64,000 bases of DNA, from the NCBI GenBank assembly GCA_020628865.1, contig JAHDEJ010000027.1, positions 1-64,000 on the forward strand, given 5' to 3'. The stretch is from Acidimicrobiales bacterium. Its GTDB lineage: Bacteria > Actinomycetota > Acidimicrobiia > Acidimicrobiales > SHLQ01. The translations under genes were made by a program, and so were the position numbers. The notes beneath the pieces were generated by a model. That model made no database searches. It was not told where the DNA came from and was given only the letters and a program-made list of their open reading frames with translations. Positions 1-64,000 of the stretch are shown here, one piece after another. How positions within the stretch are numbered: position 1 is the stretch's first letter; each line of letters begins with the position of its first letter.

Positions 1-106
1 AAGGCAGCATGACCAACCAATAGAAACCCGTGTCCACGAGACCGGGTCAACTCCAGATGTTGAAAGAGTACTTACCGAGTCCAGGGGTGAATTTACCCAC
101 GGTGTC

Positions 107-295
107 ATGAAGTTCGAGAACGACCTCGAGAGCGAGCTGGGGATCCCGAAGCCATCAAAGCCACACCAGAAGCCTCAGAGTCTTCTGTATCACCTCGAAG
201 CTGACCTCGTTGACCTAGTCAACCTAGAGAGGGTCCAGGGAATGATTGCGTCTCTCTGCGAGAGCACCCGCGAGGGAACACAGATGACGACCTGA
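107..295 (+). CDS. Hypothetical 62-residue protein (doubtful)
   Basis: The frame is open from ATG 107 and encodes an acidic, hydrophilic peptide (starts MKFENDLESELGIPKP). I recognise no domain and see no clear ribosome-binding site. Upstream, at about 28-50, there is a weak inverted repeat (ACCCG/CGGGT). Third-position GC is lower than in the rest of the window, which fits accessory DNA. It could be the remnant of a longer gene or chance. The rest of 1-314 shows nothing else. Confidence 0.22.
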   Translation: MKFENDLESELGIPKPSKPHQKPQSLLYHLEADLVDLVNLERVQGMIASLCESTREGTQMTT

Positions 296-314
296 ATGCT
301 ACGACTGGCGAGGC

Positions 315-494
315 CTAGAGGCCCTGCGCACGCAGGGCGACAGAACGCTCGAGGAGTTCGAACAATTCGTTCGGGTGCTCCCAAACGAGCTCAAGCAGGA
401 AGTCTCGCCCATCAAGAGAAGCGACACCGGACCGCCTATCTAATGTGAAGCCGATCGCTTCTGAAATGTCTCTAGGTGATTCTGCTGCTTCCAT
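315..494 (-). CDS. Small hypothetical protein, 59 aa
   Basis: I chose ATG 494 because a good AGGAG ribosome-binding site lies five to six bases upstream; the longer frame to 647 has no such site and low-complexity composition. The product (MEAAESPRDISEAIGFTLDR to SVALRAQGL) is acidic with a predicted helical C-terminus. No family is recognised. It follows the 577-948 gene on the same strand after 82 bases, so the two may be co-transcribed from the promoter near 980. Orphan small genes of this sort are typical of accessory islands. A function cannot be assigned. Confidence 0.45.
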   Translation of the reverse strand: MEAAESPRDISEAIGFTLDRRSGVASLDGRDFLLELVWEHPNELFELLERSVALRAQGL

Positions 495-576
495 ACTCCT
501 ACTCCTCTGCCTGCGTGCTCCCCCGTTTGCCCTCACGACAGACGCTAGGCGTCGACGCTTCGTGGGTGGCGGATGC

Positions 577-948
577 CTAGGAGTGGGCTTCCAGCTTGCG
601 ACGGTCGTCAAAAGTCCTGGAGACGATGGCTGTCTGCTGCAGGCCAAGTCTTCCGAGGAGCTCCACCTCGAACTCGGAGGCAGCGTGGTCTAGGGCCTCC
701 TCGGGCATGTCGGGCAGCCAGTAGAGAACGTCCATCCCGTCAGCTTCTCGTCTGACGAGCAGAACGTAGCGGAGAAGGTCTCGCTGGATCCCGTGAACGA
801 GCGAAGGAAGTGGCCTGTAGCCGTCGGGGTACTTGAGGATCACTTGGGCGGCCCAGCCACTGGCACCACCAGCGCGTTCCGACCGAGCGCGGATCTCGGT
901 CAGCAACTGCTCTGGATCCTGTTCTCGGTGCCGCTCGTCGTTCGCCAT
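577..948 (-). CDS. Hypothetical protein, 123 aa
   Basis: The start is placed at ATG 948 because AGAGG lies seven bases upstream and a TATAAT box sits about 29 bases further up. The upstream in-frame ATG at 978 would overlap that promoter. The protein (MANDERHREQDPEQLL...) is hydrophilic, with a central stretch around residues 40-90 containing VILKYPDGYRPLP and DVLYWLPDMPEE. No signal peptide, membrane segment or known motif is seen. It is divergent from a small winged-helix gene at 1012, which may regulate it. A short gene at 315-494 follows on the same strand. Function unknown. Confidence 0.55.
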   Translation of the reverse strand: MANDERHREQDPEQLLTEIRARSERAGGASGWAAQVILKYPDGYRPLPSLVHGIQRDLLRYVLLVRREADGMDVLYWLPDMPEEALDHAASEFEVELLGRLGLQQTAIVSRTFDDRRKLEAHS

Positions 949-969
949 CCACGTACCTCTTACTGATTT

Positions 970-1010
970 GTGCTTCATTATACATGCACCTAGCAGCGTG
1001 GCTCTAAAAT
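970..1010 (-). promoter_or_regulatory. Promoter of the 577-948 gene
   Basis: On the minus strand TATAAT occupies 982-977, predicting a transcription start near 970 and a leader of about 22 bases that includes the AGAGG ribosome-binding site. No good -35 hexamer is visible. The 63 bases between the two start codons are shared with the divergent winged-helix gene, so a regulator could act on both promoters here. Confidence 0.5.
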
Positions 1011-1011
1011 T

Positions 1012-1311
1012 ATGAACCCTGATTTGCGAGAGACGACCAAGGAGCTGTTCGGGAACCCTGTGAGAGTCCAGCTCGCCCACTGGGTTCGAACCGAAGCGCC
1101 CGAGGACGGCTTCTCGCTGAAGACTGCGCAAGCGGCGCTCAGTGAGGAGGCGGGTACCGCTGTGCGTGCAGAGATACTGAAGCTTGAGAAGTTCGGACTC
1201 ATCAAGGACGAGGGTTCACACAGGGAGCGGAAGTACCGAATCGAGAAGGACTGTCAGTTCTGGTCTGCCTTTGAGGCGATCGCTCAAACGCTGGATCTAC
1301 CTGGCAGCTGA
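1012..1311 (+). CDS. Small winged-helix DNA-binding protein, 99 aa
   Basis: The protein reads as a single winged helix-turn-helix domain of ArsR/HxlR-like size. Residues 8-30 (TKELFGNPVRVQLAHWV) resemble the first helix of such regulators. Residues 40-65 (AQAALSEEAGTAVRAEILKLEKFGLI) form the recognition region, and GSHRERKYRI looks like the wing. No metal-binding Cys/His cluster is present. It is transcribed divergently from the 577-948 gene across 63 bases, the usual geometry for local or autogenous control, which I infer. A terminator-like hairpin follows at 1379. The fold is moderately sure; the ligand and target are unknown. Confidence 0.6.
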   Translation: MNPDLRETTKELFGNPVRVQLAHWVRTEAPEDGFSLKTAQAALSEEAGTAVRAEILKLEKFGLIKDEGSHRERKYRIEKDCQFWSAFEAIAQTLDLPGS

Positions 1312-1338
1312 GCGAGTGTGAACTGGCGCGCCACCCCT

Positions 1339-1450
1339 GTTCGAACGTCATCCCAGTAGGGCCGCCAAGAGTCCGTAACGAGGCCGCCCATAGGGCGGCC
1401 TCGTCGGCGTTTTGAAGCGGGTTGTGGCTTCTGGCGTAGCCGTGGGTTGA
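1339..1450. repeat. Imperfect dispersed repeat, copy A
   Basis: About 110 bases starting GTTCGAACGTC are roughly three-quarters identical to copy B at 2150-2260 and include the GC-rich palindrome. Shared blocks include TTCGAACGTC-TCCCAG-AGG, CCGCCAAGA, the palindrome itself, GTTGTGGC and a terminal GGGTT. It may represent the degenerate 3' end of a mobile element. Confidence 0.55.
1379..1413 (+). terminator. Hairpin terminator downstream of the winged-helix gene
   Basis: An 11-bp perfect stem (CGAGGCCGCCC at 1379-1389, complement at 1393-1403) closes an ATA loop and is followed by TCGGCGTTTT. The short T run makes it a plausible intrinsic terminator. The same stem core recurs at 2187-2216 and 3532-3561. 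Confidence 0.55.
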
Positions 1451-1488
1451 AACCCTTGAGGATCCTTTGGCAGCATTTACACCACAGA

Positions 1489-1812
1489 ATGCTGCCCGCA
1501 CAGGCTTCACGAGAGTTGAGTCAGTCGAAGTTGGAGAGGTGTCTGTTGTCTTCCGACGATGATCTCGAGATGCTAACCGACCTAGTTCAGGGACTCGGTC
1601 CCGCAACTCCTGGTTCAGCGCTCTTGGATGAGGTGGACGAGCGACTTGGTCACAGCGTGAGCGGCAACGCTCTCATGTGGTTCGCACTCGATCGTGAGCC
1701 AGGAAACTTCGAACTTGCGCGTGCACTTGTTAGAGCGCGGTACTTGGTGCCCAACGTAGACACCGTCGACGAGGTGATGGCAAAGCTCTTGAACCAACCC
1801 AAGGATCCGTAG
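1489..1812 (+). CDS. Hypothetical protein, 107 aa
   Basis: I use ATG 1489; a TTG at 1447 would add 14 residues, and neither has an obvious ribosome-binding site. The product (MLPAQASRELSQSKLERCLL...) is acidic and predicted all-helical. Its segments SSDDDLEMLTDLVQGLG and NFELARALVRARYLVPNVDTVDEVMAKLL suggest a compact helical fold of the helical-repeat or adaptor kind. No family is recognised. It sits between two GC-rich hairpins (1379 and 1832), so it is probably a single-gene transcript. It is an orphan gene of the accessory patch. Confidence 0.45.
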   Translation: MLPAQASRELSQSKLERCLLSSDDDLEMLTDLVQGLGPATPGSALLDEVDERLGHSVSGNALMWFALDREPGNFELARALVRARYLVPNVDTVDEVMAKLLNQPKDP

Positions 1813-1831
1813 TCGGTTCTGCCCCTTTGCG

Positions 1832-1865
1832 GCCCCGTCGGCGTTTTCGACTGAATCGACGGGGC
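1832..1865 (+). terminator. Hairpin after the 1489-1812 gene
   Basis: GCCCCGTCG (1832-1840) pairs with CGACGGGGC (1857-1865) around a 16-base loop that contains GCGTTTT. The string GTCGGCGTTTT is shared with the hairpin at 1379. It is a terminator or part of the local repeat family; which one cannot be told by eye. Confidence 0.4.
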
Positions 1866-1937
1866 TGGTCGCAGCCCTGTCAGGGATGGCCCCTGCGATA
1901 CAGTGCGAGTCGCGACGTCAAGAGACAGGTGGAGTAA

Positions 1938-2093
1938 GTGTCTGCTGAGGAGGAGCTTCAGAAAGACGCCCCTCGCCTTCGAAGAGAACCTGAGGGTGTT
2001 CGCCGGAGCGAGGTTGCGGTGTTCGCAGTTGCCGTGCTGCTCGCTGCTCTGCTCGGCTTGTTCGTATTCATCGGAGCGGCCTCGATTTGGTGA
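1938..2093 (+). CDS. Single-pass small membrane protein, 51 aa
   Basis: A GTG at 1938 follows directly after an in-frame TAA and GGTGGAG, and the frame runs 51 codons to TGA 2093. Residues 1-25 are charged (SAEEELQKDAPRLRREPEG). Residues 26-48 form one hydrophobic helix (VAVFAVAVLLAALLGLFVFI) ending AASIW. This charged-then-hydrophobic layout is typical of a tail-anchored small membrane protein. No family is recognised. The ribosome-binding-site spacing (three bases from GGAG) is tight, which lowers confidence slightly. It lies between two hairpins as an isolated gene. Confidence 0.5.
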   Translation: MSAEEELQKDAPRLRREPEGVRRSEVAVFAVAVLLAALLGLFVFIGAASIW

Positions 2094-2149
2094 CTAACAA
2101 AGCGGGCGTTTTTCTTCAGAAACCTGTCTGCGGGGAAAGTTCAGCCGGA

Positions 2150-2260
2150 GTTCGAACGTCGTCCCAGAAGGACCGCCAAGACCTGTGCCGAGGCCGCCCT
2201 CCGGGGCGGCCTCGGCCGTATCTCGAACGCTGTTGTGGCCTCCGGGTCACCGAGGGTTCG
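2150..2260. repeat. Imperfect dispersed repeat, copy B
   Basis: This is the second copy of the element at 1339-1450. It contains a perfect 13-bp stem (GCCGAGGCCGCCC, 2187-2199 with 2204-2216) around TCCG. The palindrome plus the next ~18 bases (CCGTATCTCGAA-GCTGTT) recurs a third time at 3532-3580. On the minus strand it reads into the 3' part of the transposase remnant, so the repeat may be an IS end. Confidence 0.5.
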
Positions 2261-2450
2261 TCTGAGGAGCTCTCCGGTGGTCTTGTTGACGACTCGGATG
2301 TCAATGTCGTCGATAATCAAGATGACGGAGGTTCGTTTGTGTTTGCGGCTGACCATGATGTGAAGCAGTCGGTCTGGTCGACGATGTCGTGGCGGATCCG
2401 AGGGACGGGCAACGGCCGCGTGATCAACGCCCTCCAGTACTGTTCGAGGT
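2235..2450 (-). pseudogene. Remnant of an IS481-like integrase-core transposase
   Basis: On the minus strand one frame gives RIRHDIVDQTD and the adjacent frame continues RLLHIMVSRKHKRTS, then VILIIDDIDIRVVNKTTGEL and LRRTL-DP. This order matches the C-terminal tail of IS481/IS3-family transposases (R-RHD-VD followed by a-LVDDLDVRV-N-TGELLR-LTLDP), as I know that family. The switch of frame near 2385 and the lack of the DDE catalytic core show a decayed fragment of about 70 codons. Its upstream end abuts the start of the 2458 gene. Family assignment is from recalled motifs. Confidence 0.55.
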
Positions 2451-2457
2451 GATCTGT

Positions 2458-2865
2458 ATGCGCATTGACTACGACGCGCTTGGCGCGAGCGAGCTAGTTG
2501 GCACGACGCCAGCGGACTACCTCGTTTCGCTTGATGCGACGCTGACCGTATGGCACGGCGAAACGAAAATCTACGAAGAGTCAGCCTTCCCAATCGTTGA
2601 ACTCGCGCGATCCTTGAAGCGTTGGCTTGCAGATCCGCTGCGCGGCGAATTCGAATTCGAATCGATGTCCTTTGAAGAAGTCGGATCGGTAGCGATTCGC
2701 CAGAACGAGCACGGATGGGTCTTCAGCTCGATCTTCGCAGAATTGAGTGCGAGTTCTCACGGCGACTGGGCTGCGGTCCACCGGTCGGTGACCTCATTCG
2801 TAGAGAGGGTCGAGGGCGACTTGATCGCGTTTGGCGTGGACCCGGTCGATGTACTTGGGTTTTGA
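2458..2865 (+). CDS. Conserved hypothetical protein, 135 aa (DUF7878-like)
   Basis: The start is ATG 2458 (MRIDYDALGASELVG); the upstream extension of the frame overlaps the transposase remnant. The protein is acidic and soluble. Residues 1-45 look like beta-strands (DYLVSLDATLTVWHGE), followed by FPIVELARSLKRWL (about 47-60) and a C-terminal part with a WVFSS-F segment. I recall similar actinobacterial proteins with an FPVVELA-L--WL motif annotated DUF7878, possibly contact-toxin immunity proteins; that function is inference only. It is followed after 72 bases by a membrane-protein gene. Confidence 0.5.
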   Translation: MRIDYDALGASELVGTTPADYLVSLDATLTVWHGETKIYEESAFPIVELARSLKRWLADPLRGEFEFESMSFEEVGSVAIRQNEHGWVFSSIFAELSASSHGDWAAVHRSVTSFVERVEGDLIAFGVDPVDVLGF

Positions 2866-2937
2866 CCGGCGTCCCTCGGGACACCTCCTTTGTGCGGTGA
2901 GGACGCGTTGTCGTTACGCGTCCCGCGTTCAAACCCG

Positions 2938-3531
2938 ATGGAGCCCGGCCACCCGGTCACGCAGCCAGTCCCGTTCATCGTGAAGATCACGACCGTCGAA
3001 GCATCTGCGTCGCTCTCGCGACAGCGAGCGACCCGGTTGTTGGTGGGGGTGGCTGCCATGGTCCCAGTCGCTGTCTCATTGGCCCTTCGGACCCGGATCA
3101 GGGAAACCTCATCCGGAACACTTCTCGTCTTGGTGGCTGTCGGGACGATGATCGTTCTGACAGCGGCGGAGTGGTTGCGTGGTGCAGCCCGTCGCCGGGT
3201 CGCGGGGCGCACACCCGGCCCGACGGTCATGGCGCATGGGGTCTTCGAAGAACTCCGTGTCTTCCTCGGCTTGCCCGAGTTCGACCTTGCGGCCCATCGA
3301 CGCTGCGGCAAGGCACTAAACGGTCGGAGGGACATCCTCATCGAGCTCGGAGCGCAGCCGGCACGGTTCTGGCTGTTGAATTTTGCCAATGCCAAGCTGC
3401 TTGCTTTGGACGCTCCCGACTCTCTGGAAGAGATGGTGATCGGCGTCAGTGGTCGTCGCGCCGTCGAAATCACGCTCCTCAGAGAAGACCGGCAACTCGT
3501 ACTTGAAGGCAAGGACGAGGCTCCTTCGTAA
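2938..3531 (+). CDS. Two-pass membrane protein with soluble C-terminal domain, 197 aa
   Basis: ATG 2938 gives MEPGHPVTQPVPFIVKITTV. Two adjacent hydrophobic helices follow at about residues 31-50 (LLVGVAAMVPVAVSLAL) and 63-80 (LLVLVAVGTMIVLTAAEWL), joined by a short charged loop. A cytoplasmic domain of about 110 residues follows, with FEELRVFLGLPEFDLAAHRR and a beta-rich end (AVEITLLREDRQLVLEG). No family is recognised. The gene ends against a palindrome that also serves the convergent monooxygenase gene. It could be an island-borne membrane component; function unknown. Confidence 0.5.
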   Translation: MEPGHPVTQPVPFIVKITTVEASASLSRQRATRLLVGVAAMVPVAVSLALRTRIRETSSGTLLVLVAVGTMIVLTAAEWLRGAARRRVAGRTPGPTVMAHGVFEELRVFLGLPEFDLAAHRRCGKALNGRRDILIELGAQPARFWLLNFANAKLLALDAPDSLEEMVIGVSGRRAVEITLLREDRQLVLEGKDEAPS

Positions 3532-3561
3532 GCCGAGGCCGCCCCGGAGGGCGGCCTCGGC
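3532..3561. terminator. Bidirectional terminator palindrome
   Basis: A perfect 13-bp stem (GCCGAGGCCGCCC at 3532-3544, complement at 3549-3561) around CGGA starts at the base after the upstream stop codon. It lies 34 bases from the stop of the convergent gene at 3595. With its downstream flank it is the third copy of the local palindrome family. Confidence 0.55.
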
Positions 3562-3594
3562 CGTATCTCGAATGCTGTTCCAGCAGCTTGCGCC

Positions 3595-3909
3595 TCAGGG
3601 CAGCTTCGAGGCGAGGACGTTGGCCGGGAGGATCTCCGGGGCAACGGCGAGGAGTCGGTCGGCGTTCTGGCCCAGCGCTTCGACGATGGCGCCGGTGGCG
3701 TGTGCGTTCCGGTCGGCTTCGGACGGGAATGCGTCGAAGATCCAGAAGGTGCTCTCGTCGGTCTGCACGGCGAACCAGACGATCGTGCCCGCCTCGTCGT
3801 TGGCGAGCGGGAGGGCGCCGGCGAGGAACTCTGCGAGCGCCGACTCCTGGCCGGGCTTGGCGACCATCTTGGCGACGAAGGCGTAGGGGAGGGTGGTGGG
3901 TGCAGACAT
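3595..3909 (-). CDS. Antibiotic biosynthesis monooxygenase (ABM) family protein
   Basis: The 104-residue product fits the single-domain dimeric alpha/beta ABM (YgiN-like) fold. YAFVAKMVAKPGQESALAEFL is the first strand and helix, then GTIVWFAVQTDESTFWIFDAF, where the W/F-rich strands line the pocket in the family, and NAHATGAIVEAL near the end. ATG 3909 is preceded by AAGGAG at eight bases. It is divergent from a GlxA-type regulator over 114 bases, suggesting that regulator controls it. Members oxidise quinol-like or reactive aromatic compounds without a cofactor; the substrate here is unknown. Confidence 0.8.
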   Translation of the reverse strand: MSAPTTLPYAFVAKMVAKPGQESALAEFLAGALPLANDEAGTIVWFAVQTDESTFWIFDAFPSEADRNAHATGAIVEALGQNADRLLAVAPEILPANVLASKLP

Positions 3910-4023
3910 GGTGGATCTCCTTGTACTTGCCGGGAGGTTGTCTCTCCGGCGATGTGTTCAAAGTACGGATCCACTCCAGGACGGAACAGTGGCGTATACG
4001 GCAGGAATGCTACTGTTTGCGTC

Positions 4024-4956
4024 ATGCACCTCGGAATGGTTGTCCAGGACGGTTGCTTCGGGTCCGCGGTGGCCTCGGTGATCGACATCGTGCGGGTTGC
4101 CGACTCGGTTCGTGGCGACGTCGACCCACGAATCGAGCCGATCGAACTGGCCATCGCCGGCGCTCGCCGCCGGGTCGGCACCACCACCTCCATGACGCTC
4201 GAGGTGGATCATCCGCTCTCGGATCTCGACCAGTTCGATGTCGTGATCGTGCCCGCCCTCGGCACGCTGACCACCCCCGACACTGTCGAGGCACTCAGCG
4301 GCCGCGCCGGCAGTTCGATGATCCGGGCGCTCGGCGAGATCGACACGTCGACCACGCGCATCGCGGCCGCCTGCACCGGCGTCTTCGCGCTCGCCGAGAC
4401 CGGGCGGATCGACGCCCACCACGCAACCACGAGCTGGTTTCTGGGTCCGGGCTTCCGCCAGCGATACCCAACCATCAACCTCGATCTCGACACGATGGTC
4501 GTCGTCGACGGCAATGTCATCACCGCCGGCGCCGCCTTCGCCCACATCGACCTGGCGCTGTCGATCGTCCGGTCGATCAGCCCCGACCTTGCCCAGCATG
4601 TCGCCAAGCTGCTCCTCATCGACGAACGCCCATCTCAAGCTGCATTCGTCGCCTACGAACACCTCAACCACGAAGACCCGATCGTCATCGACTTCGAACG
4701 GCACGTTCGGGCCCGACTCGACGAGCCGTTCGACGTCGGCATGGCGGCCGAAGCCATCGGCACCAGCCGACGAACCCTCGAACGCCGAGTTCGCACCGCG
4801 CTGAACCTGACCCCGCTCGGATTCGTGCGCCGGCTGCGACTCGAACGAGCTCGTCACCTGGCGGCCACGACGGATCTCAGCACCGCCGACATCGCCATGC
4901 GAGTCGGCTACGCGAATGCGGAAACGCTTCGAGCCCTCATGCGCTCGGAACGGTGA
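4024..4956 (+). CDS. GlxA-type AraC family transcriptional regulator
   Basis: The 310-residue protein has an N-terminal DJ-1/PfpI-like domain (about 1-190): HLGMVVQDGCFGSAVASVID, DQFDVVIVPALGTL, and the nucleophile-elbow region IAAACTGVFALAETG. A C-terminal AraC helix-turn-helix pair follows (about 225-310): MAAEAIGTSRRTLERRVRTA, then RRLRLERARHLAATTDLSTADIA with RVGYANAETLRALMRS. The start is the first ATG at the domain boundary; long upstream extensions overlap the divergent gene. GlxA-like regulators sense small ligands and often activate a neighbour, here plausibly the monooxygenase. The last 20 bases overlap the convergent membrane-protein gene. Confidence 0.85.
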   Translation: MHLGMVVQDGCFGSAVASVIDIVRVADSVRGDVDPRIEPIELAIAGARRRVGTTTSMTLEVDHPLSDLDQFDVVIVPALGTLTTPDTVEALSGRAGSSMIRALGEIDTSTTRIAAACTGVFALAETGRIDAHHATTSWFLGPGFRQRYPTINLDLDTMVVVDGNVITAGAAFAHIDLALSIVRSISPDLAQHVAKLLLIDERPSQAAFVAYEHLNHEDPIVIDFERHVRARLDEPFDVGMAAEAIGTSRRTLERRVRTALNLTPLGFVRRLRLERARHLAATTDLSTADIAMRVGYANAETLRALMRSER

Positions 4957-5359
4957 CTGCGTGGCTTGAATCGTCTGTGGCATTGCGGATCGCTCGCATG
5001 CTGAGCGCCAATGCGACGAGGAGTGACGTCGAGGAGATCGGCAGCATGACGAACAGCCCGGCGCTCGGGTCTTCGGTGCGGAAGAAGAGGTCGATCACAT
5101 CGAGGACCTCGCGGGTGGCATTGGCGGCAAGGGCGATGGCATAGCCCCGCGCGTCGCGGATGACGAGGACGGCCATCCAACCGGCCATGGCCAGACCAAG
5201 GGCCCGGGCTCCCCAGGACAACGAGAGCTCGGTGGCGCCCTCGACGAACAGGGGCGCGTTCTCGGGGCTGATCCAACTGATCAGGCCGACGACCGTGGGG
5301 ATCAGTGCGGCGAAGACGACGGTGATCACGGTGACGATGGTGGGAACGGGGATACGCAT
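4937..5359 (-). CDS. Four-helix membrane protein, 140 aa
   Basis: ATG 5359 has AAAGGA about seven bases upstream. Four hydrophobic segments are visible: about 8-28 (VTVITVVFAALIPTVVGLISW), 48-68 (WGARALGLAMAGWMAVLVI), 72-92 and 103-122 (LFVMLPISSTSLLVALALSM). Small charged loops separate them. It resembles DUF4345/DoxX-sized integral membrane proteins, but I cannot name a family. It is divergent from a MarR regulator with repeated operator-like sequences between them, the arrangement seen for MarR-controlled exporters or stress membrane proteins. Its 3' end overlaps the GlxA gene by 20 bases. Confidence 0.65.
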   Translation of the reverse strand: MRIPVPTIVTVITVVFAALIPTVVGLISWISPENAPLFVEGATELSLSWGARALGLAMAGWMAVLVIRDARGYAIALAANATREVLDVIDLFFRTEDPSAGLFVMLPISSTSLLVALALSMRAIRNATDDSSHAVTVPSA

Positions 5360-5387
5360 GGCAGGTCCTTTCGAGACGTCCAGCAGG

Positions 5388-5479
5388 TGTGTAGCCGGAA
5401 AGTATGTAGCTGGATAACTAAATGTACTCAGCTATCTAGTATCTGGCAACTATGTAGCTGGTGAAATAGTTGCTAGAAT
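5388..5479. promoter_or_regulatory. MarR operator region with repeated TATGTAGCTGG
   Basis: Direct repeats TATGTAGCTGG occur at 5403-5413 and 5451-5461, with a variant TGTGTAGCCGG at 5388-5398. The second lies in an inverted repeat AACTAT (5448-5453) / ATAGTT (5466-5471). TAGAAT at 5474-5479 ends six bases before the MarR ATG. AT-richness contrasts with the flanks. Binding here could control both divergent genes. Confidence 0.6.
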
Positions 5480-5485
5480 CTCCCC

Positions 5486-5977
5486 ATGTCCTCTTCAGTC
5501 CCCGAATCCGCACGGCATGCAGAGCGACTGGGCCACGGCAGCGCCGAGGCATCGATGCAACTTGCGTCGCAGATCTGGCGAGTCAGCAGCCTCTTGACCA
5601 AACGGATGAGCGCCTCAGCCGAAGTGGCCGACCTCCAGCTCGGCGAAGCCGAAGTGCTGATGGCCACCCGGGTTCGTGGCGACGCCGCCACCACACCCGG
5701 CGATCTGCGGACGCAGCTGAACCTCACATCCGCCGGCATCACCAAGCGGATCGACATGGTCGAGGCCCGCGGGCTCATCGAGCGGCGGCCGAACCCCGAT
5801 GATCGTCGCAGCGTGACACTGCACCTGACGTCGGCCGGCGAGGAGCTCGCCGATGAGGTCATCAAGGCCGTCGCCACCGCCATCGAAGACGTGACGGCAA
5901 CCGCACTCACCGACGTCGAACTCGCCGACACGAATCGGATGATGGCGAAGCTGGGCGACGTGCTCGACGCCGGCTAG
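5486..5977 (+). CDS. MarR family transcriptional regulator
   Basis: The 163-residue protein has the MarR winged-helix layout. N-terminal dimerisation helices (residues 20-45) are followed by a helix-turn-helix (TTPGDLRTQLNLTSAGITKRIDMVEARGLIERR) and a wing (NPDDRRSVTLHLTSAGEEL), in which DDRR is the family's conserved wing motif. Dimerisation helices follow to the C-terminus. The transcript is probably leaderless, since TAGAAT sits six bases before the ATG and no ribosome-binding site is present. Its operator repeats and the divergent membrane-protein gene suggest autoregulation and control of that neighbour. The ligand is unknown. Confidence 0.88.
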   Translation: MSSSVPESARHAERLGHGSAEASMQLASQIWRVSSLLTKRMSASAEVADLQLGEAEVLMATRVRGDAATTPGDLRTQLNLTSAGITKRIDMVEARGLIERRPNPDDRRSVTLHLTSAGEELADEVIKAVATAIEDVTATALTDVELADTNRMMAKLGDVLDAG

Positions 5978-6254
5978 GCGGCAGCCTTCGGCGGCGCTCA
6001 CGCTCGGACCTGGGCCGGCCCGACAAAGGTGCAGATGGCCCACTCCAGATTTTTGGGCTTCGCGCCGTTAGGCGATCAACCCGAACAACACCGAGGCGCA
6101 TGGAACGTTCGCCTGTTGCCATCCGCCTCGAGTTCGGGCCAGCACCTTCGACCCAGGTGCGCCGACGCGGGCGTCGGGTGGGGGCGGGTTCGCTCGTCGT
6201 GCTGCCAACCACCCGGCCCCGCCGATGGTTTCCGGCTCGGGCTAACGTGCCAGC

Positions 6255-6620
6255 GTGCAGCCTGCTGACCTCGACGACATTGCCGAACGACTCTTCGCGT
6301 CCTTTGTGGCATGGGACCTCGACGCCGTCGCAGGCATGTTGGCGGCCGACGCCACCATCACGCAGAACGGCCGGACCACCCCGGCCACCGAAGCGCTCGC
6401 CACCATCGGCGCGCTCCGGTCCGTGATCGGCGACCACCGCTACGTCGACGTGCGTCGCACCTTCGGCGAGCGCACCGTGGTCGAAGAGCACCGGGTCGTT
6501 TCCACCACGCCGGCTGGCGCCGCCGTCGACCTCTCCGCGTGCGTCGTCATCCGAGTCGACGACAGCGGAACGATCCTCTCGCTCGACGAGTACGTCGACA
6601 CCGCCCCGCTCCTGAGGTAG
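6255..6620 (+). CDS. NTF2/SnoaL-like fold protein, 121 aa
   Basis: GTG 6255 is preceded by TAACGT at 6243-6248 with a six-base gap and no ribosome-binding site, suggesting a leaderless message. The sequence follows the SnoaL/NTF2-like pattern: an N-terminal helix (ADLDDIAERLFASFVAWDLDAVAGMLAADATI), then strands such as RYVDVRRTFGERTVVEEHRVVS and AVDLSACVVIRVDDSGTILSLDEYVD. Such domains are small ligand-binding or isomerase scaffolds; no catalytic residue can be assigned. The 277 bases before it hold no gene. It stands alone, with the next gene convergent after 151 bases. Confidence 0.7.
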   Translation: MQPADLDDIAERLFASFVAWDLDAVAGMLAADATITQNGRTTPATEALATIGALRSVIGDHRYVDVRRTFGERTVVEEHRVVSTTPAGAAVDLSACVVIRVDDSGTILSLDEYVDTAPLLR

Positions 6621-6693
6621 TGAGCGGACCGACCGGGCGGCGGCAGCCGAACGGCAAGTGGGTGTCGGACGGCAAGGTGGCCGGCCCGCTCAC
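6620..6693. repeat. Widely spaced inverted repeat between convergent genes
   Basis: GTGAGCGG at 6620-6627 is repeated inverted as CCGCTCAC at 6686-6693, overlapping the stop region of the SnoaL-like gene. It may terminate transcription between convergent genes. Nothing else is seen between 6621 and 6771 apart from the palindrome GTACGTAC near 6702. Confidence 0.35.
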
Positions 6694-6771
6694 ACCACTA
6701 AGTACGTACGGCCAACGCGTTTTGAACCTCGAAATGTGTGAATTCGTCGGAGCGAACGGACAGCGCGGCGC

Positions 6772-7827
6772 TCAGGTCTCCAGCGCTGGTCGACTCCGCA
6801 CGAAATCGCTCACATCGTTCAGCCGTTCCAACGCCTCTGCCGGAAGCGGCTGGTCCAACCCGGCGACCGTGTTGCGGAGCTGATCCGGCGTGTTGGCGCC
6901 CACGATCGGCGAGCTCACCCCCGGCCGCGTCCGCAACCAGTTGACCGCCGCCTGCGCCGGCGATTGGCCGGCCGATTCGGCAACGTCGACGAGCGTCTCG
7001 ATGATGTCCCAGTTCTTGTCCGAGAACCGCACCTCTGCGTTCTCCTCGGCCCGAACGGATTCCGGCAGCGGTGTGTCTCGTTGATACTTGCCGGTGAGCA
7101 TGCCGCCGCCGAGCGGGCTGTACGGCACCATCCCGATGCCGTAGCGCTCACACATCGGAGCCAGCTCCATCTCCACGAACGACCGAACCGGATCGAGCAG
7201 GCTGTACTCGGGCTGGATCGACACGAACGCTTCCAGGTTGTGCCTGTCGGAGGCCCACAACGCCTCCAGCAGCCGCCAGGCGCTGTAGTTCGAGCAGCCG
7301 AGGTAGCGAACCTTGCCCTGGCGAACCAGGTCGGTGAACGCCGCCATCGTCTCCTCGATCGGAACGACGGGGTCGATGAAGTGCGCCTGGTAGAGATCGA
7401 TGTGATCCACGCCGAGACGACGAAGACTGTCCTCGCACGCCTTCATGATCCATCGACGGGACAACCCCTCGCGCTGCTTGGCCGTACCGCGATGGTCGGA
7501 GAACTCCTGGCCCATGGCCGCCCGAACCTTCGTCGCAACGACCATGTCGTCCCGGTTTCCCCGGGCCGCAAGCCACCGGCCGACGATCTCCTCTGACACG
7601 CCGCCGGGATTGGCCGGCCCGCCCATCCGACCCGCCCACGAGCTGTAGCAGTCCGCTGAATCGATGAAATTGCCACCCAGCTCCGCGTACGCATCGAGCA
7701 CGTCGAACGACGCGGCCTCGTCGATCGACCAGCCGAATTGCATCGTGCCCAGGCCGACCCGATAGACGAACAGGCCGCTGCGCCCGACTTGGACGTACGG
7801 TTCCGTGATTGTGGCTCCAAAGCTCAT
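6772..7827 (-). CDS. Aldo/keto reductase
   Basis: The 351-residue protein shows the AKR TIM-barrel landmarks. [16 protein letters not shown] forms the N-terminal strand; NFIDSADCY carries the catalytic Asp and Tyr; VATKVR has the Lys region; [12 protein letters not shown] carries the family His. [12 protein letters not shown] and the NADPH-binding end [14 protein letters not shown] follow. It fits the AKR12/13-like open-chain sugar or aromatic aldehyde reductase group. ATG 7827 overlaps the TGA of the upstream MerR gene by four bases, so they are translationally coupled. MerR control, perhaps in response to an electrophile, is inferred. Likely NADPH-dependent carbonyl reduction in the cytoplasm. 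Confidence 0.9.
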
Positions 7828-8189
7828 GTGATCTCCCGGTAGTGCTCGAGTTTGTGGTCGACGAGGCGCAGGGCCTCCCGTCGTTCTTCGATCTGGCGTT
7901 CGATGAGACGCCGGTGGTCGAGCAGGATCTGCCTCCGCTCGGGCTTGGTCGTGTCGCCCTGGGCGCCAAGCTCGCAATAGTGCCGGAGCTGCTCGATCGT
8001 CATTCCGGTCGCCCGCAGGCAGCGCAGGACCTCGATCCACAACGCGTCGTCCTCGCTGTAGCGGCGATGCCCGTTGTCGGCTCGCTCCACGTCGTCCAGG
8101 AGGCCCTCACGTTCGTAGTACCGGAGGGTGTCGAGGCTGACGCCGGTCCGCTCAGCCATCTGGGCTGGCGTGAGTGTCGTGTTCGTCAT
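7824..8189 (-). CDS. MerR family transcriptional regulator
   Basis: The 121-residue protein has the MerR N-terminal winged helix ([25 protein letters not shown]) with the hallmark RYYE-GLL and wing [28 protein letters not shown] coiled-coil dimerisation helix follows (about residues 80-121). There are no metal-binding cysteines, so it belongs with small-molecule or redox sensors of the TipA/SoxR-like group. It heads a two-gene operon with the aldo/keto reductase. Its promoter contains a perfect GAGTGCACTC palindrome downstream of TTGACC, the usual MerR-type operator placement between -35 and -10, implying autoregulation. Confidence 0.9.
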
Positions 8190-8206
8190 GCAACCCAGTC
8201 AACAAG

Positions 8207-8228
8207 CTGGAGTGCACTCAAGGTCAAG
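8207..8228 (-). promoter_or_regulatory. MerR-type promoter with GAGTGCACTC operator
   Basis: On the minus strand a TTGACC -35 element (8228-8223) is followed directly by CTTGAGTGCACTCCAG (8222-8207), whose core is a perfect 10-bp palindrome. MerR-family activators bind such dyads in over-long spacers. The candidate -10 (TTGACT, after 19 bases) is poor, as is usual for these promoters. Confidence 0.65.
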
Positions 8229-8262
8229 TGAAAATCTCGGAAACGTCCCGAGGTCGCCGCGC

Positions 8263-9426
8263 TCAGTCGCAGGCGGTGAGGATGCGGATGTCGTCCGTGT
8301 AGGTGTGGCCGATCATGTTGATGTCCCACTCGACCGTTCCGGAGTCGTGATCGATCGTGAGGTAGTCGCCGCCCTCGAGACCTCGGCGACCCGAGTAGGT
8401 CGTGTTCTCTCCGCCGACGATGCCGTCGGAGGCCGTGAGCGAGTTGCTCTTGTAGATCACCCCGAGGATCTCGGTGTCCGGGAACGAGATGGACCCCTGG
8501 TCGCGTCCATTGGTCGCCCGATCGATCTGCACGTAGTAGCTGCACACCTCGGTACCGGCTGGAATCGTTGCGTTCTCGTTGGAGTTGCCGGTGTGCGTTC
8601 CTCCGACGGTCGCGTTCACGGTCAGGTTGGATGGCAAGGTGAGCGGTCCGGACTCGGTCCACACCGTTGCCGGAGTGTCATCGCTCTCCCGATCGGTCCC
8701 TTCCGCAGAACTCGTCGGCTGACCGACCATCGTCGCTCCACCCGTGAGGACACGAGCGCGTGATGCGGTCACGACCGGAGGCGACGCCTGGTCGCCCTTG
8801 AGCGTGGAGGACACGGCGTACTCCGTGTAGACGATGCCCTCACTCGGGAGGATTCCGGTCGTCCACTCGTGGGTGTACTGGATGGCCACACCGACGTTGA
8901 TCGCGCCCGCCGTCAGGCGAGACGATGCGCAGAAGCGCTGGTCGATGCGCGTCGGGTCGCAGTCGTAGCTGTCGCCGTTCTCGTTGGTGCCGTCGTCGAA
9001 GCGGGCTGCCGTCAACGTTCCGTCGGCAACCGCCTGCAGGTCGGCCTGGTCGTACGCCGTGCACAGTCCGGCAACACCGTTGCCGGCCGCAGCTCCGGCG
9101 GCCGCCGAACACTGATCGATTCGAAAATCGATGTCGGCGGTGTCCGCGTTGAAGATCACGATCCACTCGATGCCATCGATGTCATCGGTGCCGATCTCGC
9201 CCACGACGGACTGAAGCGTTCTCAGGTCCGCTTCGGGTCGGTCGGCGAGGCTCGCCGTGCGAAGCAGCGCCGTGCGCACGCCGCTGGTCGTGGCACTTCG
9301 GGCCTCCCACGCCATGCCGACCTCGAGCGACCCGAAGATCAACAGGATCAAAATGGGAATGGCAATTGCCGCCTCGACGAGCACCGCGCCGCGCTCAGAG
9401 TCAATCCGCCTGGGTCCGCCAACCAT
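8263..9426 (-). CDS. TadE-like pseudopilin with beta-rich extracellular domain, 387 aa
   Basis: The N-terminus has the TadE signature: basic residues, then ERGAVLVEAAIAIPILILLIFGSLEVGMAW (about 11-40), with the conserved Glu and a hydrophobic segment for membrane insertion and pilus assembly. Residues 41-215 carry a module rich in acidic residues and cysteines (CSAAAGAAAGNGVAGLC, CDPTRIDQRFC). Residues about 230-387 form a beta-rich domain (GPLTLPSNLTVN, IPAGTEVCSYYVQIDR, ILGVIYKSNSLTASDGI) resembling surface/PEP-CTERM-associated modules I recall. TadE proteins are normally about 150-200 residues, so this is about twice as long. It is a full-length paralogue of the 29363 gene. Likely an exposed minor pilin or adhesin. 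Confidence 0.8.
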   Translation of the reverse strand: MVGGPRRIDSERGAVLVEAAIAIPILILLIFGSLEVGMAWEARSATTSGVRTALLRTASLADRPEADLRTLQSVVGEIGTDDIDGIEWIVIFNADTADIDFRIDQCSAAAGAAAGNGVAGLCTAYDQADLQAVADGTLTAARFDDGTNENGDSYDCDPTRIDQRFCASSRLTAGAINVGVAIQYTHEWTTGILPSEGIVYTEYAVSSTLKGDQASPPVVTASRARVLTGGATMVGQPTSSAEGTDRESDDTPATVWTESGPLTLPSNLTVNATVGGTHTGNSNENATIPAGTEVCSYYVQIDRATNGRDQGSISFPDTEILGVIYKSNSLTASDGIVGGENTTYSGRRGLEGGDYLTIDHDSGTVEWDINMIGHTYTDDIRILTACD

Positions 9427-9502
9427 GACGCGAGTTTCGGGCCACCAATACGGGCACTTGAGCCAATAGGGCCATCACGCCCTCCTCGGCAGGCCGTCGG
9501 GA

Positions 9503-10441
9503 CTACGTGGTCGGCTCGCCGACGCATGCTCCCCGTCGGTCGCCCACCGCCACCACAGCGTCCTCGAGTGCAGTGATCGCATCCGCCGACGCGCCGGTGA
9601 GCGGGCGGCGCACCTGCGCGCTGGCGATCAGGCCCGACCGAGCGAGGGCCCCCTTCCACACCGCAGGACTCGGCTCGGCAAACCCCGCTCGTACGACCGG
9701 AAGGAGGCGTCCGGCCAGCGCAGCGGCCTCACCCGCCTTCTCCGCACGGGCAACGGCGGTGAGTTCCACGAATGCCTCCGTGCACACATGGGCGGCGGCG
9801 GCGATCGCCCCGCTCCCGCCCATCAGGATCGTTGGGGCAATGAACGCGTCGTCGCCGGCGAGAAGATCGAACGACTCGCTGTCGGCGCGCAGCAGTTCAA
9901 GCGTGTCGACGTCGAGCGAGCCGACCGACTGCTTCATGCCGACGATGTTGGCGTGGGCCGCGGTCGCAAGCAGCGAAGCCGCGTCCAGTCCACGGCAGGT
10001 CCGGTAGGGGATGTTGTACGCGAGCACCGGCACCGGGCTCGCATCGGCAACGACATGGAAGTGGTCGACGATGGCCGCTTCCGACGGCCGGGTGTAATAC
10101 GGGGCGACGATCAGTACCGCGTCCACGCCACCGGATGAGGTGAGCAACCCGACCTCGTCGATCGTGCCCTGCGTCGAGTTCGTGCCGGCACCGACGATCA
10201 GGCGCCGCCCCGCCCGTTCACACGCCCAGGCGCACACGCGGACGACGTCGACCCGTTCCTGTGCGGTGAGGGTGGCGGGCTCGCCGGTCGTCCCGAGCGC
10301 AACGAGTCCATCGACCCCGGCAGACAACAGGTGCTCGGCGAGTGTTCCGAGCGAAGCGAGGTCGAGTGTTCCGTCGTCCTCGAAAGGGGTCACGATCGGG
10401 ACCCACAGGCCCTCGATCCGTTGGGTGGTCGCAGTGTTCAT
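9503..10441 (-). CDS. Dihydrodipicolinate synthase/N-acetylneuraminate lyase family protein
   Basis: The 312-residue protein is a DapA-like class I aldolase. GTTGE (residues 50-54) binds the keto-acid carboxylate, Tyr142 in AYNIPYRT is the catalytic tyrosine, and Lys170 in IVGMKQS is the Schiff-base lysine. YYTRPSEAAIVDHF matches the family's helix after strand 4. ATG 10441 starts the conserved region; an upstream start at 10468 is unneeded. It is divergent from a LysR regulator, which argues for a catabolic aldolase or lyase (sugar acid, hydroxyproline or aromatic side chain) rather than the housekeeping dapA. The exact substrate cannot be deduced. Confidence 0.85.
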   Translation of the reverse strand: MNTATTQRIEGLWVPIVTPFEDDGTLDLASLGTLAEHLLSAGVDGLVALGTTGEPATLTAQERVDVVRVCAWACERAGRRLIVGAGTNSTQGTIDEVGLLTSSGGVDAVLIVAPYYTRPSEAAIVDHFHVVADASPVPVLAYNIPYRTCRGLDAASLLATAAHANIVGMKQSVGSLDVDTLELLRADSESFDLLAGDDAFIAPTILMGGSGAIAAAAHVCTEAFVELTAVARAEKAGEAAALAGRLLPVVRAGFAEPSPAVWKGALARSGLIASAQVRRPLTGASADAITALEDAVVAVGDRRGACVGEPTT

Positions 10442-10489
10442 GCCTCCATCGTCCTCACCGCCGCGCAAAAGGAAAAGTTCTGAATCGTG

Positions 10490-10512
10490 AGCAAATTGCT
10501 AACGTTTGCTTC
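10490..10512. promoter_or_regulatory. LysR operator and leaderless promoter
   Basis: AGCAA-A-TTGCT (10490-10500) is a perfect dyad, overlapped by a second dyad GCAAA (10491-10495) / TTTGC (10505-10509). TAACGT (10500-10505) is a -10 box ending seven bases before the LysR ATG. Autorepression plus activation of the divergent aldolase gene is the typical LysR arrangement. Confidence 0.55.
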
Positions 10513-11376
10513 ATGCTCGACCTGACCCGACTTCGCTCGTTCGCCGAGGTGGCAGAGCGCGGCACGATCGCGGCAGCGGCTCGCTCGCTCGGGTTCACGG
10601 CGCCGGCCATCTCCCAGCACCTGGGAAAACTCGAGGCGGAACTCGGCACGCCACTGTTCGACCGCGTCGGCCGTGGCCTCCGCTTGAGCGCGGCCGGCGC
10701 CGCGCTCCTGCCCGTCGCCCTCGACATGATCGACCTCGAAACCCGAGCCCGTCACGTCGTCCACGACGCCGACGAAGTTCCGCATCTCGTGGTGGCCGGC
10801 TTCGCATCGGCCCTCTCCACACTCGTCGTTCCCGTCCTACCGGAACTCGCCGGACACATGACCCTCGACCTCATCGAAGCCGAAGACGCCGCGGCGATGC
10901 GAGACCTCGGCCTCGGTGCCGTCGACCTCGTCCTCGCCCAGGAGTACAGCGGCATTCCAGAGGAGCGCAACCCCCGGTTCGACTTCACGCCGCTGCTCCG
11001 GGACGACCTCCGCCTGGTGCTTCCAGCGGCGCTGTCGAAGCGAACCCGTGTCAAGGACCTCGGAACCACGCCCTGGTTGCTGAACGGCGCAGGAACCCGA
11101 TGTGCGTCGGCGACCCTGGAGATCCTGGAAGCGAACAACGTGCGTCCGACGATCGCCGCGACCGTGGCAGACAATGCCACGCTGCTCGCCCTCGTGGCCG
11201 CCGGCCATGGCGTGACCATCGCCCCCAGCCTGCTCCTGCAGGACCTGCCGCACGGCGTCGTCCTCTCCACGGAAGACTTCGAGATCGAGCGAACCCTGCT
11301 CGCCGTTGCCCGCACGGCATCGGGCGCACCCGTCGAGGCCCTGGTGGACGCGCTGCGCCGCTCGTCCACCGCCTAG
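10513..11376 (+). CDS. LysR family transcriptional regulator
   Basis: The 287-residue protein starts MLDLTRLRSFAEVAERGTIA and carries the LysR winged helix (AAARSLGFTAPAISQHLGKLEAELGTPLFDRVGRGLRLS, residues about 20-58). A periplasmic-binding-like effector domain follows from about residue 88, with FTPLLRDDLRLVLPA and ALVAAGHGVTIAPSLL, the usual end motif. ATG 10513 has no ribosome-binding site but a TAACGT -10 box seven bases upstream, suggesting a leaderless message. It is divergent from the DapA-like aldolase over 71 bases and probably activates it in response to its substrate. Confidence 0.9.
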   Translation: MLDLTRLRSFAEVAERGTIAAAARSLGFTAPAISQHLGKLEAELGTPLFDRVGRGLRLSAAGAALLPVALDMIDLETRARHVVHDADEVPHLVVAGFASALSTLVVPVLPELAGHMTLDLIEAEDAAAMRDLGLGAVDLVLAQEYSGIPEERNPRFDFTPLLRDDLRLVLPAALSKRTRVKDLGTTPWLLNGAGTRCASATLEILEANNVRPTIAATVADNATLLALVAAGHGVTIAPSLLLQDLPHGVVLSTEDFEIERTLLAVARTASGAPVEALVDALRRSSTA

Positions 11377-11458
11377 AACAATGTTCAGCTGTGAAGTGCA
11401 TCGCCGGCCCGGGTGTGGTTCCATGACCGGTGGGTGGGCATAGCAAGGGTTACCAACA

Positions 11459-11941
11459 ATGAACACTGACGCATCGGTCCTTGACCGACGGTGGACCCGA
11501 CATCGGGTGTCGCGGAGAGTGGACGCAGACACCGCGACGATCTGGGCGGTGTTCGAGAACCCGGACTGGCTTCGCTGGTACAAGCCCCTCTCGGACTTCG
11601 CCGTCGTCGGCGGCGGTGACGTCGTGGCCGGCTCGGTCCTGCGTGAACGCGAGTGGCTGTGGAAGGCCGAGTCGGTGGTCAGCGAGTGGGAAGAGCAGCG
11701 CGTGCTCGGCCTGGCGATGCGCGCCTTCAACGTTCCCGGCCTGCTGTCGGTCTACCACCGGCGCTTCGAACTGACGCCGGCCGGGGATCACACCGAAGTC
11801 ACCATGACGGGTGCCTTCTCGTTCGGCCCGCTCGGATGGGCGTTCCTGCCGTACACCTACCCGCAGATGATGGTCGCAATGTACGCCGAATACCGTTCCG
11901 CGCTGGCCGGGCTCGCCGAACTCGTCGAACTCGGCGTCTGA
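11459..11941 (+). CDS. SRPBCC (START/polyketide cyclase-like) family protein
   Basis: The 160-residue protein has the START-like pattern: an N-terminal strand (HRVSRRVDADTATIWAVFENPDWLRWYKPL), where the helix after DADTATIW and the W--W are typical, then strands VVAGSVLREREWLWKAESVVSEWEEQRVLGLAM and FELTPAGDHTEVTMTGAFSFGP. It ends in a long C-terminal helix (MVAMYAEYRSALAGLAELVEL). Such proteins bind hydrophobic ligands or act as small cyclases or aromatases; the ligand is unknown. AAGGG lies upstream of ATG 11459. It converges with the hydrolase gene 22 bases downstream. Confidence 0.75.
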   Translation: MNTDASVLDRRWTRHRVSRRVDADTATIWAVFENPDWLRWYKPLSDFAVVGGGDVVAGSVLREREWLWKAESVVSEWEEQRVLGLAMRAFNVPGLLSVYHRRFELTPAGDHTEVTMTGAFSFGPLGWAFLPYTYPQMMVAMYAEYRSALAGLAELVELGV

Positions 11942-11963
11942 GGTTTCGCCTTCCGGCTTGGGC

Positions 11964-12725
11964 TCAGCCGAAACCCTTCACGCTGTCGAGAAAGCTGATC
12001 AGCGCAGTCGCCACCTGATCGGCGTGCTCCCGTCGGCTGAAGAGGTGATCGGCGCCATCGATCTGGACGACCCGTCCCTCCGGCGCCGCCGCAGCGAGTC
12101 GGTGGCCGTTGTCGGGTTCGACAACCGTGTCGGCCGTCCCGACGATCGCGAGGAACGGCACGGTCAGCTCGGCGGCTGCGTCGAGCACCGAGTGATTGTC
12201 GAGGTCATCAAGGAACACCTCGCCAAGACAGAACGGGGCGCCGCCAACGGACACCTCCGCCTTGCCCTCACTTCGGATCGTCGGTTCATGTTGGGTGAAG
12301 AGATGGCGAACATGGCCGACCGTGCTCGGCGCAGCGATCGTTGCAACGGCATCGAGCGTCTTGAGCCGGTGTGCGGCCAGCACCGATGCCGCACCGCCGA
12401 GGCTGTGGCCGACGATGGCGCACGGCCCGAACCCCAGCTCGATCAGTGTCACCGCAGCGCGGGTGAGGTCGGACACATTGGAGCTCACGCTCGTGGTCTC
12501 GAAACGTCCCTCGCTGTCACCGAGTCCGGTGAAGTCGAAACGGAATGCCGCGTAGCCGGCCTCGGCCAGCGCCTTCGCCACGCGGGTGGTCGTGTGAAGG
12601 TCCTTGCCGCAGGAGAAGCAGTGGGCGAGGAGCACGGCTCCCTTCGGCGTGCCCTGCGCCCGATGCAGGACACCCTCGAGCTCGGCGCCCGCGCCGCCAA
12701 CGAACGTGATGGTCTCGGTTGTCAC
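11964..12725 (-). CDS. Alpha/beta hydrolase (OsmC-associated/esterase type)
   Basis: The 253-residue protein is a serine alpha/beta hydrolase. LLAHCFSCGKDLHTTTRVAKAL forms the oxyanion loop, AFRFDFTGLGDSEG is the strand-5 motif, GHSLGG holds the nucleophile Ser, VGTADTVVEPDNGHRL the acid region, and IDGADHLF the catalytic His. The HCFSC oxyanion segment matches hydrolases I recall fused to or paired with OsmC peroxidases. GTG 12725 (VTTETITFVGG) is chosen; AGGAG lies ten bases upstream, and a longer frame runs through the REP sequence at 12797 and is spurious. Substrate unknown. Confidence 0.85.
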   Translation of the reverse strand: MTTETITFVGGAGAELEGVLHRAQGTPKGAVLLAHCFSCGKDLHTTTRVAKALAEAGYAAFRFDFTGLGDSEGRFETTSVSSNVSDLTRAAVTLIELGFGPCAIVGHSLGGAASVLAAHRLKTLDAVATIAAPSTVGHVRHLFTQHEPTIRSEGKAEVSVGGAPFCLGEVFLDDLDNHSVLDAAAELTVPFLAIVGTADTVVEPDNGHRLAAAAPEGRVVQIDGADHLFSRREHADQVATALISFLDSVKGFG

Positions 12726-12796
12726 GGTTCGTCGTCTCCTGCTCGGGTCGGGGCCAGCGTAGAAGCAACCCACCCATCGCCCGCAACAATCCCGCC

Positions 12797-12860
12797 GGGT
12801 GAAGGGGTCGCGTCTCACCTTCACCCAAACGGGTGAAGGGGTCGCGTCTCACTTTCACCC
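12797..12860 (+). repeat. Distal REP palindrome pair
   Basis: Two 30-bp copies (12797-12826 and 12831-12860), separated by AAAC, each read GGGTGAAGGGGTCGCG and end in TTCACCC. The ends GGTGAA and TTCACC pair to form a hairpin around a GTCGCGTCTC loop. The same palindromes flank the transposase gene 1.8 kb away. They lie between divergent genes at 12725 and 12895. Confidence 0.85.
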
Positions 12861-12894
12861 GGAGGCCGCAGTGGTCGGTGGCAGACTTAGCGGC

Positions 12895-13269
12895 ATGGCC
12901 GCTCCCGACATCGACGAAATTCTCGAGCTCGAGACGGCGGTGTGGCAGGCCCTGAGCGACGGCGATGTAGCGGCCGATGCCGAGCTGCTCGCCGACGACT
13001 TCCTCGGGGTGTACCCAACTGGCTTCGCCGACGCCGGTGAGCATGCCGGGCAACTCGACCACGGCTCGACCGTGGCGGAGTTCCGGATCGAATCACCGAT
13101 CCTCAAGGTGCTTGCCGACGATCACGTCGTGCTCGCGTACGACGCTGCGTATCGCCGGCCGGACGGACCGGAAGAGCGGATGTACGTCTCGTCGATCTGG
13201 AGTCGCCGCGACGGACGGTGGGTGAACGTGTTCAGTCAGGACACGCCGCCGGGCGACGCTGTTCCCTGA
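12895..13269 (+). CDS. SnoaL/DUF4440-like protein, 124 aa
   Basis: ATG 12895 gives MAAPDIDEILELETAVWQAL; earlier starts lie within the REP pair and encode repeat-derived peptide. The sequence has the NTF2-like DUF4440 pattern: an N-terminal helix pair (ELETAVWQALSDGDVAADAELLADDFLGVYPTG), middle strands (FRIESPILKVLADDHVVLAYDAAYRR) and final strands (RMYVSSIWSRRDGRWVNVFSQDTPP), where the WxxRDGxW-NVF-Q motif is a DUF4440 hallmark. It is probably a small cytoplasmic protein. No ribosome-binding site is visible. The stop is 3 bases from the convergent SRPBCC gene. Confidence 0.72.
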   Translation: MAAPDIDEILELETAVWQALSDGDVAADAELLADDFLGVYPTGFADAGEHAGQLDHGSTVAEFRIESPILKVLADDHVVLAYDAAYRRPDGPEERMYVSSIWSRRDGRWVNVFSQDTPPGDAVP

Positions 13270-13271
13270 GC

Positions 13272-14201
13272 TCAGGCCCGGAGGTTCTCCAACTGGGTGA
13301 CGTGAGCGGGTAGGTGCATTCCGGCCTGAACCTCGATCGCGACCGCACCCCACGGCCGAGGTGCGTCGACCATGACCTCACCGTCGTGGCGGAGCAGGCA
13401 GTGGACCTCGGTGCCGAGCTGGCTCGGCGAGAGACGTCGAAGAGCTCCCTGCAGGAGGCGGGCCATCGACTGTCCTCGTTCGATCAACCCGGCTCGGTCA
13501 CCGGCGGCATCGATCCACGAGGCCATGAGCTCGCGGTCGTGACACACCTCGTTCTCGAACCGGAGTTCGCCGCCGTGCACGAGCGACTGACACACCGCGA
13601 TCATCGCAGCGTCGTTCAACGCCACGTGGGCCAGGACCTGGTCGGCGTCCCATCCGTCGTCGGTTGGCGGGTCGAAATCGCCGCTCCCCGCGGCAGCAAA
13701 GAAGTCGTCGTACGCCGCGGCAAGTCCGGAGAGATCGGCGCCGTCGACTCGATGCTCGGCGCCGTCGGCGTAGTGGTCGAGCACGTAGCCCCAGGCGCCC
13801 GGGCCGACGTAGGTCCGGCGGCGAGCCATCGCCTCATCGCCGAACGCCTGCCAGCCGTCGTGCTCGATGACGACTCTCGTGCCGGTTTCGGTCGGCTCGA
13901 AGTCGACCGTGACGATCGAGCCGTCGGCGTCCGGTCGACCCGGATGCCACGTGATCTTCAACCGGCGCGGCGGATCCCACTCGAGGACCTCACCCCACAC
14001 CGCTTCAGCTCCCTCGACCGACAGTTCGACCAATCGTCCGTCGCGGAACACGACCCCGCCCGCCGTCGACCCGAACAGGCCGTGCGATGGCAGCGGCCAC
14101 CACGCGCCGATCTCGTCGGTGAAGATGCGGAATGCGTCGGCGGGGGAGCGATGCACGGTTGCCGCTCGGACCACCGGCGGGGTCGTTGGCTGCGAGGTCA
14201 T
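13272..14201 (-). CDS. AHSA1/SRPBCC protein fused to a DinB-like domain, 309 aa
   Basis: Residues 1-150 form an AHSA1-type START domain (VHRSPADAFRIFTDEIGAWWPL, AVWGEVLEWDPPRRLKITWHPG, TRVVIEHDGWQAFG, GAWGYVLDHYADGAEH). Residues about 165-309 form a four-helix DinB/maleylpyruvate-isomerase-like part: GWDADQVLAHVALNDAAMIAV, with a metal-type His, and CHDRELMASWIDAAGDRAGL. The fusion is about twice the usual AHSA1 length. ATG 14201 overlaps the ArsR stop by four bases, the common ArsR-AHSA1 operon in actinobacteria. It is likely a ligand-binding or detoxification protein controlled by that repressor. Function inferred only at fold level. Confidence 0.8.
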   Translation of the reverse strand: MTSQPTTPPVVRAATVHRSPADAFRIFTDEIGAWWPLPSHGLFGSTAGGVVFRDGRLVELSVEGAEAVWGEVLEWDPPRRLKITWHPGRPDADGSIVTVDFEPTETGTRVVIEHDGWQAFGDEAMARRRTYVGPGAWGYVLDHYADGAEHRVDGADLSGLAAAYDDFFAAAGSGDFDPPTDDGWDADQVLAHVALNDAAMIAVCQSLVHGGELRFENEVCHDRELMASWIDAAGDRAGLIERGQSMARLLQGALRRLSPSQLGTEVHCLLRHDGEVMVDAPRPWGAVAIEVQAGMHLPAHVTQLENLRA

Positions 14202-14545
14202 CGGTCGGGTTCTCCATCTGTGGTTGCAGGTTCGGTGTCGGACTGTTCGGCGTGCTCGACGAAGGCGGCGAGGGCGTCGTCCCAGAACGAGTCGACCCAC
14301 GCTCGGACTGCGCTCAAGCCGTCGGGGTCGACCCGATAGAGGCGGCGTGTGCCGACCGGTCGAACGGTGACGAGCCCGGCAGACTTCAGGACGCCGAGGT
14401 GCTGGGAGACAGCAGGCTGGGAGACGGGCAGCTGGTCGGTCAGCTCGCCGACGCTTCGTTCACCGTCGCGCAGCAACTCCAGAACCCGTCGCCGGGTCGG
14501 GTCGTGCAACACGTCCAGCGCTTGCACCTCTCCATAAGTCATCAC
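14198..14545 (-). CDS. ArsR family transcriptional regulator
   Basis: The 115-residue protein has the ArsR/SmtB winged helix: ALDVLHDPTRRRVLELLRDGERSVGELTDQLPVSQPAVSQHLGVLKSAGLVTVRPVGTRRLYRVDP. SQPAVSQHLGVLK is the recognition helix. There is no CxC metal site, as in the AHSA1-linked ArsR group. GTG 14545 and ATG 14542 are consecutive codons and either may initiate. The start lies inside a perfect inverted repeat (CATAAGT-gatg-ACTTATG), a likely autorepression operator. It is translationally coupled to the AHSA1 fusion gene downstream. Confidence 0.88.
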   Translation of the reverse strand: MMTYGEVQALDVLHDPTRRRVLELLRDGERSVGELTDQLPVSQPAVSQHLGVLKSAGLVTVRPVGTRRLYRVDPDGLSAVRAWVDSFWDDALAAFVEHAEQSDTEPATTDGEPDR

Positions 14546-14550
14546 TTATG
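14533..14550 (-). promoter_or_regulatory. Palindromic operator over the ArsR start codon
   Basis: CATAAGT (14533-14539) and ACTTATG (14544-14550) form a perfect 7-bp dyad with a four-base spacer. The GTG-ATG initiation codons lie inside it, so a bound repressor would block both initiation of transcription near the gene start and elongation. Confidence 0.65.
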
Positions 14551-14580
14551 AATACCGCGACGATCTGTCAGCGTCAACCC

Positions 14581-14637
14581 GGGGTCGCGTCTCACCTTCA
14601 CCCATCTTGGTGAAGGGGTCGCGTCTCACTTTCACCC
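14581..14637 (+). repeat. REP pair downstream of the transposase
   Basis: A 5'-truncated copy (14581-14603, lacking GGGTGAA) and a full copy (14609-14637) are separated by five bases. The TGA stop codon of the transposase gene lies inside the full copy. Orientation is the same as the distal pair and opposite to the pair at 15649. Confidence 0.85.
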
Positions 14638-15579
14638 GATCGATCTGCAGCGCTCGGCCAGCAGATCCATCTCCAGTCGAAAGGCGGCGTCTGCCTCAAC
14701 CTTCTGTCGGTAGCGCGAGGCAGCGGTGCCAGCACTGTTCGCCGTCGCAAAGCCGTATCGTCTCGCGATGTCGGAGAGGCGCAACCCACTCAGCTCTTGC
14801 GCAAGACCAACTCGAATCCACCGTTCCAACGAGGATCGTCGGCCCCGCCATGGCATGACCTCATGCGATTCGAAGCGAGCAGTCACCTCACGGTCGACGA
14901 CCTCCACCGACACTCGACGTTGCGTCGCTCGACGGTGTCCCTCGGTCGCCGCATTCTTCGGAGCGACTTCGAGCATGTCGTGCACGAACTGCGGATCGCC
15001 GATCACCGCCGCCGAGCTCGACATGGCCTCCACCGAACGAGGCGATAGGGGCTCGGCGGTCACGCGCCGCAGCTCGAAGATGTCGTCGAGGCCCACCAAC
15101 TGCAACCCGTCGGGTGTCAACCACTCGGCACGTTTGGCGAGCCCCACGAACGCCGGATAGCTGCTCCATTGGTACTGCTCGAGATCGTTCGTGATTCCCG
15201 CCTCGATCGGATTCCGGTGGACGTAGGTGATCGCAGCCGCGAGATAGCGCTCCGAGTCGATCACCTTCGAGAGAAACCTGCCCTTGAAGAGCGGACCGTC
15301 CACCCCGTGCCGAGTATTGAATCGCTGTGCATGCCGTCCATCGAGATACTGCAGCCCATCGCTCAGCCGACCCTCCGGAGTGTGCAGGAGGAGGTGGTAG
15401 TGATTGTCCATGAGGCAGAACGCGTACACACGCAATCCAAAGCGGGTGCAGGCCTCGCCGAGCAAGCGGAGGAAGAGCTGCCTGTCCTCGTCGTCCAAGT
15501 AGATGGCTTGCTTGCGGACACCACGGTTGGCGACGTGGTGCGTAGCGCCGGGGAAATCGATGCGAAGTGCGCGACCCAC
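14632..15579 (-). CDS. REP-associated tyrosine transposase (RAYT)
   Basis: The protein is a Y1_Tnp-domain HUH transposase. GRALRIDFPGATHHVANRGV begins the fold, CLMDNHYHLLLHTP holds the HUH metal-binding His pair (about residues 60 and 62), and ITYVHRNPIEAGI holds the catalytic Tyr (about 119). A C-terminal helix-turn-helix is visible (LRLSDIARRYGFATANSAG). GTG 15579 is chosen because AGGAA lies seven bases upstream and the conserved fold starts there; the frame stays open to GTG 15645. RAYTs cut and move REP hairpins as single strands. Here inverted REP pairs bracket the gene and the stop codon lies in one, supporting a functional REPtron. Confidence 0.9.
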   Translation of the reverse strand: MGRALRIDFPGATHHVANRGVRKQAIYLDDEDRQLFLRLLGEACTRFGLRVYAFCLMDNHYHLLLHTPEGRLSDGLQYLDGRHAQRFNTRHGVDGPLFKGRFLSKVIDSERYLAAAITYVHRNPIEAGITNDLEQYQWSSYPAFVGLAKRAEWLTPDGLQLVGLDDIFELRRVTAEPLSPRSVEAMSSSAAVIGDPQFVHDMLEVAPKNAATEGHRRATQRRVSVEVVDREVTARFESHEVMPWRGRRSSLERWIRVGLAQELSGLRLSDIARRYGFATANSAGTAASRYRQKVEADAAFRLEMDLLAERCRSIG

Positions 15580-15648
15580 GGGAAGTTCCTGACATTGGAG
15601 ATGACAGGGGAAGTTGGGCACGACCATATCGGAGGGGTCTGACACTGC

Positions 15649-15711
15649 GGGTGAAAGTGAGACGCGACCCCTTCACCGGTTTGGGTGAAGGTGAGACGCG
15701 ACCCCTTCACC
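15649..15711 (-). repeat. REP pair upstream of the transposase
   Basis: Copies at 15649-15677 and 15683-15711 read GGGTGAA(A/G)GTGAGACG and end CCCCTTCACC, inverted relative to the copies at 14581-14637. Spacing is five bases, as in the downstream pair. Together the two pairs form inverted borders around the transposase gene. Confidence 0.85.
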
Positions 15712-15762
15712 GGTTGAGTGGGCGGCGCGGCGGCCGATGGGAGTGCACTACTGTCGGAGGTT

Positions 15763-15775
15763 CCCCCTTTGGGGG
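15763..15775 (+). promoter_or_regulatory. Short hairpin in the leader of the uracil-catabolism operon
   Basis: CCCCC-TTT-GGGGG forms a perfect short hairpin 26 bases before the ATG at 15802. A candidate -10 TACTGT lies at 15749-15754, so the hairpin would sit at the 5' end of the mRNA and might stabilise it or control initiation. It could also be chance. Confidence 0.35.
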
Positions 15776-15801
15776 TACATCGAGATGCCGGAGGGATGCC
15801 C

Positions 15802-17037
15802 ATGGATCCGCACGTCGTTCTCACCTCACACACGGCCCATAAATCGGGCCGATTCGTCGAGGTCCGATGGGGCGCGGCCACCCCGGCCGAACGCGGGCCC
15901 GTCGTCGGCACCATCAGCAACAAGGCCGACCGCAACGCCATCGGCAGCCACGGCGGCAGCTACTCGATCTACCGCGCCCTCTCGATCGCGCAGGGTGCCT
16001 TCCCCCTCGATCACCGTCCCGACCTGACCGACACCGAACCCACCACCGACATCGAGCCGCAGCCCTCGTGGGGCCGCGACGGGGCCATCGTTTCGCTCGA
16101 CCCCTGGGGCGCCAACACCAAACGATGGTTCCCCGACCATCTCGCCGAGGGCTACAACATCCAGCCGACCATCGCCGTCACCCAGGCGCACCTCCAACTC
16201 CCCGAGATCAGCGAAGCGATCGACACCGGCCGCCTCGAGGTCGACGAGACCATCGTCCGCTCGCACGGCGACATCGCCGTCACGAAGGTGGCGATCGATC
16301 CGGTCTGGCACCTCCCGTCCATGGCCACTCGATTCGGCATCGACGAGCCCGACCTCCGCCGGGTCCTCTACATGGAGACCGGAGGCATGTACCCCGAGCT
16401 CGTCACCCGCCCGGACCTCGAGATCCTCCTTCCGCCCATCGGCAGTACCACCGCTTACGTGTTCGGTGACCCGGCCGACCTGGCGAACCCCGACGTCGAG
16501 CTCACCCTTCGGGTGCACGACGAGTGCAACGGGTCGGACGTGTTCGGCTCCGACATCTGCACCTGCCGGCCCTACCTCACCTGGGCGATCGAAGACGCCG
16601 CTCGCACCGCCCAGCGCGGGGGAGTCGGCCTTGTCGTCTACTACCGCAAGGAGGGTCGAGCACTCGGCGAGGTCACCAAGTTCATGGTGTACAACGCCCG
16701 CAAGCGGCAGGACGGCGGCGACATGGCCTCCACCTACTTCGAGCGGACCGAATGCGTGGCCGGTGTGCAGGATGCCCGCTTCCAGGAGCTCATGCCCGAC
16801 GTGCTCCAGTTCTTCGGCATCACGAAGATCCACAACCTCCACTCGATGAGCAACATGAAGTACGACGCCATCGTGGGCAGCGGCATCGAGGTGCAGAACC
16901 GGTTGAGCCTGCCGGCCGAGCTCGTTCCCGCGGACGCACAGGTGGAGATCGAAGCGAAGAAGGCCGCCGGCTACTTCACGGACGACGACGTGTCCGACGA
17001 CCTCGACGCCGTCGTCGGCCGGGCCCTGGACGAATGA
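15802..17037 (+). CDS. urc1: GTP cyclohydrolase II-like protein of the URC uracil-catabolism pathway
   Basis: The 411-residue protein has a C-terminal GTP cyclohydrolase II domain. Three zinc-ligand cysteines are in DECNGSDVFGSDICTC, the GTP-binding part is VVYYRKEGRALGEVTKF, and HNLHSMSNMKYDAIVGSGI closes the domain. The 200-residue N-terminal extension is absent from RibA and typical of the URC1 branch. ATG 15802 has GGAGGG six bases upstream. It overlaps the DUF1688/URC4 gene by four bases, with uracil phosphoribosyltransferase next. These three together are the set known from the yeast URC pathway, where URC1 acts on a uracil-derived nucleotide rather than GTP. Assignment rests on this linkage. 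Confidence 0.85.
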   Translation: MDPHVVLTSHTAHKSGRFVEVRWGAATPAERGPVVGTISNKADRNAIGSHGGSYSIYRALSIAQGAFPLDHRPDLTDTEPTTDIEPQPSWGRDGAIVSLDPWGANTKRWFPDHLAEGYNIQPTIAVTQAHLQLPEISEAIDTGRLEVDETIVRSHGDIAVTKVAIDPVWHLPSMATRFGIDEPDLRRVLYMETGGMYPELVTRPDLEILLPPIGSTTAYVFGDPADLANPDVELTLRVHDECNGSDVFGSDICTCRPYLTWAIEDAARTAQRGGVGLVVYYRKEGRALGEVTKFMVYNARKRQDGGDMASTYFERTECVAGVQDARFQELMPDVLQFFGITKIHNLHSMSNMKYDAIVGSGIEVQNRLSLPAELVPADAQVEIEAKKAAGYFTDDDVSDDLDAVVGRALDE

Positions 17038-18239
17038 GCCAGTTCGCCGACTTCCGGCAGCTGCTGGCCGCCGACGCTGTCCGTGCGCAGTGCGGCCGAG
17101 TCACCGAACGCGTCCGCAACGGCGGCGGCCAGTTTCTGGTGAACGACGATGCCCTCGACGAGTGCGCGGCGCACGTGGTGGACGTGACCCGTTCCCGCTA
17201 CCCGGACCTCGACATCCCCTACCACTCACGCTGGCGGCACTTCCGAACGCCGACGGCCACCGCGTTGGAAGAACGGTTCCTGACCCACCTCGCCGACCTC
17301 GACCCGCTCGAATCGGCCCGCGTCGGCTTCGACCTCGTGATCCCGTCCGTGCTGCTCGATGCGGGCGCCGGACCCGACTGGGCCTTCCACGCACCGGATG
17401 CAGCCGAGCCCATCGGCCGCTCCGAGGGCCTCGGACTCGCGTCGCTCGACATGTTCCTCGACGGCACCTTCTCCACCGACAGCACGCCGCGGACCGATGC
17501 CGACGCGCTTCGATCGCTCACGAAGGACCACCTCGAGCTCGGCTTTCAGGTGAACGACGCCAACCCACTCGTCGGCGTCGAGGGGCGAACCGAGCTGCTC
17601 CGGAGCCTCGGTGCCACGATGAGCGCCGACCCGACCCGGTTTCCGAACGGCCGCCCCGGCGACCTCGTCGACCTCGTCTGCCGAGATGGCGCCACGACCA
17701 TCTCCGCCCGTGCGCTCCTCGGAGCGGTGCTCGACGCGCTCACCCCCGTGTGGCCATCGGGGCGAACGCTCGGCGCACCATTCGACCTCGGCGACGCCTG
17801 GCACTACCCGCCGTTCGGGTCCGGCCCGGACGCCATCATCCCCTTCCACAAACTCAGCCAGTGGCTCACCTACTCGCTCGCCGAAACCTGCGAACGGAGC
17901 GGCATCGGCGTCACCGGGATGGACCGGCTGACCGGTCTGCCCGAATATCGGAACGGCGGACTGCTCCTCGAAACCGGCGTCCTCTCGCTCCGCGACCCGA
18001 GCGCCGCCGAAGGCGTGCACGCTCCCGGAAGTGAACTGATCGTCGAGTGGCGAGCACTGACGATCAGTCTCCTCGACGAGATCGCCGACCGCGTCCGGTC
18101 TCGCCTCGACCGACCCGACATGCTGCTCGCCGAGATCCTCGAAGGCGGCACGTGGGCGGCCGGCCGCGTGCTGGCCTTCCAACGCGACCCCGCCGGCACT
18201 CCACCCCTCCACCTCGACAGCGATGGGACGGTCTTCTGA
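17034..18239 (+). CDS. urc4: URC4/Urg3 (DUF1688) family protein
   Basis: The 401-residue protein matches DUF1688 as I know it. The N-terminal segment is FRQLLAADAVRAQCGRVTER, then the signature YPDLDIPYHSRWRHF (about 60-75), GAGPDWAF, GRSEGLGLASLDMFLDGTFS and HKLSQWLTYSLAE. URC4 is required for uracil catabolism in Lachancea kluyveri; its chemistry is not settled to my knowledge. Translation is coupled on both sides: ATG overlaps the upstream stop by four bases, and the stop overlaps the next ATG by one base. It is cytoplasmic, with no signal peptide. Confidence 0.88.
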   Translation: MSQFADFRQLLAADAVRAQCGRVTERVRNGGGQFLVNDDALDECAAHVVDVTRSRYPDLDIPYHSRWRHFRTPTATALEERFLTHLADLDPLESARVGFDLVIPSVLLDAGAGPDWAFHAPDAAEPIGRSEGLGLASLDMFLDGTFSTDSTPRTDADALRSLTKDHLELGFQVNDANPLVGVEGRTELLRSLGATMSADPTRFPNGRPGDLVDLVCRDGATTISARALLGAVLDALTPVWPSGRTLGAPFDLGDAWHYPPFGSGPDAIIPFHKLSQWLTYSLAETCERSGIGVTGMDRLTGLPEYRNGGLLLETGVLSLRDPSAAEGVHAPGSELIVEWRALTISLLDEIADRVRSRLDRPDMLLAEILEGGTWAAGRVLAFQRDPAGTPPLHLDSDGTVF

Positions 18240-18868
18240 TGACGCTGCACGTACACACCGTCGATCATCCGTTGGCGCAACAGGCGCTCGGCCAGATCCG
18301 AAATCGGGACACGCCGAGCCCGATGTTCCGAGCCGCAGTGGCGACGCTCACTCGCCAGCTCGTCTACGCCGCCACCGTCGACCTGCCCACGGTTGCGTCG
18401 ACGATCCAGACACCGTTCGGTGAGGCGGAGGCCCGGACCGTGCAGGCGCCGGTTGCGCCGATCGCCATTCTGCGCTCCGGGGCCGCCATGCTCGAGACAG
18501 CCATCGACACGCTCCCCGACGGTCAGGCCGGACACTTCGGCGTCTACCACGACAAGCGGGTGGGCGCGACCGTCGAGTACTACCTCAAGCTGCCCGACGC
18601 GGTTGCGGACAGCCGGGTGCTCCTGCTCGACCCCGCAATCGGGACCGGAAAGACCGCGATCGCAACGATCTCCCGGCTGCAGGAGTTCGGAGTGACCGAC
18701 ATCAGTTTCCTCACGCTCATCGCCTCGACGGTCGGCCTGGACCTGATAGCTGAGCACGCGCCCGACGTCCGCGTGTTTGCCGTCGCGGTGGGTGATGAGG
18801 CCGGTCCCAACGGTTACCTCCGGCCCGGAATGGGCGATTTCGGCGATCGCTACTATGGCTCCAAGTGA
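18239..18868 (+). CDS. upp: Uracil phosphoribosyltransferase
   Basis: The 209-residue protein is a type I phosphoribosyltransferase. ILRSGAAMLETAI is the conserved R-G segment, VLLLDPAIGTGKTA is the PRPP-binding loop with the acidic pair reduced to a single Asp, and the C-terminal GDFGDRYYGSK matches the uracil-binding G-FGDR-YGT end of UPRTases. It converts uracil and PRPP to UMP, the entry reaction of the URC route (the yeast UPRTase is URC6). It is third in the coupled operon. The stop codon lies at the edge of a 20-bp tandem repeat. Confidence 0.9.
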   Translation: MTLHVHTVDHPLAQQALGQIRNRDTPSPMFRAAVATLTRQLVYAATVDLPTVASTIQTPFGEAEARTVQAPVAPIAILRSGAAMLETAIDTLPDGQAGHFGVYHDKRVGATVEYYLKLPDAVADSRVLLLDPAIGTGKTAIATISRLQEFGVTDISFLTLIASTVGLDLIAEHAPDVRVFAVAVGDEAGPNGYLRPGMGDFGDRYYGSK

Positions 18869-18926
18869 CGTCGCGTACTCCAAATAGACGTCGCGTACTC
18901 CAAATAGACGTCGCGTACTCCAAGTG
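18867..18926. repeat. Three 20-bp tandem repeats
   Basis: GACGTCGCGTACTCCAAATA occurs at 18867-18886 and 18887-18906, and a third copy ending AAGTG occupies 18907-18926. The first begins at the UPRTase stop. The unit contains the palindrome GACGTC. The array fills the gap between convergent genes (stops at 18868 and 18937), so it might act in termination or be a slipped-strand expansion. Confidence 0.85.
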
Positions 18927-18936
18927 ACGCCGCCGG

Positions 18937-19509
18937 CTAGATGAAGCCGTAGAACGCGAGGCGTTGGTTGAGGTTGTCGGCGTTCATCGCCGTGAGGACC
19001 ACGTCGATCAGGCTGCCATCGGCGTCGTAGAACGCGGTCATCGGCATGCCGCCGGTCCCGCGCAGCGCCCGGTAGAGGCCATTGCGCTGGGTGCCACGAA
19101 TGTCCTGCACGAGCGGGAACTGCTCGATGTCGTTGCGCTCGGCCATGGGGCGCCAGTTGCCGGTCTCGTTCGAGTTCACGAACACGAAGTCCACCTGGCC
19201 TTCCAGCGCGAGCGCCGTTTCCCGGAAGTCCGGCAGCTCCTCGTCACAGGCGTCGCACCAGGAAGCGAAGAAGTTCACGACCGTCGGCGTGCCCTGAAAG
19301 TCGGCCAGCCGAACCCGTCCATCCGGGTTGGCGTCATCGTCCAACGCGGGGAGGTCCCAGCTGGCCACAGCGGTCACCCCGTCGCCGCCATCGTCCAGCG
19401 TGTCGCGAACACCGTTGAAGATCAGCGCCCCCACGATCAGCACGCCCACACCGATGATCAGGCCCCACTGCGCTCGAGCTGAGAGACCCTTGCTCTTCTT
19501 CTTTGCCAT
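18937..19509 (-). CDS. TlpA/ResA-like membrane-anchored thioredoxin
   Basis: The 190-residue protein has a basic N-terminus, one membrane anchor (WGLIIGVGVLIVGALIF, about 15-32) and an extracellular thioredoxin fold. FQGTPTVVNFFASWCDACDEELPDF carries the redox motif WCDAC (84-88), and GTGGMPMTAFYD carries the cis-Pro loop (here M-P-M). ResA/CcmG-type proteins reduce apocytochrome c or other extracytoplasmic disulfides using electrons from CcdA, whose gene lies 12 bases upstream on the same strand. The linkage supports this role. In this window the cysteine-paired pilus proteins are possible clients, which is inference. Confidence 0.85.
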   Translation of the reverse strand: MAKKKSKGLSARAQWGLIIGVGVLIVGALIFNGVRDTLDDGGDGVTAVASWDLPALDDDANPDGRVRLADFQGTPTVVNFFASWCDACDEELPDFRETALALEGQVDFVFVNSNETGNWRPMAERNDIEQFPLVQDIRGTQRNGLYRALRGTGGMPMTAFYDADGSLIDVVLTAMNADNLNQRLAFYGFI

Positions 19510-19521
19510 GACTGACGTCTC

Positions 19522-20196
19522 CTATCCGAGATTGACGATCCACTCGAGCCCCACGGACCGCAGCACTTCCTGCAGCTTCGTGGTCACGAGAATGAGCCGG
19601 TTCGACATGAGTAATACCCCGAACCCGATCAGCGAGATTGCCGAAACGAGAACGATGGTCTGCAGGTGCTGTTTCACCCAATCGAAGGCGCCGGCGAGGC
19701 GGGTGAACATCAGCCCCGTCGCCAGGAACGGGACCCCGAGGCCGAGCGAGTAGGCGGCGAGCAGCGCCCCGCCCGTGAGCGTTCCATCGGCGCCGGCGGC
19801 GATGATCAGGATCGAGCCGAGGGTCGGGCCGATGCACGGCGTCCACCCAAAGCCGAACGCCGCACCCGCCACCGGAGGGGCGGCACGACCGAAGCGGCCG
19901 AGATCCGGGTGGAATCGGGCCTCCTGGTAGAAGCGCGGGTTCTTCGTCGTGATCGAACCGAGGAGGAAGAGGCCCATCGCGAACACGAGAAACCCGCTGA
20001 TGCGGGTGAGCAGCAGCTGGTTCTCGAACAGCAGGTCACCCAGGGCGCTGGCAGAGAGGCCGAGGCTGATGAACACCGCGGAGAACCCGGCGATAAACAG
20101 GCCGGTGTCGCGGGCAACCGGCCAGGAACTCGAACGCTGATCGTCGGTCGAACTCGTGATGTCGAGGCCGGTGATGACCGACAGGTAGCCGGGCAC
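19522..20196 (-). CDS. ccdA: Cytochrome c biogenesis/thiol-transfer protein CcdA (start not resolved)
   Basis: The ATG/GTG/TTG-initiated frame begins at GTG 20196 (MPGYLSVITGLD) and holds five hydrophobic helices and the second redox motif WTPCIGPTLGSIL. CcdA proteins normally begin with a helix and a first motif, S-PCVLP. That segment (INLLSFLIAFGAGVISFL then SPCVLPVV) is present in the same frame directly upstream, 20197-20286, but no canonical start codon occurs between it and the in-frame stop near 20394. So the true start is probably a rare codon such as ATC 20286, or a sequence error hides it. CcdA moves electrons across the membrane to the TlpA partner downstream. Confidence 0.8.
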   Translation of the reverse strand: MPGYLSVITGLDITSSTDDQRSSSWPVARDTGLFIAGFSAVFISLGLSASALGDLLFENQLLLTRISGFLVFAMGLFLLGSITTKNPRFYQEARFHPDLGRFGRAAPPVAGAAFGFGWTPCIGPTLGSILIIAAGADGTLTGGALLAAYSLGLGVPFLATGLMFTRLAGAFDWVKQHLQTIVLVSAISLIGFGVLLMSNRLILVTTKLQEVLRSVGLEWIVNLG

Positions 20197-20377
20197 GACG
20201 GGGAGAACGCACGGAGAGAGAAAGGAGATGACTCCGGCCCCGAATGCGATCAGAAACGACAGAAGGTTGATGGACTCGAGTTCGATTGCTCGGTAACCCG
20301 GTTCGACGGCCCTGTGTTCCCTGAATCCAAGGGGATTTTGACCAGTCGGTATCCCCGGGAAACGGGGGGCTCAGCAC

Positions 20378-20418
20378 TAGTTTTGTGAGCTCAGCGGTGG
20401 GTTATGCGCATTGGGAGG
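20378..20418 (+). promoter_or_regulatory. Promoter and ribosome-binding site of the giant surface-protein gene
   Basis: TAGTTT at 20378-20383 is a candidate -10 box, placing the transcript start near 20390. GGGAGG at 20413-20418 lies five bases before GTG 20424. This favours GTG 20424 over the GTG at 20385, which would be almost on top of the -10 box. Confidence 0.5.
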
Positions 20419-20423
20419 TCGCC

Positions 20424-23400
20424 GTGCGCAATTGGCGCGACGATGTGCAACCGAATGCGGCGGGTCGGCTACTCACAGCAGTCGTCGTCGTGGCGACCCT
20501 GCTCGGCCTCTTCTCCTCACCCGCAGGAGCGCAGGCCGCAGACGCACTCTGCCTCTCGCCCACGACGATCCCATTGGTGGACGTCGTGGACGGCGGATTC
20601 GAAGCGGCACCAGGCGTGACGACGGCACGGGGTGCGTCGGTCGAGGACTCCCTGGTCGGCCCGGTCGTCTCACTTCGCGAGGTCGGCGCTCGCGCCCAGA
20701 TCGAGCTCCCGCAACCGCTGTTCCACACGCAGTGGTCCGTTGGCGAGGTCGACCTCGTCGACCGGCTCCGGGTCGACGCAAACCTGCTCAACGCCGCGCA
20801 GGACATCAGCAGCGCCCAGATGACCGGCCCACTGCATCGACGCGACGGCGTCGACGGACCGGGTCTGAGTGTCGAGGGGGAGTTTCAGCTCGGAGCGACC
20901 CGCCGCGCGAACCTCGTCCTGCCCGGACCGGTCGACAGCGTGCTCTTCTCCAACGGCGGAACGACGCCCCTCGATCTGACCGTGGCTTCCGGTTGCGCAG
21001 CGTTCCACGCAGACACCACGAGCCTGACCAGTCCCACCTGGGATCCCGAGACGGAACGGTTCATCGCCCGATATTCGGTGACCATCAGGAACAACCTGCC
21101 CACCGCCTCCACACTGCGGCGGGTCGGGATCGACGCCGAGCCGACCGGCCATCACATCGAGGCGCTCATCGCGCAGCTCGACATCACATCGCCCGGCTTC
21201 GGCACGGCAGAGATTCTCGATCTGCAACTTCCCTCGGTCTTCGCTCGCGTGCGCAACGACGCATTCGACGGTGTCGAGACGACCGCTCTCCTCAGCACTC
21301 CCAGCCGGCTCGTCTCGAATGTGCCGCTCAGCATCGAGATCGAGGTCGCCTACACGCCGGACTTCGACGACCCGGTGTGGTCCGAGGGTGTCGACGCACC
21401 GGCCCCCACGCTCCTCCTCGCCGGCACCGTCGGAGACGTACCCGTCGGCGCGTCCATCGGGCTGATCGACGGACTGCGAACCGCGGCCGACGACGGATTC
21501 GACTCCCCGGCACCCGTCCTCCGCTTGGAGCACATCCGCCTCGACGAACCGATGGTTCGTCCAGACGGTGCCGTCGAGACTGCCGATCGCCTCACCGTCT
21601 TCAACGACGGCGAGCTCAGCGTCGACGACGTCGCCATCACCTGGAACCTGGCCGACCAGTACGGGCCGGGCACCGTGCTCGTCGACCACACCCTCGTCGC
21701 CACCGGCGGCTGCGCCGACGCGGCGAACCCCGGCTTCGACGGCGTGAACGACACCGCACTCGTCGACCCGCACTCGATCGACATCGGGGGCACCTGCGAA
21801 CTCGTCGTGCGAGCGACGGTTGTTCCCGGCGTAGTCCCCACCGCCGAGGGTGCGGACTACGCCACGATCGTCGTGGCCGAAGGGCGGTCGGGGATCCGTT
21901 CCGTCTCCGCCACGGCCTCCGTCACCGAACGCATCGCGCAGATTGCGGCCTTCCAGGCCACCGTGTCCGACCCGGTCGTTCGCAACCTGAACGACGGTCG
22001 ATACGAGCTCACCGGCGAGGTCCGGCTCGACAACGCGGGCGACCAGGCGCTCGCCGGCGTCGGAGCTCGGCTGATCGTCTCCAGCCTCGACGCCGAGGGA
22101 GCCGTCGTTCCCCAGCGGGTCACCGTCGACCGTCTCCACGCGGTGGGACGGAACTGCGAAGCGTCCGAACCGCCTCGGCGAACCTCGTCCGACTTCTCGG
22201 CCGCACCCGCTCGCATTGATCTCGCTCCCGGAGACGCATGCGTCGTGGAGTACACGATCATCGTTCGCCCCGGAGCCGAGCTCGACGGGTGGTCGATCGC
22301 CGCGGCCGCCACCGCGGTCACCCCACGAGACGAAACCCTCGAGAGCCAGGCCCAGACCGTCCCGACCACCCTGCCCGAAGCACCCGCCCTCGACGTGCAA
22401 AGCGACGTCGGCGAACGCGAGAACCTCGGCGACGGCAGCCACCGGTTCGAGGTGCGCACGGAGGTTCGCAACAGCGGCGACGTGCCGATGCTGTCGGTCC
22501 GAGTGGAAGACAACCTCGAGGCGCAGTTCGGCGAACGCGTCGTCGGCCAGCGCACCACCACCGACACCTGCGGCTGGATCGACGCGGGGCGCCCGCTGCT
22601 CCCATCCGGTGGCCCGGAGGGCAGCTGCCTCGTCGTGAAGGAAGTGACCGTCCGGCCCGGCGCGTTGCTGGTCGACTGGCAGGTCGGTGCCTCGGCGATC
22701 GGCCGGTCCGTCTCCTCACGCGAAGCCGCCGCCGGCGATTCCTCCGCCCTCTTCACCTTCCACGAAGCACCGGCACTCGCCACGTCCGTGGCTGTGGTCG
22801 AAACCGAGCGGAACGCCGACGGCTCCTTCGGACTCCTGTTGGAAGGCGCCGTCGAGAACGTGGGCGACATCCGACTCCGTCGGGTGGGTATCGAACTCGA
22901 CCTCGACTCGGTGTTCGGGCCGCACGACTGGACGCTCGACTGGACCTCCGCCCGGACCCTCACGATCGATCCGGCCTACGACGGCACCGACGAAACCCAA
23001 CTGCTCACGACGGTCGATCTCCTCGGTGTCGAGGAACGCCGCACCTGGCTCGCTCGAATCACCGTCGACGCCGGAACCGAATCGGGTCCGTTCGAGGTGG
23101 AGGCGAAGGCATCGGCGATCTCCGAGGCGCTGGCGCCGGTTCGCTCGGACGCGATCGCACCGGCGCAGGCACTGCCCCTCGTCCAGATCGTCGAGGAGCG
23201 GCTCGAGCCGACCAACAACGGCGACGGCACATGGGACGTGACCCACGTGGTCCGGGTTCGCAACGCCGGCGCAGCATCACTCCCCGACGTTCGGGTGGAG
23301 ACCGACTTCGACCGCGTGCTCGGCCGCGTCATCGTGGGTCGGTCCGAAGTGGTCAACGCCTGCGCAGCCGCCGCGCTCGGGCCGGCCACCTCCTGCGAGG

Positions 23401-26400
23401 TCACGACCTCGGCAACCATCCGCCCCTGGGACGACCTGGGCCCCTACGACGTGACCCCGTTCGTCAGCGCCTTCGATCGTGATGGCGTGAGCGCTCGGCG
23501 GCTGCCCGCCATCCCGGCCGTCAACGCCTCGGCCCGGCTCGTCGAAACCCTCCAGCTCGTGGAGCGACCCGACATCAGCACCGACGTCACCCGCAGCGAT
23601 GCCACCAACAACGGCGACGGCACCTACAGCCTGCGCTACCGGATCGAAACGACGAACCAGGGCGACGTTCCCCTGTATCGCGTCGATGTCTCCAACGGTG
23701 TCCGTGAGGCGTTCGGGGACACGATCGTCACCGACCGTCTCGCCGGCGACACCTGCGCCGAAGTCTCCTTCGGCAACCCGCTCCTTCCCGATGGAACCTG
23801 CATCACCGAACACGACGTGGTCATCCGGCCGGGCGCGGCGCTCGGCCCCTGGGACGCATCCTTCGGTGTCGGGGCGGACTCCCCGGCGGGGACGCGAATC
23901 CAGACAAGCGCCGGAGCGGAACCGGTGGCCTTCGTCGAGTCCGTCTCCCTCGACGCAACGGCATCGCTTCGTGTGTCTCGCAACAACGGCGACGGCACCT
24001 ACAACCTCTTGCACGTCGTCGAGGTCGAGAACACGAGCGACGTACCGCTCCTTTCCGTGGACGTCACCGACGGTCCCGCCGACACGTTCGGCGACATGCT
24101 GATCGACCGCGACACGCTCCTGCATTCGTGCGCATGGGTCGACGCCGGCCAGCCGCTCGCCCCCGGCGCAACCTGCGAAGTGCAGACCGACCTCCGGGTG
24201 CAGCCGCAGAACGCCCTCGGCCCCTGGAGCGTTCCCACCGCAATCGCCGCAGTGTCACCATCCGGCGAAGGTGCGCAGGCAGAAACCGCCACGACCGAGG
24301 TCACCCTCACCGAGGCTCCCGACATCACACTCGCCACCAACGTCACCAACGTCGAGAACAACGGCGATGGCTCGTTCCGGGTGGTCGTCGACCTCGAGGT
24401 GGCCAACGAAGGTGACGTGCGGGTCGACGACCTCACGCTCGACCTCGATCTCGCCGACGCGTTCGTCGGTACCGAATGGCGAATCGACGGGCTCATCAGC
24501 CGCGACTTCTCCGTCAATGACGAGTTCCCGCAGCTCGAAACCACCCAGCTGCTGTCGGATCCGACCGGCTTGCGAGTCGGCAACGGCGGCACGATCACCC
24601 TCGTCCTCTCGCTCACCCCCGGCAGCGAGGTCGGCCCGTTCACCACCGACCTTCTCGCCGTCGGAACGACGCCCGCCGGCTTCCCCGTCGAAGCCGAGAT
24701 CGAGGCGTCGGTCGACCTGCCGGCGATCGGCGTCGAGGTGATCGACCAGTCGACCGCCAACAACCGCGACGGCTCGTACACGGTCGAGACGACCTACCGA
24801 ATCGTCAACCGCGGAACGACACCGCTCGAATTCGTGCGACTGACCGAAGACGTCGTCGAGATCTATGGCGGTGCGCGGGTTCGCGTGGCTGCCATCGACG
24901 CAGCCGGCGTGCCGGCCGCCGACCTCGATCGTCGAGATCGCGGGATCGAGCTGCTCGAATGGGGTGCCGCGCTCGACGTCGGTGCAACCGCCGACGTCAC
25001 ATCGACCGTGGTGGTCACGCCGGGCAACGCGCTCGGCCCGTTCAACCCCGAAGCCCGCGTTTCCGGGCTGTCCCCGACCGAGACCCCAGTGGCGAGCGTG
25101 GTTGTGGCACCCGAGCCGGTCGAATTCGTCGAACAGCCCGCGCTGCGCGTCGAGCAGCGTCTCGTCGAACGCCCCGTCTGGAACCAGAGCGGCCGCTTCG
25201 ATGTGTCGTTCGCCATCGACGTGATCAACGACGGCGACATCGAGCTTCGCAATCTGCAGATCCGCCAGGATCTGCTCAATGCGCTCGGTTGGGGTTCGTC
25301 GATCATCGTCCGCGACGTGCGCTCCGACCTCCTCACGCCGAACGACCGCTTCGACGGTCTCGGTGTCGCCCCGGCAGATCCGAGCATCGTCGAAGCCGAC
25401 GACCCGGACGCGGTGCCGGAACCGGTCGAGGACTTCGGCGACACCCGGCTGCTCGCCGGCTGGGACACCCTCGCGGCGGAATCCACGGCGACGATCATCC
25501 TCGATCTCACCATCGCCCCGGAGACCCGCGGCATCTACAACACCCGCGTCGTCGCCTCGGCGCTCTCGCCGGCCGGAACCGGCCTCGGTTCCGACGGCGA
25601 CGAGATCGAAGCCACCACGCTGACCCGCCTCACCGTGCAGGGCGAGCTCGGTGTGGCCAAGCGGGTGCTCGGCGAGCCCCGGGTGCGCGCCGACGGCAGC
25701 GTCGACGTCACCTACGAGATCTACGTCGAGAACGCAGGACCGTTTCCGCTCTCCGAGGTGGCCGTCCACGACCAGCTCAGTCAGGCCTTCGGCATCGGCG
25801 CCACCTTCGTCACCTCCCGGGTACGAGCCGAAGCGGACAGCCCCTGCGTCGGGCTGACCAGCTCGAGCTTCGACGGCGGAACCATCGACCCTGTCCTCGT
25901 CTCCCGCGTCGAACTCCGGCCGGGCGAATCGTGCCGTCTGCAATACGACGCCATCGTCACCCCGTCCAAGCCCTTCCCCGGCCCCTTCCGCAGCTCGGCG
26001 CTCGCAATCGGCTCCGACCCGTTCGCCGGCACCGTGATCGACGACTCGACCGACGGCACCGACCCCGACCCCGACGGCAACCAGGAGCCCGGCGACAACG
26101 ATCTCGCAACCGCCGTTCGAGTCGAGCTCCCGACCCCATCGATCGAGGTTGCCCTCACCGCCGAGTCCGTCGTCCCCGCAACCGCAGACGGCTGGTTCGA
26201 CATCACCTATGCCATCGACGTGACCAATTCGGGGGCGATCGACGTGCGCTCGACCAGGCTCGTCGCCGACCTCGACGAACAGTGGCCCGTGTCGTTCCGG
26301 GTCCGTTCCATCGAGAGCGACGACCTCCGAACCAACACCACGTTCGACGGACGGGACGACATCCGGGTCCTGTCCACCCAGAACGTCCTGCGAGCAGGCA

Positions 26401-26873
26401 CGACCAGCACCATCGAAATGGTGGTCACCGCGCGGCGGCCCCGAAACGACGAGTTGACGACCGTTCTCGACTTCGACGCCGTTTCCGTCGTCGGCGACCC
26501 GGCCTCAGCACAGTCCGAGGCCGGTGCTGACGGAGCCGGTGGCGTGGACTTCCCGAGCGACGAAGCGACGGCAACCTCGGGCGCCTGGTGGGAGACGCTC
26601 ACCGAAGAAGAGCAGCAGATGTTCATGCTCGGAGGCGGAACCTTCGCCGTCATCTTCCTGGCCATGATGGTCAGCCTCCGCCGACGGTGGCTCCGGTTCT
26701 CGGCCCGCCGAACGGCTCGCAAGGCGGAGAAGGAGATGGTCATCGACCTGCGGGACGACGTCATCGATCTCCGAGATTCGCCGCGACGCACCCGACGTCG
26801 AGACACCGACCAGGACGAGCATCCAACCCGACGCCGCCGCGTTCGGCGCCGTCGGGAATCCGCCGACCGCTGA
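20424..26873 (+). CDS. Giant cell-surface protein with about eleven Ig-like repeats, 2,149 aa
   Basis: A signal peptide spans residues 1 to about 38 (LLTAVVVVATLLGLFSSPAGAQA). Then come at least eleven repeats of roughly 125-170 residues resembling DUF11/CARDB-type beta-sandwich domains. Each opens with an N-N-G-D-G-T-(Y/W) type motif (about residues 521, 666, 796, 930, 1060, 1186, 1311, 1445, 1586, 1755 and 1919), then V-N-GDVPL-SV, AFG and C-rich PG--C-V. A membrane helix at about 2066-2086 (TFAVIFLAMMVSL) precedes a strongly basic tail (RRTRRRD, TRRRRVRRRRESADR). The layout is an extracellular stalk anchored by its C-terminus. It is divergent from CcdA/TlpA, whose disulfide chemistry could serve its Cys pairs. 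Confidence 0.85.
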   Translation: MRNWRDDVQPNAAGRLLTAVVVVATLLGLFSSPAGAQAADALCLSPTTIPLVDVVDGGFEAAPGVTTARGASVEDSLVGPVVSLREVGARAQIELPQPLFHTQWSVGEVDLVDRLRVDANLLNAAQDISSAQMTGPLHRRDGVDGPGLSVEGEFQLGATRRANLVLPGPVDSVLFSNGGTTPLDLTVASGCAAFHADTTSLTSPTWDPETERFIARYSVTIRNNLPTASTLRRVGIDAEPTGHHIEALIAQLDITSPGFGTAEILDLQLPSVFARVRNDAFDGVETTALLSTPSRLVSNVPLSIEIEVAYTPDFDDPVWSEGVDAPAPTLLLAGTVGDVPVGASIGLIDGLRTAADDGFDSPAPVLRLEHIRLDEPMVRPDGAVETADRLTVFNDGELSVDDVAITWNLADQYGPGTVLVDHTLVATGGCADAANPGFDGVNDTALVDPHSIDIGGTCELVVRATVVPGVVPTAEGADYATIVVAEGRSGIRSVSATASVTERIAQIAAFQATVSDPVVRNLNDGRYELTGEVRLDNAGDQALAGVGARLIVSSLDAEGAVVPQRVTVDRLHAVGRNCEASEPPRRTSSDFSAAPARIDLAPGDACVVEYTIIVRPGAELDGWSIAAAATAVTPRDETLESQAQTVPTTLPEAPALDVQSDVGERENLGDGSHRFEVRTEVRNSGDVPMLSVRVEDNLEAQFGERVVGQRTTTDTCGWIDAGRPLLPSGGPEGSCLVVKEVTVRPGALLVDWQVGASAIGRSVSSREAAAGDSSALFTFHEAPALATSVAVVETERNADGSFGLLLEGAVENVGDIRLRRVGIELDLDSVFGPHDWTLDWTSARTLTIDPAYDGTDETQLLTTVDLLGVEERRTWLARITVDAGTESGPFEVEAKASAISEALAPVRSDAIAPAQALPLVQIVEERLEPTNNGDGTWDVTHVVRVRNAGAASLPDVRVETDFDRVLGRVIVGRSEVVNACAAAALGPATSCEVTTSATIRPWDDLGPYDVTPFVSAFDRDGVSARRLPAIPAVNASARLVETLQLVERPDISTDVTRSDATNNGDGTYSLRYRIETTNQGDVPLYRVDVSNGVREAFGDTIVTDRLAGDTCAEVSFGNPLLPDGTCITEHDVVIRPGAALGPWDASFGVGADSPAGTRIQTSAGAEPVAFVESVSLDATASLRVSRNNGDGTYNLLHVVEVENTSDVPLLSVDVTDGPADTFGDMLIDRDTLLHSCAWVDAGQPLAPGATCEVQTDLRVQPQNALGPWSVPTAIAAVSPSGEGAQAETATTEVTLTEAPDITLATNVTNVENNGDGSFRVVVDLEVANEGDVRVDDLTLDLDLADAFVGTEWRIDGLISRDFSVNDEFPQLETTQLLSDPTGLRVGNGGTITLVLSLTPGSEVGPFTTDLLAVGTTPAGFPVEAEIEASVDLPAIGVEVIDQSTANNRDGSYTVETTYRIVNRGTTPLEFVRLTEDVVEIYGGARVRVAAIDAAGVPAADLDRRDRGIELLEWGAALDVGATADVTSTVVVTPGNALGPFNPEARVSGLSPTETPVASVVVAPEPVEFVEQPALRVEQRLVERPVWNQSGRFDVSFAIDVINDGDIELRNLQIRQDLLNALGWGSSIIVRDVRSDLLTPNDRFDGLGVAPADPSIVEADDPDAVPEPVEDFGDTRLLAGWDTLAAESTATIILDLTIAPETRGIYNTRVVASALSPAGTGLGSDGDEIEATTLTRLTVQGELGVAKRVLGEPRVRADGSVDVTYEIYVENAGPFPLSEVAVHDQLSQAFGIGATFVTSRVRAEADSPCVGLTSSSFDGGTIDPVLVSRVELRPGESCRLQYDAIVTPSKPFPGPFRSSALAIGSDPFAGTVIDDSTDGTDPDPDGNQEPGDNDLATAVRVELPTPSIEVALTAESVVPATADGWFDITYAIDVTNSGAIDVRSTRLVADLDEQWPVSFRVRSIESDDLRTNTTFDGRDDIRVLSTQNVLRAGTTSTIEMVVTARRPRNDELTTVLDFDAVSVVGDPASAQSEAGADGAGGVDFPSDEATATSGAWWETLTEEEQQMFMLGGGTFAVIFLAMMVSLRRRWLRFSARRTARKAEKEMVIDLRDDVIDLRDSPRRTRRRDTDQDEHPTRRRRVRRRRESADR

Positions 26874-26879
26874 CGGCGA

Positions 26880-27335
26880 TCAGCCTCGCTCGTCCTCGAT
26901 CGCCATCACCTGGTCGACCCGCCGCTGGTGGCGGCCGCCCTCGAACTCGGTCGAGCCGAACAGATCGACGATCTCCTCGGCCACGCCGGTGCCGACCACA
27001 CGGGCGCCGATCGACAACACGTTGGCGTCGTTGTGCGCTCGCGCCATGCGTGCGGTGTACAGGCAGTTGCACAATGCGGCCCGCACGCCGCGCACCTTGT
27101 TGGCGGCCAATTGCTCGCCCTGCCCCGAACCGCCCATGACGATGCCCCAATCGGCTTCGCCGGCGACCACGGCCCGACCGACGTTGGCGCAGAACTCCGG
27201 ATAGTCGACCGAGTCGGTCGAATCCGTCCCGAGGTCAAGAACCTCATGCCCTTGTGCCGAGAGGTACTGATGGAGATGAGCTTTCAGCTCGAAGCCGGCG
27301 TGGTCACTTCCGAGTGCGATGCGCATGGCCCGCAT
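26880..27335 (-). CDS. rpiB: Ribose-5-phosphate isomerase B
   Basis: The protein is a RpiB/LacAB-type isomerase. MRIALGSDHAGFELKAHL carries the conserved SDHAG, DYPEFCANVGRAV has the catalytic-side Cys, and GIVMGGSGQGEQLAANKVRGVRAALC contains the GSG-G anion hole. ARAHNDANVLSIGARVVG follows. It interconverts ribose-5-phosphate and ribulose-5-phosphate in the pentose phosphate pathway. ATG 27335 (MRAMRIALG) is chosen because GGAGG lies four bases upstream; ATG 27326 matches the family start better but has no well-spaced site. It is divergent from a TadE-like gene at 27444. Confidence 0.92.
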   Translation of the reverse strand: MRAMRIALGSDHAGFELKAHLHQYLSAQGHEVLDLGTDSTDSVDYPEFCANVGRAVVAGEADWGIVMGGSGQGEQLAANKVRGVRAALCNCLYTARMARAHNDANVLSIGARVVGTGVAEEIVDLFGSTEFEGGRHQRRVDQVMAIEDERG

Positions 27336-27443
27336 TCTTCCTCCACCACGACCGGAAATCCCAATCCGAGGCGGGGTGGGTCGAACGGACCGATTGTTCG
27401 CCCGTCGGTACACCTTTCGAACAGACGTGCCGATACGCCCAAC

Positions 27444-28043
27444 ATGAGGTCTCCCCTTCGCCTGAGGCGTTTCGCGCCCGCATCGTCGCATGAACACCCA
27501 TGCACCCGCCGTTCGCTGCGGGAACGTGGTGCGTCGACCGTCGAGTTTGCGCTCGTCGCCCCGCTGTTCTTTTTCATCATCTTCGCTGCCATCGAGATGG
27601 GCTTCATGTTCCGGGCGAACCTGAGCGTCGAAGACATGACACGCAACGCGGCCCGCGTCGCATCGCTCGTTCGAGACGACCCCGACGCCGACCGGTTCAT
27701 TCTCGACGAGATCGATCGACGGACCGGGTCGCTCAACGGTGAGCTCCTGTCCGTCGTCATCTTCAGCGCTGCCTCGCTCGAGGCTGAGATGCCCGCAGCC
27801 TGCATCGATGGCTTCGGAAACCCGGTCGACGTCGCGGGTGTCTGCAACTCGTATTCCGCGGCTGAAGTGCCCACCGTCGCCGGTGGTGGAGCGCCGGTGA
27901 GAACCGCATTCGATGCCTCGACCCGCGAGCAATGGGACGTGATCGGTATCGCCATCCGGTACCGCCAGGCATCGGTTACCGGTGTGATCGACGGCATCAC
28001 CTTCGAGGCCACCACCGTCGAGGTCATCGAACTCGACCTCTGA
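27444..28043 (+). CDS. TadE-like pseudopilin, 199 aa
   Basis: A basic N-terminus is followed by ERGASTVEFALVAPLFFFIIFAAIEMGFMF (about 28-58), the TadE core with Glu five residues after the Gly cleavage/anchor region. The rest is a small extracellular domain (NLSVEDMTRNAARVASLVRDDPDADRFIL, then beta-strands and two Cys, ending TTVEVIELDL). Length is close to that of ordinary TadE proteins, so it is the least decorated of the set. It is first of three same-strand TadE-like genes (27444, 28127, 29363), a probable minor-pilin operon. TadE/F/G proteins are minor components of the Flp/Tad pilus. Confidence 0.85.
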   Translation: MRSPLRLRRFAPASSHEHPCTRRSLRERGASTVEFALVAPLFFFIIFAAIEMGFMFRANLSVEDMTRNAARVASLVRDDPDADRFILDEIDRRTGSLNGELLSVVIFSAASLEAEMPAACIDGFGNPVDVAGVCNSYSAAEVPTVAGGGAPVRTAFDASTREQWDVIGIAIRYRQASVTGVIDGITFEATTVEVIELDL

Positions 28044-28126
28044 TCGGCCCGTGACGCCCGGCAACCGGGTGGGGCGGACGGCTCATACGGCTTCAGAATG
28101 CGCCACGACGGGCCGAGACCTCCAAT

Positions 28127-29287
28127 GTGAACACTGTTCCTGGCGGGTCAGTGCAGCGGTCAGAGCGCGGTGCCGTGCTCGTGGAAGCTGCAATTGCGAT
28201 CCCACTCCTCATCTTCCTGATCTTCGGCGGAATCGAACTCGGTAGCGCGTTCGAAGCCCGCAGCGCCGCCACCAGTGGCGTGCGTACCGGTCTGCTGCGT
28301 TCGGCCAGTCTTGGCAATCGGCCGGAAGCCGACTTGCGGACGTTGCAGTCGATCGTCGGCGAGATCGGCACGGAGAACGTGGACGGCATCTCGTGGATCG
28401 TGATCTTCAACGCGGACACGCCCGACATCGACGACCGGATCTCGCAGTGCGCCGCCAACGCCGGCGCAGCCGGTGGCCGAGGCCTCGACCTCCTGTGCTC
28501 CGCGTACGACACCGCCGACCTGCAGGCGATCGCGAACGGAACGCTCACGATGGGCGACTACGACTCCGGTGGCAACGGTGACGACACCAGCTACACCTGC
28601 GACGCAACCAAAATCGACGTCCGGTTCTGTGCGGGTGCGCGTCTGACGTCCGGTGCGATCAACATCGGTGTCGCCGTCGAGTACAACCACGAGTGGACCA
28701 CCGGCATCCTCCCGTCCGACGGGCTCACCTACACGGAGTTCGCCATCTCCTCCATGCTGACCGACGGCCCGGCGGACGTGATGGGCTCCTATGGCGGCCT
28801 GCCCACGGGTCCGACGCAGAACCTCGGCGTCGGAGCCACGGCCAGCACCGGGTCGACCGGCTGGATTCGCAGCGGCACGCACGGAACCAGCGGCATCCCC
28901 GACGCGGCCTTCGACGGCATCACCGACGGCGTCTACAACAACGGATCCGTCAGCCACAGCCAGTACGAGAACCAGCCATTCCTCGATGCCGATCTCGGGG
29001 AGATGATGACGCTCGACAGCATCGAAATCTGGAACCGGACCGACTGCTGCGCCTCGAGGCTCCGCGACGTCGTCATCCTCGTCTCCGACACGCCCATGTC
29101 CGGGCGTTCCCTCGCGGAGCTCGAAGCCGATTCCAGCGTCACCAGTTTCGACCTCGATGGGGTCCATCCCACCAACTCGACAACGATGATGCCGGGACTG
29201 ACCGGAAGGTACGTCCGCATCCAGATGCGAGGCTCCGGCTACCTGCATGTGGCCGAGGTTGTGATCAACGGCTGGCCGGAAGCGTGA
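28127..29287 (+). CDS. TadE-like pseudopilin fused to a discoidin-like (F5/8 type C) domain, 386 aa
   Basis: Residues 14-45 are the TadE insertion segment (ERGAVLVEAAIAIPLLIFLI). Residues to about 212 are nearly the same as in the 29363 protein, including CAANAGAAGGRGLDLLC and CDATKIDVRFC. The C-terminal part (about 230-386) differs and matches the F5/8C/fucolectin pattern: VGATASTGSTGWIRSGT, AAFDGITDGVYNN, NQPFLDADLGEMMTLDSIEI, DCCASRLRDVVILVS, and the closing GRYVRIQMRGSGYLHVAEV. Such domains bind cell-surface glycans. A pilin with a lectin module would be an adhesion tip; that role is inferred. GTG 28127 lacks a clear ribosome-binding site. Confidence 0.85.
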   Translation: MNTVPGGSVQRSERGAVLVEAAIAIPLLIFLIFGGIELGSAFEARSAATSGVRTGLLRSASLGNRPEADLRTLQSIVGEIGTENVDGISWIVIFNADTPDIDDRISQCAANAGAAGGRGLDLLCSAYDTADLQAIANGTLTMGDYDSGGNGDDTSYTCDATKIDVRFCAGARLTSGAINIGVAVEYNHEWTTGILPSDGLTYTEFAISSMLTDGPADVMGSYGGLPTGPTQNLGVGATASTGSTGWIRSGTHGTSGIPDAAFDGITDGVYNNGSVSHSQYENQPFLDADLGEMMTLDSIEIWNRTDCCASRLRDVVILVSDTPMSGRSLAELEADSSVTSFDLDGVHPTNSTTMMPGLTGRYVRIQMRGSGYLHVAEVVINGWPEA

Positions 29288-29362
29288 GTCGTTCGGCCCA
29301 GTTGGCCGGCCGTCCGGATCAATTCGTTGAAGTTGTCGCCCAAGTGGGCCGATCGCACACCC

Positions 29363-30514
29363 ATGTTCTCGCCTAAATCCCGCTCTGAGCGCGGTGCCGT
29401 TCTCGTCGAAGCTGCGATCGCCATTCCGCTGCTCCTGTTTTTGATCTTCGGAGGCATCGAGCTGGGTTCGGCCTGGGAGGCCCGGAGTGCGGCAACCAGT
29501 GGTGTGCGTACCGGCTTGTTGCGTTCGGCGAGTCTCGGCAATCGGCCGGAGGCCGATTTGCGGACGTTGCAGTCGATCGTCGGCGAGATCGGCACGGAGA
29601 ACGTGGACGGCATCTCGTGGATCGTGATCTTCAACGCGGACACAACCGACATCGACGACCGGATCTCGCAGTGCGCCGCGACGGCCGGCGCGGCCGGTGG
29701 CCGTGGCCTCGACCTCCTGTGCTCCGCGTACGACACGGCCGACCTCCAGGCGATCGCCTCCGGCGTGTTGACCCAGGCCGACTTCGACACGGGCGGCAAC
29801 GGTGACGACACCAGCTACACGTGTGACGCGACGAAGATGGACCAGCGTTTCTGCTCCGGCAGTCGTCTGGTTGCAGGCGCCATCAACATCGGTGTGGCCA
29901 TCGAGTACAACCACGAGTGGACCACCGGCATCCTCCCATCCGACGGCCTCACCTACACCGAGTTCGCTATCTCCTCCACCCTCACCGGCGACCAGGCGGC
30001 TCCGCCTGTGGTGTCTGCGAGTGTGGCCGAGATGGTGCTCGCTGGTGGCGCCAACAAGATCACCCCTCCCGGAAGCACCGCCGAGGGCACCCAGGAGAGC
30101 AACACGGAGAGCATGGTCTGGGCCGAGAAGGGCCCGCTGACCTTGGGTAACGACCTGGTGGTGAACCTGGCGTCGTCCGGCACCTACGCCGGCAACTTCG
30201 ACGAGAACGCCGTCATCCCTGCCGGCACGGAAGTGTGCAGTTACTACGTGCAGATCGACCGGGTCACGGGCGGTCGGACGACCGGTTCGATGGAGTTTCC
30301 GAACGCACAGATTCTCGGCGTCATCTACAAGGGTGGCGACCTCGTGGCGACGGATGATCTCCTCGGCAGCGAAGGAACCACCTATGAGGGTGCCCGTGGC
30401 GCTGAGGGCAGCGACGACTTCGAAGTGAGTCTCTCGGACAACTCCATCTCGTGGGACGTCTACGTCGCCGCCAACAACTACACCGATGACTTCCGGGTGC
30501 TGACCACCTGCTGA
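29363..30514 (+). CDS. TadE-like pseudopilin with beta-rich extracellular domain, 383 aa
   Basis: ATG 29363 (MFSPKSRSERGAVLVEA) is chosen over TTG 29327 because it fits the length of the paralogues' N-termini. The TadE segment (VEAAIAIPLLLFLIFGGIEL) and the next 180 residues are almost the same as in the 28127 gene. The C-terminal domain (KGPLTLGNDLVVNL, IPAGTEVCSYYVQIDRVTGG, ILGVIYKGGDLVATDDLLG, WDVYVAANNYTDDFRVLTT) is instead homologous to the gene at 8263. So this gene and 28127 share N-terminal modules while differing in the exposed domain. Three conserved Cys pairs suggest extracellular disulfides. Confidence 0.83.
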   Translation: MFSPKSRSERGAVLVEAAIAIPLLLFLIFGGIELGSAWEARSAATSGVRTGLLRSASLGNRPEADLRTLQSIVGEIGTENVDGISWIVIFNADTTDIDDRISQCAATAGAAGGRGLDLLCSAYDTADLQAIASGVLTQADFDTGGNGDDTSYTCDATKMDQRFCSGSRLVAGAINIGVAIEYNHEWTTGILPSDGLTYTEFAISSTLTGDQAAPPVVSASVAEMVLAGGANKITPPGSTAEGTQESNTESMVWAEKGPLTLGNDLVVNLASSGTYAGNFDENAVIPAGTEVCSYYVQIDRVTGGRTTGSMEFPNAQILGVIYKGGDLVATDDLLGSEGTTYEGARGAEGSDDFEVSLSDNSISWDVYVAANNYTDDFRVLTTC

Positions 30515-30521
30515 GTTCGGC

Positions 30522-31556
30522 CTACGAGCCCGAGGGCGGGAGCGTTTCCGCCCACGGATTCTCGGCCACATAGTCGGCGGCCGAGCGCGGCTCCTCCGCC
30601 CGGAACCCGACTGGCAGCCACAGCGTCCCGGCCTCGGTCCCCACGTAGATTTCCCAGTTGTAGATCCCGCGTAGCGCTCGTTCGTCCGACCGGATCAGTT
30701 CCGCATAGGTGAGCACGGCGTTCACGTAGTTGTCCGAGTTGTTGTAGCCCCACAGTCCGGCTCGGATGTCGTCGAGCGCACCCCGCCGGACCAGGTAGCG
30801 GGCGGCTCCGGCGATCGCGTCTCCGGGGTCGTCGATGTCCCCGCCTTCAGAGACCTCCTCCCATGTGGTCGGGAGGAACTGCATCGGGCCCTGGGCGCCG
30901 GCGCTGCTCAGCCCATCGATCCGCCCGAACCCGGTTTCGATCAGGTTGATCGCGGCCAGGATCTGCCAGTCGATGCCGGTGGCTGCTTCCGCCGCCTGGT
31001 AGTGGCCGATCAGATCGTCGAGCGGTTCCGGTTCGATGATCTCCCATGCCGGAATCGAGGCGAGCGGAGGCGCGGTGTGGAGGCTCGACAATTCGGTTCG
31101 TGCGGAGAGGTGCAGTTCGAGCACGCGGGCAACGTCCGGCGTGCTGCGTGCCACGACCTCCTCGACCCACTCCGGGTGTCGGGTGAGCGTTCGGATCAGC
31201 ACCTGTTCCTGGTGGCCGAGGTCGGCGAGTGCGGCCGCATCGAGCGAGTCATCGCGCAACCCGGCCTCCACTTCTTCGAGCAGTTGGGCCGTCTCCACGG
31301 CATCCACGGGAGACCGCGGGACGGAACGTCCATTGAAGGCCCGAACCGCAGGCTCCTCCGTTGCGGGCGCAGGTTCGGTCGTGTCGGGACTCGCCGCTGC
31401 GGCGAGGGTCGACTCGACAGGGGTGATGGTCGTCGTGGTCGTTGTCGTCGTCGTGACGGGCGCTGCGGCCTGTCGTGCGCCCGTCAACTCCGACGCACAG
31501 CCCACAAGGCCCATCGATGCGGCCAGCAGGAGGGCAAGGCCCCAAAAATCGTGCAT
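30522..31556 (-). CDS. Lytic transglycosylase lipoprotein (SLT domain)
   Basis: The 344-residue protein starts MHDFWGLALLLAASMGLVGC; LVGC-AS is a lipobox, so it is probably lipidated at Cys20. A Thr/Pro-rich linker follows (VTTTTTTTTTITPVE). The SLT catalytic domain (about 185-300) has IDWQILAAINLIETGFGR with the catalytic Glu, SSAGAQGPMQFLPTTW, GDIDDPGDAIAGAARYL and GLWGYNNSDNYVNAV. It cleaves peptidoglycan to 1,6-anhydro-muropeptides and could open gaps for pilus assembly. It converges with the 29363 gene (7-base gap), and its only same-strand upstream neighbours are far away. The start codon lacks a ribosome-binding site. Confidence 0.88.
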   Translation of the reverse strand: MHDFWGLALLLAASMGLVGCASELTGARQAAAPVTTTTTTTTTITPVESTLAAAASPDTTEPAPATEEPAVRAFNGRSVPRSPVDAVETAQLLEEVEAGLRDDSLDAAALADLGHQEQVLIRTLTRHPEWVEEVVARSTPDVARVLELHLSARTELSSLHTAPPLASIPAWEIIEPEPLDDLIGHYQAAEAATGIDWQILAAINLIETGFGRIDGLSSAGAQGPMQFLPTTWEEVSEGGDIDDPGDAIAGAARYLVRRGALDDIRAGLWGYNNSDNYVNAVLTYAELIRSDERALRGIYNWEIYVGTEAGTLWLPVGFRAEEPRSAADYVAENPWAETLPPSGS

Positions 31557-31600
31557 GCCAACAGTCTGACCAGTTGCGTCCGGTTGGACGTGGAGTGGCG

Positions 31601-31613
31601 TAGCCTTGTCCGA
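31601..31613 (+). promoter_or_regulatory. Leaderless promoter of the GtrA gene
   Basis: TAGCCT at 31601-31606 ends seven bases before ATG 31614 and no ribosome-binding site is present, so transcription probably starts at or next to the start codon. Confidence 0.5.
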
Positions 31614-32072
31614 ATGGATGAGCCCCGGCGCTTCGACGTCGTGCGCCTCTGGCAGCAGTATGGCGCCCGATTGCTTCGATACGGAGGGGTGACCATTGTC
31701 AGCACGATCATCGGATTGACCGTGCTTTCCTTCGGCATCTTCGTGCTCGAATGGCCGGCCCTCACCGCAAACGTGCTCTCGGTCTTCATCAGCACCCCGC
31801 CGTCCTATCTTTTGAACCGGCGCTGGGTCTGGGGCAAGAACGGCGACCACAGCGTTGCCGGCGAAGTCCGCCCCTTCTGGATCATGGCCCTGCTGGGTCT
31901 CGTGGTTTCCACGGTGATCGTCAGCACCGTCGATCGCTACACGGACGTCGGCATCATTATCCTCTTCGCTCAGATGGCCTCCTTCGGCCTGCTGTGGCTC
32001 CTCAAGTTCGCCTTCCTCGAGAAGGTGCTCTGGAAGGCCGAGGAGCCCGCACACGACGCCCAGCCGGTCTGA
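31614..32072 (+). CDS. GtrA-like membrane protein
   Basis: The 152-residue protein has four membrane helices: about 24-46 (YGGVTIVSTIIGLTVLSFGIFVL), 50-66 (ALTANVLSVFISTPPSYLL), 84-103 (FWIMALLGLVVSTVIVSTV) and 110-134 (VGIIILFAQMASFGLLWLLKFAFLEKV). SYLLNRRWVWG after helix 2 is the GtrA signature. GtrA proteins are thought to flip polyprenyl-linked sugars or act with glycosyltransferases in wall-glycan assembly. The methyltransferase gene follows after four bases, so the two probably form an operon. Confidence 0.85.
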   Translation: MDEPRRFDVVRLWQQYGARLLRYGGVTIVSTIIGLTVLSFGIFVLEWPALTANVLSVFISTPPSYLLNRRWVWGKNGDHSVAGEVRPFWIMALLGLVVSTVIVSTVDRYTDVGIIILFAQMASFGLLWLLKFAFLEKVLWKAEEPAHDAQPV

Positions 32073-32075
32073 TCG

Positions 32076-32690
32076 ATGGACGCCGAACTGCGGCGGCACG
32101 CCGAAGCCGCCCGCGGCTTCATGCCGATCGACGAGGGCCAGGGCCTCTACGAGTACGCCAGCCGCGTCGCTGTGCCGGGTCCGTTCCTCGAGGTGGGGAG
32201 CTACTGCGGCAAGTCGGCGATCTATCTCGGCGCTGCCGCAGCCGAACAACACCGGCTCCTCTATGCGTTGGACCACCACCGGGGCTCCGAGGAGAACCAG
32301 GTCGGCTGGGAGTGGCACGAGCCCGACCTGGTCGACCCGGAGATCGGTCTCATGGACACGCTGCCGCACTTCCGTCGCACGGTTCACGCAGCCGGGCTGG
32401 AGAACACGGTCGTCGCGCTCGTCGGCCAATCGGCTCCCATCGCCACAACGTGGGAAACCCCGCTGTCACTGCTCTTCATCGATGGTGGGCACGGCGAGAA
32501 GCCTGCCCACGACGACTACGAGGGCTGGACGCCGAAGCTGCGTTCCGGCGGCACCCTGCTCATCCACGATGTCTTCCCGGATCCAGCCGACGGTGGCCGA
32601 CCACCCTACGAAATCTGGCTGCGAGCAAAAGAAGACGGCTTCAAAGAAGTCGCCGCCATCGGCTCCCTACGCGTCCTCACCGCCCCCTGA
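32076..32690 (+). CDS. Class I SAM-dependent methyltransferase (Methyltransf_24 type)
   Basis: The 204-residue protein has the class I MTase motifs. Motif I is FLEVGSYCGKSAIYLGAAA, with the acidic residue after strand 2 in LYALDHHRG; motif II is SLLFIDGGHGEKPAHDDYEGW, where IDG-H-Y--- is characteristic of Methyltransf_24; motif III is LRSGGTLLIHDVFPDP. The substrate is not evident; sugar or small-molecule O-methylation is possible. The gene follows GtrA by four bases. It ends 12 bases before a tandem hairpin array that separates it from a convergent operon. Confidence 0.82.
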   Translation: MDAELRRHAEAARGFMPIDEGQGLYEYASRVAVPGPFLEVGSYCGKSAIYLGAAAAEQHRLLYALDHHRGSEENQVGWEWHEPDLVDPEIGLMDTLPHFRRTVHAAGLENTVVALVGQSAPIATTWETPLSLLFIDGGHGEKPAHDDYEGWTPKLRSGGTLLIHDVFPDPADGGRPPYEIWLRAKEDGFKEVAAIGSLRVLTAP

Positions 32691-32701
32691 ACGACCTGCA
32701 A

Positions 32702-32800
32702 GTTCGGCGAAGCCGAACTTGAGTAGTGAGCGAAGCGAACGGCTTCGGCGAAGCCGAACTTGAGGAACCCGAAGGGTTCCCGGGGAGCGAAGCGAACGGC
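32702..32800. repeat. Array of GAA-loop hairpins between convergent operons
   Basis: Three hairpins share a GAA loop: GTTCGGC-GAA-GCCGAAC (32702-32718), TTCGGC-GAA-GCCGAA (32744-32758) and GAACCC-GAA-GGGTTC (32765-32779). They are interleaved with two copies of GAGCGAAGCGAACGGCTT (near 32728 and 32784). The array looks like a compound terminator or REP-like cluster between stops at 32690 and 32801. Confidence 0.8.
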
Positions 32801-33811
32801 TTAAACAGGAAGGGTGGCGTGCTCGGTGAACAGCTCGGCCGCCGGTGTCCGGTGGGCCAGGGCATCGTCGGCGAGAAGGACCGCTGCGGAGGAGTAGGTG
32901 GATCGTTCGCCCCCGGGGAAGTGCTCCCGCTCCGGGTGGACCTCACCGGTCCAGTAGTGGCCGTCGTCGCACCGCAGTGCATGGGTCGTGTCGAACAGAC
33001 GCTCGGCGGTGGTTCGGTCGCCGACGGCGAGGTACGCCATGACGCACTCTGAGGTCTCTCCGGTGGTGACCCATGGTCGGTCGCCGACACATCGGACGCC
33101 GAGACCGTCCATGACAAAGGTGTCGTAACGGGCGTTGAGGTGGCTGAGGCCGTCGGCGCCGGTGATGGCGCCCGACAGCACCGGGTAGTACCAGTCCATC
33201 GCCCATCGGTTCTTCGGAGCGAACGCGCCCTCGGGGCGGTCGCGCACGACGGCGCCGAGGCGTTCGATTCGAGATACCCAATGCTCCCGGTCGATGCCGA
33301 GCTCGCGGGCAATGGTGAGGCCGGCACGCGTCGAGTGGTACATCGAGCTGGAGCCGGTGAGCAGCGCGAAGGACCACGGGGTGCCGTCGGCGTGACGCGC
33401 CCAGAGGATCTCCCCGCGTTCCTGCTGGAGATCGAAGACGAATCCGAGTGCCCGGTCGACCACCGGGAACATCGTCTCGAGGAAGCCGCGGTCCTGCGTG
33501 ATCAGGAAGTGATGCCAGACGCCGGTGGCGATGTAGGCGATCACGTTGGCGTCGAACTTGTCCTGCTCGACTTCGTGCTCGAGGTAGTACTGGTGCCAGC
33601 CGCCGTGGTCGTGCTGGAGCCCGACGAGCCAGTCGTAGCCACGCTCGGCTTCCGAGGTGCGCCCTGCGGTGGCGATGGCCATGGCGGCTTCGATGTGATT
33701 CCAGGGGTCGGCGTGACCGCCCGGAAACCACGGAATCATGCCGCTCGGCAGCTGCCAGTCGATGATCGCGTCGGCAGTCTGCGAGATCTGTTCGTCGGTC
33801 AGGGTGGTCAT
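32801..33811 (-). CDS. Alpha/alpha-barrel (prenyltransferase/squalene-cyclase-like) protein, 336 aa
   Basis: The protein (MTTLTDEQISQTADAIIDWQ) has repeated helical hairpins with Trp/Gly turns: SGMIPWFPGGHADPWNHIEAAMAI, GYDWLVGLQHDHGGWHQYYL, DANVIAYIATGVWHHFL and NRWAMDWYYPVLSGAITG. This pattern is common to (alpha/alpha)6-barrels such as terpene cyclases and glycoside hydrolases; it is often annotated prenyltransferase-like. The DxDD cyclase motif is not visible, so a glycan-processing role is equally possible. ATG 33811 overlaps the upstream methyltransferase stop by four bases. It is the last gene of a three-gene operon with GT4 and the methyltransferase. Confidence 0.7.
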   Translation of the reverse strand: MTTLTDEQISQTADAIIDWQLPSGMIPWFPGGHADPWNHIEAAMAIATAGRTSEAERGYDWLVGLQHDHGGWHQYYLEHEVEQDKFDANVIAYIATGVWHHFLITQDRGFLETMFPVVDRALGFVFDLQQERGEILWARHADGTPWSFALLTGSSSMYHSTRAGLTIARELGIDREHWVSRIERLGAVVRDRPEGAFAPKNRWAMDWYYPVLSGAITGADGLSHLNARYDTFVMDGLGVRCVGDRPWVTTGETSECVMAYLAVGDRTTAERLFDTTHALRCDDGHYWTGEVHPEREHFPGGERSTYSSAAVLLADDALAHRTPAAELFTEHATLPV

Positions 33812-34551
33812 GCGGCGAGTGCCTCTCGAATCGGTTTCGTGGCATACACCACGAGGCTCTTGCCGAGCACGGGGTTCAACGCCTGATCCGCCAACCGGGT
33901 GATGGTCGGCTGCTTCATGATGTCCCAGGTCAGGAATCGGTTGTACAACGCAGTGAGCTTGTTGTTCTCGACCGGCTCGTTCGGGCCGACGGCGCATCGG
34001 AGCCACCAGTACGGCGAGTGCAACGCGTGCGCCCGATGCGATCCGGTGACGTCGAGGCCGGCTGCCCGCATCCGGTCGGCCAGCTCGCCCTTCTCGTAGA
34101 TGCGGACGTGGCCGCCCGGCACTGCCGGTGCGTGGTACTGATCGCTGAGCTTCCAGCAAATCCGTTCGGGGAGCGTGGCCGGGATCGTCGCCGCGAACCG
34201 CCCGCCCGGCTTGAGGATCCGCGTGAGCTCGGCGATGGCTGCGATGTCGTCGTCGATGTGCTCGAGGATCTCGGAGGCGATCACGTGATCGAACGAGTCG
34301 TCCGGAAACGGGAGGTTCGTGACGTCGCCGTTGCACGACATGGCTGCGACACCGTCCGGCAGCTCACCGCCATCCCACATGGCACCGACCGTGCCCTGGA
34401 CCTCCACGAGTTCGGGGAGCGAGAAATCGCTCGCTACGACGTCGGCGCCGCGTCGGAGTGCTTCGTAGCTGTGCCGGCCGAAACCACAGCCGATGTCGAG
34501 CACCCGGTCGCCGGCGTGGAGGCCGAGCGTCTCGTAATCAACCGTCAGCAC
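33808..34551 (-). CDS. Class I SAM-dependent methyltransferase (Methyltransf_11 type)
   Basis: The 247-residue protein has motif I VLDIGCGFGRHSYEALRRGADVVASDFS, motif II DVTNLPFPDDSFDHVIASEILEHIDDD, and post-motif RILKPGGRFAATIPATLPE. A C-terminal part (WLRCAVGPNEPVENNKLTALYNRFLTW) is longer than in ubiquinone-type enzymes and may position a lipid- or polyprenyl-linked substrate. It overlaps the upstream GT4 gene by 14 bases and the downstream barrel gene by four, indicating tight coupling. Likely methylates a glycan or lipid made by the neighbouring glycosyltransferase; this is context inference. Confidence 0.85.
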   Translation of the reverse strand: MLTVDYETLGLHAGDRVLDIGCGFGRHSYEALRRGADVVASDFSLPELVEVQGTVGAMWDGGELPDGVAAMSCNGDVTNLPFPDDSFDHVIASEILEHIDDDIAAIAELTRILKPGGRFAATIPATLPERICWKLSDQYHAPAVPGGHVRIYEKGELADRMRAAGLDVTGSHRAHALHSPYWWLRCAVGPNEPVENNKLTALYNRFLTWDIMKQPTITRLADQALNPVLGKSLVVYATKPIREALAA

Positions 34552-35833
34552 GGTAGCGACCCTTCGTTTCTTCCAGGAGGGCGTGGTACTGATCGATGGT
34601 TTTGAGGGCGGTGTGGCGCCAGCTCCAGTGATCGATGACGCGCTGGCGGCCGGCGGCGCCGATGCGGTTGCAGAGGGCCGGGTCGGCCAGGGCCGTGCTG
34701 ATCATCGAGGCGAGGGCGTCCGAGTCGCCGGGCGGAACGAGCAGGCAGGTCTCGTTGTGCGTGCCGCAGACCTCGGGCAGTGCGCCGCCCGTCGTGGCGA
34801 TGAGCGGGGTGGAGCACGACATCGCTTCGATGGCCGGGAGGGAGAATCCTTCGTAGAGCGAGGGTACGCAGGCGAGCTCCGCTTCGGAGTACAGCTCGAC
34901 GATGCGTTCGTCGCTGACGCCACTGACGAACTGGACGACGTCTTCCAGGCCGAGGCGGCGCAGCGTGTCCTCCGTCTTCGACCCTTCCTTGGGCTTGCCG
35001 ATGATGACGATCTCGATGTGGCGCTCGGCCCGGACCTTCGCCGCGGCTTCGAGCAGGTGGACGAGGCCCTTCATCGCCACGTCGGCGCTCGCGGTCGTGA
35101 TGATTCGCCCGGGCACCCGCTCCACGCCTTCGACGGGTCGGAACAGTTCGGGGTCCACGCCGACGGGAACGACGTGGATCTTGTCGATGTCGACCTGGTG
35201 GTCGGCGCTGATGTCTTCCTTCGAGTTCTGCGAGACGGTCATGACCCGGTCCATCCGCTTCGCCACCTGGGTCTGCATGCGGGTGAAGGCGTACCAGCGG
35301 CGCTTGCCCACCTGTTCCTTCAGTGAACGGGCATGCTCGATCTCGAGGCGACGATCGACGGTGATGGGGTGGTGGATCGTGGCGAGTACGGGGAAGAGCT
35401 TCTGGATGCCGAGGAGACCCCAGCCGAGTGTCTGGTTGTCGTGGATCAGGTCGAACTCGCCGGTTCGGTGACGCAGGTTGTCCCACGCGCGCCACGAGAA
35501 GGCCATCGGCTCGGGGAAGTTGCCGAGGTTGAAGGAGATGTTCTCCATCCAGTCCCAACGGTCCTTCAGCTCCCAGACCCGGGGCTTTCGCATCGGATAG
35601 TGGTCGTTGAAGGTCTGCAGGCTGTTCAGCTCGGTGAGCGGCACGCGGTCGTCGAGGATCGGATACGGCGGTCCACCGAGCACCTCGACGCTGTGGCCGA
35701 GATCGACCAGCGCCTTCGTGAGGTGGCGGGTGTACACCCCCTGGCCGCCGACATGTGGTTTGCCTCGGTAGGAGAGATAGGCGATGCGCAGCGCGTCGGG
35801 ATCGGGCGCGTGGCGGGGGTTGTTCTGGGACAT
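34538..35833 (-). CDS. GT4-family glycosyltransferase
   Basis: The 431-residue protein is a GT-B retaining glycosyltransferase. The N-terminal half has IAYLSYRGKPHVGGQGVYTRHLTKALVDLGHSVEVLGG, the acceptor-side GG-G-Y loop. The C-terminal half has VVPVGVDPELFRPV, IIGKPKEGSKTEDTLRRLGLEDVVQFVSG, and the nucleotide-sugar E-x7-E region PSLYEGFSLPAIEAMSCSTPLIATTGGALPEV. It likely transfers a sugar to a lipid or polysaccharide on the cytoplasmic face. It heads a coupled operon with a methyltransferase and an alpha/alpha-barrel protein. It is divergent from dtd over 38 bases. Confidence 0.9.
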   Translation of the reverse strand: MSQNNPRHAPDPDALRIAYLSYRGKPHVGGQGVYTRHLTKALVDLGHSVEVLGGPPYPILDDRVPLTELNSLQTFNDHYPMRKPRVWELKDRWDWMENISFNLGNFPEPMAFSWRAWDNLRHRTGEFDLIHDNQTLGWGLLGIQKLFPVLATIHHPITVDRRLEIEHARSLKEQVGKRRWYAFTRMQTQVAKRMDRVMTVSQNSKEDISADHQVDIDKIHVVPVGVDPELFRPVEGVERVPGRIITTASADVAMKGLVHLLEAAAKVRAERHIEIVIIGKPKEGSKTEDTLRRLGLEDVVQFVSGVSDERIVELYSEAELACVPSLYEGFSLPAIEAMSCSTPLIATTGGALPEVCGTHNETCLLVPPGDSDALASMISTALADPALCNRIGAAGRQRVIDHWSWRHTALKTIDQYHALLEETKGRYRADG

Positions 35834-35871
35834 GGCGGGGACAATCCTACTGGCGAGTAACCTCTGCCCCC

Positions 35872-36309
35872 ATGCGAGTGCTCGTACAGCGTTGTAGCGA
35901 AGCGTGGGTGACCTCGGAAGGGGTTGAGGTCGGCCGGATCGGAGCTGGGTTGTGTTGCTTGGTCGGCTTCACGAACGAGGATGAGGTTGCCACTATTCCG
36001 AAGCTCGCTGACAAGCTGTGGCACCTCCGCATCATGGACGATGCGGATGGGGTGATGAATCTGTCGGTGGCGGAGACGACGCAGTCGCTGCTGCTGGTGA
36101 GTCAGTTCACGCTCTATGGGGACGCCCGCAAGGGGCGTCGTCCGAGCTGGACGGCAGCCGCTCGGCCGGAGCAGGCGGAACCGCTGTTCAACGCCCTGGT
36201 CGACGAGCTGCGGTCGTTGGGCGCAACGGTCGAGACGGGCCGATTCCGCACCGAAATGCAGGTCGGCCTCGTGAACGACGGCCCAGCCACCCTCATGATC
36301 GAGCTCTGA
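35872..36309 (+). CDS. dtd: D-aminoacyl-tRNA deacylase
   Basis: The 145-residue protein has the DTD motifs MRVLVQRCSEAWVTSEG, LLVSQFTLYGDARKGRRPSW (the SQFT active-site Thr motif) and the C-terminal LVNDGPATLMIEL (the N-GP cis-GlyPro motif, usually NDGPVT). It hydrolyses D-amino acids from mischarged tRNAs. ATG 35872 has no ribosome-binding site; TAACCT at 35858-35863 lies eight bases upstream, so the message may be leaderless. A GC-rich hairpin cluster terminates it before the convergent pilin genes. Confidence 0.95.
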   Translation: MRVLVQRCSEAWVTSEGVEVGRIGAGLCCLVGFTNEDEVATIPKLADKLWHLRIMDDADGVMNLSVAETTQSLLLVSQFTLYGDARKGRRPSWTAAARPEQAEPLFNALVDELRSLGATVETGRFRTEMQVGLVNDGPATLMIEL

Positions 36310-36328
36310 CCAACCCCGCACTCACCCT

Positions 36329-36385
36329 CCGCGCGCACTCCCTCACAAGTGGGGGCAGCCCCCAGATGTGGTGGGGTTCGCGCGG
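36329..36385. terminator. Nested hairpin between dtd and the pilin genes
   Basis: CCGCGCG (36329-36335) pairs with CGCGCGG (36379-36385), enclosing a perfect inner hairpin TGGGGG-CAG-CCCCCA (36350-36364). It lies between convergent stops at 36309 and 36393 and probably terminates both. Confidence 0.55.
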
Positions 36386-36392
36386 TGTGCGG

Positions 36393-37175
36393 TCAGTTGG
36401 GGTTGGAGATGAGCGTCAACGTCGGGTTGTCGATGAGGACGCCGTGGGCGCTGCTGTTCAGGCTCCGGAACTCGAGCACGGCATCGCCATCGACCGATGG
36501 CGGGAGCTGCACCGTGAAGGTGCGCGTTTCGTGATGCGGCAGGTCGACCTCGAGCGTCGAGACGACCTCGCCGTTCCAGATGACCTCCATCGTCTTGACC
36601 GCAGGTCCGCCGTAGCCGTTCTCGCCGAGGTCGACGCTGAGGTTGTAGGTGGTGTCCGGGATGACGTCGACGGCCCGGCGGATGTGCCCGGCCCCGTGGC
36701 CGTTCATGTCCATGAAGCCACCGGCAATCTGCTCATCCTGATTGAAGGCGTTCGAATGGGTGGTCTCTGCATCGATGCTGCCGGAGAGCACCTCCCACTC
36801 GCCGATGAAGCTGCCGGCGTGATGCGTGTTCCAATAGCCGGAGCCCTCGTTGCCATCGAACCCTTCGGACAGACCGGTGTTCGAAACACCGGTCGCGGCT
36901 GTGCCGAACGTACCGCTGCTGCCACCGGCACCATTCGCAGCGCTTGCCGTCTGCGCCGTGTTCTCGTCGACCACAACCGGCTCACCGCCCATTGCCGTGT
37001 TCGCCGTCTCGATGTCCTCGCCACCGATCGACGCACCGACGGCCTTCAAGCCGCCGATCGCCACCATCGCAATCAGCGCCGTGAGGAACGCGGCTTCGAT
37101 CATGCTCGCCCCTCGCTCACGGGACAGCGATGACCGCTGTCCTCGACCCGTCTTGACCCTGAAAGCACCCGTCAT
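36393..37175 (-). CDS. Flp-like pilin fused to a choice-of-anchor C/DUF642-like domain, 260 aa
   Basis: The N-terminus (RERGASMIEAAFLTALIAMV then AIGGLKAVGASI, about 20-52) is Flp/Fap-type: a short leader, Gly before Ala, Glu at mature position five to seven and a single hydrophobic helix. A Gly/Asn/Ala-rich linker follows (70-105). Residues 110-257 fit a choice-of-anchor C/DUF642 beta-sandwich: FIGEWEVLSGSIDA, GGFMDMNGHGAGHIRRAVDV, DTTYNLSVDLGENGYGGPAVKTMEVIW, GVLIDNPTLTLI. VKTMEV and the closing LDN-like strand are the features I associate with this galactose-binding-like fold. Ordinary Flp pilins are about 60 residues. It is a paralogue of the gene upstream. Confidence 0.78.
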   Translation of the reverse strand: MTGAFRVKTGRGQRSSLSRERGASMIEAAFLTALIAMVAIGGLKAVGASIGGEDIETANTAMGGEPVVVDENTAQTASAANGAGGSSGTFGTAATGVSNTGLSEGFDGNEGSGYWNTHHAGSFIGEWEVLSGSIDAETTHSNAFNQDEQIAGGFMDMNGHGAGHIRRAVDVIPDTTYNLSVDLGENGYGGPAVKTMEVIWNGEVVSTLEVDLPHHETRTFTVQLPPSVDGDAVLEFRSLNSSAHGVLIDNPTLTLISNPN

Positions 37176-37253
37176 GGCAAAACCAACGGGGTGAACACCG
37201 TTCAGGTGAACGGAGCAATCGGACTAATTTGTACGACCGTTTGGACTACTTCG

Positions 37254-38039
37254 TCAGTTGGGATTCGAAATCAGCGTGAGGGTCGGGTTGTCGATCAGGA
37301 CGCCATACGAGCCGCCGTGCAGGCTTCGGAACTCGAGAACACCTTCGGCGGTGGCGGATGCGGGGAGCTGCACGGTGAACGTGCGGGTCTCGTGATGGGG
37401 GAGGTCGACTTCGACAGTCGACACGACCTGCCCGTTCCAGATGATCTCCATCGACTTCGCCGCAGGACCGCCGTAGCCGTTCTCGCCGAGGTCGACGCTG
37501 AGGTTGTAGGTGGTGTTGGGAATGACGTCGACGTTGCGGCGGATGTGTCCGCCCGCACCGCTGCCGTTCATGTCCATGAAGTTGCCCTCGATCTGGTCGT
37601 CCTGGTTGAACGAACCAGACTGCGTGACGCTGGCATCGACGCTGCCGGAGAGCACTTCCCACTCGCCGATGAAACTGCCGGGCCAGTGCGTGTTCCAGTA
37701 ACCGGCGCCCTCATTGCCTTCGAATGCCTCCGCCAGGCCGGTGTTCGACACGCCGGTCGCCGCCGAACCGAAGGTGCCGCTGTTGCCGCCGGCGCCGTTC
37801 GATGCGCTGTTCGTCTGCTCGGTGTCCGAGTTCACGACCACCGTCTCGTCGGCCATTGCCTCGTTTGCCGTGTCGATGTCTTCGCCACCGATCGACGCGC
37901 CGACCGCTCGCAAGCCGCCGATTGCCACCATTGCGATCAGCGCGACGAGGAAGGCCGCTTCTATCGTGCTTGCGCCACGTTCGCGCGGTCGTCCACGGCC
38001 GCGACAATGCTCCGCCGAGCTACCAAAATGTTCCGCCAT
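37254..38039 (-). CDS. Flp-like pilin fused to a choice-of-anchor C/DUF642-like domain, 261 aa
   Basis: ATG 38039 (MAEHFGSSAEHCRGRGRPRE) precedes the Flp core (RERGASTIEAAFLVALIAMV then AIGGLRAVGASIGG). The linker and C-terminal domain run parallel to the 36393 protein: GSFIGEWEVLSGSVDASVT, GNFMDMNGSGAGGHIRRNVD, NTTYNLSVDLGENGYGGPAA, VDLPHHETRTFTVQLPAS and GSYGVLIDNPTLTLISNPN. The two are tandem duplicates on one strand with a 78-base gap, and the Lnt gene lies 49 bases upstream. Divergence is mainly in the linker and DUF642 loops. Likely a decorated structural or minor pilin. Confidence 0.78.
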   Translation of the reverse strand: MAEHFGSSAEHCRGRGRPRERGASTIEAAFLVALIAMVAIGGLRAVGASIGGEDIDTANEAMADETVVVNSDTEQTNSASNGAGGNSGTFGSAATGVSNTGLAEAFEGNEGAGYWNTHWPGSFIGEWEVLSGSVDASVTQSGSFNQDDQIEGNFMDMNGSGAGGHIRRNVDVIPNTTYNLSVDLGENGYGGPAAKSMEIIWNGQVVSTVEVDLPHHETRTFTVQLPASATAEGVLEFRSLHGGSYGVLIDNPTLTLISNPN

Positions 38040-38088
38040 GGAATGATGAACGGCTGGTTCTCCGACGGACTGTACGGAGCCGTTCGAC

Positions 38089-39582
38089 TCATTCGACCCG
38101 ACGGCCAAAACGGGCCGCCAGCATCGCAACGAGCGCCAGGACCACCCATGGCCCAGCTCCCAGTCGGGTCGCCAGCGTGAGGCCCTCACGGCGTTCGATC
38201 GTCCCGAACAACACCTTCTGCTCGCTGATGCCGGTTCGGTCGAGCACCTCTCCGTCGGGGCTCACGATGGCGCTGAAGCCGGTCGGCGCCGCTTGGAGCA
38301 CCCACCGTCCGGTCTCCTGCGCCCGCAGCCGCGACGAGGCGATCTGCTGGCTCTGCAGGATCGTCAGCCAATAGCTCGACCCATTCGTCGGATTCACCAG
38401 CACCTCGCCGCCGTCTCGGATCGCCGCCCGCCCGCGGCTCTCGAAGAAGATCTCCCACGAAATGCTGATTCCCAACGTGCCCACCGGCGTTTCGAGAACG
38501 GCCGGGCCGGTTCCCTGACGAACGTCTCGACCGGGCACCTCGTCGCTGAAGTTCTCGATGAAGCCCCGGAGGGGGACGAACTCCCCGAACGGCACGATGC
38601 GCACCTTGTCGTACCGGCTCACCGTCTCGCCTTCGGCGGTCACCGCGGTCGAGTAGTTGACCGTCGTGTTCGGTCCGTCGCCGTGGAACCAACCGGGGAT
38701 CAGCACGGCGTTCTGTTCCCGGGCGATGCGAGCGACGCTCTCCATCGCTTCGGTCATGAGGAACACGTCCTCGCACCCGCCCAACGGCGTGCCGTCAGGG
38801 GAGGGATTCACCACGTTCTCCGGCCACATCACCAGATCGACGGGCGTGGTGATCGTGGCGGTCGCCGCTTCGTGACGGTCGAACACGTTCTGGTTTTCGC
38901 ATCGATCGGCTCGGGTGCGCTGCGGTCCGCCACCCTGCACGACGGCCACGTCGAGGGTGTCGATGACCGAACCGGTCGGGACCACGGCGCCAAGGATGAC
39001 GAGGACGGTGACCGCTCCGGCCACCAACGGGGCCAGGTCGAATCGGCGAATGATCACCAGGCGCAGCAGCTGTCCGGTGGAGATCGTGACCGCCGTCAGC
39101 AACAGGCCACCGCCCACCGGGAGGACGTTCGAGAGTGGTGATGCCACCTGTGTCATCGGAACGGTTGCCAGTGGCACACCGCCGAACGGATAGGCCCATC
39201 GGAACCACTCCATCAGCACGAACGCGGCGGGGAGCCGAATCAGACGCCCGTCGTCCTGACCCCCGGCGACCGCCACGAGGCCGTATCCCGCGCCGAACAC
39301 CACGAAGACGAGCACCCACCCGGGAGCCGTGAGATCGAACATCCAGAACTCACCCATCGCCAGCCACAGAAAGCCGGTTGCCCAGCCGGCGAAGAACCGC
39401 TGCCGCCTCGACGTGGTCTGGACGGCGAGGTGGTCGAAGATCGCGATTCCGAGGAAGGTCAGTGGCCACCATCCCCATGGGGGAAGCGAGAAGGCGATCA
39501 GGAATCCGGCGAGCAGACCGCCCGGCAGGGAATGGCGTTTCGGCACTGCCACAGTCTGGCCGAACGGTTGGCGTTTCCCCAT
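38089..39582 (-). CDS. lnt: Apolipoprotein N-acyltransferase homologue lacking the catalytic Cys
   Basis: The 497-residue protein has the Lnt layout: about six N-terminal membrane helices (residues 20-215) and a nitrilase domain (about 225-470). The Glu of the triad is in DLVMWPENVV and the Lys in RYDKVRIVPFGEFVP. At the nucleophile position, where the family has C-(Y/W)-E, the sequence reads LGISISWEIFFESRGRAAI, so Cys is replaced by Ser; VNPTNGSSYW follows as expected. The codon is TCG, not one base from a Cys codon by simple misreading alone. It may be inactive, serine-based or specialised. Start ATG 39582 has a weak ribosome-binding site. Lipoprotein genes at 39617 and 31556 are possible clients. 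Confidence 0.85.
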   Translation of the reverse strand: MGKRQPFGQTVAVPKRHSLPGGLLAGFLIAFSLPPWGWWPLTFLGIAIFDHLAVQTTSRRQRFFAGWATGFLWLAMGEFWMFDLTAPGWVLVFVVFGAGYGLVAVAGGQDDGRLIRLPAAFVLMEWFRWAYPFGGVPLATVPMTQVASPLSNVLPVGGGLLLTAVTISTGQLLRLVIIRRFDLAPLVAGAVTVLVILGAVVPTGSVIDTLDVAVVQGGGPQRTRADRCENQNVFDRHEAATATITTPVDLVMWPENVVNPSPDGTPLGGCEDVFLMTEAMESVARIAREQNAVLIPGWFHGDGPNTTVNYSTAVTAEGETVSRYDKVRIVPFGEFVPLRGFIENFSDEVPGRDVRQGTGPAVLETPVGTLGISISWEIFFESRGRAAIRDGGEVLVNPTNGSSYWLTILQSQQIASSRLRAQETGRWVLQAAPTGFSAIVSPDGEVLDRTGISEQKVLFGTIERREGLTLATRLGAGPWVVLALVAMLAARFGRRVE

Positions 39583-39616
39583 TCACGTTTTCGACGGATT
39601 GGCCGATGAGCAGTGC

Positions 39617-40951
39617 ATGACTTTGTGCTCGAGAAGGAATGCCGCGCTCCTCGCGCTCGTGTGCGCGACCGCCGCCTGTTCCGGCGGCGAAGCCCCGGAG
39701 GTCGCGGCACCGGTCGCAACCACCATCGTTCAGACGACCAGCGTGCCCTCTACCGTGGCCCCGACGACCAGCGAGGTCGTCGCCGAGACGACGGTCGCCC
39801 CGACCGAGATCGAGGAACCGCCCCCGTCTCTGGCGTTCGCATCCAGCCGTGATCTCGGCCGTCTCTACACCTTCGATCCGTCCGAAGGTGAGGTCTTCGC
39901 TTCGCTCGACGCCGCTGGCGTCGCCGACATCGGCCCCCTGCCGGCTGACCAGACGGTCGTCGCGCTGTCGGCCAGGTCCCGCGACGGCGAGCTCTGGGTA
40001 CTGGTGGGTCGCGCCGAAGAGGCCGACCGCGCCATCGGTTGGGTTCCCGCACGACTCCTCGTTGCGAGCACCGAGATCATCGAATCCTTCCAGGTCGACA
40101 ACAGCGGACAGTTCCGACGAGTCGTCAACGTCCGCTCATCAAGCTTCCTCAATGTGCGGGCCAGCGCGTCCGTCGACGCCGACGCCGTCGGACAGCTCGG
40201 ACCGAACGCCACCTTCATGCACGGCGGCTACACGGCGACGAGCGGCGACGGTGAAGAGTGGATCGACATCGTCGACGCTGCGACCGGCGAGCGGATCGGC
40301 TGGGTGCTCGAGCGCTTCGCCGCAGAGGTGTCCGGCGTCGAAGCGCAGACCACCGACGGCGTGGACGCCGCCCGTCGCGCCGACCGCGACACGACCTACG
40401 GCGGGGCCATCGGCTCCGCCGGCATCACATCGCTTGGTTGCAACGCTGCCCAGCTCACCCTCAGCGGCAGCGACTCGAGCGTCGGTACCGGCGTGCTCTT
40501 CGGAACCTCGGCCGACTACAACGGCGAATCGGGCCGCTGGTCGCTCTCGGGTGGTGGCGACGTCTGGCTGAGCCCGGGCGAGTCGCTCGTCCTCACGCTG
40601 CCTCGCATCGTCCCGAACACCTGGTACCTCGTGGCCGTCGACGAATCCGGTGCTGCGATTCCGCAGCCCTCACTCGACGGTGGTGCCGCAGCGGCTCCCA
40701 CGTCCGTTGGCGACCTGATTTCCTTCGATGTCGCCGAGGACTATTGCGGCACGCCGCCGGCTGCGCCGGACCCGGAGGAGTTGGACGAAGACTTCATCCT
40801 CGATCTCGAGGACAGCGGAATCGACGTGTCGGAACTGGAGCCGACGACCACGACGGTCGCCGAAACCGAGGCCGGCACCGATCCTGAGGAAGGCGGCGGC
40901 GACGAAGAGCCGCCGGCACCCGTCGACGAAGGGCCACCGACCTCCGCCTGA
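39617..40951 (+). CDS. Secreted lipoprotein with SH3-like domain, 444 aa
   Basis: ATG 39617 gives MTLCSRRNAALLALVCATAA followed by CSGG, a lipobox with Cys21. A Thr/Ser/Val-rich linker follows (about 30-70). Residues about 85-150 form one beta-domain (LYTFDPSEGEVFASLD, AIGWVPARLLVA) and residues 168-230 a bacterial SH3 domain (VNVRSSSFLNVRASASVDADAVGQLGPNATFMHGGY, GERIGWVLERF). A C-terminal beta-rich domain and an acidic Pro-rich tail (EEPPAPVDEGPPTSA) complete it. SH3b domains commonly bind cell-wall peptides, so an envelope role is likely. It is divergent from lnt over 34 bases and converges with the candidate selenoprotein. Confidence 0.75.
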   Translation: MTLCSRRNAALLALVCATAACSGGEAPEVAAPVATTIVQTTSVPSTVAPTTSEVVAETTVAPTEIEEPPPSLAFASSRDLGRLYTFDPSEGEVFASLDAAGVADIGPLPADQTVVALSARSRDGELWVLVGRAEEADRAIGWVPARLLVASTEIIESFQVDNSGQFRRVVNVRSSSFLNVRASASVDADAVGQLGPNATFMHGGYTATSGDGEEWIDIVDAATGERIGWVLERFAAEVSGVEAQTTDGVDAARRADRDTTYGGAIGSAGITSLGCNAAQLTLSGSDSSVGTGVLFGTSADYNGESGRWSLSGGGDVWLSPGESLVLTLPRIVPNTWYLVAVDESGAAIPQPSLDGGAAAAPTSVGDLISFDVAEDYCGTPPAAPDPEELDEDFILDLEDSGIDVSELEPTTTTVAETEAGTDPEEGGGDEEPPAPVDEGPPTSA

Positions 40952-40959
40952 CCCGCCGG

Positions 40960-41262
40960 TCAGTGGTTGCAGTTGGGTCCGTGTTCGTGGTGGATGTCGA
41001 TGGAGATCTTCTTGCGGACCGAACCCTTCACGTCCAGCTGGACGGATGAGGCGTAGCCCATCAGGTTCGGCGCAACATGGATCTTCACGCCCGCTTCGCG
41101 CACGACGCGGTAGGGGCTGAGGTTCTTTCCCTTGAGGTGCGTGTCGACCGACACGTCAAACTTGGTGCGGCCTCAACCGATCGGTGGCACGAAGTCGATG
41201 GCGGCCACACCGCCACGCTTCTCGATCAGCGCCGCAGCTTCAGGGGTGACGTAGAGATCCAT
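40960..41262 (-). CDS. Candidate selenoprotein, HesB/IscA-like, 100 aa with in-frame UGA (Sec30)
   Basis: From ATG 41262, with AAGGA five bases upstream, the frame reads MDLYVTPEAAALIEKRGG and VAAIDFVPPIG, then TGA (41175-41173), then GRTKFDVSVDTHLKGKNL without a shift to a normal stop at 40960. The N-terminal VTPEAAALIEKRGG is the usual start of HesB/IscA-fold proteins. The TGA is at the position where I expect a conserved thiol, and such HesB-like or CC/Se-motif families include known selenoproteins. A hairpin fitting the bacterial SECIS rules starts 17 bases after the UGA. The C-terminus HHEHGPNCNH could bind metal. A gene model without Sec would start at 41154 and lose the N-terminal third. 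Sec machinery lies outside the window. Confidence 0.75.
41140..41175 (-). promoter_or_regulatory. SECIS-like hairpin after the in-frame UGA
   Basis: On the minus strand UGA (41175-41173) is followed by 17 bases, then CGTGTC (41155-41150), loop GGTC (41149-41146) and GACACG (41145-41140). The 6-bp perfect stem, the G in the first two loop positions and the 23-base distance to the loop match the general bacterial SECIS pattern (stem 4-16 bp, loop 16-37 bases from UGA). Confidence 0.65.
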
Positions 41263-41348
41263 GAATTTCCTTCTCGGCAGTTCGCGCGTGGTTCGTGAAC
41301 ACGGTGTCGCCGTCGGAACATTCCCACATCGACACCGGGAACCTCCTC

Positions 41349-42023
41349 CTACAGGGTGGGTGCGAGGCGGTGGATGTTGCCGATGAGTCCGACGCCCTTC
41401 AGCTCGACATTCACATCACCTTCGGCGCTCACCCAGTCGGGGAGGTCGGCGAGTTTGCAGGCGCCGAGAATCTCGTTCGGCTGCGCGGCCGCACAGAGCT
41501 TGGCCGCGAGGTTGACCGGCTCACCGATGTAGTCGTCGCCCTCGAACAGCAATGCGATGCCGCTGGCGAGGCCGACTCGTACTTTGAGATCGGTTGCTGC
41601 GAAGTGATGAATCAGGTGCGCGCTGAATGCGATGGCGGCGGTCGCATCGACACTGACGATCATCACGCCGTCGCCCAGCCACTTGGCCACACGAACGCCG
41701 CGCTTCGCCGCCACATTGCGAGCGACTCGCCGAAAGTCGCCGAGCAGCTTCACGGCTTCATGTGGGCCATGGGCGCGCGTGTACTGCGTGAAGCCGGAGA
41801 GGTCGGCGAACACGAACGTTCGGTCGACGTTCAGGTGCGCGTCGCCCTCGGGAAGGTCTTCGGGACGCTCGAGCCCCGAGTTCTGCTTCGCCTGGTACCA
41901 ATCCAGTGCCGGGCCCACATCCGTGGTCTCGCGAGAGCCGAGCAGATCCGCCACGGGGGTCTTCGCCAACCGCGAAGGTCTCACCTGTTCGCTGTCGGTG
42001 ACCGGTATTCGTTGTTCCATCAT
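41349..42023 (-). CDS. Class III adenylate/guanylate cyclase
   Basis: The 224-residue protein consists of a short N-terminal region and one cyclase homology domain (about 65-220). The first metal-binding Asp is in TFVFADLSGFTQYTRAHG, the second in KWLGDGVMIVS. KVRVGLASGIALLFEGDDYIGEPVNLAAKLCAAAQPNEIL holds the Asn of the transition-state pair, but the partner Arg is Lys here. It would make cAMP or cGMP as a dimer. The start is uncertain: ATG 42023 is used, with GTG 42062 and ATG 42020 as alternatives. The 42062 start overlaps a GTGAAC-tgtg-GTTCAC palindrome. The selenoprotein candidate follows 86 bases downstream on the same strand. Confidence 0.8.
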   Translation of the reverse strand: MMEQRIPVTDSEQVRPSRLAKTPVADLLGSRETTDVGPALDWYQAKQNSGLERPEDLPEGDAHLNVDRTFVFADLSGFTQYTRAHGPHEAVKLLGDFRRVARNVAAKRGVRVAKWLGDGVMIVSVDATAAIAFSAHLIHHFAATDLKVRVGLASGIALLFEGDDYIGEPVNLAAKLCAAAQPNEILGACKLADLPDWVSAEGDVNVELKGVGLIGNIHRLAPTL

Positions 42024-42046
42024 TCCTTCAATTCCGCCACCTGTGA

Positions 42047-42062
42047 GTGAACCACAGTTCAC
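42047..42062. promoter_or_regulatory. Palindrome upstream of the cyclase gene
   Basis: GTGAAC-TGTG-GTTCAC is a perfect 6-bp dyad with a four-base centre, 24 bases before ATG 42023. It may be an operator; if translation starts at GTG 42062 it would instead lie inside the coding region. Confidence 0.35.
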
Positions 42063-42098
42063 GGTGTTTCCGGTGTGAACGCGTCGATTCGTTCTCGC

Positions 42099-43448
42099 TC
42101 ACGCGAGGGCCGCAGCGGCCGCCGTCCGTCCAGATCGTACGCAAGCGGGGAGCCCAAGTCCGCGCAGCATCGGACCGGCGAGGTGAACGCCCGGTGCGTC
42201 CTCCCGCAGCGCGTCCTCGAGCAGATCGATCCGGCCGGCGTGGCCGACGTCGTATTGCGGAAGCGCCTCGATCCACCGGGTCGCGTGGTGGGCGATCGGC
42301 GGGTGCTCCAGCCCGATGAGTTCGGCGAGATCCGCGCGCACGGCGTCGAGCAGCGCATCGTCGTTCATGTGCAGCCAGCGCTGGTCTGTTCGTCGTCCGA
42401 CCGACACGCGGAGCACGATGCGATCGTCTGCGATGTGGGGCCACTTGTTGGTGGCGACCGAGATGGCTGTCACCATCCGTCCCTCCAATCGGGGAACCAG
42501 AACGCCGCTCACGGCCGCGGGGAGGTCGATGCTGTCGAGCGGGAGGACCAGCAGGAGCAGCGCCACCGATGACGCATCGATGGTGCGCAACCCGTCTGCC
42601 GTTGCGGGGGCGATCGGGGACAGAAGGTTTGCAGCCGGGTCCGCTGCGGTGGCGACGACCACCCGGTCGAACCGTTCGCGGTTCACGTGCCAGCCGTCGG
42701 AAGCTCGCTCGATGTCGGCCGGCTGCCCGAGGCGGAGCTCGGCATGTTCGAGAACCCGTTGGCCAAGGCGATCGATCATCGACTGGAGACCGCTCTGTGG
42801 TGTGAGGAAGATCGGTGCGTCGGGGTTTGGTGTGGCCCGGGCCTGCATCGTTCGCACGGCCTCGATAAGACTCGGGTGCAGCTCGCGTGCGGCTCCGATC
42901 TGCGGCACGCCAGCCTGCGCGCTCAGGCGGTCGCTGTCGCCGGCGTTGATCCCGCCGAGCAGTGGGTCGACGAGGTATTCGAGGACCTCGTCGCCGAGCC
43001 GACGACGGACGAGCGCACCAACCGACTCGTCCTCGGCTGGCCGGTCGTCTGCAGCCGTGAGGTCCAACGCCGCTCGGGCAACACCGTCTCGGGAGATCAG
43101 ACCCGAGTCGGCGAGTGCGCCGAGGTCGGTGGGAAGGCCGAGCAGGTTCGGCGGCAAGGGATAAAGGCGGCTGCCTCGGGCGATCCGGGCTTCGCGGGCC
43201 GCAGGTGCGATGAGTTCGTCCTCCAGCCCCAGCTCGGAGGCGAGCTCGACCATCTCGGGCTGGCGGGCGAGGAAGGCGTCCGGCGCCGTTGGCAGCGCGA
43301 GGCCGTCGAGGGTCGTGGTGGCGATCTTGCCGCCGAGCACCGGCGACGATTCGAACACCGAGACACGCACCCCCGCATCGATCAGGGTGTGCGCGGCCGA
43401 AAGGCCCGAGATGCCGCCGCCGACGACGGCGACGCGGCGGTCAGTCAC
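42099..43448 (-). CDS. hemY: Protoporphyrinogen/coproporphyrinogen oxidase
   Basis: The 449-residue flavoprotein begins with the FAD dinucleotide motif VAVVGGGISGLSAAHTLIDAGVRVSVFESSPVLGGKI. The core region DPLLGGINAGDSDRLSAQAG and the C-terminal FAD-binding WIEALPQYDVGHAGRIDLLEDAL then HLAGPMLRGLGLPACVRSG are typical of HemY/CgoX. In actinobacteria these enzymes oxidise coproporphyrinogen III in the coproporphyrin-dependent haem pathway. GTG 43448 overlaps the end of hemE by eight bases, which indicates a hemE-hemY operon with translational coupling. Confidence 0.92.
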   Translation of the reverse strand: MTDRRVAVVGGGISGLSAAHTLIDAGVRVSVFESSPVLGGKIATTTLDGLALPTAPDAFLARQPEMVELASELGLEDELIAPAAREARIARGSRLYPLPPNLLGLPTDLGALADSGLISRDGVARAALDLTAADDRPAEDESVGALVRRRLGDEVLEYLVDPLLGGINAGDSDRLSAQAGVPQIGAARELHPSLIEAVRTMQARATPNPDAPIFLTPQSGLQSMIDRLGQRVLEHAELRLGQPADIERASDGWHVNRERFDRVVVATAADPAANLLSPIAPATADGLRTIDASSVALLLLVLPLDSIDLPAAVSGVLVPRLEGRMVTAISVATNKWPHIADDRIVLRVSVGRRTDQRWLHMNDDALLDAVRADLAELIGLEHPPIAHHATRWIEALPQYDVGHAGRIDLLEDALREDAPGVHLAGPMLRGLGLPACVRSGRTAAAAALA

Positions 43449-44472
43449 GATGCGCGTGCACGTGCTCCACGACGCGTTCGAGCACGGTCGGGTCGGTGTC
43501 CGGCGTGACGCCATGGCCGAGGTTGAAGATGTGCCCCGGGTGACCGGCGTTGCTTTCGAGGATCGTGTCGATCTCGGCGGCCACGACCTCCCACGGTGCA
43601 CCGAGGATCGCCGGGTCGAGGTTGCCCTGCAGCGCGCGGTCGGCCGGCACGCGTCGGCGGGCTTCGGCCAGGGGAACGCGCCAGTCAACACCGACCACGT
43701 CGGCCCCAGCCTGCGCCATGAGCGGCAGCAGTTCGCCGGTCCCAACGCCGAAGTGGATACGGGGCACACCGGTTTCGCCGATCGCCTCGAGCACCTTCGC
43801 GCTCGACGGCATCGCGTAGCGTTCGTAGTCCGCAGCCGACAGGGCGCCGGCCCAGGAGTCGAACAGCTGGATCGCCTCGGCGCCATGCGCCACCTGGGAC
43901 TGGAGCGAGGTGATGGCCAGGTCGGCGAGCCGGTCCATGAGTGCGAACCACAGCTCGGGGTTGCTCTTCATGAGGACCTTGGTGTTGTGGTACGTCCGGG
44001 ACGGGCGGCCCTCGACCAGGTAGCTGGCGACGGTGAAGGGTGCGCCGGCGAAGCCGATCAGCGGGATGTCGAGTTCTGCGACGAGGTTGTCGATCGTCTC
44101 GAGCACGTACGGTGTGTCCGCTTCGGGGTCGAGCGGACGCAGCCGGGGAAGATCGTCCGAGCTCGTGAACGGCTTCTCGACGACCGGCCCGACACCGGGG
44201 ACGACATCCATGCCGAATCCGATTGCGTGCACCGGAGTCACGATGTCGGAGTAGAGAATTGCGGCGTCCACCCCGTACCGGCGGACTGGCTGCAGCGTGA
44301 TTTCGGTGGAGAGATCGGGATTGGCGATGGCGTCATTGATGCTGCCTTCACCACGGATTGCCCGGTACTCGGGAAGCGATCGACCGGCTTGACGCATGAA
44401 CCAAACAGGCGTGATGTCGTGCGGTTCGCTGCGGCAGGCGGCGAGGAACGGGGAGTCGGGGCGAGCGGTCAC
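43441..44472 (-). CDS. hemE: Uroporphyrinogen decarboxylase
   Basis: The 343-residue protein has the HemE signatures PVWFMRQAGRSLPEYRA (N-terminal, with the substrate Arg), the catalytic-Asp region ILYSDIVTPVHAIGFGMD, GFAGAPFTVASYLVEG, LFDSWAGALS, and GNLDPAIL near the end. It decarboxylates uroporphyrinogen III to coproporphyrinogen III. GTG 44472 is preceded by TACGCT with a six-base gap and no ribosome-binding site, so the mRNA is probably leaderless. hemY overlaps downstream. Confidence 0.96.
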   Translation of the reverse strand: MTARPDSPFLAACRSEPHDITPVWFMRQAGRSLPEYRAIRGEGSINDAIANPDLSTEITLQPVRRYGVDAAILYSDIVTPVHAIGFGMDVVPGVGPVVEKPFTSSDDLPRLRPLDPEADTPYVLETIDNLVAELDIPLIGFAGAPFTVASYLVEGRPSRTYHNTKVLMKSNPELWFALMDRLADLAITSLQSQVAHGAEAIQLFDSWAGALSAADYERYAMPSSAKVLEAIGETGVPRIHFGVGTGELLPLMAQAGADVVGVDWRVPLAEARRRVPADRALQGNLDPAILGAPWEVVAAEIDTILESNAGHPGHIFNLGHGVTPDTDPTVLERVVEHVHAHRD

Positions 44473-44484
44473 ACCCTCAGCGTA
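44473..44484 (-). promoter_or_regulatory. Leaderless promoter of hemE
   Basis: TACGCT (44484-44479 on the minus strand) ends six bases before GTG 44472, fitting a TANNNT -10 element whose transcript starts at the start codon. Confidence 0.5.
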
Positions 44485-44533
44485 AGGCCGACCCGACCGG
44501 GTAGACTCACCATCCCCCCAAATCGCCGGAGAT

Positions 44534-46609
44534 GTGACTATTCACCCCGATCTTGCCGCCGAACAAGCCGCCATCGATCACGCCTATCAGTGCCTGGAAG
44601 ACGCCCGCGCCCTGGCACGAAAACTGAGCGACACCCTCGAGGTCGGCGCCGGTGGAACCAACCAGGCGCGCTTCGAGCGCGAGGCCTTCACCGAGAACAT
44701 CGTCGATCGTCTCGCCCAGCTCGACATCGGCGACGCCTCGCTGGTGTTCGGTCGCATCGACCACGACGAAGACGGCCATGCCGATTCCCTCTACGTGGGT
44801 CGCGTCGGCGTGTGGGATCGGGAGCAGGATCCGGTTGTCGTCGACTGGCGGGCGCCCGCTTCGGAGCCGTTCTACCGGGCGACCGGCGTCGAGCCGCTGG
44901 GCCTGCGACGGCGCCGTCACTTCGCCAGCCGCGGACGGGTGCTCCTCGACATCGACGACGAGCTGTTCGGCGACCTCTCACGCTTGGACGAGCAGGCCCG
45001 GTCGGGGGATGGGATCCAGGGGCACGGTGCGCTGATCACCGCATTGGAGACCGCCCGCACCGGACGACTCGGCGACATCGTCGCCACGATTCAGGGCGAG
45101 CAGGACGAGATCATTCGCTCGCCGCTGCCCGGCGTGCTCGTGGTGCAGGGCGGACCGGGCACCGGCAAGACCGTCGTGGCCCTCCACCGGGCCGCCTACC
45201 TGCTCTACACGCACCGCTTTCCGCTGCAGGACCAGGGTGTGTTGGTCATCGGTCCCAACCGTCTCTTCCTCGGCTACATCGAGCAGGTGCTTCCCTCGCT
45301 GGGTGAGGCCGGCGTGCGCCTGGCCGTCCTCAGCGACCTCGTCGTCCCGCGTGTCCGCACCAACCTCCGGGACACGGAGGACGTAGCGGAGATCAAGGGC
45401 GACCTTCGGATGGTGGCTCTGGTCCGTCGGGCCGTGCGGCAGCGGCAGCGGGCGCTCCGCACCGACTTCTCGATCGGCTACGGCCTCCAGACGCTTCGGC
45501 TCTCCCGCGGCGAGAGCGCGGAGATCGTCAGCGAAGCTCGCCGACGTTTCCGGACGCACAACGCGGCGCGCCGCTTCATCGAGGACGAGTTCTTCGCCGC
45601 GCTGGCAAACAGCGCTCGCGATGAGGTGGAAGCCACGGTGGTGCGCGAGCGCCTCCGCTGGACCTTCCCCGTTCGAGAAGCACTGGAATGGATGTGGCCG
45701 GTGCTGTCGCCAGCGCAACTCATCCAGGAGTTCTACGGGAGTCGAGCACTTCTCCGGTCGGCCGGGCGCGGGTTGTTCACCGGCGAAGAGGTCGAGCGGC
45801 TCCATCGGCCCCGCACCGAACACTCGAGCGACGTCATCTGGAGCTTCGCGGATGCGCCGGTCCTCGACGAGGCTCGGGCAAACCTCGGATTTCGACCGGG
45901 AAACAAGCAGGCGGACGAGGTCCGCACCCACGGTCACATCGTGGTCGACGAGGCACAGGACCTCTCGCCGATGGCGTTGCGCATGGTCTCGCGACGCTCA
46001 CTGAACGGTTCGATGACCATCGTGGGCGACATTGCGCAGGCGACGGGTTCCTGGGCCCACGATTCCTGGGAAGAGGTGCTCGACCTCCTGCCGGAGAAGC
46101 GGCCGCCATCTCGTCGAGAACTGAAGACCGGCTACCGCATTCCGGCGCCGGCCATGGAACTCGCGGCGAGGGTGCTGACCGAGGCTGCGCCGGATCTCGA
46201 ACCTCCGGTGGCCATCCGCCGAGACGGCGACCCTCCCGAGGTCCGTCTGGTCGATGCGTTGGCGTCCGGTCTCCCGCAGATGGTCCGCAAGGAGCTCGAG
46301 CGGATCGGAACCGGGAACGTTGCCGTCATCGTCCCGCGCTCGCTCGAGGAGGCCGTGGCGACCTGGCTGAGCGACGCCGACATCCCCCACGGTGGCGCGA
46401 CCCGGGCCGGCCTGCACCAGCAGGTCACCTTGATCCCGGTGTCGCTGGTGAAGGGTCTGGAGACCGACGTGGCCATCGTCGTCGAGCCCGCCCGGATCGT
46501 CAGCGAAGAGCGCCAAGGTATGCGTTCCCTGTACGTGGCGCTCACCCGCGCCACCAAGCGGGTGAACGTGATCCACGCCGAAGCGCTGCCGGCGGTGTTG
46601 CGGGACTGA
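44534..46609 (+). CDS. HelD/HelR-type UvrD-like ATPase
   Basis: The 691-residue protein is a superfamily 1 motor related to RNA-polymerase-recycling HelD. The N-terminal part (1-110) is helical, as in the HelD arm. VVVDWRAPASEPFYRATGVEPLGLRRRRHF is a HelD signature; Walker A GGPGTGKTVVALHRAAYLL lies at about 206 and DEAQD at about 471. SNGSMTIVGDIAQAT-like and C-terminal SLYVALTRATKRVNV complete the SF1 motifs. In actinobacteria such proteins release stalled RNA polymerase and can protect against rifampicin. GTG 44534 has CGGAG three to four bases upstream. It is divergent from hemE over 61 bases. Confidence 0.88.
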   Translation: MTIHPDLAAEQAAIDHAYQCLEDARALARKLSDTLEVGAGGTNQARFEREAFTENIVDRLAQLDIGDASLVFGRIDHDEDGHADSLYVGRVGVWDREQDPVVVDWRAPASEPFYRATGVEPLGLRRRRHFASRGRVLLDIDDELFGDLSRLDEQARSGDGIQGHGALITALETARTGRLGDIVATIQGEQDEIIRSPLPGVLVVQGGPGTGKTVVALHRAAYLLYTHRFPLQDQGVLVIGPNRLFLGYIEQVLPSLGEAGVRLAVLSDLVVPRVRTNLRDTEDVAEIKGDLRMVALVRRAVRQRQRALRTDFSIGYGLQTLRLSRGESAEIVSEARRRFRTHNAARRFIEDEFFAALANSARDEVEATVVRERLRWTFPVREALEWMWPVLSPAQLIQEFYGSRALLRSAGRGLFTGEEVERLHRPRTEHSSDVIWSFADAPVLDEARANLGFRPGNKQADEVRTHGHIVVDEAQDLSPMALRMVSRRSLNGSMTIVGDIAQATGSWAHDSWEEVLDLLPEKRPPSRRELKTGYRIPAPAMELAARVLTEAAPDLEPPVAIRRDGDPPEVRLVDALASGLPQMVRKELERIGTGNVAVIVPRSLEEAVATWLSDADIPHGGATRAGLHQQVTLIPVSLVKGLETDVAIVVEPARIVSEERQGMRSLYVALTRATKRVNVIHAEALPAVLRD

Positions 46610-46621
46610 CCCGCCCGCCGG

Positions 46622-48679
46622 TCAGTCCCGGGTGAGCGTTGGCTGCACGGTGAGGCCGTAGGCCGCGTTGTACGGCTCCGTCCAGGCGAGCGTGCCGTCG
46701 TCGTTGATCTTCGAGTCCACGTCGATGATCAACTCGATCGGGCCCGGGACGCCGTCGAATGCACGGAGCTCGAACGGGCCGTCCATCAGGTTGCCCGTGA
46801 CGGTGATGCCGCCACCCGTGATCGTCGCGTTGGCACTGTTGAGCACAGCGAGCATCTCGTCGGGGAGTTCGATGTTGCCGTAACGAAGGGTGTCGTCGGA
46901 GCACAGGCACGGTGTGATGAACGTGCTGACGGTCGATCCCGTGCACGTCTCCATCGTGTCCACGGTGAGTGTGAAGAAGTTGGACTCATCGCCAAGACCG
47001 AGAATGCACTCGTCGGTCACCTGGGCGTAGGCGTACGGTTCGATCGCATTGCCGCCGATGACGGGGTCGCGTCCCGCTCCGTCAGGTTCCGATGGAAGCG
47101 TCGCTGCGGTGTACTGCGGGTGATCGACCACACCGCAACCGGAGTTCGTCTTCCAGTCGAAGCAGACCGTCACGTTTGCGGCGCCGCCACCGAAGACCGT
47201 ACGGACCTCGCCGCCGGAGAGCACGGCGAAGGTGTCGCCGATCCAAGAGACGTTCAACGCCGGCAGATAGTTGCGAAGGGCAGTGTTCTCGTGGATCGCA
47301 CCGTTGGTCAGCGCGGCGCAGGCGTTCCGACCGTTTTTCCGTGCATTGCAGATGTGCGTTGGGTCTCCGCTCGCATTGAATGCGAAGAAGGTGAAGCGGT
47401 CGGATTGGTTGCTCATCTGGCTGGCGGTGTTGGTCCAACAGCTGGAGGCCGACTGGAAGTTCCAACATTCGAAGAGGACTTCGCCGTTGTTCAACGCCAT
47501 CGTCACGTAGAGCTTGTCGCCGTGGAGCTCCATGTTGTTGGTCTTGCCGTTGTTGTCGATGTCCGGAATGCTCGGATGGCTGGCGGCTGCCATCGTCCAC
47601 TCGCCGCACGTCGTCATCGTGTCCGGGTCGACGCATGCGATGTGGCCGTCCTGAGCGACGACGTACAGGTTGTCGTTCCACATGACCGGGCCGACGGCGT
47701 TCGTGTCGCTCGTCTGGGTGAAGGGCCAGAGGGCCACGAATTCGTTGGCGCAGTAGTCGCGAGCGTTGAGATCGACGCAGATGACACCGGTCTGCGATGC
47801 GCTGATGTCACGAGCGGTGAAATACAACTTGTTCCGCCCTTCGTCGAGGTAGTCGGTACCGCGGGTGTGGGTGCGGTAGCCCTCGAGCGAGATCGAACCA
47901 GGCTTCGCCGCACCCGGATAGTTGAAGTTGCAGAAGTCCTTCGTGGCTCGGTCCATGCAGACGACGCTGCCTCGCCACGGACCCACGAAGGAGTGATGGT
48001 TGACGGCCCAGATTTCGGTATCACCACGCAACAGCGGGGCCCAGCCGTCGCCATCGCCTCGTGCGTCGAAGCCGCTGAAGGGCGGCTTGATCTCGATCTC
48101 GCGGTCGCAGTCCGCATTGCAGTTGGAGATGATCGCGCTTCCTTCCCGAACGATCTCGGGAGCATCACGAACGAAATTGGAGAAGTACTGTTCGCCGGCC
48201 CGGCCGACGTTGACGGTGATGGCGTTCGACGCGGTGCGGGTGATGACGATCACGGTGCCGTCGACCGCGGTGACCGTTGCGGTCGATTCGGCCGGAGGAA
48301 GAGCGGTGGTGATCACCGGAACGTCGGTGATGGCCATCCCGCCAGCAGTGAGCGCGCCGATCACCGCGTCGACGGCCTCTTGCATCGCGAGCTCTTCTGC
48401 CTCGGTCTGTTCCGCCGTGGTGAGAGAGGTCAAACGGCTCTCTCCTTTGTCCTCCAGATAGGCCTTGATCCTCAAATCGTGGGCCTGCACGCCGTTGAGC
48501 GACGCAACGTCGGCGGCGCGCTGCTGTTCCTGGCCCTGGCGATACCACGCGCCGAGGTCGGTGGCGAGTGCCGCGATGAGCAGGAGGATGATCATCACGA
48601 GTGCCGTGAGGATCAGAATCGCTCCTCGCTCGTCGCGAGCGCGGGGGTTTGGCAGGAATGTGAACAGGCGGGAGCACAT
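46622..48679 (-). CDS. TadG-like protein with Cys-paired propeller-like domain, 685 aa
   Basis: Residues 14-47 (DERGAILILTALVMIILLLI then AALATDLGAWYRQGQEQQRA) are the TadG/TadE_N (Flp pilus assembly) start. A conserved module runs to about 200 (ITDVPVITTALPPAESTATVTAV, YFSNFVRDAPEIVREGSAI). From about 200 to 600 come repeated blade-like units with a Cys pair: VVCMDRATKDFC, VICVDLNARDYC, IACVDPDTMTTCGEW, ECWNFQSASSCW, VCFDWKTNSGCGVVDH. A last beta-domain (ATITGGGITVTGNLMDGPFE) ends at residue 685. This resembles a beta-propeller with disulfides in each blade. It is likely an exposed Tad-pilus minor protein. ATG 48679 lacks a ribosome-binding site. Confidence 0.8.
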   Translation of the reverse strand: MCSRLFTFLPNPRARDERGAILILTALVMIILLLIAALATDLGAWYRQGQEQQRAADVASLNGVQAHDLRIKAYLEDKGESRLTSLTTAEQTEAEELAMQEAVDAVIGALTAGGMAITDVPVITTALPPAESTATVTAVDGTVIVITRTASNAITVNVGRAGEQYFSNFVRDAPEIVREGSAIISNCNADCDREIEIKPPFSGFDARGDGDGWAPLLRGDTEIWAVNHHSFVGPWRGSVVCMDRATKDFCNFNYPGAAKPGSISLEGYRTHTRGTDYLDEGRNKLYFTARDISASQTGVICVDLNARDYCANEFVALWPFTQTSDTNAVGPVMWNDNLYVVAQDGHIACVDPDTMTTCGEWTMAAASHPSIPDIDNNGKTNNMELHGDKLYVTMALNNGEVLFECWNFQSASSCWTNTASQMSNQSDRFTFFAFNASGDPTHICNARKNGRNACAALTNGAIHENTALRNYLPALNVSWIGDTFAVLSGGEVRTVFGGGAANVTVCFDWKTNSGCGVVDHPQYTAATLPSEPDGAGRDPVIGGNAIEPYAYAQVTDECILGLGDESNFFTLTVDTMETCTGSTVSTFITPCLCSDDTLRYGNIELPDEMLAVLNSANATITGGGITVTGNLMDGPFELRAFDGVPGPIELIIDVDSKINDDGTLAWTEPYNAAYGLTVQPTLTRD

Positions 48680-48753
48680 GGGAATTTCATCGGTTCACGT
48701 TCCGTAATTCCGCATGGGCCGTTTGGCCGTCTGGTTTCGCGTGGGTTTGGCGA

Positions 48754-50769
48754 TCAGTTCCCCGTCAGCGTCGGCTGGACGGTCAGCGCAAGCTGCGCAC
48801 TGTAGGGCTCGCGCCATGCCAGCGATCCGTCCGAGTTGAGCTTCGAGTCGACGAGGATGGTCAATTCGAGCGGTGCAGCCACGCCATTGAACGGCGACAG
48901 ATCGAATGGTCCGTCCATCAGGTTGCCGGTGATGGTCGTTCCTCCGCCGGTCACGGTTGCGTCGGCGCTGTTCAACACGGCCAGCAGTTCTGCCGGCAGT
49001 TCGAGCACGCCGTAGCGGAAGGTGCCGTCGCCGCACTCACACGGGTAGACATCCGTCGAGACCGTCGAGCTGGTGCAGGTCTCCATCGTGTCCACACCGA
49101 GCGTGAAGTACCGGGAGTCGTGACCCAGGCCGACGATGCAGTCGTCGGTGATCAGGGCAAGACCGTACGGTCGGGTCCATCCATCCGGTGCGAGCGTCCA
49201 GTGGTCGGCGACTCCACATCCGGAGTTGGTGAGCCAATCGAAGCACACGCTCTTGTTTGCGTTGCCGAGCGTCATGTAGGTGCGGGGCCCGTAGGCCGTG
49301 TCGAAGGTGAAGGCACCGCCGACCCAGCTGACGGCGTGAGGCGTCACGTAGTTGTAGAGGTTGGTGGGCTCCCACATCGAGGTGCCGCTCAGGTTGACGC
49401 AGCGGCCCCAGTTGCCGATCGGATCGACTCGACAGAAGCCGTTGACATCACCACTGGTGGTGTAGGACAACGTGTTCAGGTAGTCGTCGTCGCTGTACCA
49501 GCTCATGCCGGAGTTGTACGTCTGCACGCCACCCCAACAGCCGGACTGGCTGGCGAGGTCCCAGCAGTGGAAGATCGAGCCGGCGTCCGAGGTGTTGATC
49601 ATGTAGAGCCGGTTGTTGTGGACCTGGCCCCAACTCACTCGGGGTCGACCGCTCAGGTCGGCGACGCCCGAACCAACGGCGTCGGTGTTCCAGGTGCCGC
49701 AGGCGGTCATGGTGTCGGGGTTGACGCAGCCGAGCTGGCCGTCCTGGGCGAGGATATAGAGGTTGCCGTTCCATTCCCACGGTCCGACCACGCTGACGAT
49801 CGCCGACCAGTTCACGACCGGCTGGGCCCAGAAGCCGACGAAGTCGTTCGGGGAGCAGAAGCCGCCGGCAGCCATGTCGAAGCAGGCAAGGCCGGCCATG
49901 CCCGTGCTGCGGTCGCGGCCGGCGAAGTAGATCCGGTCGCGGTCGTTGTCGATGTACTCGGGGATGGGACGGTTGTGGGTGTCGAACCGATCCGTGCTGA
50001 AGAGGCCCGTGCCGTCGTTGCCCACGCCGGCGCAGAAGTCCTCCGTGTTGCGGTCCATGCACACGATGTTGCCCTGGCCCGATCCTCGGATGTGATGGTT
50101 CACGGCCCAGATCTGGGTGTCACCACGGAGCAGCGGCCCGAAGCCGTCGCCCTTGCCGCTGGCTTCGAAGCCCGGGAACGGCGGTTCGATCTCGATGTCG
50201 CGGCTGCAGTCGGCGTTGCAGTTGGAGATGACGGCGCTGCCTTCGCGGGTGATTTCGGGGGCGTCGCGGACGAAGTTGGAGAAGTATTGGTCGCCTTGGC
50301 GTCCGACGTTGACGGTGATGGCGTTGGTGGCGGTGCGGGTGATGACGATGGAGGTGCCGTCGACTGCGGTGACGGTGGCGGTGGATTCGGCGGGTGGGAT
50401 GGCGGTGGTGATGACGGGGACGTCGGTGATGTTCATGCCGCCGGCGGCGAGGGCGCCGAGGACGGAGTTGACGGCGTCTTGGAAGGCTTGGTCTTCGGCG
50501 TCGGCCTTTTGTGGGTCGGTGAGGCTGGAGTAGCCGGTGACGCCGTTGGCGTCGTAGTAGGCCTTGAGGCTGGCGTCGTGGGCTTGGACGCCGTTGAGGG
50601 AGGCGACGTCGGCGGCGCGTTGTTGTTCTTGGCCTTGTCGGTACCAGGCGCCGAGGTCGGTGGCGAGGGCGGCGATGAGCAGGAGGATGATCATCACGAG
50701 TGCGGTGAGGATCAGGATCGCTCCGCGTTCTTCACGAGCGCGGGCAGGGAGCGTGGTGAAGCGAGTCAC
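48754..50769 (-). CDS. TadG-like protein with Cys-paired propeller-like domain, 671 aa
   Basis: GTG 50769 (VTRFTTLPARAREERGAILI) is six bases after a TTAGGT -10 box. The first ~192 residues look identical, at the DNA level too, to those of the 50898 gene. The propeller-like part then diverges while keeping Cys-paired blades: IVCMDRNTEDFC, LACFDMAAGGFC, LGCVNPDTMTACGTW, FHCWDLASQSGCWGG, SVCFDWLTNSGCGVADH. The last domain (ATVTGGGTTITGNLMDGPFD, LTVQPTLTGN) is conserved among all three copies. Both this and the next protein are 671 residues. An exposed pilus-tip or adhesin role is inferred. Confidence 0.82.
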   Translation of the reverse strand: MTRFTTLPARAREERGAILILTALVMIILLLIAALATDLGAWYRQGQEQQRAADVASLNGVQAHDASLKAYYDANGVTGYSSLTDPQKADAEDQAFQDAVNSVLGALAAGGMNITDVPVITTAIPPAESTATVTAVDGTSIVITRTATNAITVNVGRQGDQYFSNFVRDAPEITREGSAVISNCNADCSRDIEIEPPFPGFEASGKGDGFGPLLRGDTQIWAVNHHIRGSGQGNIVCMDRNTEDFCAGVGNDGTGLFSTDRFDTHNRPIPEYIDNDRDRIYFAGRDRSTGMAGLACFDMAAGGFCSPNDFVGFWAQPVVNWSAIVSVVGPWEWNGNLYILAQDGQLGCVNPDTMTACGTWNTDAVGSGVADLSGRPRVSWGQVHNNRLYMINTSDAGSIFHCWDLASQSGCWGGVQTYNSGMSWYSDDDYLNTLSYTTSGDVNGFCRVDPIGNWGRCVNLSGTSMWEPTNLYNYVTPHAVSWVGGAFTFDTAYGPRTYMTLGNANKSVCFDWLTNSGCGVADHWTLAPDGWTRPYGLALITDDCIVGLGHDSRYFTLGVDTMETCTSSTVSTDVYPCECGDGTFRYGVLELPAELLAVLNSADATVTGGGTTITGNLMDGPFDLSPFNGVAAPLELTILVDSKLNSDGSLAWREPYSAQLALTVQPTLTGN

Positions 50770-50843
50770 ATTCGTACCTAACAGGTTGGGGGAGGCGCTG
50801 TACCCGCCTAGGTACGGCCTGAACGTTCCTACGGCTCGAGCCG
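50192..50843. repeat. 652-bp duplicated block, copy 1
   Basis: Bases 50192-50843 match 52336-52987 with a constant offset of 2,144 bases and no difference that I can find by reading. The block covers codons 1-192 of a TadG-like gene plus 74 bases of upstream promoter DNA. It has a very strong C third-position bias on the coding strand, higher than in the paralogue at 46622. Confidence 0.9.
50770..50781 (-). promoter_or_regulatory. Leaderless promoter of the 48754 TadG-like gene
   Basis: TTAGGT (50781-50776 on the minus strand) ends six bases before GTG 50769; no ribosome-binding site is present. An inverted repeat GTACC/GGTAC lies just upstream (about 50801-50816). The same arrangement occurs before GTG 52913 (TTAGGT at 52925-52920). 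Confidence 0.5.
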
Positions 50844-50897
50844 GCCAACTCTGAATGGGCCGTTTCGGCCAATTCATCCGGCCGCCGAGTCCGGCAA

Positions 50898-52913
50898 TCA
50901 GTCGCCGGTGAGCGTCGGCTGGGTGATCAGGGCCAGCGTCGCCGTGTACGGCTCTTTCCAGGCGATCGATCCGTCGGCGTTCACGATCGAGTTGACCTCG
51001 ATGGTGAGCGTGAGCGGACCCGGCGTGCCGTTGAAAGGGGCCAGGTCGAATGGTCCGTTGAGCAGGTCGCCGGTGATCGTCGTGCCGCCGCCGGTGACGG
51101 TGGCATTCGCGCTGGCCAGCACAGACTTCATCTCTTCGGGTAGCTCGAGGACGCCGTAGCGCTCAGAACCATCGCCACAGGTGCACGGGTAGACGTCGGT
51201 TGAGACGACGGTGTCGTCACACGTCTCCATCGTGTTGACGTCGATGGTGAAGAAGCGGGAAGTGTGCCCCAACCCAACCAGACACGTCTCACTCGCTCGA
51301 GCGAGTCCGTAGGGAGCAAGATTCGCTCCACTCAGTGTCTGGTGATTGGCGGCGCCACAGTTGTTCGCCGTCGACCAGTCCCAGCACAGCGTGTTGTTTC
51401 CAGCAACGCCGTTGCCCGTGCCGCCGGTGAAGAACGTGCGGATATCGCCGTTGAAGAGCGTGAAATCATGCGCCGCACCCATCCAGCTGCTCGACCGTGG
51501 ACGGAAGAAGCTCTCCATGGCCGTCGGTACCCAGGTGCTCGAGCCTGCGGAGTTCACGCAGAAGCTCCCGTTGCCGTTCGAACGGATGGTGCAGATGCCG
51601 TTGACGTTGCCGCCGGTGTCACGGTGGAGGAAGTTCCATGCGTAGCCGGCGCCAGTGTGTCGGTTGTGGCCATGGTTCCACGTCTGTACGCCTCCCCAGC
51701 AGCTGCTCTGCGTGGCCAGGTTCCAGCAGTGGTAGACGTGTTGGTTGTCCGGCATGGTCACGAGGTAGAGACGGTCGCCATCGAGGCCACCCCACCCGTA
51801 GGTCACCGAGCTGAAGAGTCCGTGGCCGTAGCCAACGCCATCGGTGTCCCAGATTCCGCAGGCGGTCATCGTGTCAGGGTTGACGCATCCGAGCTGGCCG
51901 TCCTGGGCAAGCATGTACAGGTTGCCGTTCCATTCCCATGGTCCGACGATCTGGATGGTGTTCGGCCAGGCCGCGTTGCCGGACGACAACAGTCCCTCAA
52001 AACGATTCGCACAGAACGCCCGAGCCTCCATGTCGAAGCAGGCGAGGCCGATCTGGCCGAGCGCCGAATCGCGCGAGGGGAAGAAGATCTTTCCGTCCTT
52101 GATGTATTCGGGCTGGGACCTGTTGGCCGTCTGCAGGGTGCCGAACGAATAGAGGCCGGGGCTCACGTCACCGTGGTCGCAGAACGACTCGGTGTCCCGG
52201 TTCATGCAGACGATGTTGCCCTGGCTGGGGGCGGACAGATGGTGGTTGAGCGCCCAGACTTCGTTCTCGTGAAGGATTGGGCCCCAGCCGTCGCCCTTGC
52301 CGATTGCATCGAATGCGGGGAAGGGTGGGATGAGTTCGATGTCGCGGCTGCAGTCGGCGTTGCAGTTGGAGATGACGGCGCTGCCTTCGCGGGTGATTTC
52401 GGGGGCGTCGCGGACGAAGTTGGAGAAGTATTGGTCGCCTTGGCGTCCGACGTTGACGGTGATGGCGTTGGTGGCGGTGCGGGTGATGACGATGGAGGTG
52501 CCGTCGACTGCGGTGACGGTGGCGGTGGATTCGGCGGGTGGGATGGCGGTGGTGATGACGGGGACGTCGGTGATGTTCATGCCGCCGGCGGCGAGGGCGC
52601 CGAGGACGGAGTTGACGGCGTCTTGGAAGGCTTGGTCTTCGGCGTCGGCCTTTTGTGGGTCGGTGAGGCTGGAGTAGCCGGTGACGCCGTTGGCGTCGTA
52701 GTAGGCCTTGAGGCTGGCGTCGTGGGCTTGGACGCCGTTGAGGGAGGCGACGTCGGCGGCGCGTTGTTGTTCTTGGCCTTGTCGGTACCAGGCGCCGAGG
52801 TCGGTGGCGAGGGCGGCGATGAGCAGGAGGATGATCATCACGAGTGCGGTGAGGATCAGGATCGCTCCGCGTTCTTCACGAGCGCGGGCAGGGAGCGTGG
52901 TGAAGCGAGTCAC
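50898..52913 (-). CDS. TadG-like protein with Cys-paired propeller-like domain, 671 aa
   Basis: This is the third TadG-like paralogue. The N-terminal segment (GAILILTALVMIILLLIAAL) and residues to about 192 equal those of the 48754 gene. The propeller-like part (200-590) differs in loops: IVCMNRDTESFC, LACFDMEARAFC, LGCVNPDTMTACGIW, YHCWNLATQSSCWGG, GICTIRSNGNGSFC, TLCWDWSTANNCGAANH. The end domain (ATVTGGGTTITGDLLNGPFD) is retained. The order of transcription is 50898 gene first, then 48754 and 46622. Retained blades with variable loops suggest a binding surface under diversification. Confidence 0.82.
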   Translation of the reverse strand: MTRFTTLPARAREERGAILILTALVMIILLLIAALATDLGAWYRQGQEQQRAADVASLNGVQAHDASLKAYYDANGVTGYSSLTDPQKADAEDQAFQDAVNSVLGALAAGGMNITDVPVITTAIPPAESTATVTAVDGTSIVITRTATNAITVNVGRQGDQYFSNFVRDAPEITREGSAVISNCNADCSRDIELIPPFPAFDAIGKGDGWGPILHENEVWALNHHLSAPSQGNIVCMNRDTESFCDHGDVSPGLYSFGTLQTANRSQPEYIKDGKIFFPSRDSALGQIGLACFDMEARAFCANRFEGLLSSGNAAWPNTIQIVGPWEWNGNLYMLAQDGQLGCVNPDTMTACGIWDTDGVGYGHGLFSSVTYGWGGLDGDRLYLVTMPDNQHVYHCWNLATQSSCWGGVQTWNHGHNRHTGAGYAWNFLHRDTGGNVNGICTIRSNGNGSFCVNSAGSSTWVPTAMESFFRPRSSSWMGAAHDFTLFNGDIRTFFTGGTGNGVAGNNTLCWDWSTANNCGAANHQTLSGANLAPYGLARASETCLVGLGHTSRFFTIDVNTMETCDDTVVSTDVYPCTCGDGSERYGVLELPEEMKSVLASANATVTGGGTTITGDLLNGPFDLAPFNGTPGPLTLTIEVNSIVNADGSIAWKEPYTATLALITQPTLTGD

Positions 52914-52987
52914 ATTCGTACCTAACAGGTTGGGGGAGGCGCTGTACCCGCCTAGGTACGGCCTGAACGTTCCTACGGCTCGAGCCG
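52336..52987. repeat. 652-bp duplicated block, copy 2
   Basis: This is the partner of 50192-50843, in the same orientation. It spans the first 192 codons of the 50898 gene and its promoter. The boundary at the gene-internal end is sharp: 5' of the shared TCGATGTCGCGG the two genes are clearly different. Confidence 0.9.
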
Positions 52988-53040
52988 ACCAAATCTCGAT
53001 GGGCCGAAACGCTCAGCATTGAGGTCGATACGGTGAGTGC

Positions 53041-56000
53041 GTGGCGACAGAGCCTCTCCAGCCGTTCTCCGCTCCCGTCCGGGCGTGGTTCGAGAGCAGC
53101 TTCGTCGCGCCGACACCGCCGCAGGCCGAGGGGTGGCCCGCCATTGCTTCGGGTGAGAACGTCCTCATTCTCTCGCCGACCGGTTCGGGCAAGACGCTGG
53201 CGGCGTTCCTGTGGGGACTGGACCGGCTGATGACCGAGCCGGTGCCGGAGCGTGAGCACCGAACCCGTCTGCTGTACATCAGCCCGCTGCGGGCGCTTGC
53301 CGTTGATGTGGAGAAGAATCTTCGGGCGCCCTTGCGCGGCATCACGTTGGCCGCCGAACGCCTGGGCGAGGACGTGCACGTGCCGACCGTCGGGATGCGA
53401 ACCGGCGACACCCCGGCCGACGAACGACGCAAGCTCGTACGAACGCCACCCGACCTCCTCATCACGACACCCGAGTCGCTGTACCTCATGCTCACGTCCG
53501 CGGCTCGCGAGACGCTGCGCAATGTGGACGCGGTCATCATCGACGAAATCCACTCGGTGGCGGGCACCAAGCGCGGCGCCCACCTCTCGCTCACGCTCGA
53601 ACGGCTCGATCAGTTGACCGAACGCCCGTTGCAGCGGATCGGGCTCTCTGCAACGCAGCGACCGTTGGAGGAGATCGCCCGCTTCCTCGGCGGTCGCGAG
53701 GTGGACGAGAAGGGCAAGGGGGCCTGGCGCAAGGTCACGGCGATCGATGCATCGGCCGAGCCGAACATGGACATCGAGGTCGTGGTCCCGATCGAGGACA
53801 TGGCCAACCTCGGTCAGTTCGTCGAGGAACCCACGTCAGGTCCGGCCGCGGCCGGACCGCAACGCCGCAGCATCTGGCCGTCGGTGCATCCTCGAATCCT
53901 GGAGCAGATCCAACAGCACCAGTCGACCATCGTGTTCGTGAACAGCCGTCGATTGGCCGAACGGCTGGCCGGCCGCCTGAACGAGTTGTGGGACGAGGAG
54001 GATGCGGCAACCCACGCAGCGAACGGCGCGTCTCCCGAAGAACCGAGGCCACCAGACGACGACAGAGTCGGGTTCACCCGCATCTGTGCGCATCACGGAT
54101 CCCTGAGCAAGGAACGCCGGCTCGACATCGAGGATCAGCTCAAGCAAGGTCGGATTCGAGCCATCGTTGCGACCAGCTCGCTCGAGTTGGGCATCGACAT
54201 GGGCGCCGTCGACCTCGTCGTCCAGGTGGAGTCGCCGGGAGCGGTCAGCCGTGGCCTCCAGCGGATCGGCCGGGCCGGGCATCAGGTCGGCGCGGTCAGC
54301 CGAGGAAAGATCTATCCCAAGCACCGAGCCGACCTCCTCGAGACCGCCGTCGTCGTCGAGCGGATGCGCAAGGCCGAGATCGAGTCCACTCGCTACCTCC
54401 GCAATCCGCTGGATGTCCTCGCTCAACACATCGTCGCCATGACGGCACTCGAGGATTGGAGCCTCGACGATCTGTCGGCGACCGTCCGCGGCTCGGCGAA
54501 CTACGCCGAGCTCTCCGATGACGTGCTCGACAACGTGCTCGATCTGCTCGCCGGCCGTTATCCCTCCGAGGAGTTCAGTGAGCTTCGGCCCCGCGTCGTG
54601 TGGGACCGGGTGGCGGGGATGGTCCGCAGCCGAAAGGGGGCGCAGCGTCTCGCCGTCACGAACGCCGGCACGATTCCGGACCGCGGGCTCTACGGCGTGT
54701 TCCTGCCAGACGGCACCCGCGTCGGCGAGCTCGACGAGGAGATGGTGTACGAGTCGCGCCCCGGCGAGACTTTTCTGCTCGGTGCGTCCACGTGGCGGAT
54801 CGAGGACATCACGTTCGAACGAGTCGTCGTCACGCCCGCACCCGGTGAGCCCGGCAAGATGCCGTTCTGGCATGGCGACGGACCGGGACGGCCGTTGGAG
54901 CTCGGGCGTGCACTCGGCGAGTTCGTCCGGGAGATCCAGACGATGCCACCGGCCAAGGCGTCCGAGAAGCTGCAGGCCGATCACGGCCTCGACGGGCTCG
55001 CTGCGGCAAACCTGCTGCAGTACATCGGCGACCAAGTGGAAGCGACCGGTGTCGTACCCGACGATCGCACCATCGTCGTCGAGCGATTTCGAGACGAGAT
55101 CGGCGACTGGCGGGTCTGCCTGCTCTCCCCGTTTGGCGCGCAGGTCCATGCGCCGTGGGGGATGGCGTTGCGGTCGAAGCTCTCCGAACTCTGGGGCATG
55201 GACGTGGAGATGATGTGGTCGGACGACGGCATCGTCATTCGGCTGCCGGAGGCCTACGACGACGTGGACCTCGATGCGCTCCGGTTCGCCCCCGACGACA
55301 TCGACGAGGTCGTCGTGGCCGAGCTGCCGGGCAGCGCGTTGTTTGCGAGCCGGTTCCGCGAGTGTGCCGCCCGCTCCCTCCTGCTGCCCCGCCGCCGACC
55401 GGACCAACGCACCCCGCTGTGGCAGCAGCGGCAGCGGTCCGCCGACCTCCTCCGGGTCGCTGCCAAGTACCCGAGCTTCCCGATCCTGCTCGAAGCCACC
55501 CGCGAGTGCCTCAACGACGTGTTCGACGTTCCGGCGTTGCGCGAGGTGCTCCAGGGCATCGCCACCCGCAAAATCCGGATGGTGCCGGTCGAGACGAACA
55601 AGGCGTCGCCATTCGCGCAGTCTCTCCTCTTCGGCTGGATCGCGCTGTACATGTACGAGGGCGACGCCCCACTGGCGGAACGCCGCGCGGCGGCATTGTC
55701 GCTCGACCGCGATCTGCTCCGCGATCTGCTCGGTGCCGAAGAGCTGCGTGAGCTGCTCGACCCCGGCGTGCTCGCCGATCTCGAGCTCGAGCTGCAACGG
55801 TTGGTCGACGGCCGACGGGCCCGGGACGAGGACGAGATCCACGACCTCCTGCGGGTGCTCGGCCCGCTCGATCGTCACGAGATCGAGGCACGTTCGGTCG
55901 ACGGTCTGGATGTTGTGGCAGCGCTCGAATCGTTGGTTGCCAGTCAGCGGATCCTGGACGTGGGTATCGGCACGGATCGTCGGTTCGCGGCCGCCGAGGA

Positions 56001-57558
56001 CGCGGGCCGCCTCCGCGATGCGCTCGGCACTGCGGTGCCGCCCGGTCTCCCCATCGCCTTCACCGACCCGGTCGACGACCCGCTCGGCGACCTCGCCATC
56101 CGGTTCGCCCGAACGCACGGACCCTTCACCGCAGGCCAATTCGGCGATCGCTACGGCGTCGGCCTCGACCGGGCAGCCGATGCGCTCGATCGGCTCGCCG
56201 GCGAGGGCAGCCTGGTCCGTGGCGAGTTCCGACCCGACGGTACCTCTCGAGAGTGGGTCGACGAGGGTGTGCTGCGGCAGCTCCGCCGCCGATCCCTGGC
56301 TGCACTTCGGGCCGAGGTCGCACCAGTGGAACAGACGGCGCTCGCCCGGTTCCTGCCCACGTGGCAGGGCGTTGGCATTCCCCGGCGCGGCCCGGACGGC
56401 CTGGCCGATGTGATCGGGGTGCTGCAGGGTGCGGCGCTTCCCGCGTCCGTGCTCGAGCAGTCGATCCTTCCGGCCCGCATGGCCGAGTACCGCCCGGCCG
56501 ACCTCGACGCACTGTGCACGTCGGGAGAGGTCGTGTGGATCGGCGCCGGCGCCATCGGAAGCAGCGACGGTCGGATCCGTCTGGCCTTCCGGGATCAGGT
56601 CGGTCTGCTCGTCACGCCCGACCCGGATCCGCCGGCCGAACCGATCCACGATCTGCTTCGCCAACGACTGGCCACCGGAGGCGCATCGTTTTGGCACGAC
56701 CTGGTCTCGGCCGTCGCTGAAGGGGGAGAGTCCTACGGCGACAAGGCGGTGCTTGCCGCCCTCTGGGATCTCGTGTGGGCCGGTGAGGTCACCAACGACT
56801 CGCTTGCGCCGGTTCGTGCGTTGGTCGGCTCGAAGCGCGGGTCGTCGTCTCCGAAGTCTCGGCGTCGACCGCGGGTCGGTCAGATCCGGGCGGCCGGCCC
56901 TCCGCAGGCGGCGGGCCGATGGTCGCTCGTCGCTCCCTTGCTGTCCCCGCAGCTCCCACCCACACAGATCGCAACCGCCCGCGCCCTGCAGCTCATCGAA
57001 CGCTACGGCGTGCTCACCCGTGAGGCCGCCCTCGGCGAAGGCACCAGCGGCGGGTTCGCCGGCGTCTATCCGGTACTCAAGGCACTCGAGGACCGAGGCG
57101 AGGTGCGACGGGGCTACTTCGTCGAGGGCCTCGGTGCCGCCCAGTTCGCGGTGCCCGGCGCCGTCGACCGCCTCCGCACCCAATCGTCCGACTTCGATGA
57201 GGCCACGGTGGTCGTCCTTGCGGCAACCGATCCGGCCCAGCCCTACGGTGCCTCGCTGCGCTGGCCCGATGTCGCCGGTCGACCGGCTCGAGCCGCGGGC
57301 GCCCACATCATCATGGTGGACGGCGAACTCGCGCTGTTCGTCGAGCGGGGCGGCAAGAGCATCGTCGGGTTCGACGCCGCACACGACAACGACCGTTGGG
57401 TCGAGGGCCTGAAGGACCTCGTCCGCAACGGTACGTTCCGTTCCCTTGAAATCGCGAAGATCGACGGCGAGGCCGCCGCCGAATCTCCGCTTGCTCATGT
57501 GTTGACTGACCGAGGGTTCGTCAAGGCCTACAAGGGCCTCACCTTCATCAGTCGCTGA
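53041..57558 (+). CDS. lhr: Lhr-type DEAD/DEAH ATP-dependent helicase, 1,505 aa
   Basis: The protein has the superfamily 2 Lhr core. It starts PVRAWFESSFVAPTPPQAEGWPAI (Q-motif region), with Walker A LSPTGSGKTLAAFL (about 42-52), VIIDEIHSVAGTKRGAHLSLTLERL (motif II, DEIH, about 163), IGLSATQRPLEEI (motif III), VATSSLELGIDMGAVDLVVQVESPG (motif V) and RIGRAGH (motif VI). The extra ~900 residues contain the winged-helix and Lhr-CTD parts, as in mycobacterial Lhr. It unwinds DNA with a 3'-to-5' polarity in DNA repair. GTG 53041 follows TACGGT by six bases, suggesting leaderless translation. Confidence 0.95.
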   Translation: MATEPLQPFSAPVRAWFESSFVAPTPPQAEGWPAIASGENVLILSPTGSGKTLAAFLWGLDRLMTEPVPEREHRTRLLYISPLRALAVDVEKNLRAPLRGITLAAERLGEDVHVPTVGMRTGDTPADERRKLVRTPPDLLITTPESLYLMLTSAARETLRNVDAVIIDEIHSVAGTKRGAHLSLTLERLDQLTERPLQRIGLSATQRPLEEIARFLGGREVDEKGKGAWRKVTAIDASAEPNMDIEVVVPIEDMANLGQFVEEPTSGPAAAGPQRRSIWPSVHPRILEQIQQHQSTIVFVNSRRLAERLAGRLNELWDEEDAATHAANGASPEEPRPPDDDRVGFTRICAHHGSLSKERRLDIEDQLKQGRIRAIVATSSLELGIDMGAVDLVVQVESPGAVSRGLQRIGRAGHQVGAVSRGKIYPKHRADLLETAVVVERMRKAEIESTRYLRNPLDVLAQHIVAMTALEDWSLDDLSATVRGSANYAELSDDVLDNVLDLLAGRYPSEEFSELRPRVVWDRVAGMVRSRKGAQRLAVTNAGTIPDRGLYGVFLPDGTRVGELDEEMVYESRPGETFLLGASTWRIEDITFERVVVTPAPGEPGKMPFWHGDGPGRPLELGRALGEFVREIQTMPPAKASEKLQADHGLDGLAAANLLQYIGDQVEATGVVPDDRTIVVERFRDEIGDWRVCLLSPFGAQVHAPWGMALRSKLSELWGMDVEMMWSDDGIVIRLPEAYDDVDLDALRFAPDDIDEVVVAELPGSALFASRFRECAARSLLLPRRRPDQRTPLWQQRQRSADLLRVAAKYPSFPILLEATRECLNDVFDVPALREVLQGIATRKIRMVPVETNKASPFAQSLLFGWIALYMYEGDAPLAERRAAALSLDRDLLRDLLGAEELRELLDPGVLADLELELQRLVDGRRARDEDEIHDLLRVLGPLDRHEIEARSVDGLDVVAALESLVASQRILDVGIGTDRRFAAAEDAGRLRDALGTAVPPGLPIAFTDPVDDPLGDLAIRFARTHGPFTAGQFGDRYGVGLDRAADALDRLAGEGSLVRGEFRPDGTSREWVDEGVLRQLRRRSLAALRAEVAPVEQTALARFLPTWQGVGIPRRGPDGLADVIGVLQGAALPASVLEQSILPARMAEYRPADLDALCTSGEVVWIGAGAIGSSDGRIRLAFRDQVGLLVTPDPDPPAEPIHDLLRQRLATGGASFWHDLVSAVAEGGESYGDKAVLAALWDLVWAGEVTNDSLAPVRALVGSKRGSSSPKSRRRPRVGQIRAAGPPQAAGRWSLVAPLLSPQLPPTQIATARALQLIERYGVLTREAALGEGTSGGFAGVYPVLKALEDRGEVRRGYFVEGLGAAQFAVPGAVDRLRTQSSDFDEATVVVLAATDPAQPYGASLRWPDVAGRPARAAGAHIIMVDGELALFVERGGKSIVGFDAAHDNDRWVEGLKDLVRNGTFRSLEIAKIDGEAAAESPLAHVLTDRGFVKAYKGLTFISR

Positions 57559-57565
57559 CCCCCGG

Positions 57566-58855
57566 TCAGTCGCACTTCTCGGTCGGGCTGTCGTGCGTGT
57601 CGCCGTTCGGGAGGGCGGTGCCGGCGGCGTAGCAGTTGCCGTGGAGGAACAGCGTGGCGTTCGTGTCGGAGGCGAACCGATCCGCAAAGGTCGGGATCGG
57701 ACCGGTGAAGAGGTTGCCGTGCAGGAACAACAGCGTCACGTTGTCCAGCTCGGCCAGTGAAGCGGGGACGCTTCCGGACAGACCGTCAACGACCGTGCCG
57801 TTCACGGTCACGACGTTCTCGTGCAGGTCGATCGCCGTGGCCTTGGTGAAGGCATCGAAGACGTCGGGCAGTTCGCCGGTCATGCCGATCTGGCTGAGGT
57901 AGAGAGCGTCGACGTGTCCACCCTCGCAGACCACGCCGATCCAGTCGCAGGGGTCTTCGGCGGTCGCCCAGTTGGCCGCTTCCCTCGTTCCGGCACCTTC
58001 GTTGACGAAGACCCAATCGGCTCCGCCGTTGGCCTCGTAGATTGCGACCAGCGCACGGCACTCGGCAACCGGAATGTTGCCGGTGACGACACGGTCGCCG
58101 AATCGGCACTCTGCGGGAGCGGGAGCAGCTACGGCCGAGCACTCGTTCCATCCCGGGTCGACCTCGTCCAGCCAGTTGGCGAGCTGCGCAAACGTTGCGC
58201 TCAGGCAGTTGTTGCCACCCTCGCCGTCCGAGAATCGCAGGTCGATGTCACGGCCGGGCATCCCGGAGAGCGCATCGGTGATGTCTCCCGTCAGCTGGTT
58301 GGCGTCCAGCCACAGCGTCTCGATCGAGCGCAGGTCCTTCAGGGTGTGGGGAATGGAGGTGAACCCGTTCCATCCGAGGTCGAGGACGTAGAGCTCATCG
58401 AGTTCGGCGATCTCTGCCGGGACGGCGCCCGTGAGCCCGCTCCAGGGCAGGGCCAGGTATTCCAGTCCTTCGAAGTCGCCGATCTCGGGGGGAAGGTGGC
58501 CGCCACCGGTGCCGGGGTTGAAGTACGTGAAGTCGATCATCTGCACGTGACCGGCCTCGCACCAGATGCCGTACCAGCCCTGGCAGGGATCGGTGGCGGT
58601 CATCCAGTCACCTCGGTGATGCCAATCAGGTCCGTTCAGCGCGTGCCAGAGTTTCTCGAGTGCGACGCACTCCTCGGTGACCAGCTCGGTCTGGACCGAT
58701 TCGCCGGCGAAGGTGCAGGTGTTGACGGGAACGGCGTCGGGCTCGACGTCCTGCGCAGCGGCGGGACCAGCGGCGGCGATGACGGAGGCGACGGTGATGC
58801 CGACGGCGGCGGCGATCTTGCGAATCGGGTTCTTGGCGGTGGTGGTGGTGCTCAT
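57566..58855 (-). CDS. Secreted leucine-rich-repeat protein with two plant-type LRR modules, 429 aa
   Basis: ATG 58855 has AAGGA eight bases upstream. A signal peptide (about 1-35: KIAAAVGITVASVIAAAGPAAAQ) leads to two modules. Each begins with an LRRNT-like cap: CVALEKLWHALNGPDWHHRG...DPCQGWYGIWCEAGHV, and later CRALVAIYEANGGADWVFVN...DPCDWIGVVCEGGHV. LRRs follow (LEYLALPWSGLTGAVPAEIAEL, LYVLDLGWNGFTSIP, ETLWLDANQLTGDI; then TLLFLHGNLFTGPIP). The DPC-W-GV-C cap followed by L-L--N-LTG-IP is the pattern of plant extracellular LRRs. It is a likely extracellular binding protein; no anchor is seen. It converges with lhr after seven bases. Confidence 0.85.
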   Translation of the reverse strand: MSTTTTAKNPIRKIAAAVGITVASVIAAAGPAAAQDVEPDAVPVNTCTFAGESVQTELVTEECVALEKLWHALNGPDWHHRGDWMTATDPCQGWYGIWCEAGHVQMIDFTYFNPGTGGGHLPPEIGDFEGLEYLALPWSGLTGAVPAEIAELDELYVLDLGWNGFTSIPHTLKDLRSIETLWLDANQLTGDITDALSGMPGRDIDLRFSDGEGGNNCLSATFAQLANWLDEVDPGWNECSAVAAPAPAECRFGDRVVTGNIPVAECRALVAIYEANGGADWVFVNEGAGTREAANWATAEDPCDWIGVVCEGGHVDALYLSQIGMTGELPDVFDAFTKATAIDLHENVVTVNGTVVDGLSGSVPASLAELDNVTLLFLHGNLFTGPIPTFADRFASDTNATLFLHGNCYAAGTALPNGDTHDSPTEKCD

Positions 58856-59072
58856 CGGGTTTTCCTTCTCGTGTGGGTTGACGCTTCGTTGCGACACACG
58901 TGAAGGTACGGGCCGCAAAACCCCCGACGATCGGGGCGAACCCCCATAACCACCCCTACCGGCGGGGTGGGTGTGACCGCGGGCAACAGGCCCCGTCACA
59001 TCGGCCGAAACGATTGAAAACACGGCGTCTTTTGACCCGTCCGACGCCGGTGGGGCGGGCTACTCTTCGGCC

Positions 59073-59627
59073 ATGGATCGTGACCTGAAACGCTGCCTCG
59101 GACAGATGATGAAGGGCGTCCAGGTCGTGGCGTCGAAGAACGACGAGGGCCTGACCCGTGCGTATTGCTCGCACTGGGTGATGCAGGTGTCGTTCGAGGA
59201 GCCGATCATGTTGGCGTCGATCTCCCCGAAGCACGACACGCATGCGGTGATCGAACAGTCCGGGTGGTTCACGGTTTCGAACCTGGCCGCCGACCAGGTC
59301 GACATCGGCCAGTACTTCTCGTACCCGGGACGCAAGTTCAAGTACATCGCTCCGGAGTACCTGACCGAAGTCGACGGCTGGCCGATCGTTCCCGATTGCA
59401 TCTCCTGGGTGAAGTGCGATGTGCTCGAGAAGCTACCGACCCAGCTCGACCACGACCTGTTCCTGGCGCGGGTCAGCGAGTTCGGGGAAGGCCGGCTCGG
59501 CGAGGATGCGCTGCTCTACTCCTCACGCCACGGCTGGCGTCGGAGTGGGGAGAAGGCCCGCGAGCCGGGCCGCTCCGTTCGAGACGAACTGCTCGAACGC
59601 CTCGCCGAATCCGAAGCCGACGACTGA
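59073..59627 (+). CDS. Flavin reductase-like domain protein, 184 aa
   Basis: Residues 1-150 match the FMN-binding split-barrel of flavin reductase-like proteins: LGQMMKGVQVVASKNDEGLTRAYCSHWVMQVSFEEPIMLASISPKHDTHAVIEQSGWFTVSNLAADQVDIGQYFS. The order T-A/S-VS-P-----SI---H-T---I--S--F-VN-L fits the family. A basic C-terminal tail (RRSGEKAREPGRSVRDELLERL) follows. It probably binds FMN and acts in redox chemistry; the partner is unknown. ATG 59073 follows TACTCT by six bases without a ribosome-binding site. A long hairpin terminates it. Confidence 0.82.
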   Translation: MDRDLKRCLGQMMKGVQVVASKNDEGLTRAYCSHWVMQVSFEEPIMLASISPKHDTHAVIEQSGWFTVSNLAADQVDIGQYFSYPGRKFKYIAPEYLTEVDGWPIVPDCISWVKCDVLEKLPTQLDHDLFLARVSEFGEGRLGEDALLYSSRHGWRRSGEKAREPGRSVRDELLERLAESEADD

Positions 59628-59674
59628 TCTGTGAAGCGCTGGGTGCCATAACGGCACCCCATCCTTCACAGATC
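59626..59674. terminator. Two-part hairpin, bidirectional terminator
   Basis: GATCTGTGAAG (59626-59636) pairs with CTTCACAGATC (59664-59674), enclosing GGGTGCC (59641-59647) / GGCACCC (59653-59659) around ATAAC. It starts within the stop codon of the flavin-reductase-like gene and lies 11 bases from the stop of the convergent gene. Confidence 0.75.
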
Positions 59675-59684
59675 GGGGTGTGGG

Positions 59685-60434
59685 TCAGTTCATTCGGGCC
59701 CAGAGATCCCCGGCGGCAGGGTCGTGCGGGTCCAGTTCTTCGCGGAGCCTGGCGGCCACGTCCCACCGGCCACGGGCTTCGGCCATTCCGATCACGAGCC
59801 GACGCTCGGACGGCGGTCCGGGAAGCGCGGCCCGGAGATCGATCAACGGGTCGAGCATTCGTGCGTCGCGGTCGGCCAGGGTGCGGGTCAGGTTGTTGAG
59901 CACGCGGGAGAGCATCGACTGTGGCGTGACCGGCCGGAGGACCTCCGGGTCGAACGGTGCATTCGGGCCGAACAGCTGCCGGAAGCGCTGCTCGGCCGTG
60001 GCGAGGTCGAGGGAGACACCGCCGGCAAACGGATCCAGGAACTGGTCGGGCTCTCCGTCGACGCCCACGAGGAAGTGACCGGGCATGCCGACGCCGTGGA
60101 GCCCGACGTTGCAGCGCCGCCCGACCGCGATCAGCACGGCGGCCAAGGTGATGGGCATACCCGTGCGGCGCATGATCACTGCGTCGAGAAACGAATTCTC
60201 CGGCGCGTGGTAGTCGTCGACATCGCCGGCGAAGCCGGCCGGTCCGAAGAGGTGCGCCGCGACGCCGGTGGGCGTGTGGTCGTCGATCTGGAGCGCAAGG
60301 TGGTCGAGGGCCGCCAACGACACCGCAGTCGGCGGCGGGTTCGGGCGCAGGACCGCCGACATCCCAAGCAGCAGGTCCTCGATCGTCGGGTCGGTTTTGG
60401 CGTGCAGCGCCAACAGCTGCTCGAGCGGGGTCAC
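59685..60434 (-). CDS. SirB1-like transglutaminase-fold protein, 249 aa
   Basis: The protein matches the SirB1_N (transglutaminase-like) layout: HLFGPAGFAGDVDDYHAPENSFLDAVIMRRTGMPITLAAVLIAVGRRCNVGLHGVGMPGHFLVGVD. The strings N-FL--VI-RR-GMPI-LA and G-GMPGHFL are the family's signature. A C-terminal half with VLNNLTRTLADRDARMLDPLIDL and RWDVAARLREELDPHDPAA resembles a TPR-like helix bundle. Catalytic Cys-His-Asp is not obvious, as is common in the family. GTG 60434 overlaps the upstream phosphatidyltransferase stop by four bases. Confidence 0.8.
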   Translation of the reverse strand: MTPLEQLLALHAKTDPTIEDLLLGMSAVLRPNPPPTAVSLAALDHLALQIDDHTPTGVAAHLFGPAGFAGDVDDYHAPENSFLDAVIMRRTGMPITLAAVLIAVGRRCNVGLHGVGMPGHFLVGVDGEPDQFLDPFAGGVSLDLATAEQRFRQLFGPNAPFDPEVLRPVTPQSMLSRVLNNLTRTLADRDARMLDPLIDLRAALPGPPSERRLVIGMAEARGRWDVAARLREELDPHDPAAGDLWARMN

Positions 60435-61114
60435 CTCCCCGCGTTCGACTCGGCGAGCGCCGCCTTGTCGATCGCCCAGAGCTGCTTGTGCGTCTGCCAG
60501 ACCAGAGCGATCATCACGATCACGTTGAGGGCCAGCACCAGTGGAACCCCCCACCAGAACACGGTGTTGCCCGTGAAGAACACCAGCGTGTTGAGCGCGA
60601 TGTACCCGATCCGGATCTCGGTCGGCCCGATGCCATGGTGCGCGATCTGGAACTGGTTGGTGGCCGCAAACGAGAGGAATGACAGCGCCATCATCGCCAT
60701 CGTGACGAGCAGCAGAAGCGAGAAGAGGAAGCCGGTGCCGCCCGGGGCGAGGAAGCTGTAGGCGATCACGACGCTGCCGGCGAAGAGGGTGTCGAGGAAG
60801 TGGTCCATGAAGTAGCCCCACTTCACGAGCCCCTCGCCGCGGGTCCGTCCGAGCGTTCCGTCAAAGCTGTCGGTCAGCCACTGCCCGAACACCATCACCG
60901 ACATGGCGTGCAGCCAGACGTTGTCGTCCGCAGCGAGCCAGCCGAAGAACACCATGCCGACCGACCACAGGATCGTCATCAGCGTGAGCTGCCAGGACCG
61001 GAGCCATTGCGGCAGCTTGGGAACGGCCCAGTCGATGAAGCGCCGTTCGATCGGTCCGAGGAAGGACTCGCCGTGCTTTTTGTCTCCGCCGAATGGCTCG
61101 CTCACGGCCTCCAT
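60431..61114 (-). CDS. CDP-alcohol phosphatidyltransferase family protein, 227 aa
   Basis: Six hydrophobic helices surround the CDP-alcohol PT motif at about 92-115: DSFDGTLGRTRGEGLVKWGYFMDHFLD, i.e. DG-x2-G-R-x8-9-G-x3-D-x3-D, in which the usual Ala before Arg is Gly. The enzyme would transfer a phospho-alcohol from a CDP-linked donor in phospholipid or polar-lipid synthesis; the acceptor cannot be told. The helix SFLSFAATNQFQIAHHGIGPTEIRIGYIALNTLVFF resembles the ethanolamine/choline PT-like branch. ATG 61114 is used; ATG 61156 is also possible. Coupled to the SirB1-like gene downstream. Confidence 0.82.
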   Translation of the reverse strand: MEAVSEPFGGDKKHGESFLGPIERRFIDWAVPKLPQWLRSWQLTLMTILWSVGMVFFGWLAADDNVWLHAMSVMVFGQWLTDSFDGTLGRTRGEGLVKWGYFMDHFLDTLFAGSVVIAYSFLAPGGTGFLFSLLLLVTMAMMALSFLSFAATNQFQIAHHGIGPTEIRIGYIALNTLVFFTGNTVFWWGVPLVLALNVIVMIALVWQTHKQLWAIDKAALAESNAGR

Positions 61115-61300
61115 ATTGGCGGACGTGTACGCACGACCGGGGGACTCGGTCGTCATCCCCGATGCGGCCCGACGGGTTTTCCCGAACGTTCGGATCGTTG
61201 TGTCGAAATGGTCCGGCCTGCTACGACGTAACCAGTCGAACGGCCCACCGGGGCCGTGCCCGACAACCTCGGCTCACACCGAGAGAAGAGAGAAGTTCCC

Positions 61301-61651
61301 ATGCAGGTCATGATGCTCATTCAGGAAACCCCCGAAGACTTTGCCGATCGCAACGGACCGGCGGCCGAGGCGTACTGGGGCAAGTGGATGGCGTTCAGCG
61401 CCGCGTGCGGCGACAAGGTCGTCGGCGGCAACATCCTCGGCGACGGATCGACCGGCGTGACGATCACCGTGCGCGACGGCGAACGTCAGATCCAGGACGG
61501 CCCGTTTGCCGACAGCAAGGAGTCGCTCGGCGGCTACATGATCTTCGAGGTCGACTCGATGGACGAGGCGATCGAGCTTGCGTCGAACTGCCCGGCGGCT
61601 GCCTCGGCTCACGTGGAGCTGCGGCCGACCGTCGACATGAACGCCGGCTGA
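61301..61651 (+). CDS. YCII/DGPF-domain protein
   Basis: The 116-residue protein is a YCII-related dimeric alpha/beta barrel: MQVMMLIQETPEDFADRNGP, then RQIQDGPFADSKESLGGYMIFEVDSMDEAIELAS, in which DGPFAD gives the family its DGPF name. AGAGAAG lies upstream of ATG 61301. The next gene, one base downstream, is an ECF sigma factor with a long helical C-terminus; DGPF genes are known to be paired with ECF42 sigma factors. It may be the target and/or sensor partner of that sigma factor. Confidence 0.9.
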   Translation: MQVMMLIQETPEDFADRNGPAAEAYWGKWMAFSAACGDKVVGGNILGDGSTGVTITVRDGERQIQDGPFADSKESLGGYMIFEVDSMDEAIELASNCPAAASAHVELRPTVDMNAG

Positions 61652-61652
61652 C

Positions 61653-62909
61653 GTGCGCCCGGTCGACCAGGCCTCTCCGGCAGAGGAGGTGGAGCTGGCC
61701 GCACGCGAGTCGTATGGCCGGCTTCTCGCCTGGTTGACCTCCCGGTGCGGGTCGATCTCCATGGCAGAGGACGCGCTGGCCGATGCGCTCGCCGAAGCGG
61801 TTCGCCGGTGGCCCGAGGTCGGCGTGCCGGACAACACCGAGGCCTGGCTGCTCACGGTGGCGCGCCGCCGCCTGATCGATGAGCAGCGCCGGCAGGGTCG
61901 GCGAGCGGACGCAGAGACGAAGTTGCGAACCGCGGAACAGATTCGGCTCACGGTCTCCGCATCGGAGGCGGCCGAGTCCCCACTCGGTTCCGGCGTTCCC
62001 GATCGGCGACTCGAGCTGCTGTTCACCTGTGCCCACCCGGACGTGGATCCGGCGATGCGCACGCCGTTGATGCTGCAGACCGTGCTGGGGTTGACCGCCG
62101 AACAGATCGGCTCGGCGATGCTCGTGGCGCCGAAGACGATCGGCCAGCGGCTCGTGCGGGTGAAACGTCGAATCGCCCGAGACGGTCTTCCCTTCGAGAT
62201 CCCTCCGGACGACCAGCTGCCCGAGCGACTCACGTACGTCCTCGATGCGGTGTACGCCGCGTACGGGGTCGGCTACGACGATGCGAACGACGCAGCAAGT
62301 GCGGCCGCCGGACTCGCCGGCGAAGCCATCTGGTTGGCTGCACTGTTGGTGCAACTGCTGCCAGAGCATGCGGAACCGAAGGGTCTGTACGCGCTCTTGT
62401 GTCTGAGCGAAGCGCGGCGGCCCGCCCGGCGAGACGCGGCCGGACGGTTCGTCCCGCTCGAAGAGCAGGACACCGCAATGTGGAATCAGGACCTGATCGA
62501 GTCCGGCGAGATCGCCCTGTGGCGGGCTGCGCAGCAGGGGCAGTCGGGTCGGTTCCAGATCGAGGGGTCGATCCAGTCGATGCATGCGCATCGGGCCCGA
62601 ACGGGTGTGACCGATTGGGTGCGAATCGGCGAGGCCTATCGACTGCTGTTGCGCGTGTCCCCATCGCTCGGCGCCGCCATCGGCTGTGCGGCCGCGCTCG
62701 GGCGAACGGGGCGGACCACCGAGGCGCTGACGGTGCTCGATGGGCTCGACGTCGACCGGGTCGAGCGGCATCAGCCCTACTGGGCCGTGCGGGCCTGGCT
62801 CCTGGCATCGGCGGGACAGGACGCATCCGGTGCCTACGACCGGGCGATCGGGCTCACCGCCGACGACGCCGTCCGCACCTGGCTGCTGGACCAACGAACC
62901 ACGGCCTGA
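61653..62909 (+). CDS. ECF sigma factor with C-terminal helical extension (ECF42 type)
   Basis: The 418-residue protein has sigma-2 (about 15-85: ESYGRLLAWLTSRCGSISMAEDALADALAEAVRRWPEVGVPDNTEAWLLTVARRRLIDEQRR) and sigma-4 (about 115-175: LELLFTCAHPDVDPAMRTPLMLQTVLGLTAEQIGSAMLVAPKTIGQRLVRVKRRI). A DUF6596/TPR-like extension of about 230 residues follows (YVLDAVYAAYGVGYDD, LSEARRPARRDAAGRFVPLEEQDTAMWNQDLI, AAIGCAAALGRTGRTTEALTVLDGL). This extension and the adjacent DGPF gene define group ECF42. No anti-sigma gene is adjacent, as usual for the group. GTG 61653 is one base after the DGPF stop. Confidence 0.9.
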   Translation: MRPVDQASPAEEVELAARESYGRLLAWLTSRCGSISMAEDALADALAEAVRRWPEVGVPDNTEAWLLTVARRRLIDEQRRQGRRADAETKLRTAEQIRLTVSASEAAESPLGSGVPDRRLELLFTCAHPDVDPAMRTPLMLQTVLGLTAEQIGSAMLVAPKTIGQRLVRVKRRIARDGLPFEIPPDDQLPERLTYVLDAVYAAYGVGYDDANDAASAAAGLAGEAIWLAALLVQLLPEHAEPKGLYALLCLSEARRPARRDAAGRFVPLEEQDTAMWNQDLIESGEIALWRAAQQGQSGRFQIEGSIQSMHAHRARTGVTDWVRIGEAYRLLLRVSPSLGAAIGCAAALGRTGRTTEALTVLDGLDVDRVERHQPYWAVRAWLLASAGQDASGAYDRAIGLTADDAVRTWLLDQRTTA

Positions 62910-62921
62910 ACCGCCAGCAAC

Positions 62922-62947
62922 CGAACAACGCAGATCGTTCGATTTTT
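62922..62947 (+). terminator. Intrinsic terminator of the DGPF-sigma operon
   Basis: CGAAC (62922-62926) pairs with GTTCG (62937-62941), followed by ATTTTT. The stem is short but the T run is the clearest in this GC-rich window. Confidence 0.45.
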
Positions 62948-63022
62948 GCGTATTCCACTACTTTTCGTGGGCACGGTTGCGGTGTACCCTCGCGCGATTG
63001 CCAACCGCGGAATCGTGAGTGC

Positions 63023-64000
63023 GTGACTCAGGCTAGAACACAGCGAATCATCGGGATTGTTGTCGCGGTCCTCGTCGCGCTCGCAATCACGATTCTGGTG
63101 TTCCGGCCCGGCGATCGCGGTTCTGCCGGCACCGATCTGGCGGACCCCTTCGGCTGGATCGAACACGGACTCGAGGGCGAGCTGTTGCAGGTCAACAACG
63201 CCACGGGTGAGATCATCCAGCGACTCACGGTGGGCGAGGCCGGAGACGACTTCTCCGCAATGGCCCACGGTGACGGGGCCGTGGTCTGGAACCGGAACTC
63301 CGGGCAGCTCCGCACGGTCGATCCCGTGGCCGCCGCGCTGAGCGCCCCACTCCCGATCGAACTGGACCCGACGCAGGACCTGATGGACGTGCAGGTCTTC
63401 GGCGGAGCGAACTTCGACGACGACGTGATCGTGCTCGGCGACGACCGTGTCGTGCGCCTCGATCCCGAAACCGGGCTGTCGACGCCCGTCTTCACGCCCG
63501 CAGGTTCTCGAAGCCCAGTCGTGGACGCCGACGGCCGTTTCGTCGATCTCGCCCCGGAGGGCGAGGCGATTCGATCGCTGACCCAGGACGGGCTCGTGTC
63601 GATCGGGGCGGTGCCACCACCGGTTCCCGGAATCGAGACGCCGCCCACACTGGTGCAGGCGTCCGAGCGGCTGTTCACCGTCGACCCGGCCCGCCTCGCC
63701 GTCCGCGAAGTCCTGCCGGATGGTGCGATGGCACCGGCGAACTGCATGACCACGGCCGGCACGCTGACGGCCGGTTCATCCGATGGTCCCGGAACCGTTC
63801 CCCGCATCGTCGCCCTCGATCCCGACACCGCCGTGGTCAGCGTCAGCGAACCGCTGTCGGCCACCTGCTACCAGCTCGAGCTGGACAGCAACTCTACGGA
63901 CTATGGCGTTCCCGTCGTGCTCGACGGCATCGCCTACCTGCCGAACTTCGGCAACGGTCGGATCGAAGTCGTCGATCTTGCGGCGCGTTCGGTCGTTCGC
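63023..64000 (+). CDS. Membrane-anchored propeller-like protein (partial, runs off the window)
   Basis: GTG 63023 opens a frame of 326 codons with no stop before the window end. VTQARTQRIIGIVVAVLVALAITILVF gives a short cytoplasmic tail and one membrane helix (about 9-28). The extracellular part shows repeated YVTN/PQQ-like units: LLQVNNATGEIIQRLTVGEAGDDFSAMAHGDGAVVWNRNSGQLRTVD, VVRLDPETGLSTPV, RIVALDPDTAVVSV and RIEVVDLAARSVV. It resembles actinobacterial proteins annotated as fibronectin type III/Ig-like domain proteins, which carry more domains C-terminally; those would lie beyond 64000. A candidate -10 (TACCCT) is at 62985-62990. Confidence 0.75.
   Translation, partial: MTQARTQRIIGIVVAVLVALAITILVFRPGDRGSAGTDLADPFGWIEHGLEGELLQVNNATGEIIQRLTVGEAGDDFSAMAHGDGAVVWNRNSGQLRTVDPVAAALSAPLPIELDPTQDLMDVQVFGGANFDDDVIVLGDDRVVRLDPETGLSTPVFTPAGSRSPVVDADGRFVDLAPEGEAIRSLTQDGLVSIGAVPPPVPGIETPPTLVQASERLFTVDPARLAVREVLPDGAMAPANCMTTAGTLTAGSSDGPGTVPRIVALDPDTAVVSVSEPLSATCYQLELDSNSTDYGVPVVLDGIAYLPNFGNGRIEVVDLAARSVVR

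Follow-up and report, generated by a model that had tools for sequence, protein, structure and literature searches.

Selenoproteins related to HesB have been described in bacteria and archaea and form the family TIGR01911 (PMC1794560, PMC13188914). A second described family, NF041239, is a "CC/Se motif family (seleno)protein" (Moor_selen_rel), a hypothetical protein first predicted in Moorella, and the UXX-star selenoproteins are covered by NF041114 and NF041211. The iron-sulfur carriers HesB, IscA, and SufA (PF01521) have a CSG motif and a C-terminal Cys-x-Cys pair. The bacterial SECIS is captured by the bSECIS model, which, as given in a recent review, allows a loop of 3-9 nt, a stem of 4-16 bp, and a spacing of 16-37 nt, with a G in the first two loop positions (PMC13188914).

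The window, which is the whole 64,000-nucleotide stretch of Acidimicrobiales DNA analysed here, has on its minus strand a gene that very probably encodes a selenoprotein with UGA30 read as selenocysteine (Sec) and a HesB/IscA fold (Table 1). The original prediction had proposed a HesB/IscA-like selenoprotein at this locus from a Shine-Dalgarno-like sequence, a frame that crosses an in-frame TGA, and a perfect stem-loop behind it, and all three are present. It had also anticipated that standard gene finders would call only a 64-residue fragment, and the conventional ORF listing of the locus indeed contains this GTG-initiated fragment alone; ordinary gene calling would split or lose the genes of this family. 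Judged by its codons, the protein belongs to the one-Sec members of the family (Sec30 and Cys98), and its selenium content is predicted.

Table 1. Features of the predicted selenoprotein locus in the window.
Feature	Position	Strand	Basis
Predicted selenoprotein gene, 100 residues, Sec30 (TGA) and Cys98, predicted HesB/IscA fold	40960..41262	-	Sequence, homologues, structure prediction
Frame of 100 codons from ATG (41262-41260) to the stop	40963..41262	-	
Shine-Dalgarno-like AAGGA	41268..41272	-	Upstream of ATG, sequence
In-frame TGA, codon 30, predicted to be read as Sec; aligned to the first IscA cluster-ligand Cys	41173..41175	-	Homologue codons, hhalign column
Predicted SECIS hairpin CGTGTC-GGTC-GACACG, loop GGUC at 41149-41146	41140..41155	-	Compensatory changes, zero codon variation, loss in Cys30 homologues
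Cys98 codon (TGC); 16 relatives have TGA here, followed by a hairpin of its own	40969..40971	-	Homologue comparison
True stop TGA, with no qualifying second hairpin downstream	40960..40962	-	Sequence, hairpin scan
64-aa GTG ORF, misleading fragment produced by conventional gene finding	40960..41154	-	ORF listing

Homologues retain the TGA at codon 30. It is found in all eight relatives from public Acidimicrobiia MAGs (44-83% identity) and in 31 of 31 matches among 395 genomes of the class. The order yielded 53 matches among 377 genomes, 51 of which have TGA30, one Cys, and one is cut off by a contig end; the phylum yielded 12 true matches among 396 genomes, four of them Cys forms, and one further weak match (L069) was discarded as spurious. 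The gene thus occurs in about 8% of the sampled class genomes and about 14% of the sampled order genomes, and a plasmid collection searched with a Cys form gave no match. Compared codon by codon, all 40 UGA-type relatives have TGA at codon 30, and five Cys forms (L064, L065, L067, L068, and L113), the kind of homologue that the original prediction had suggested looking for, have TGC or TGT at exactly this codon; no residue other than Cys or the one encoded by UGA was seen at position 30 among the homologues compared. A reassigned UGA was rejected, as UGA30 trades only with Cys and members of the family also end on TGA stops. The genome of one relative (L031) contains a weak second partial match (G302:C214:7757-7849; residues 1-33, with the TGA), possibly a paralogue fragment.

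The hairpin starts 17 nt past UGA30, has its loop at 23 nt, and falls within the bSECIS limits with its 6-bp stem and GGUC loop. Its energy is ordinary (fold z of about 0.3 in context), and stability by itself was therefore rejected as proof of a SECIS. A hairpin that is SECIS-like in a loose sense is found after about 10% of arbitrary TGAs (71/740). What lifts the hairpin above chance is that the TGA lies at the same codon in every UGA-type homologue and that the same hairpin follows it in nearly all of them. Across 24 distinct hairpins, 98.6% of the cells are paired, both sides have changed in three of the six stem pairs, and covariation is 0.254 compared with 0.089 after shuffling (0/500), also well over slid controls. 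For example, three relatives (L056, L121, and L124) have the compensated stem GGTGGC-GGTC-GCCACC, paid for in the protein by the replacement of both Ser and Asp with Ala, which turns VSVDT into VAVAT, and two others (L126 and L127) have AATGTC-GGTC-GACATT. Imperfect hairpins are found in L119, which has one mismatch, and in L014, the outer stem of which is weak.

The codons that encode the hairpin are also constrained. Codons 36-40 (GAG GTG TCG GTC GAC) show zero synonymous variation in the 40 UGA forms, with a codon entropy of zero versus 0.3-2.0 bits at other conserved columns. All five Cys forms have lost the hairpin and have an altered sequence in this region (EAAIDT, EVAIDT, EIAFDT, and VSVST). 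Because the VSV residues change where Sec has given way to Cys and the hairpin is gone, these "conserved" residues may owe their conservation to the RNA instead of the protein, and the family offers a clean natural experiment on this point. Judging from the alignments, what is conserved as VSVDT is itself the SECIS, and the hairpin is the feature under selection.

The complete set of Sec genes for which a search had been advised is encoded in the window genome (5.36 Mb, 113 contigs, 96% complete), and all four score over their curated cut-offs. There is one tRNA-Sec (G000:C13, 11299-11390, 65 bits; called SeC with a tca anticodon by ARAGORN), selA (380 bits) is directly followed by selB (281 bits) on contig C64, and selD (359 bits) is located on C106. 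The selD gene (L028, ~1531-1575) has an in-frame TGA of its own (GGTTGAGGCTGC) followed by the hairpin GGCGCAC-GTG-GTGCGCC, and its product is a second predicted selenoprotein of this genome. Among the 395 class genomes, tRNA-Sec was detected in 25 of the 31 that have the family and in 236 of the 364 others, an excess too modest for co-occurrence to be accepted as proof of Sec decoding. Cys30 forms occur in genomes with tRNA-Sec (G513 and G552) and in genomes without a detected one (G533 and G707), so replacement by Cys is not simply a consequence of losing the Sec trait.

Taken at face value, TGA30 could be a real stop in a pseudogene, in a gene with a sequencing error, or between two short peptides, and the 64-aa fragment from standard gene calling and the unexceptional stability of the isolated hairpin would fit such a reading. 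It is nevertheless highly improbable: in dozens of genomes the TGA occupies the same codon, the protein is conserved on both sides of it, and only Cys takes its place, which rules out the sequencing error or decayed allele that had been named as a possible refutation, and with it a pseudogene, while the hairpin is kept by compensatory changes, is lost with Cys, and is accompanied by complete Sec machinery. The central proposal of the original prediction, that residue 30 is Sec, is therefore upheld by homologue codons, hairpin covariation, and sel genes, and it is strongly supported that UGA30 behaves as a Sec codon and the hairpin as its SECIS.

Placement of the protein differs between sequence profiles and structure. 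No Pfam or NCBIfam model scores over its cut-off for the window protein, PF01521 matches neither it nor any of 24 members, and a PDB sequence search returned nothing useful. Two AlphaFold (AF2) models (pLDDT 82 and 86, about 68 in the last ten residues) were compared with solved structures; Foldseek ranked SufA/IscA-type proteins first (E 3e-4, prob 1.0, VIA Z 8-10), and the second model reproduced this. In a single hhalign comparison with the canonical IscA of the same genomes, Sec30 pairs with IscA Cys34 (probability 62%, E 7.6e-5). The fold match and this pairing therefore support a HesB/IscA (A-type carrier) fold with Sec30 at the position of the first cluster-ligand Cys of IscA, a placement that rests on structure prediction and profile alignment. 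The earlier designation as HesB/IscA-like thus holds for the fold and the residue position, and fails for sequence profiles of that family, none of which recognises the protein.

The family shares with HesB/IscA/SufA the fold, the position of the reactive residue, and the position of the C-terminal ligand pair, yet it has Sec in place of Cys, lacks the CSG motif and a detectable Pfam match, and has [CU]98-x-H100 instead of Cys-x-Cys, the second C-terminal Cys having either given way to His or gone missing. The separate canonical IscA of the window genome (L089) has three ligand Cys (C34, C98, and C100), whereas the corresponding residues of the window protein are Sec30, Cys98, and His100. The known HesB-like selenoprotein family is also not the right home: both are HesB-related selenoproteins, but the motif is [G/S]UG here and UxGP in TIGR01911, and membership was rejected because the NCBIfam scan gave no match to TIGR01911, with an E-value limit of 10 for the window protein and of 1 for the 24 members.

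The closest described relative is NF041239, the sole model in NCBIfam (June 2026) that consistently matches the 24 members. All of them match it weakly (best E 5.5e-9), and the window protein scores 25.2 bits, under the curated cut-off of 40 bits. In a profile-profile comparison with NF041239 members of this phylum (97.5%, E 7.9e-12), Sec30 falls on the second Cys of GCCGG. Those members that score over the cut-off have Cys and not TGA, in the motif GCCGG or ACCGG. The two groups are homologous, but the window protein lies outside the curated boundary: it has Gly29-Sec30 in place of the CC or C-Sec motif, Gly or Ser stands in for the first Cys of CC in the window family, and Cys/Sec98 is beyond the matched region (profile 1-86). 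By sequence, the family is a sister group of NF041239. This kinship, the SECIS nature of the VSVDT stretch, and the exchange of Cys98 for Sec in relatives all go beyond what had been predicted.

Codon 98 is TGC in 12, TGT in 6, and TGA in 16 of the 40 UGA forms. The TGA98 forms (L031-L040, L043, L046, L047, L049, L050, and L054) all have a GG- or GU-loop hairpin 17-22 nt past TGA98 that extends beyond the true stop, with one mismatch in L037. With loops placed by hand, 86 of 90 positions are paired in these hairpins, whereas arm shuffling gives 55.5 on average and at most 75. A strict GGT-loop hairpin follows 13 of the 16 TGA98 codons; among unrelated TGAs of these loci, ~0.2% have one (about 18/10,000, separated by eye). 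These relatives are predicted to be two-Sec proteins with their own second hairpin, and, if so, they insert the second Sec by means of a hairpin that spans the real stop codon. Parsimony requires at least three changes at position 98 on a weakly resolved tree. The C-terminal Cys is absent in L111, L117, L126, and L127; a Sec30/Cys98 site is therefore not shared by the whole family. Like UXX-star selenoproteins, the two-Sec relatives have Sec third from the end (U-x-H-stop), but here it is the second Sec, on an IscA-like fold, and NF041114 and NF041211 do not match. One member from the same genus as the window (L114, genome G832) has a further TGA near codon 95 (RSSE*HGNCVAL) that is not aligned to Cys98 and may reflect premature termination or a frameshifted tail.

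As for function, SelB and Sec-tRNA-Sec would decode UGA30 as Sec under the guidance of the GGUC hairpin that closely follows it. The protein may then bind a metal ion or an Fe-S cluster in a site made up of the Sec30 selenolate, the C-terminal Cys98, and, in the window branch, His100. As in IscA, this site would probably span a dimer, and the protein would serve as a carrier or redox-tolerant variant alongside the ordinary IscA/SufA that the genome also encodes; some relatives would have Sec in place of Cys98 as well. A metal or Fe-S carrier with a selenolate ligand is a plausible role that we put forward tentatively, somewhat short of probable. The fuller proposal, a new family in which one or two selenolates (Sec30 and Sec/Cys98) hold iron or an Fe-S cluster in an A-type carrier fold, is on present evidence rather unlikely; were it true, selenocysteine would be serving as a ligand in an iron-sulfur carrier. 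The main rival is redox chemistry, in which Sec30 would reduce a peroxide or a disulfide and Cys98, or Sec98 in two-Sec relatives, would act as the resolving residue. A Sec combined with a C-terminal Cys or Sec on a flexible tail is a layout of the redox type, exchange between C98 and U98 would suit a resolving residue, and most uncharacterised prokaryotic selenoproteins resemble thiol oxidoreductases according to PMC13188914. Against this, the predicted fold is that of Fe-S carriers and not of thioredoxin or peroxiredoxin, Sec aligns with an IscA ligand, and some members have no C-terminal Cys or Sec at all; a redox enzyme is a serious possibility without being the expected outcome.

Binding or detoxification of soft metals or metalloids such as mercury and arsenic, through the selenolate and the His/Cys tail, is improbable. 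Many UGA forms do have a C-terminal HxHx3[CU]xH that is absent from the four Cys30 forms compared, and PMC13188914 ties several recent selenoprotein families to metal or metalloid resistance; however, many members lack the His tail, and mer, ars, or transporter genes do not recur as neighbours, the identities of which were partly judged by eye. Neighbourhood was rejected as a functional clue more generally, as no partner is conserved between lineages: neighbours (several named by eye) are hemE-hemG-cyclase-lnt in the window and elsewhere gcvP, adenosine deaminase, metX/metY, or RNase E-rplU. Context therefore gives no support for the Fe-S role either. The one- and two-Sec forms make the contribution of selenium to an IscA-like protein testable.

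The fold, the family tests, and the second TGA, at codon 98, with its hairpin together indicate, at the level of sequence, a new bacterial selenoprotein subfamily that comprises one-Sec and two-Sec forms. The family is apparently widespread and unrecorded: no description of it in Acidimicrobiia was found in the literature searched, with earlier notice in Haft and Tolstoy 2025 being possible, and the available part of the table of 119 families in the May 2026 review (PMC13188914) has no obvious entry beyond NF041239 and TIGR01911.

Two further observations concern the surroundings of the gene. The relative L010 has the same gene order as window positions 38000-44500 (lnt, an SH3-like gene, the selenoprotein gene, cyclase, hemG, and hemE), with the selenoprotein gene alone lying on the opposite strand. 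On the minus strand of the window, 36393-37175 and 37254-38189 form a tandem pair of paralogues; their N-termini are pilin-like (ASTIEAAFLVALIAMVAIGGLRAVGAS) and their C-terminal domains resemble each other.
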